16,284 nt of DNA from an uncultured Bacilli bacterium (GTDB lineage: Bacteria > Bacillota_I > Bacilli_A > RF39 > UBA660). Shown in pieces: positions 1 to 16,284 of this stretch. The first letter of the stretch is position 1. The number at the start of each line of letters is the position of its first letter. Made by a program: the position numbers and the translations under genes. The stretch spans positions 1 to 16,284 of the forward strand of contig CALVYX010000063.1 of NCBI GenBank assembly GCA_944372315.1, read 5' to 3'. Below the pieces are notes generated by a model that saw only the letters and a list, made by a program, of their open reading frames with translations, did not search any database and was not told the DNA's origin.

Positions 1-128
1 CTTAAATCCTTTTCATCTTTATATTCCTTAGTGATACTATCTATATAACGTAAATCTCCACTATCTAGTGTTATAACATTATTATCACTATCAATTCTAA
101 ACTTCATGCCTAAAGTTGCAATTGCCAT
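1..128 (-). CDS. Unidentified protein, N-terminal part (cut by window edge)
   Basis: The first 42 codons of a minus-strand gene, starting at the ATG complementary to 126-128 and running off the left edge. A strong ribosome site (GGAGGTGG, complement of 133-140) stands 4 to 5 bases before the ATG. The visible N-terminus starts MAIATLGMKF, then RIDSDNNVITLDSG, and continues with charged residues around YIDSITKEY. It has no signal peptide and no membrane segment. I do not recognise the family from this fragment. It is divergent from the gene at 219, with a palindrome between them, so the two may share control. Confidence 0.7.
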   Translation of the reverse strand, partial: MAIATLGMKFRIDSDNNVITLDSGDLRYIDSITKEYKDEKDL

Positions 129-147
129 GATAACCACCTCCTTAATA

Positions 148-153
148 ATTATA
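148..153 (-). promoter_or_regulatory. Likely -10 box of the leftmost minus-strand gene
   Basis: The complement reads TATAAT, 20 bases before the ATG. The -35 position with a 17-bp spacer reads TATGAT and falls on the palindrome at 167-183. The -35 match is weak. Confidence 0.4.
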
Positions 154-166
154 ATTTATATTTTAT

Positions 167-183
167 TCTTATCATAGATAAGA
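167..183. promoter_or_regulatory. 17-bp palindrome in a divergent promoter region
   Basis: TCTTATC-ATA-GATAAGA is a perfect 7-bp dyad with a 3-bp centre. It lies midway between two divergent starts (128 minus and 219 plus), over the expected -35 area of the minus promoter. It has no U-tract on either side, so an operator is more likely than a terminator. The regulator is unknown. Confidence 0.4.
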
Positions 184-218
184 TAAAATAATATCATTTT
201 TAAAGAAGGGGGATTATT

Positions 219-827
219 ATGGTAGAAAAAGATTCAAAAGAAAAAACAGAAGGAGAGATTACTAGAGAGTATAATGGTATTCCAAGAAAAAGTATTCATT
301 TTGGAATTGTAACAATTATGAAATATGTAAATGGAGATACTCCATTAGATCAAGGACAATTTGTAGTTGATAGAGCATTAAGTAAAAAATTAATTGCTCA
401 AGATCTTAGAAAAATTGTGTTATCTAAAAAAGATGAAATGGGATATGATATTTTATATTCTTATAAGGGTGAACCTTTTGAATATTCTATTCCTGATTTT
501 CAACAATTAGGAGTTACTAGTCCAGTTAATAATATGATAATCATTAGAGATGCAGAGCCAATTGGAGATTTATTAGGTCATATAGGAGTACATAAAGAAA
601 TTACAGCTAGAGATTTAAAAGCAATAAAAAAATTAATATTAGGACATAAAATAAATCTAAATATGTTACCACATACTCTAAAGTTAACACCAAACGGAAT
701 TATAAATTTTTCAAAATTAGAAAGTGTAAATGAACAATCAATCAGTTTGTTTGAATATAAATCTTCTGATGTTTTACCAACAAGACCTAGAAAAATTGAA
801 AAAGTTTATGCTAAATATTTTAAATAA
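219..827 (+). CDS. Unidentified 202-aa protein
   Basis: The ATG at 219 follows an AAGAAGGGGG ribosome site. The product is soluble-looking, with no signal peptide and no hydrophobic segment long enough to span a membrane. The N-terminal 15 residues are highly charged (MVEKDSKEKTEGE). The rest alternates beta-like stretches (IHFGIVTIMKYV, NNMIIIRDAEPIG) with a basic helix near residues 130-145 (ITARDLKAIKKLILG). I do not recognise the family and no catalytic motif stands out. It is monocistronic: a divergent gene lies upstream and a strong terminator follows immediately. The base composition resembles its neighbours, so there is no sign of recent transfer. Confidence 0.75.
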   Translation: MVEKDSKEKTEGEITREYNGIPRKSIHFGIVTIMKYVNGDTPLDQGQFVVDRALSKKLIAQDLRKIVLSKKDEMGYDILYSYKGEPFEYSIPDFQQLGVTSPVNNMIIIRDAEPIGDLLGHIGVHKEITARDLKAIKKLILGHKINLNMLPHTLKLTPNGIINFSKLESVNEQSISLFEYKSSDVLPTRPRKIEKVYAKYFK

Positions 828-862
828 TGCGAATAAAAAAATTCGCATTTTTTTTGCGAATT
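826..862. terminator. Three-arm convergent terminator
   Basis: Arm 1 AATGCGAAT (826-834) pairs perfectly with arm 2 ATTCGCATT (841-849) and is followed by T's, ending the gene at 219. On the other strand, arm 2 extended (840-846) pairs with arm 3 GCGAATT (856-862) and is followed by a U-tract, ending prsA. The central arm is therefore shared by two mutually exclusive hairpins, one per strand. Confidence 0.85.
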
Positions 863-1840
863 TTATTTTATATTATCTACATAATTTTCATATTGTTTTT
901 TTAATTTATCATCTTGAATTGCTATTTCTTTATCTTTTCTAAGTTGAATTAAAGCTTTATTTTGAAGATTTTCATCTTCGTCCATTTTTTCTTCAGCTAA
1001 GGTATCAATTACATCTTCTTTAACATCTTCTAATTTTGGTTTATCTTTTTGATCTGTTTTTAAGATGATATGATATCCATATTGAGTTTTTACAGGTTCT
1101 GTTGTATATTTTCCTTTTTCTAGTTTGATAGCAGCTTCTTCAAATTCGCTAACCATATCTCCACGATTAAACCATCCTAAATCTCCACCATCATCTTTAC
1201 TTCCATCTTCAGAATATTCTTTAGCAAGTTCTGCAAAATCTTCGCCATTATTTAATTTAGCAAGAACTTCATTAGCTTTTTTTAGTGCTTCTTCATAAGC
1301 AGTATTCTTTTCTTCTTCTGTTGCTGAATCATCATAATTAGCTTTTATTAGAATATGACTAGCCTTAATATCTCCAATTACTTTATCGTTGTAATATTCT
1401 TCAATTTCTTTATCAGTAACTATTGATCTAGCATAGTCTTCTGTATAAGCATTTTTCTTATATTGTAATGCTAAAATATCTCTAACAGCATCCATATCGG
1501 ATACTCCAAAGTATGCTGCTGCAAAAGAATTGAAATTAGAATAATAATCTACATAATAACTATTCTCGAAACTATATTCTAACTGTTCTAATTGTGAATT
1601 AACATATTCCTCTTCTTCTTCACCACTAGGATAATCTTTTTCTAATAATTTAGCATCGATCATACTAAGTAAAGTATTTAATGCATAAGTATCTTTCATT
1701 TCTTGATATAATTCATCCACAGAGATATCTCCATCATTAGAAGTGATAACAGCATCATTACCATTTTCTAGTTTAGGTACTTTTCCACAACCAGTAACTA
1801 ATAGTAAAATCATGCATAAACAAATTAATAATTTCTTCAT
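863..1840 (-). CDS. prsA: PrsA-like lipoprotein foldase (parvulin peptidyl-prolyl isomerase)
   Basis: Extracytoplasmic chaperone that assists folding of secreted proteins on the outer face of the membrane. The N-terminus is a lipoprotein signal ([18 protein letters not shown]) with the lipobox cysteine at residue 18. Residues about 30-150 are a helical SurA/PrsA N-domain, acidic around 74-79. A PpiC parvulin domain covers about 157-262, with the motif KASHILIK, a GGDLGWF loop near 218-224 and a TQYGYHII ending. The C-terminal helices (265-325) are rich in Lys, Glu and Asp. At 325 aa it is slightly longer than Bacillus PrsA. The complement shows an AAAGGAGG ribosome site before the ATG and a good promoter at 1874-1902. 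It is a single gene, divergent from the tiny genes at 1994. Confidence 0.93.
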
Positions 1841-1873
1841 GTATTTTTTTCCTCCTTTAAAACGTACATATTT

Positions 1874-1902
1874 ATAATAACAAATATAACCTTAAAATAC
1901 AA
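1874..1902 (-). promoter_or_regulatory. Promoter of prsA (sigma-A type)
   Basis: Read on the minus strand: -35 TTGTAT (1897-1902), a 17-bp spacer, and -10 TATTAT (1874-1879). The predicted start lies about 25 bases before the prsA ATG, leaving room for its ribosome site. Confidence 0.6.
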
Positions 1903-1934
1903 TTATTTTAATAGTTTTTTAACAATTAGTCCGA

Positions 1935-1961
1935 ACACTTTTTTAGTTTTTCCATAAAATA
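1935..1961 (+). promoter_or_regulatory. Mother-cell sigma (K/E) type promoter of the tiny-peptide genes
   Basis: AC (1935-1936), exactly 16 bases, then CATAAAATA (1953-1961). This fits the Bacillus sigma-K pattern AC-N16-CATANNNTA, and the -10 also fits sigma-E (CATACANT) with one mismatch. It sits about 33 bases before the first tiny gene. No good sigma-A -35/-10 pair is seen there. The consensus is from Bacillus, so its use here is an inference. Confidence 0.5.
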
Positions 1962-1993
1962 CTGTGAGTAAACAAAAAAAGGAGGATTAAATT

Positions 1994-2074
1994 ATGGGAA
2001 ATTGTGTATCATCTTCAGCAATCATTTTAGTATTATTTATTTTACTAGTTATTATACTAGGTGCTTACATTTAG
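1994..2074 (+). CDS. YjcZ-like tiny transmembrane peptide (26 aa)
   Basis: The ATG at 1994 follows AAAGGAGG with good spacing. The 26-aa product is MGNCVSSS followed by one hydrophobic segment (AIILVLFILLVIILGAY). This closely resembles the hydrophobic core of the YjcZ / tiny-TM Bacillus family, whose typical core is like VVLFILLIIVGA. Members are small spore-associated or sporulation-expressed peptides of unknown molecular role. The usual Gly/Tyr-rich head is replaced by a short Cys/Ser head. It is followed 17 bases later by a second gene of the same kind, and both lie behind a mother-cell-sigma-like promoter. That context supports a spore envelope role (inference). Confidence 0.75.
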   Translation: MGNCVSSSAIILVLFILLVIILGAYI

Positions 2075-2091
2075 TTTAAGGAGGTGTACTT

Positions 2092-2208
2092 ATGTCTTGC
2101 CAAAACGTGAATACAACATCATCATGTGGAAATAATAGTAGCTATGTTATTATTATAGTTTTATATATTCTATTAGCTATTATTTTAGGTGCATGTATAT
2201 CATATTAA
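2092..2208 (+). CDS. YjcZ-like tiny transmembrane peptide (38 aa)
   Basis: The ATG at 2092 follows AAGGAGGTG at ideal spacing. The product has a hydrophilic head rich in Asn, Ser, Thr and Cys (MSCQNVNTTSSCGNNSS). One membrane segment follows (YVIIIVLYILLAIILGAC), ending ISY. It is clearly a paralogue of the 26-aa peptide just upstream: VLYILLAIILGA against VLFILLVIILGA. The head is longer, with two cysteines. It is probably translated from the same transcript, and a compact terminator follows at 2212-2230. Cysteines in the head could be crosslinked in a spore coat, but that is a guess. Confidence 0.75.
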   Translation: MSCQNVNTTSSCGNNSSYVIIIVLYILLAIILGACISY

Positions 2209-2211
2209 AAG

Positions 2212-2235
2212 AAAGAACGAAATGTTCTTTTTTTT
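2212..2235 (+). terminator. Terminator after the tiny-peptide pair
   Basis: AAAGAAC (2212-2218) / GTTCTTT (2224-2230) with a 5-base loop GAAAT, then a T run. Confidence 0.8.
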
Positions 2236-2248
2236 CTTGTTCTTTTTG

Positions 2249-2278
2249 TTGTCTATATCAAATAATTAGATATATAAT
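2249..2278 (+). promoter_or_regulatory. Promoter of the 94-aa lipoprotein gene
   Basis: -10 TATAAT (2273-2278). The best -35 is TTGTCT (2249-2254) with an 18-bp spacer. The predicted start is directly before the AGGAGG ribosome site. Confidence 0.5.
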
Positions 2279-2295
2279 ATTAAATAGGAGGCTAT

Positions 2296-2580
2296 ATGAA
2301 AAAGATCTTATTAATATTATTAGTTTTATTTGTAATAACTGGATGTGGTAAGGAAATAGATTTAATTGGTAGGTGGATATCTAGCGATAATTCAACTTAT
2401 CAATTTAATGAGGATGGTACTTGTGAAAAAAGAACTAATATTGATATTTACTCTTGTACTTATACTAAAAATGATGGAGTAATAGATATAGAATTATCTG
2501 ATGGTACCATGGAATCTGGTCAAATAAATCCTGATCGTATTATTATTGGAAGTGAAGTTTATAAAAAAGATAGCGAATAA
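2296..2580 (+). CDS. Small lipoprotein (94 aa), function unknown
   Basis: The ATG at 2296 follows TAGGAGG. The N-terminus is a lipoprotein signal peptide (MKKILLILLVLFVITGC) with the lipobox cysteine at residue 17, so the mature protein should be anchored outside the membrane. The mature part is about 77 residues of mostly beta-type sequence: LIGRWISSDNSTYQFNEDG, then CTYTKNDGVIDIELSDG. This looks like a small lipocalin-like or META-type sheet in which WISSDNSTYQFNEDGTC resembles the repeat in small DUF-type lipoproteins. I cannot name the family. The last codons form one arm of a terminator shared with the convergent HIT gene. Confidence 0.8.
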   Translation: MKKILLILLVLFVITGCGKEIDLIGRWISSDNSTYQFNEDGTCEKRTNIDIYSCTYTKNDGVIDIELSDGTMESGQINPDRIIIGSEVYKKDSE

Positions 2581-2601
2581 TTTGGTTACTCGCTATCTTT
2601 T
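2565..2601. terminator. Bidirectional terminator inside two convergent genes
   Basis: A perfect 12-bp stem AAAAGATAGCGA (2565-2576) / TCGCTATCTTTT (2590-2601) with a 13-base loop. The left arm is coding for the end of the lipoprotein gene and the right arm is coding for the end of the HIT gene. Both proteins therefore finish with the same peptide, KDSE. T's flank the stem on both strands. Confidence 0.8.
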
Positions 2602-2981
2602 AATATTTTAAATACTTCTTCTAAAGGCTTAATTAGTTCTTTATTATATTCATGATTTAATAAATCTTTTTTATATCTTGGAGTTAAATGTACATGAAAA
2701 TGTTTAATCTCTTGACCATAATCATTATTTTGAATAATGGTCATTCCTTCACAATTTAATTTTTCCTTTAATAATTTATACATATCTTTTGTTACTTTAT
2801 TAATATGATTAAGAGTTTCTAAATCAATATCTACTATATTAGTAAAGTGTTTTTTAGGAATAATTAAGGTATCTCCATTTGTTTTAGGTGATATATCTAG
2901 AAATACTTTAACAATATCATCCTCATATAAAGTATAACTAGATATTTCATTATTAATTATTTTACAAAAAATACAATCCAT
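2586..2981 (-). CDS. HIT-family nucleotide hydrolase/transferase
   Basis: A histidine-triad protein that hydrolyses or transfers nucleotidyl groups on purine mononucleotide or dinucleotide substrates, in the cytoplasm. The N-terminus has the classic CIFCKI start (C3, C6), then IPKKH at 41-45, and the catalytic triad motif HFHVH at residues 94-98 (KHFHVHLTPRY). Its 131 aa is normal for the HINT/Hit branch. The start is supported on the minus strand by AAGGAGATGATAAAATG. It stands alone, convergent with the lipoprotein gene and divergent from sufS. The exact substrate cannot be read from the sequence. Confidence 0.93.
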   Translation of the reverse strand: MDCIFCKIINNEISSYTLYEDDIVKVFLDISPKTNGDTLIIPKKHFTNIVDIDLETLNHINKVTKDMYKLLKEKLNCEGMTIIQNNDYGQEIKHFHVHLTPRYKKDLLNHEYNKELIKPLEEVFKILKDSE

Positions 2982-3016
2982 TTTATCATCTCCTTTTTAT
3001 ATTTTATCAAAAAAAT

Positions 3017-3037
3017 AAAAATGCATAAAGCATTTTT
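3017..3037 (-). terminator. Terminator-like hairpin upstream of the HIT gene
   Basis: AAAAATGC (3017-3024) / GCATTTTT (3030-3037) with a 5-base loop. The U-tract follows only on the minus strand. It lies 36 bases before the HIT start, so on that strand it would act in the leader or end an upstream transcript. There is no minus gene upstream. Confidence 0.4.
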
Positions 3038-3067
3038 GGTGAATACAGCAAATATTCAATAATATAG

Positions 3068-3163
3068 TGTTATAATACTTTACGTTTTATACAATAAATC
3101 ATGATTTTAATAAATTTTTATAAAAAATCATGTTATAATAAATTTATCTTTAACAAGATAAAT
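3068..3163 (+). promoter_or_regulatory. Structured promoter/leader region of the sufS operon
   Basis: Two identical extended -10 boxes, TGTTATAAT, lie at 3068-3076 and 3131-3139. Between them is a perfect 9-bp inverted repeat, CATGATTTT (3100-3108) / AAAATCATG (3124-3132), whose right arm runs into the second box. A second hairpin, ATTTATCTT (3142-3150) / AAGATAAAT (3155-3163), sits at the predicted start of the second promoter. No clear -35 is seen for either. Positions 3164-3250 hold AT-rich sequence with no gene that I can support. Confidence 0.45.
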
Positions 3164-3266
3164 AACATATACCCAAATTTAATAAATGAATAAATTAATA
3201 ATAGATGATATAAATAGTTGAGTTTATTAATAACGACATTGTTTATTAAAATAGGAGGTGAAGAGT

Positions 3267-4466
3267 TTGAATCGTGAAGATTTTGAAATGTTAAGCAATA
3301 GTAATGTTATTTACTTTGATAATGGCGCTACTACATTGAAACCTAAATGTGTAGTGAAAGAAGTAGTAGATTATTATACAAAATATACAGCCAATGCTCA
3401 TCGAGGAGATTATACTATAAGTCAAATAGTAGATGAAAAATATGAAGCGGTTCGTGATAAGATAAAAGAATTTATTCATGCTAATAGGCGCGATGAAATA
3501 ATTTATACTAAAGGAACTACAGAGTCTATTAATACTGTTGTTTTTGGATTTATGAAAAATTATTTAAAACCTAATGATGAAATATTAATAACGAAAAGTG
3601 AACATGCCTCTAATATCTTACCTTGGATAGAACTGGCTAAAAAAATAGGAGTAATTGTAAAATATATTCCATTAAATAATGAACATGAGTTAACTATGGA
3701 TAATTTATTAAAATCTATTACTTCTAGAACCAAAGTAATATCTCTTGCTCATATTACCAATGTTGTTGGAGATATTAGACCAATTGAAGAAATTGGTAGA
3801 ATATGTAAGGAAAAAAATATTTTATTCGTAGTAGATGCAGCACAAAGTATTGGACATTTACCAATCGATGTTGAAAAAGATAATATTTCATTTTTAGCGT
3901 TTTCTGCTCATAAGATGTTAGGACCAACTGGAATAGGTGTATTATATGGTAGATACGATTTATTAAATAAATTAATTCCTAATGAATATGGCGGAGGAAT
4001 GAATTCTTATTTTGAAAGTAGTGGTGAATTAGAATATAAACCATTACCAGAAAGATTAGAAGCAGGTACTCAAAATATAGCAGGAGTATTAGGAATGGGA
4101 GCAGCTATTGATTATCTTTCTGACATAGGACTAGAGAATATTCATAAACATGAATTGGAATTAAAAGAATATGCAGTGAAGGAATTATTAAAAATTCCTA
4201 ATATTAAAATATATAATCAAAATTCTAAATCAGGAATTGTAATATTCAATATAGATAAAATATTTAGTCAAGATACGGCTGTATTTTTAAATCATTTTAA
4301 TATATGTGTAAGAGCAGGAAATCATTGTGCCAAGATTGTAAAAGATGAGATTAATGTTTCTAATACATGTCGAGCTAGTTTTTATTTATATAATACGAAA
4401 GAAGAAATTGATAAATTAATAGAGGCATTAAAACAACAAGATAAAATTTTTGAAATAATTTTATAA
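3267..4466 (+). CDS. sufS: Cysteine desulfurase SufS (group II)
   Basis: A PLP enzyme that takes sulfur from cysteine and hands it as persulfide to SufU for Fe-S cluster or thio-cofactor synthesis. I place the start at the TTG at 3267, because the GTG at 3258 lies inside the AGGAGGTG ribosome site; this gives 399 aa, the normal length. Motifs: YFDNGATT (16-23), SEHASN around H113, the PLP-pocket VVDAAQSIGH with D190, the Schiff-base lysine K216 in FSAHKMLGPTG, and the persulfide cysteine C354 in RAGNHCAK. Family members usually read RAGHHCAQ, so Asn-353 and Lys-356 are small departures. SufU follows after 13 bases, and no sufB, sufC or sufD is visible here. Confidence 0.95.
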   Translation: MNREDFEMLSNSNVIYFDNGATTLKPKCVVKEVVDYYTKYTANAHRGDYTISQIVDEKYEAVRDKIKEFIHANRRDEIIYTKGTTESINTVVFGFMKNYLKPNDEILITKSEHASNILPWIELAKKIGVIVKYIPLNNEHELTMDNLLKSITSRTKVISLAHITNVVGDIRPIEEIGRICKEKNILFVVDAAQSIGHLPIDVEKDNISFLAFSAHKMLGPTGIGVLYGRYDLLNKLIPNEYGGGMNSYFESSGELEYKPLPERLEAGTQNIAGVLGMGAAIDYLSDIGLENIHKHELELKEYAVKELLKIPNIKIYNQNSKSGIVIFNIDKIFSQDTAVFLNHFNICVRAGNHCAKIVKDEINVSNTCRASFYLYNTKEEIDKLIEALKQQDKIFEIIL

Positions 4467-4479
4467 GAGGTGAAAGAAA

Positions 4480-4902
4480 ATGGACGAAAAATTAAAAAGA
4501 GATATTATTTTAGAAAATTATCAAAATCCAGTGAATAAAGGTTTAACAAATAGCAGTGGTTATGTTAAAATAAATACCAGAAATTCATCATGTGTAGATA
4601 ATATTGATGTTATGGCTAAATTAGAAAATGGTGTTTTTATTGACATTAGATTTGATGGAGAAGCTTGTGCTATTTCAACTTCAGCTACTTCTATTATGAT
4701 CAAAACTTTAATTGGGAAAACTATTGATGAAGTAAAAAATATTGTTGATAATTATGAGAAAATGATTAATGATGAAAAATATGATGCGGATGTTTTAGGG
4801 CAATTAGTTGTCTATAATACAGTAGCAAAACAACCGAGTCGTAAAAAATGTGCTTTTCTACCTTTCGAGGCAATAAAACAAATAATAAAAGATGTAGAAT
4901 AG
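4480..4902 (+). CDS. sufU: SufU-type sulfur acceptor / Fe-S scaffold-like protein
   Basis: Zinc-containing partner of SufS that receives the persulfide sulfur. All four expected zinc/sulfur ligands are visible: C38 and D40 (NSSCVDN), C63 (GEACAIS) and C124 (RKKCAFLPF). The family motif is usually CGD, and here Gly is replaced by Val. The insertion between the second and third cysteines that separates SufU from IscU is present (residues about 80-120). Its 140 aa is close to Bacillus SufU (about 147). The start ATG at 4480 follows AAGAGGTGAAAG. It is in an operon with sufS (13-base gap) and the unknown gene at 4913 (10-base gap). Confidence 0.92.
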   Translation: MDEKLKRDIILENYQNPVNKGLTNSSGYVKINTRNSSCVDNIDVMAKLENGVFIDIRFDGEACAISTSATSIMIKTLIGKTIDEVKNIVDNYEKMINDEKYDADVLGQLVVYNTVAKQPSRKKCAFLPFEAIKQIIKDVE

Positions 4903-4912
4903 GAGGAATTAA

Positions 4913-5275
4913 ATGAAATATCAGGGAATTGTGGAATTATCCGTAAGAGAATATCTTGGAGTTATGGATGGAGGAGATGCTTGGAAGCATCTAAGATATG
5001 CAGTAGGTATAAAAACTGATGATGGTGTATTTGATTACAAAACAGGAGAAGAATACTGTTATATTTCAAGAACCAAAAATGGTATTTTAGATATTACTAG
5101 AGATCAAATAGAAGTTGGCAAAGTATATGCTGTTCAAACGTCACTTGGAATATTAAATGCTAATAAGAAATATAGTAAAGGCCAATTAGATAGATATATA
5201 GATAACTCTGAGTTGTTTACTGATGAGTACAAAGTGCAAAATAGAGGAAGAACAAAAATTTTAAAAAAATTTTAA
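4913..5275 (+). CDS. Unidentified 120-aa protein, third gene of the suf operon
   Basis: The ATG at 4913 follows AGGAGGAATTAA, only 10 bases after sufU, so it is almost certainly co-transcribed. The protein is soluble and mixed alpha/beta with many Lys and Tyr. Visible stretches are YQGIVELSVREYLGVMDGG near the N-terminus, IKTDDGVFDYKTGEEY in the middle and a basic tail RGRTKILKKF. It has one cysteine (in EEYCYIS), so a Cys-based Fe-S role is unlikely. I do not recognise the family. Co-transcription with sufSU suggests, but does not show, a link to sulfur transfer. Confidence 0.75.
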   Translation: MKYQGIVELSVREYLGVMDGGDAWKHLRYAVGIKTDDGVFDYKTGEEYCYISRTKNGILDITRDQIEVGKVYAVQTSLGILNANKKYSKGQLDRYIDNSELFTDEYKVQNRGRTKILKKF

Positions 5276-5312
5276 ATTTATACTATTTATCAGTATGATT
5301 AATAAATTAAAG

Positions 5313-5357
5313 GGAATATTAATTTTTGAATAAAGATAAAATTAATATTCCTTTTTT
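5313..5357 (+). terminator. Strong terminator of the suf operon
   Basis: A perfect 14-bp stem GGAATATTAATTTT (5313-5326) / AAAATTAATATTCC (5338-5351), an 11-base loop, then TTTTTT (5352-5357). Confidence 0.85.
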
Positions 5358-5439
5358 AGTGGTTTTAGAAATAATTGTTTTGATAATTTGTAAGTGTTAT
5401 TTATCTATGTTAAATTTAGAACACGAAAGGAGGAAGAAA

Positions 5440-5778
5440 ATGTTAAATCAGGTAGTTTTAGTAGGTAGATTAACAAGAGATCCTGTAATAAATAAGACCG
5501 ATAATAATAAACAATATTCACATGTTACCTTGGCTGTACCTAGAAGTTTTAAAAATATAAATGGGGAATATGAGACGGATTTTATAGATTGTATATTGTG
5601 GGAAAATGTTGCTAAGTCTACGGTTGAATATTGTCATAAAGGCGATGTTGTTGGTATAAAAGGAAGAATTCAAAGTAGATTAGTAGATTTAGAAGATGGT
5701 AGCAAAAAATATTATTTGGATGTAGTAGCAGAGAGAACTACTTTTTTATCTAACAATAAGGAAACCAAATTTGCGTAA
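5440..5778 (+). CDS. ssb: Short single-stranded DNA-binding protein (SsbB-like)
   Basis: OB-fold protein that coats single-stranded DNA. The frame is open upstream to 5326, but the real start is the ATG at 5440: it follows AAAGGAGGAAG and begins with the canonical MLNQVVLVGRLTRDP. Other motifs are HVTLAVPRSF, FIDCILWENVAK (aromatic base-stacking residues) and GDVVGIKGRIQSR. The product is only 112 aa and stops just after the OB fold. It has no Gly/Gln-rich linker and no acidic DDDIPF-type tip, so it should not recruit partner proteins the way housekeeping SSB does. Bacillus SsbB (competence) has the same length and also lacks the tip. Presumably a full-length SSB exists elsewhere. Confidence 0.9.
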   Translation: MLNQVVLVGRLTRDPVINKTDNNKQYSHVTLAVPRSFKNINGEYETDFIDCILWENVAKSTVEYCHKGDVVGIKGRIQSRLVDLEDGSKKYYLDVVAERTTFLSNNKETKFA

Positions 5779-5788
5779 GTTTCTTTTT
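5758..5788 (+). terminator. Weak terminator after ssb
   Basis: AAGGAAAC (5758-5765) / GTTTCTTT (5779-5786), 8 bp with one G-U pair, a 13-base loop and a short T run. It overlaps the last ssb codons. Confidence 0.4.
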
Positions 5789-5791
5789 AGT

Positions 5792-5828
5792 TAACTTTAA
5801 CCAATCACTAACTTTAATTAATTATAAT
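5792..5828 (+). promoter_or_regulatory. -10 box and repeat pair upstream of the XRE gene
   Basis: TATAAT at 5823-5828, preceded by two direct repeats TAACTTTAA (5792-5800 and 5809-5817) spaced 17 bp apart in the expected -35/operator area. No good -35 is seen. Autoregulation by the adjacent repressor-like protein is an inference. Confidence 0.45.
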
Positions 5829-5850
5829 GAGAATGCTTGGGAGTGATGGT

Positions 5851-6213
5851 ATGACTTTAATAGGTCAAAGGATCAAGGAATTAAGAAAGAACAATGGATG
5901 GACGCAACAACAGCTGGGAGATATGTTAAATGTGACTAAAGTCAGTATCTGTTGCTATGAAAAGGGTAACAGAATTCCATCACTAGATACGCTACGAGAT
6001 CTGTCTAATATATTTAAAGTTAGCTTAGATTATTTTGTTGGCAATGATTACTTTGTTGTGTCTGAAGGCTCAAGTGATTATGGTTTAAAAATGGCGAAAG
6101 AAGAAATAAAAATAATAGAAGAACTAAGAAAAAGTTCTAATTTATATTTATATGAAAAACTATTAGATGATCCTAAGAGAACTATAGAATTAATCAATAA
6201 AAAACTACGATAA
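5851..6213 (+). CDS. XRE-family transcriptional regulator
   Basis: A DNA-binding protein, probably a repressor. I choose the ATG at 5851 (120 aa), which follows GGGAGTG by 7 bases. The in-frame ATG at 5827 overlaps the TATAAT -10 box and would lie upstream of the transcript. The N-terminal 60 residues are a classic HTH_3/Cro-CI domain: IGQRIKELRKNNGWTQQQLG, then VTKVSICCYEKGNRIPSLDT and LDYFVG. The remaining 55 residues are a charged helical tail without a recognisable ligand or protease domain. It is not clearly linked to its neighbours in function, since it has its own promoter and terminator. Confidence 0.88.
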   Translation: MTLIGQRIKELRKNNGWTQQQLGDMLNVTKVSICCYEKGNRIPSLDTLRDLSNIFKVSLDYFVGNDYFVVSEGSSDYGLKMAKEEIKIIEELRKSSNLYLYEKLLDDPKRTIELINKKLR

Positions 6214-6237
6214 AAGATACTATATGTATCTTTTTTT
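6213..6237 (+). terminator. Terminator of the XRE gene
   Basis: AAAGATAC (6213-6220) / GTATCTTT (6226-6233), loop TATAT, then T's to 6237. It overlaps the promoter region of the next gene. Confidence 0.8.
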
Positions 6238-6239
6238 GA

Positions 6240-6245
6240 TATAAT
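6240..6245 (+). promoter_or_regulatory. -10 box of the acetyltransferase operon
   Basis: TATAAT directly after the XRE terminator, 15 bases before the ATG at 6261, giving a very short leader. The -35 is not recognisable and would lie within the terminator stem. Confidence 0.45.
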
Positions 6246-6260
6246 TAAAGTGGTGATGAT

Positions 6261-6923
6261 ATGAATTATAAAGAAATTAATGAAAAATTAATTAGCGAAG
6301 GGGTAAAACTTGTTGATATTAATAATACTTATATAGATGAATCAGTCGTAATAGGAAGGGGTACTATTATTTATCCTAATGTATCAATAAGAGGAAACAG
6401 TGTTATTGGTGATAATACTGTAATAGATATGAATACCGTAATTATTAACAGTAAAATTGGTAATAATAATAGAATAATATCTTCCTATATAGAAGATTCA
6501 ACAATCGGTGATAATAGTACTATAGGTCCTTTTTCCCATCTTAGACAAAATACAGTGTTAAATAATAATATAAATATTGGTAATTATGTAGAGTTAAAGA
6601 ATAGTGAAATAAAATCTAATACTAAAGTTAAACATTTATCTTATTTAGGAGATTCTATAGTTGGTGAAAGAGTAAATATTGGATGTGGTACTATTACTGC
6701 TAATATGAATGGTAAAAATAAATTAAAAAATAAAACAATTATTTGTGATGATACATATGTTGGAGCTAATAGTGTTTTGGTAGCGCCTATTATATTAAAT
6801 AGAAACTCTTTTGTGGCAGCAGGATCCGTAATTACTAAAGATGTTGAAGAGGATTCATTAGCTATCGCTAGAAGTAGACAGATAAATAAAGTTAATTATA
6901 ATAAAAAGGAAGGCAATGTATGA
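6261..6923 (+). CDS. Stand-alone GlmU-type acetyltransferase (left-handed beta helix)
   Basis: Hexapeptide-repeat protein matching only the C-terminal, glucosamine-1-phosphate N-acetyltransferase half of bifunctional GlmU. Residues 1-20 match the linker helix; from 23 on the I/V-G-x-x-x hexapeptide repeats form the beta helix. GlmU active-site residues are visible by alignment with E. coli: R95 (GPFSHLR), K113 (GNYVELK), H125 and Y128 (KHLSYLGD), N139 (VNIGCGTIT) and N148. Tyr-387 of E. coli (NYDG) is Met here (NMNG). The product is 220 aa against about 456 for full GlmU; the pyrophosphorylase domain is not upstream, where an XRE gene lies. It overlaps pdp by 4 bases (ATGA). UDP-GlcNAc synthesis for peptidoglycan is the likely role, but another sugar acceptor is possible. 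Confidence 0.82.
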   Translation: MNYKEINEKLISEGVKLVDINNTYIDESVVIGRGTIIYPNVSIRGNSVIGDNTVIDMNTVIINSKIGNNNRIISSYIEDSTIGDNSTIGPFSHLRQNTVLNNNINIGNYVELKNSEIKSNTKVKHLSYLGDSIVGERVNIGCGTITANMNGKNKLKNKTIICDDTYVGANSVLVAPIILNRNSFVAAGSVITKDVEEDSLAIARSRQINKVNYNKKEGNV

Positions 6924-8146
6924 ATATAGTTGATATAATTAATAAAAAGAGATTAGGGAATAGTTTATCTTATGAAGAGTTAGAATATGCTTTTATTGGT
7001 TATTTAAATGAAACAATAGAAAGTTATCAAATATCTGCTTTATTAATGGCTATTTGTATTAACGGAATGACTGATGAAGAAACAATCAATTTAACAAAAA
7101 TTTTTATTGATAGTGGTGATATTTTAGATTTAAGTAGTATTCCTGGGATAAAGGTTGATAAACATTCCACTGGTGGTGTAGGGGATAAAACCACTTTAGT
7201 TATTGCTCCTGTTGTAGCTAGTTGTGGTGTTTATATGGCTAAAATGTCTGGTAGAGGTTTAGGATATACAGGTGGAACTATTGATAAATTAGAAAGTATT
7301 AAAGGATTTAAAACGGCATTAAGTGAAGATGAGTTTTTAAAAGAGTTAAAAGATATTGGTTTAGTAATCTCTAGTCAAACTACTAGTTTAGCTCCTCTTG
7401 ATAAAAAAATTTATGCTTTAAGAGATGTAACAGGTACAGTTGAATCTTATCCGCTTATTGCATCATCTATAATGAGTAAAAAAATAGCTAGTGGTGCTGA
7501 TAAAATATTAATTGATTTAAAGCTTGGAAAAGGAGCTTTAATTCATACAGAAGATGAGGCTAATAAATTAAGAGAAATTTTAATTAAAATAGGCGATAGT
7601 TTTAAAAGAGAAACAAGGGTTATTATTACATCTATGGATAATCCTCTTGGTAATAATATTGGTAATAGTTTGGAAGTAATGGAAGCTATGGATGTATTAA
7701 AAGGAAACATAGACACACCTTTTGCTAATCTTTGTATTGAATTAGCTAGTAATTTAGTAAGCATGGGAAAAAATATTCCTATAAAGGAAGCGGAACAAGA
7801 AGTAATAAAGGTCCTAAAAAATAATCAAGCTTATAATAAATTTTTAGAATTCGTGAAGTATCAACATGGGGATATTAATTCTCTTGAAATAAGCCCGGAA
7901 AAACTAGAAATAAGAAGTACTAAAAATGGTATTTTAAAAGGAATAGATGCTAAATTAGTAGGAGAGGTTTCAATGAAATTAGGGGCTGGTAGATTAACTA
8001 AAGATGATCCAATCGATCACAAAGTAGGAATAGTACTAAATAAACAAATAAATGACAAGATACTAGAAAATGATCTTCTTTGCACATTATATGTTAATAA
8101 AGTAAAAGATGAATTTAATATACGAGATGCATTTATCATAGAATAA
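6920..8146 (+). CDS. pdp: Pyrimidine-nucleoside (thymidine) phosphorylase
   Basis: Catalyses phosphorolysis of thymidine, deoxyuridine and often uridine to base plus (deoxy)ribose-1-phosphate, in nucleoside salvage. The N-terminal helical domain (ELEYAFIGYLN, ALLMAICINGM) is followed by the phosphate-binding KHSTGGVGDKT (81-91). The family signature SGRGLGYTGGTIDKLES lies at 110-126. SIMSKKIASGAD and DLKLGKGA are further conserved parts. The 408 aa is a little shorter than the usual ~433, mainly at the C-terminus, though the GRLTKDDPIDHKVGI motif is present. The start ATG overlaps the previous stop (ATGA), with GGAAGG upstream. I cannot tell deoA from pdp specificity. Confidence 0.93.
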   Translation: MNIVDIINKKRLGNSLSYEELEYAFIGYLNETIESYQISALLMAICINGMTDEETINLTKIFIDSGDILDLSSIPGIKVDKHSTGGVGDKTTLVIAPVVASCGVYMAKMSGRGLGYTGGTIDKLESIKGFKTALSEDEFLKELKDIGLVISSQTTSLAPLDKKIYALRDVTGTVESYPLIASSIMSKKIASGADKILIDLKLGKGALIHTEDEANKLREILIKIGDSFKRETRVIITSMDNPLGNNIGNSLEVMEAMDVLKGNIDTPFANLCIELASNLVSMGKNIPIKEAEQEVIKVLKNNQAYNKFLEFVKYQHGDINSLEISPEKLEIRSTKNGILKGIDAKLVGEVSMKLGAGRLTKDDPIDHKVGIVLNKQINDKILENDLLCTLYVNKVKDEFNIRDAFIIE

Positions 8147-8168
8147 AAAGACTTTTCATAAGTCTTTT
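8146..8168. terminator. Bidirectional terminator between pdp and the VanY-type gene
   Basis: A perfect 9-bp stem AAAAGACTT (8146-8154) / AAGTCTTTT (8160-8168) with loop TTCAT. It touches the stop codon of each convergent gene, and runs of T occur on both strands. Confidence 0.8.
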
Positions 8169-9018
8169 ATTTATGTATAAATTTAAAATAATATTCTTCA
8201 TAAGTAAGATCGTTTTGATATATATAAGTAGCAACTTCTACCCCAACATATCTAAAATGCCATGGTTCATACATATATCCTGTAATAAATTCTTTCCCTT
8301 TAGGATATCTTAAAATAAACCCATATTTATGTGCGTTTTCTAACATCCAATTAAATTCTTTCGTACTTTCAAAATTATTAAAATCAGTTTCTCTATTATC
8401 TACATCTACCGCAAGACCTGTTTGATGTTCAGAAAAACCAGCTCTAGCAGAATATTTATCAGCTTCTTCTACACCATCTTGACTTACATAATTGTTATAT
8501 AGATTTGTTTGATAAGAGTATGATCGATAAGTAGAAACGGCTCTGATATGATATCCTTCTTCATAAGCTTTTTTAGCTAAAAATTCAAAAGATATTCTAG
8601 CAACATTAACTAACTTTTTGCCTGGTACCGAATATTTACTATCTATTTCTTCTAAGTTTTCTGGTATATAATTTTGATCTAAATAATAAAACTTATTAAC
8701 TAATATATAGTTAGTATTTAAATTGATAGCTTTTTTAATATTGGTATAAAAATCTTTATCTATACCCATATTTACTCTTAATACAATATCATTATTAGAT
8801 AATTTAGGATTTTTCTTTTTGTACGCAATATAACGATCTATATAATCGATATTAAAATAATTGATTTTTTTATCTATATTACCTAATAAATCTAATTTTT
8901 CATTTATACTCATTTCTTGTCCTTCCTTATTTTTACCTTTGGAAAAGGCTTTATTACAAATTAGTAAACTTCCAACAACTACAACTACTACTAATAAAAT
9001 AGTAATTTTTTTTGTCAT
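8167..9018 (-). CDS. VanY/DdcB-type zinc D,D-carboxypeptidase
   Basis: Peptidase M15 family, trimming the terminal D-Ala from peptidoglycan stem peptides outside the membrane. The N-terminus has a membrane segment (ITILLVVVVVVGSLLI, residues 5-20) without a lipobox cysteine, so it is a signal anchor or cleaved signal. Residues 40-130 are a charged stalk. The catalytic domain runs from about 135 to 270. It shows STYRSYSYQ (R165), the zinc motif SEHQTGLAVDVD (H198, D205) and EPWHFRYVG (catalytic E251, zinc H254). At 283 aa it is typical. On the minus strand it has a GGAGGT ribosome site and a near-perfect promoter. It is divergent from dacF. Confidence 0.93.
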   Translation of the reverse strand: MTKKITILLVVVVVVGSLLICNKAFSKGKNKEGQEMSINEKLDLLGNIDKKINYFNIDYIDRYIAYKKKNPKLSNNDIVLRVNMGIDKDFYTNIKKAINLNTNYILVNKFYYLDQNYIPENLEEIDSKYSVPGKKLVNVARISFEFLAKKAYEEGYHIRAVSTYRSYSYQTNLYNNYVSQDGVEEADKYSARAGFSEHQTGLAVDVDNRETDFNNFESTKEFNWMLENAHKYGFILRYPKGKEFITGYMYEPWHFRYVGVEVATYIYQNDLTYEEYYFKFIHK

Positions 9019-9035
9019 TAGTTACCTCCATCTCA

Positions 9036-9063
9036 ATTATATGATCCCTAAATTATATGTCAA
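9036..9063 (-). promoter_or_regulatory. Promoter of the VanY-type gene (sigma-A)
   Basis: On the minus strand: perfect -35 TTGACA (9058-9063), a 16-bp spacer, perfect -10 TATAAT (9036-9041). It is about 18 bases from the ATG. Confidence 0.8.
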
Positions 9064-9117
9064 TTGATCTACTTTAATCTTACAAAATAAGACAAAATCA
9101 TAAAAAATAAGATAAAT

Positions 9118-9146
9118 GAAATATAAACAGTAGTATTGACATAATA
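9118..9146 (+). promoter_or_regulatory. Possible forespore-sigma promoter of dacF
   Basis: CATAATA (9140-9146) resembles the sigma-G/F -10, with a loose -35-like AAATA about 16 bases upstream. Bacillus dacF is a sigma-F gene, which is why I looked. A TTGACA at 9136-9141 has no matching -10. Weak evidence. Confidence 0.25.
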
Positions 9147-9167
9147 ATTTAATAGAGGTGAATTAAT

Positions 9168-10316
9168 TTGAAAAAATTATTGATAATTATTATGTTAATT
9201 GTCTTTCTTTTTCCGATAAATATTTACGCAGAAGAAGATTTGTTAAAAAATGCTAAAAGTGGTTTATTAATGGAAGCTACGACAGGAGAGATTTTGTATG
9301 ATAAAAATATGGATGAAAAAGTTGCAGTAGCATCAATGACTAAAATGGTAGCGCAAATTATAATCTTAGAAAATATTGAAAATGGAACTTTAAGTTGGGA
9401 TGAAAAAATTAAAGTAAGTAATAATGCAGCAGGTATGGGAGGATCTCAAATATGGTTACAACCAGGAGAAGAAATGACAGTAAGAGATTTAATGAAGGGA
9501 ATCACCATGGCTAGTGCTAATGATGCCACGGTAGCATTAGCAGAGAGAATTGGTGGAACTGAACAAAATTTTGTTAATATGATGAATGAAAAAGTGAAAG
9601 AATTAGGACTTAAAAATACTCATTTTGTAAATCCTACGGGGCTAGATGAAGAAAATCATTATTCTTCTGCGTATGATATGGGAATGATTGCTAAAGAATT
9701 ATTAACTCATGAAGAAATATTAGAATTTTCATCAGTATATGAAGATTATATAAGACAAGATACACCTAATAAATTCTGGGTGGTTAATACCAATAAATTA
9801 ATTAGATTTTATGAAGGTGCTGATGGATTAAAAACGGGATTTACTGATAATGCAGGTTATTGTATGGCAGTAACAGCTAAGAGAGATGATATGCGTCTTA
9901 TTGCTGTTGTTTTAGGAGAAGAAACAGGAAAAGTAAGAAATGAAGAAACATCTGAATTATTAGATTATGGATTTAATATGTATAAAGTGGATTTAGTAAA
10001 AAGTAAAGATGAAATTATAACTGATATTAAAATTGATAAGGGGGATAAAGAGAAAATAAGTTTATCAGCTAAAGAAGATTTATTAGTGTTAAAGAAAAAA
10101 TCAGAGCTTAGCAAAAAATATGATTTGGAGACTAAACTTAATGATATAAAATTACCTATTAAAGAAGGAGATGTTTTAGGTAAAGTTTTGGTAAAAGAGG
10201 GGAATAAGGTAATTAAAGAAGCAGAGTTAGTTGCTACTGAAAGCGTTAATAAATTAGGTTATATTAAGACTTTACTAGAAACGATCAAAGATATTTTAAC
10301 AGGAAGTATGATATAA
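9168..10316 (+). CDS. dacF: D-alanyl-D-alanine carboxypeptidase DacF (PBP5-like)
   Basis: Serine penicillin-binding protein that removes the terminal D-Ala of peptidoglycan, here probably in the spore cortex or forespore wall. The start is the TTG at 9168 after AGAGGTGA. The signal peptide ends near IYA-EE (residue 21). The three active-site motifs are present: SxxK at S56-K59 (ASMTKM), SxN at S116-N118 (MASANDA) and KTG at K222-G224 (GLKTGFTDNAG). A C-terminal beta domain (about 260-350) and an amphipathic tail helix that would rest on the membrane (YIKTLLETIKDILTG) follow. The 382 aa is normal. Its place upstream of the spoIIAA/sigF genes, as in Bacillus, identifies it as DacF rather than DacA or DacB. 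Confidence 0.92.
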   Translation: MKKLLIIIMLIVFLFPINIYAEEDLLKNAKSGLLMEATTGEILYDKNMDEKVAVASMTKMVAQIIILENIENGTLSWDEKIKVSNNAAGMGGSQIWLQPGEEMTVRDLMKGITMASANDATVALAERIGGTEQNFVNMMNEKVKELGLKNTHFVNPTGLDEENHYSSAYDMGMIAKELLTHEEILEFSSVYEDYIRQDTPNKFWVVNTNKLIRFYEGADGLKTGFTDNAGYCMAVTAKRDDMRLIAVVLGEETGKVRNEETSELLDYGFNMYKVDLVKSKDEIITDIKIDKGDKEKISLSAKEDLLVLKKKSELSKKYDLETKLNDIKLPIKEGDVLGKVLVKEGNKVIKEAELVATESVNKLGYIKTLLETIKDILTGSMI

Positions 10317-10323
10317 ATTTAGG

Positions 10324-10368
10324 AAATCACTTCGATATGTTCTATATATTATTGAGGTGATTTTTTTT
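10324..10368 (+). terminator. Terminator hairpin whose 3' arm holds the next ribosome site
   Basis: AAATCACTTC (10324-10333) pairs with GAGGTGATTT (10354-10363), 10 bp with one T-G pair and a 20-base loop, followed by T's up to 10368. The GAGGTGAT arm is also the only ribosome site for the TTG start at 10367, so the hairpin both ends most dacF transcripts and hides that site. Confidence 0.65.
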
Positions 10369-11245
10369 GAAGAAATATTTATTACTTTTTTTATTTTTGT
10401 TTTTTAGTCCATTAATAGTTCGTGCTGAAACTTATTATTTTGATTATACAGAATATTTTTATTCAGATGAAGAAATAGAAGAATCTAATGAGGTAGAAGT
10501 CAATAAAATATTTGATGGAAATAAGTGGATTTATAAATACCGTTTTAGAAATTATCTGATATTGCCAGATAATTTAGTTATTAACTCTAGAGATTTTAAT
10601 TTTACTGATATTATGGAGACCAATATTTCTTTAGATCAATTTATAATAAATAAAATATATAATCTAAATGCGATGAATAATTGTGAAGCTTTAGTAGAAA
10701 TTCATTATCGTGATAATTTTATTAGAAAAAGTCTTTATATTGATATAGATTATTATATTAATGTTCCGGAGTTTATTATAATAGATAGTTATGATTTTGA
10801 TATTTGGAATTATATAGATACTGATATTCCAATGAAAGACCACATAAGAATAGAAGGAGAATATGATTTAAATACTAATGGTGAATATTATTTAACTATT
10901 AGTTATGATGATGTTTTTAAAGAAATTAAATTAATTGTTGATAATGAAAATAATGAAAATGACTTTATGGATAAGGAAGAAATATTAACTGAAGAAGAAA
11001 AAAATTATAATGTAAATAAAAAAATAATTTATGACCAAAATAAAAAAATATATAATACTTATAATAATTCTTATCCGGTAACAAAAAACGAAGAAAATTC
11101 ATCCTGTGATTTAAAATGTCCTTTAAATACTAGGGTGATATACAGTAGTTGTGTGCAAGATAATCCAATATTAAGTTATATTTCATATGGATTTTATTCT
11201 ATTATAATTGTTCTTTTGTCGATAATTGTCGTAAGAAAAAAATGA
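10367..11245 (+). CDS. Exported, membrane-anchored protein of unknown function in the sporulation cluster
   Basis: The start is the TTG at 10367, after GAGGTGAT. It has a signal peptide (residues 1-20, cut after VRA), an outside domain of about 245 residues and a C-terminal membrane segment (about 270-289, YISYGFYSIIIVLLSIIVV) ending RKK. That is an outward-facing type-I layout. Residues about 134-192 have the rhythm of a bacterial Ig-like beta sandwich (EGEYDLNTNGEYYLTISYDD then IKLIV). A charged, Asn-rich stretch (193-245) leads to three cysteines close to the membrane (C247, C251, C262); a fourth is C106. I do not recognise the family. It lies between dacF and the spoIIAA-like gene, where Bacillus has no gene. 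Confidence 0.78.
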   Translation: MKKYLLLFLFLFFSPLIVRAETYYFDYTEYFYSDEEIEESNEVEVNKIFDGNKWIYKYRFRNYLILPDNLVINSRDFNFTDIMETNISLDQFIINKIYNLNAMNNCEALVEIHYRDNFIRKSLYIDIDYYINVPEFIIIDSYDFDIWNYIDTDIPMKDHIRIEGEYDLNTNGEYYLTISYDDVFKEIKLIVDNENNENDFMDKEEILTEEEKNYNVNKKIIYDQNKKIYNTYNNSYPVTKNEENSSCDLKCPLNTRVIYSSCVQDNPILSYISYGFYSIIIVLLSIIVVRKK

Positions 11246-11269
11246 CAGATTTTGTCGAATATGTATAAT
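11217..11269 (+). promoter_or_regulatory. Spo0A-box promoter of the spoIIAA-sigF-spoVA genes
   Basis: -35 ATGACA (11242-11247), a 16-bp spacer and -10 TATAAT (11264-11269). An exact Spo0A box TGTCGAA (11253-11259, inside TTTTGTCGAATA) lies in the spacer. Two 6-of-7 boxes, TGTCGAT (11217-11223) and TGTCGTA (11227-11233), lie just upstream in the same orientation. The -35 overlaps the stop codon of the preceding gene. In Bacillus the spoIIA operon is switched on by Spo0A-phosphate, though with sigma-H rather than sigma-A. Confidence 0.65.
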
Positions 11270-11311
11270 TTTTTTTAAAAATAATCTATTATTTAATAGC
11301 GAGGCGATAAT

Positions 11312-11650
11312 ATGCTTAAAATAGAAATAGAATATAAAAAAGGAATTTTATTTGTAAGATTAATAGGAGAAGTCAATAAATCGACAATAAAAAACATGGA
11401 TATAGTAGATAATATGATTAAGCGAGCTGGAATAAAATATTTATTAATTAATTTAGAAAAAGTAACAATAATAAGACATGAAGAAATAGCATTATTAATT
11501 TCAAAATATAAAGATTTAATAGGAGATGATGGGAAATTATTAATCTGTGGATATTATGACTCATTAAAATTAAAAGTAGATATGAAAGATATTGATAAAA
11601 TCTATTGGTCAGGACAAGAAGTAAGTGCGTTTAATATTATTAATATTTAA
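11312..11650 (+). CDS. SpoIIAA-like STAS-domain protein lacking the phosphoserine motif
   Basis: Single STAS domain of 112 aa (Bacillus SpoIIAA is 117). It has the right fold pattern: GILFVRLIGEVNKST, then YLLINLEKV, and KLLICGYYDSLK. SpoIIAA is the anti-anti-sigma factor that frees sigma-F from SpoIIAB and is inactivated by SpoIIAB phosphorylating the Ser of the DSSG motif. By alignment with LNLEDLSFMDSSGLG, that motif is replaced here by Arg-His-Glu-Glu (55-58), so the phosphorylated Ser corresponds to His56. No spoIIAB lies between it and sigF, only 12 bases. The position just upstream of sigF and the ~30 to 35% visible similarity support descent from spoIIAA. Whether it still acts as anti-anti-sigma is open. 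Confidence 0.75.
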   Translation: MLKIEIEYKKGILFVRLIGEVNKSTIKNMDIVDNMIKRAGIKYLLINLEKVTIIRHEEIALLISKYKDLIGDDGKLLICGYYDSLKLKVDMKDIDKIYWSGQEVSAFNIINI

Positions 11651-11662
11651 GGAGCTAAAATA

Positions 11663-12310
11663 ATGGAAGAACATGAATATGCAAAAATGATTTATAGTAT
11701 TGCTCGTAAGTATAGTTTTGGAAATGATTTTGAAGATTTATGTCAAGTAGGGCAAATCGGACTTTTAAAAGCTTTAGAAAATTATGATCCGGAGTATGGA
11801 AGTAAATTTTCATCTTATGCTTATACTTATATTCAAGGAGAAATATTAAAATATGTAAGAGAAAATAAAGTTATAAAAATAAGTAAAGATTTAATTGCTT
11901 TAAATAAATCGATAACAAATGCCAAAGAAGTGTTAACTCAAAAAATGATGCGTGTACCAACGAATGAAGAATTAGCATTATTTTTAGAGATACCAGAGGA
12001 AAAAATTATAGAAGCATCTATGGCATCTGAATATGTTAAGAGTCTAGATTACGAATTAAATGATGAAGGAAAAGAATTAACTTTATATGACTCTATTAGT
12101 TATGAAGAAAAAGGATATAATGATAATATTTTAGATTTAAAAGAAGAATTAGCATTGTTACCGGAGGAAGAAAGAAAATTAATAGTAGCTAGATATTATG
12201 AGGATAAAAGTCAACAAGAAACATCAGAAATGTTAGGAATTAGTCAAGTTCAAGTATCTAGAAATGAATCAAAAATATTAACTAAGCTAAAGACTAAATT
12301 AGCTAGTTAA
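11663..12310 (+). CDS. sigF: Sporulation sigma factor SigF
   Basis: Forespore-specific RNA polymerase sigma factor. The ATG at 11663 follows AAGGAGC. Region 2 covers about 20-70 (FEDLCQVGQIGLLKALENYDPEYGSKFSSYAYTYI style motif). Region 3 runs to about 125, with RVPTNEEL and LEIPEE. Region 4 covers about 160-212, with the helix-turn-helix SQQETSEMLGISQVQVSR, identical to Bacillus SigF over GISQVQVSR. The 215 aa is shorter than Bacillus SigF (255): about 35 residues of the N-terminal region 1.2 are missing, and no upstream in-frame start could supply them. Gene order (STAS gene before, spoVAC after) fixes it as sigF rather than sigG or sigE. Confidence 0.9.
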   Translation: MEEHEYAKMIYSIARKYSFGNDFEDLCQVGQIGLLKALENYDPEYGSKFSSYAYTYIQGEILKYVRENKVIKISKDLIALNKSITNAKEVLTQKMMRVPTNEELALFLEIPEEKIIEASMASEYVKSLDYELNDEGKELTLYDSISYEEKGYNDNILDLKEELALLPEEERKLIVARYYEDKSQQETSEMLGISQVQVSRNESKILTKLKTKLAS

Positions 12311-12319
12311 TATTTTTTT

Positions 12320-12357
12320 GTATAAAAATTTAAATATTAGGAAACCTATTGTTAGGT
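12320..12357 (+). promoter_or_regulatory. Candidate sigma-F-like promoter and switchable hairpin before spoVAC
   Basis: GTATA (12320-12324), 15 bases, then GGAAACCTATT (12340 on) loosely fits the sigma-F pattern (GYWTA-N15-GG). Over it lies TTAGG (12337-12341), CCTA (12345-12348) and TTAGG (12353-12357). The middle CCTA can pair with either TTAGG, and the second one is the AGGTGAT ribosome site of spoVAC. Confidence 0.3.
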
Positions 12358-12364
12358 GATATAA

Positions 12365-12808
12365 ATGGAAAAAAAAGAATATAAGAAGATTGTTGATCGA
12401 CATAAACCTACGGAAAATAGAGTACAAAACGCTGTCATTAGTTTTTTAGTAGGTGGACTAGTTGGAGTTATTGGTCAAGGATTAATTGATTTTTATTCTA
12501 GTTGGCTAGAAATATCTACCAGGGATGCTTCTACTTTCATGACGGTTACGTTAGTATTTGTAGCGTCACTATTTACAGCATTAGGTTTTTTTGATAAATG
12601 GGTAACTTTTGCTAGATGTGGTCTTATTATTCCTATCACAGGTTTTGCCCATTCCATGACTAGTGCTGGTATTGAATACCGCAAAGAAGGACCTATTTAT
12701 GGTTTAGGAATGAATATTTTTAAATTAGCAGGTTCCGTTATTTTATATGGAATTGTATCAGCGTGGTTGTTTGGTACTGTTAGATACTTATTGTTGGGAG
12801 GATTATAA
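12365..12808 (+). CDS. spoVAC: Spore DPA-channel protein SpoVAC
   Basis: Inner-membrane channel component needed for dipicolinic acid movement into the forespore and its release at germination. The 147 aa matches the family. A charged cytoplasmic N-terminus (MEKKEYKKIVDRHKPTENR) precedes about four membrane segments. Family landmarks are NAVISFLVGGLVGVIGQGL, STFMTVTLVFVASLFTALGFFD, IIPITGFAHSM and YGLGMNIFKLAGSVILYG. The ribosome site is TTAGGTGAT. It is followed two bases later by spoVAD. Genes spoVAA and spoVAB, found between sigF and spoVAC in Bacillus, are absent, as in many clostridia. Confidence 0.95.
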   Translation: MEKKEYKKIVDRHKPTENRVQNAVISFLVGGLVGVIGQGLIDFYSSWLEISTRDASTFMTVTLVFVASLFTALGFFDKWVTFARCGLIIPITGFAHSMTSAGIEYRKEGPIYGLGMNIFKLAGSVILYGIVSAWLFGTVRYLLLGGL

Positions 12809-12810
12809 TT

Positions 12811-13806
12811 ATGACCTATAAATATAATAATGTTTATGTTGGTGGATATTCTACTGTAGTAGGACCTTACGAAAAAGACGGACCACTAGGGAAGCATTTT
12901 GATAAGTATTATACTAACTTATATAATGGGGAAGAAACATGGGAACAAGCAGAAGTTAGACTTCTTACTGATAGTATTGATATTTTGTTAAAGAAAACTC
13001 ATAAAGATAAGAAAAACATTGATTTATTGATATCAGGAGATTTACTAAATCAGGTTACATCATCTAGTTATGCCGCTTTAAAATTTGATATACCATTCTT
13101 TGGAATTTATAGTGCATGTGCTTCTAGTGCGGAAGGAATTATTCTAGGGTCAAGTTTAATTGATGGGGATAAAATTAAAAACTGTATTGCTGCTACTTCT
13201 TCACATAATATGTCTAGTGAAAAGCAATTTAGAAATCCTACTGAATATGGTGCTCCTAAACCTAAAACAGCGACGTTTACGTCAACTGGAGGAGCTAGTA
13301 TCTATTTAACTAAAGAAAAAAGTAATATAAAAGTTGAATCATCTACTATTGGAAAAGTTGTTGATATGGGTCAAACAGATCCCTTCAATATGGGGGCAGT
13401 TATGGCAGCAGCGGCAGGAGATACTATATATGAACACTTAAAAGCTTTAAAAAGAGAACCTAATTATTATGATTTAATTATAACTGGAGATTTAGGAATT
13501 TATGGAAAAGAAATATTAATCGATTACATGCATACGGAATATGGTCTTGATATAAGTAATAATTATGATGATGCTGGAACTATGTTATATGATTTAAATA
13601 AACAAGAAGAAGTTATGGCTGGAGGATCAGGCCCAGTATGTAGTGCTTTAGTAATATATTCTAAGATTCTTCCAAGAATGGAAAAGGGAGAATTAGGCCG
13701 AGTATTATTTGTACCTACTGGTGCATTATTTTCTCCAACTTTTGTATATCAACATGAAAATATAAATTCTATTGCTCATGCAATTAGTTTGGAGGCGGTA
13801 AGATGA
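12811..13806 (+). CDS. spoVAD: Spore DPA-binding protein SpoVAD
   Basis: Thiolase-fold protein of the spore inner membrane that binds Ca-dipicolinate in Bacillus. The 331 aa is normal. Landmarks: NVYVGGYSTVVGPYEKDGPLG at the N-terminus, DLLISGDLLNQ, and the thiolase-like cysteine C103 in GIYSACASSAEG. These are followed by SSHNMSSEKQFRNP, DLIITGDLGIYG and MAGGSGPVCSA. The ATG at 12811 follows GGGAGGATTATA. It overlaps spoVAE by 4 bases (ATGA), so the two are translationally coupled. Confidence 0.95.
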   Translation: MTYKYNNVYVGGYSTVVGPYEKDGPLGKHFDKYYTNLYNGEETWEQAEVRLLTDSIDILLKKTHKDKKNIDLLISGDLLNQVTSSSYAALKFDIPFFGIYSACASSAEGIILGSSLIDGDKIKNCIAATSSHNMSSEKQFRNPTEYGAPKPKTATFTSTGGASIYLTKEKSNIKVESSTIGKVVDMGQTDPFNMGAVMAAAAGDTIYEHLKALKREPNYYDLIITGDLGIYGKEILIDYMHTEYGLDISNNYDDAGTMLYDLNKQEEVMAGGSGPVCSALVIYSKILPRMEKGELGRVLFVPTGALFSPTFVYQHENINSIAHAISLEAVR

Positions 13807-14153
13807 TATATGTATATTCATTTTTATTTGCTGGGTTTGTATCCATGTTAGGTCAACTCATTTTAGATAATACCAAATTAACAGCAGGTCATATTACTAG
13901 TATGTTTGTTGTATTAGGAGCATTTCTTGATAGTTTTAGTATGTATGATAAAATTATAGCTTATGTAGGTGGAGGAGCTTTAGTTCCTATTACAAGTTTT
14001 GGACATTCCTTAATTCATGGAGCATTAGCTAAAGCTAGTGAATATGGATTAATTGGAATTTTAACAGGTATGTTTGATCTTACAGCATCAGGAATTACTT
14101 CAGCAATCATCTTTACATTTGTCTTTAGTTTGTTCTTTAGACCTAAGAACTAA
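13803..14153 (+). CDS. spoVAE: Spore DPA-channel protein SpoVAE (SpoVAEb type)
   Basis: Small integral membrane protein of the SpoVA channel, 116 aa, the same as Bacillus SpoVAEb, with about four membrane segments. It is a paralogue of SpoVAC: LGQLILD against IGQGLID, ALVPITSFGHSL against LIIPITGFAHSM, and LTGMFDLTASGITSAI against LGMNIFKLAGSVI. The start overlaps the spoVAD stop, with TTGGAGG upstream. It is the last gene of the sporulation transcript. SpoVAEa and SpoVAF do not follow. Confidence 0.94.
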   Translation: MIYVYSFLFAGFVSMLGQLILDNTKLTAGHITSMFVVLGAFLDSFSMYDKIIAYVGGGALVPITSFGHSLIHGALAKASEYGLIGILTGMFDLTASGITSAIIFTFVFSLFFRPKN

Positions 14154-14173
14154 AAGGTTTAAAGAACTTTTTT
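14152..14173 (+). terminator. Terminator of the sporulation cluster
   Basis: AAAAGGTT (14152-14159) / AACTTTTT (14165-14172) with one G-U pair and loop TAAAG, then T's. It starts at the last bases of the spoVAE stop codon. Confidence 0.65.
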
Positions 14174-14175
14174 CT

Positions 14176-14217
14176 TTTGCATAAATAATACATTATGATA
14201 TAATTAATCTGTATAAT
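14176..14217 (+). promoter_or_regulatory. Promoter region of scpA-scpB
   Basis: -35 TTTGCA (14176-14181), 17 bp, -10 TATAAT (14199-14204). A second TATAAT stands at 14212-14217 without a clear -35. Confidence 0.5.
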
Positions 14218-14230
14218 TGGAAGTGATAAG

Positions 14231-14944
14231 ATGAACATAGAAATCAAAATAGACGAATTTGAAGGCCCATTAGATCTATTATTGCATTTGATAAAAGAAT
14301 CTAAAATGGACATTTTAAATTTACAGATAGAACAGATAACGAATCAATATTTAGAATATATTAATAAAATGGAAGAGATGAATTTAAATATTGCTAGTAG
14401 TTATTTAGTAATGGCGGCAGAATTAATCGAAATGAAATCTAAGTTATTACTACCAAGGCATGAGGAAGAAGAAGAGGAAGAAGAAGATCCAAAAGAACAA
14501 TTAGTAAATAGATTAATAGAATATCAACGATATAAAGATTTAACAAAAGAATTTAAAGAATTAGAAGAAGAACGTCATCAAATTTTTACTAAATCACCAG
14601 AGAGTATTAAAGAATATTTACCAGATATAGAAGTGATTAGTAACACTGATGTTACTTTAAACGATTTATTACAAGCTTTTCAAAAGTTTTTAGAAAGACA
14701 AAAGGACAAGGAACCTTTAATGACTAAGGTAACAAAAAAAGAAATCTCAGTCGAAGAGAGAAGAAAGAGTATCAAAGGGATTTTAAAAAGTAAAGGAAAA
14801 GTTAATTTCTTAGATTTATTTGATACATTAACTAAGGAATATGTAGTGGTAACATTTTTAGCTATTTTAGAGATGGCTAGGCAAAATGAGTTAATTATCG
14901 TTCAAGAAAATAATTTTGGCGATATTATATGTGAGGGGATATAG
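14231..14944 (+). CDS. scpA: Segregation and condensation protein ScpA (kleisin)
   Basis: Kleisin subunit that bridges the SMC heads in the chromosome condensation complex. The 237 aa is normal. The N-terminal helical domain carries the family signature DEFEGPLDLLLHLIKESKMDI, then AAELIEMKSKLLLP. An acidic linker (HEEEEEEEEDP near 76-87) follows. The C-terminal winged-helix motif (VNFLDLFDTLTKEYVVVTFLAILEMARQNEL in part) binds the SMC head. The ATG at 14231 follows GGAAGTGA. scpB starts directly after the stop codon, the usual arrangement. Confidence 0.95.
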   Translation: MNIEIKIDEFEGPLDLLLHLIKESKMDILNLQIEQITNQYLEYINKMEEMNLNIASSYLVMAAELIEMKSKLLLPRHEEEEEEEEDPKEQLVNRLIEYQRYKDLTKEFKELEEERHQIFTKSPESIKEYLPDIEVISNTDVTLNDLLQAFQKFLERQKDKEPLMTKVTKKEISVEERRKSIKGILKSKGKVNFLDLFDTLTKEYVVVTFLAILEMARQNELIIVQENNFGDIICEGI

Positions 14945-15514
14945 ATGAATTTAGAAGCAGTATTAGAAGGACTTTTATTTGTAGTGGGTGATGATGGATT
15001 AACGATGTCACAAATTAAAGACATATTGTCTTTGAATGAAGAGGAAGCTAAAGAGTTAATTATTTCTTTAAAAGAAAAGTATGAACAAGATGATAGGGGA
15101 ATTAGAATAAATTTTTTGGGTAATACTTTTAAACTTACTACTAAGAAAGAACATAAAGAGTATTATCAAAAATTAATTGAAAATCCTGAGACTAATGTTT
15201 TATCACAATCAGCATTAGAAACATTAGCCATTATTGCTTATAATGAGCCAATAACAAGACTAAGAGTAGATGAGATAAGAGGAGTTAGTAGTAGAGAAAT
15301 GATTAAAAAGTTAGTAGCAAAAGGGTTAGTCAAAGAAGTGGGAAGAAGTGATTTGCCAGGAAGACCTATTTTGTATCAAACTACTAGTGAATTTTTAGAT
15401 TATTTTGGACTAGCCTCAAAAGACGAGTTACCAAAATTTGATACTATAGTAGAAGAAATAACAGATTCCATTGATTTATATGACTCTAAGTATAAAGAAG
15501 AATCTATTCAATAA
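14945..15514 (+). CDS. scpB: Segregation and condensation protein ScpB
   Basis: Dimeric double winged-helix partner of ScpA in the SMC complex. The 189 aa is normal. Family parts visible: LEAVLEGLLFVVGDDGLT, LSQSALETLAIIAYNEPITR (the strongest signature), VDEIRGV and LVKEVGRSDLPGRPILYQTT, then FLDYFGL. The start ATG is next to the scpA stop, with GAGGGG upstream. No terminator separates it from the tRNA promoter. Confidence 0.95.
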   Translation: MNLEAVLEGLLFVVGDDGLTMSQIKDILSLNEEEAKELIISLKEKYEQDDRGIRINFLGNTFKLTTKKEHKEYYQKLIENPETNVLSQSALETLAIIAYNEPITRLRVDEIRGVSSREMIKKLVAKGLVKEVGRSDLPGRPILYQTTSEFLDYFGLASKDELPKFDTIVEEITDSIDLYDSKYKEESIQ

Positions 15515-15517
15515 AAA

Positions 15518-15546
15518 TTGACGTTACGAAATAATTATTATATAAT
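15518..15546 (+). promoter_or_regulatory. Promoter of tRNA-Leu (sigma-A)
   Basis: -35 TTGACG (15518-15523), exactly 17 bp, perfect -10 TATAAT (15541-15546). The predicted start is about 7 bases before the mature tRNA end. Confidence 0.85.
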
Positions 15547-15559
15547 ATTATTCGTACAT

Positions 15560-15645
15560 GCCTGAGTGGTGGAATGGTAGACGCGTCGGACTCAAAATCC
15601 GATGGTAGTAATACCATGTGGGTTCAAGTCCCACCTCAGGCACCA
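15560..15645 (+). tRNA. tRNA-Leu (anticodon CAA, reads UUG)
   Basis: 86 bases with encoded CCA. The acceptor stem is GCCTGAG / CTCAGGC. The anticodon stem TCGGA / TCCGA carries the loop CTCAAAA, with CAA at positions 34-36. A class-II variable arm (TGGT...ACCA) and T arm GTGGG-TTCAAGT-CCCAC are present. The discriminator is A. The long variable arm and A73 fit leucine. Confidence 0.96.
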
Positions 15646-15658
15646 GATTGATAGGAAA

Positions 15659-15717
15659 CTCGAACTTTTTATTCGAGAGTAATAAATATTAACTAGAAGT
15701 ACCGTCTAGTTTTTTTT
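15659..15717 (+). terminator. Terminator region after tRNA-Leu
   Basis: A first hairpin CTCGAA (15659-15664) / TTCGAG (15672-15677) has no U-tract. A second one, AACTAGA (15691-15697) / TCTAGTT (15705-15711), has a 7-base loop and T's to 15717, a good intrinsic terminator. Confidence 0.8.
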
Positions 15718-15748
15718 GTTATTTGAGAATGGAAGTGAAGAGTTTTTT

Positions 15749-16021
15749 ATGAAAGTAGAAGTAAAAGAATTAAAAATTAGTAATGAACTAGCAAAAAAGA
15801 TTGATATGATATGTAGATTTGCAGGTGTAAGTTCAACACTAACAAGTGGATGCGTAAAAAATATCAAGGGAACAAATATCGCCTATGTTAACCCCCATAT
15901 CTTATCAGTCAATGGAAATGACTATTTATTATTTGAAGAATGTGATGATGTATTCATAAATGGTTATTCCAAAAGTATTAAGTTAAAAGATTTAGAGAGG
16001 TATCTAAAAGAAACTAAATAA
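15749..16021 (+). CDS. Unidentified 90-aa protein next to a serine recombinase
   Basis: The frame is open from a TTG at 15716, but that codon lies in the tRNA terminator's T-run. The ATG at 15749 follows GAAGTGAAGAG by 6 bases, so I use it. The product is 90 aa, soluble, with two cysteines in the N-terminal half (DMICRFAG and TSGCVKNI), a beta-like middle (TNIAYVNPHILSVNG) and a C-terminal basic helix (KLKDLERYLKETK). I do not recognise it. It may be the first gene of an integrated element whose recombinase follows; a small accessory or immunity-type role is only a guess. Confidence 0.6.
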   Translation: MKVEVKELKISNELAKKIDMICRFAGVSSTLTSGCVKNIKGTNIAYVNPHILSVNGNDYLLFEECDDVFINGYSKSIKLKDLERYLKETK

Positions 16022-16035
16022 TTTAATTTAAAACT

Positions 16036-16284
<249 letters not shown>

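Follow-up and report, generated by a model that had tools for sequence, protein, structure and literature searches.

How can sigma-F be controlled in a bacterium whose spoIIA operon seems to hold no gene for the anti-sigma kinase SpoIIAB? This question is raised by a 16,284-nt stretch of DNA from an uncultured Bacilli bacterium (the whole stretch that was analysed, hereafter the window), in which a gene for a STAS protein lies directly before sigF. In Bacillus, dacF precedes the spoIIA operon and spoVA genes follow it. The window shows a comparable arrangement (Table 1), with scpA and scpB also present after spoVAE. Only 12 nt separate the STAS stop codon from the sigF start and they contain no open reading frame (ORF), so spoIIAB is indeed missing from its usual place before sigF, as the original prediction had it. 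The best explanation of the locus is a reduced spoIIA operon, consisting of a spoIIAA-like STAS gene and sigF. Compared with the spoIIA operon of Bacillus and Clostridium (spoIIAA-spoIIAB-sigF) and its SpoIIE, it is alike in the dacF-like gene before it, the spoVA genes after it, the SpoIIAA-type STAS fold, the Spo0A-type promoter and the SigF-family sigma factor. It is unlike that operon in that the STAS gene directly adjoins sigF, the window STAS has no phosphorylatable serine, neither SpoIIAB nor SpoIIE is found above cut-off in 97 relatives, and the N-terminus of sigma-F in the order is shorter on average.

Table 1. Features of the window around the STAS-sigF pair, with the evidence for each.
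Feature	Position	Strand	Evidence
dacF-like D-Ala-D-Ala carboxypeptidase (Peptidase_S11 and PBP5_C)	9168..10316	+	PF00768, E 3.8e-79
292-aa protein of no family, membrane/secretion features by eye	10367..11245	+	best Pfam match E 0.03, below cut-off
Spo0A box TTTGTCGAA upstream of STAS-sigF	11251..11259	+	TGTCGAA motif
-35-like element GTATAA, its spacing from the 0A box conserved	11263..11268	+	alignment of 70 loci on the box
-10-like element TATTAT, 18 nt past the -35-like element	11287..11292	+	alignment of 70 loci on the box
STAS protein, SpoIIAA relative with RHEE replacing DSSG	11312..11650	+	112 aa; family and alignment matches
sigma-F (sigF/spoIIAC), 215 aa, short N-terminus	11663..12310	+	family, structure-entry and position evidence
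spoVAC	12365..12808	+	TIGR02838, 157.2 bits (cut-off 164)
spoVAD	12811..13806	+	NF006160, 413.7 bits (above cut-off 402)
spoVAE (spoVAEB)	13803..14153	+	TIGR02839, 127.6 bits (cut-off 131.1)

The best family for the window STAS is SpoIIAA (TIGR02886, E 3.6e-11), at 43 bits against the curated equivalog score of 114.75, which it does not reach. PDB entry 1th8_B, a Geobacillus SpoIIAA, matches its sequence (E 2.3e-9), and in this HMMER alignment Arg-His-Glu-Glu (RHEE) lies under Asp-Ser-Ser-Gly (DSSG), which confirms the pairing originally drawn by eye. With RHEE in this place, the window STAS is left without the phosphorylatable serine of DSSG. Its predicted structure (mean pLDDT 85.5) has 1th8_B as its best PDB match (E 3.8e-8, TMq 0.82), and judging by this model the protein keeps the SpoIIAA fold.

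The sigma factor encoded at the spoIIA position belongs to the SigB/F/G group, with scores of 192 bits for TIGR02980 and 169.8 bits for the sigF model TIGR02885 (equivalog cut-off 321.45 bits), both below cut-off. Among solved structures it matches 1l0o_C best (118.3 bits), which we take to be sigma-F of the SpoIIAB complex entry. By sequence the protein appears to be a diverged sigma-F member, and we base the label on the dacF-like gene upstream, on spoVAC-spoVAD-spoVAE downstream and on a separate SigG in two relatives tested. Every one of the 97 order genomes has some match to the sigF model, but these matches include SigG and further sigma factors. Two kinds of SigF/G genes occur there: a conserved kind with frames of about 260–290 aa, and a shorter, faster-evolving kind, mostly of 205–235 aa, at the STAS position. 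The long paralog was ruled out as the true sigma-F, since in both relatives for which it was tested it proved to be SigG (370.7 and 350.6 bits), and the short gene at the STAS position is taken here as sigma-F. In its commonest cases, 7–21 residues precede Gst Arg39, compared with 14–49 in 22 canonical sequences, the longest possible starts being used in this comparison. Two sigF frames are broken or shortened, to 149 and 182 aa (L129 in G100, with a TGA inside the frame, and L154 in G064); they could be pseudogenes or assembly errors.

Genome-wide searches for SpoIIAB and SpoIIE were run in relatives of the window, namely a sample of 97 genomes, all from a single order and taken out of a larger group. 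Genome G008 served as the centre both for this order sample and for a class sample of 149 genomes, which includes order members. A contig scan with SigF gave 11 loci, ten of them from relatives with SigF 50–98% identical over the best segment; in the remaining locus, L011 from a Spirochaetes record, the match spans 23 residues, and this locus was left out. The ten closest relatives are metagenome-assembled genomes (MAGs) of a Bacilli or Bacillota bacterium. The SpoIIAB model TIGR01925 exceeds its cut-off in 0/97 order genomes. Weak matches occur in 88 of the 97 and, among the matches listed, all lie in frames of at least 208 aa. As a control, the model passes its cut-off in 32/149 class genomes in frames of 134–165 aa; in the class it also gives short-frame relatives at about 40–57 bits, which on reading are RsbW-like. 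PF13581 behaves alike in the ten closest genomes, with weak matches in eight, none of the ten above cut-off and frames of 344–790 aa. The weak HATPase matches were rejected as hidden SpoIIAB on the basis of nine frames, the eight with PF13581 matches and L036 from the TIGR01925 search: eight of the nine contain HATPase_c, six of these also HisKA, and the ninth (L018) is a histidine kinase by eye. This ninth frame (G001:C99), which comes from a very closely related MAG, has by eye a GC-rich amino-acid make-up and is possibly contamination of that MAG.

The phosphatase gives the same picture. SpoIIE (PF07228) was found in none of the ten closest genomes and in 0/97 order genomes above cut-off; the one weak match, in G068, was dismissed, the protein being PP2C_2. 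In these searches of the relatives, neither a stand-alone kinase/anti-sigma of the SpoIIAB/RsbW type nor a SpoIIE/RsbU-type PP2C phosphatase was found above cut-off, the two parts of a GHKL partner-switching module. Since Spo0A was found in 93/97 and SpoIIR in 86/97 of the order genomes, the SpoIIAB/SpoIIE gap cannot in most of them be put down to incomplete genomes or to sporulation having been lost. The earlier claim that the classic partner switch is gone is supported by both gene absences, together with a phosphoserine that is absent from 65 of 74 order STAS proteins. Its loss looks order-wide, which these counts support, and the observation made at the window is confirmed as a trait of the sampled order, not a one-locus oddity.

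In the alignment of the 74 order STAS proteins, the column of Ser58 holds E in 20, N in 12, S in 9, M in 6 and other residues in the rest. It is Ser in all 25 SpoIIAA encoded beside SpoIIAB in the same class, a canonical set obtained from the 26 fetched of 32 SpoIIAB-bearing class loci, one of which was too short. The change extends beyond the phosphosite. Seventeen canonical positions are now variable (entropy below 0.8 in canonical SpoIIAA and above 2 in order STAS): E21, D23, L48, F55, S58, S59, L61, G62, L65, G66, R67, Y68, K72, S94, G95, L96 and I99. Six others (8, 12, 13, 15, 17 and 81) are newly conserved in the order (entropy below 0.9 there and above 1.6 in canonical SpoIIAA). Across ten hand-chosen STAS pairs, some sharing one member, NG86 dN/dS lies between 0.05 and 0.34; the protein is under purifying selection and is not decaying. 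The STAS of one locus (L134 in G074) still carries DSSG, and TIGR01925 has no match whatever in this genome, so a retained serine is not by itself a sign of a kinase.

How firmly is this altered STAS protein tied to sigma-F? We surveyed 91 sigF loci (the window, L001–L010 and L077–L156), covering 83 of the 97 genomes; the other 14 mostly have no visible short sigF and include two with a STAS match (G094 and G095). In 74/91 loci the gene immediately preceding sigF, on the same strand, encodes a STAS protein; this count is biased by 15 loci picked through their STAS match (L142–L156), and among the 76 loci not picked in this way the figure is 59. In 70 of the 74 pairs the two genes are spaced by -35 to +20 nt, and 32 of the 74 overlap. 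Such close spacing indicates a pairing beyond chance. Misplaced or broken sigF starts probably account for two longer gaps, of 150 and 175 nt. No same-strand ORF of at least 55 aa lies between STAS and sigF in 73/74 pairs, the exception (L154) being a 56-aa frame that abuts the shortened sigF.

In the other 17 of the 91 loci, STAS is not adjacent to sigF, and a profile built from the STAS proteins of the order found none anywhere in these 17 genomes. The profile detected 5/5 positive controls missed by TIGR02886, a model that matches in 65/97 order genomes and passes its cut-off in 0/97, while PF01740 found STAS in only four of the ten closest genomes though seven carry a sigF-linked one and is thus too weak. 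In those ten genomes the profile gives exactly one STAS, linked to sigF, in seven and none in the other three; a second SpoIIAA, which would have spoken against the original prediction, was accordingly not found there. Four genomes show a second, weaker TIGR02886 match in the search of the 97, in frames of 82–88 aa, two with a stop. Another STAS match (G018:C8:28373-28585, E 2.1e-12) lies in a genome in which no SpoIIR was found and whose sigF locus falls outside the survey. On a SigF tree of 88 sequences longer than 195 aa, nine changes, at least six of them forced by well supported branches, are required to explain where STAS is absent, and SpoIIR is present in 14 of the 15 STAS-less genomes that belong to the 97. 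This repeated absence argues that STAS is not indispensable and not an essential gatekeeper.

Upstream of the pair, the window carries TGTCGAA, which we take to be the motif named the 0A box. On either strand and within 180 bp upstream, it is found in 75/91 loci, as compared with 0.93 expected by base shuffling, the loci being related and hence not independent. When 70 loci are aligned on the box, it is followed at conserved spacing by GTxTAA, then a TATATT-like element, then the ribosome site and the start. The box in the window promoter and the Spo0A C-terminal domain in 93/97 relatives mark this as a Spo0A-controlled operon. The box also occurs upstream of 12 of the 17 STAS-less sigF genes and of canonical spoIIAA in 14/25 loci (0.37 expected). 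The latter count makes it ancestral: Spo0A control has been kept and is not new, which excludes the promoter as a newly arisen replacement control. Of the suggestion that sigma-F is now controlled by transcription, what stands is that the 0A box is real; what falls is a replacement arising here, as canonical operons have the box too. Two or three boxes within 150 bp are seen in 11/70 promoters (L003, L009, L154 and others) and might be tandem Spo0A sites, going by the motif.

A direct contact between STAS and sigma-F, also proposed from the window, fares less clearly. In its favour count the tight gene spacing, the newly conserved STAS positions and the way STAS distances follow those of SigF more than those of SpoVAC (partial r 0.387 versus 0.121, n = 49 loci, with a single control gene). 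Against it, or neutral to it, are a fused STAS-SigF AlphaFold2 model that shows no packing (pTM 0.37, from an alignment in which SigF is only shallowly covered), the repeated absence of STAS, and the positions newly conserved in SigF (K80, Y88, Q125 and K241 in Gst numbering), which are kept in STAS-less loci too. The fused alignment that was folded (A6) has three SigF-only rows and was judged good from its identity list; three others (A2, A4 and A5) were dropped for having STAS-only rows aligned over SigF. On balance we regard the contact as possible but doubtful.

The reading that we favour, at a probability of roughly 0.6, is that the phospho-switch is gone, that Spo0A-driven transcription switches sigma-F on, and that STAS has been re-purposed as a dispensable modulator which perhaps binds sigma-F. 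Under this reading, spoIIAB and spoIIE would both have been lost, presumably in a single event, in the ancestor of the whole uncultured Bacilli order, most likely RF39, whose published gene losses agree with those seen here, and with them the kinase/phosphatase partner switch would have ceased to exist. Sigma-F and the STAS protein would be co-produced from the Spo0A-type promoter, so that commitment would be set mainly by Spo0A transcription, and Spo0A alone may set sigma-F activity. STAS, with the canonical residues lost and a new set fixed (positions 8–17 and 81), would no longer act as a phospho-switch; it would be the co-produced, dispensable modulator, most likely touching sigma-F itself. 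A stronger version makes STAS a direct, phosphorylation-free partner of sigma-F (an anti-sigma or a stabiliser), made together with it from closely coupled genes, that replaced the three-protein switch across the order, with several daughter lineages now devoid of any known partner-switch protein; we put this forward tentatively, as something rather improbable.

Several alternatives share parts of this evidence. Control could be purely transcriptional, with Spo0A acting only through timing, dose or chromosome position, and STAS being a relic or having an unrelated job and being lost stepwise. The 17 genomes from which STAS is missing, across at least six changes on the tree, agree with it, as sigF stays, SpoIIR is present in 14 of the 15 checked and the 0A box stands upstream of 12 of the 17 STAS-less sigF genes as well. 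However, a STAS that sits beside sigF in 74/91 loci, overlapping or closely spaced, with dN/dS of 0.05–0.34 and six newly conserved positions, is unlike a decaying relic, which leaves this account conceivable without making it probable. Those same changed positions are what would be expected if STAS had acquired a new partner, as when an unrelated and so far unrecognised anti-sigma factor had taken the place of SpoIIAB and STAS antagonised it through them, giving a switch that works without phosphorylation. Yet 73/74 pairs have no same-strand ORF of at least 55 aa between the two genes and the family and neighbourhood searches found no candidate, and we therefore consider such a factor unlikely. 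Finally, SpoIIAB might have been relocated or have diverged too far for the models while still working with STAS; the counts come from relatives, and MAGs may be incomplete. This is highly improbable in view of 0/97 genomes above cut-off, frames of at least 208 aa throughout among the matches listed, the ability of TIGR01925 to pick up short-frame class relatives at about 40–57 bits, and the loss from STAS of the phosphoserine and other canonical positions too.

Returning to the favoured reading, the absence of spoIIAB and spoIIE is partly in print, while we found nothing published on the STAS, promoter and operon evidence, which appears to be new. In the text available, PMC10868615 (2024) describes both genes as reduced or absent in the order RF39; its main text names neither spoIIAA nor sigF and, as far as that text goes, holds nothing on the STAS site, the promoter or the operon structure. 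Table 3 of PMC3533761, in the portion available, places spoIIAA, spoIIAB, sigF and spoIIE among the genes shared by all bacilli and clostridia that form spores. The accessible part of PMC11536998 mentions RF39 a single time and is silent on these genes, and in open PMC text, as far as accessible, we found no description of a phosphosite-less SpoIIAA or of a STAS-sigF pair without SpoIIAB. A near parallel comes from Actinoplanes, where sigma-SsdA is a sigma factor with a built-in anti-sigma-antagonist domain and SipA has an anti-sigma domain (PMC10733313, from the excerpts available). Both cases tie a sigma factor closely to an anti-sigma-antagonist domain; unlike the pair described here, the Actinoplanes system, according to those excerpts, has both domains in one protein, plus SipA as the protein with the anti-sigma domain.

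The first compartment-specific switch of the textbooks seems to be removable, to judge by an order that keeps sigF, SpoIIR and Spo0A but shows neither the kinase nor the phosphatase, and this raises the question of what tells forespore from mother cell without it. The gut bacteria of this order still seem built for spore-making, with an early step of sporulation that needs other control. There is a practical side as well: in the available text of PMC12536801, all 63 MAGs predicted to sporulate have spoIIAB, and the RF39 MAGs of its cattle set were given a 0% sporulation probability.

The surroundings of the operon offer some further observations. NCBIfam gives no match for the 292-aa protein encoded before the promoter; by eye, it and a counterpart at L002:1216-2094 show a leader as well as a membrane anchor at the C-terminus, and in both loci this family-less anchored protein sits between dacF and the operon. 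A similar-looking protein lies upstream at L010:4380-5546, and other genes fill this place elsewhere; given this inconsistent presence in relatives, the neighbour was ruled out as a part of the module. The dacF-like S11 carboxypeptidase gene adjoins one for a VanY-type D-Ala-D-Ala carboxypeptidase on the opposite strand (PF02557, 8167-9018, minus strand), placing two cell-wall carboxypeptidase genes side by side in the window. Past scpB, a serine recombinase gene begins (16059-16284; PF00239, the N-terminal domain of Resolvase, at 24.7 bits) and is cut off by the end of the window; it may mark the border of a mobile element.
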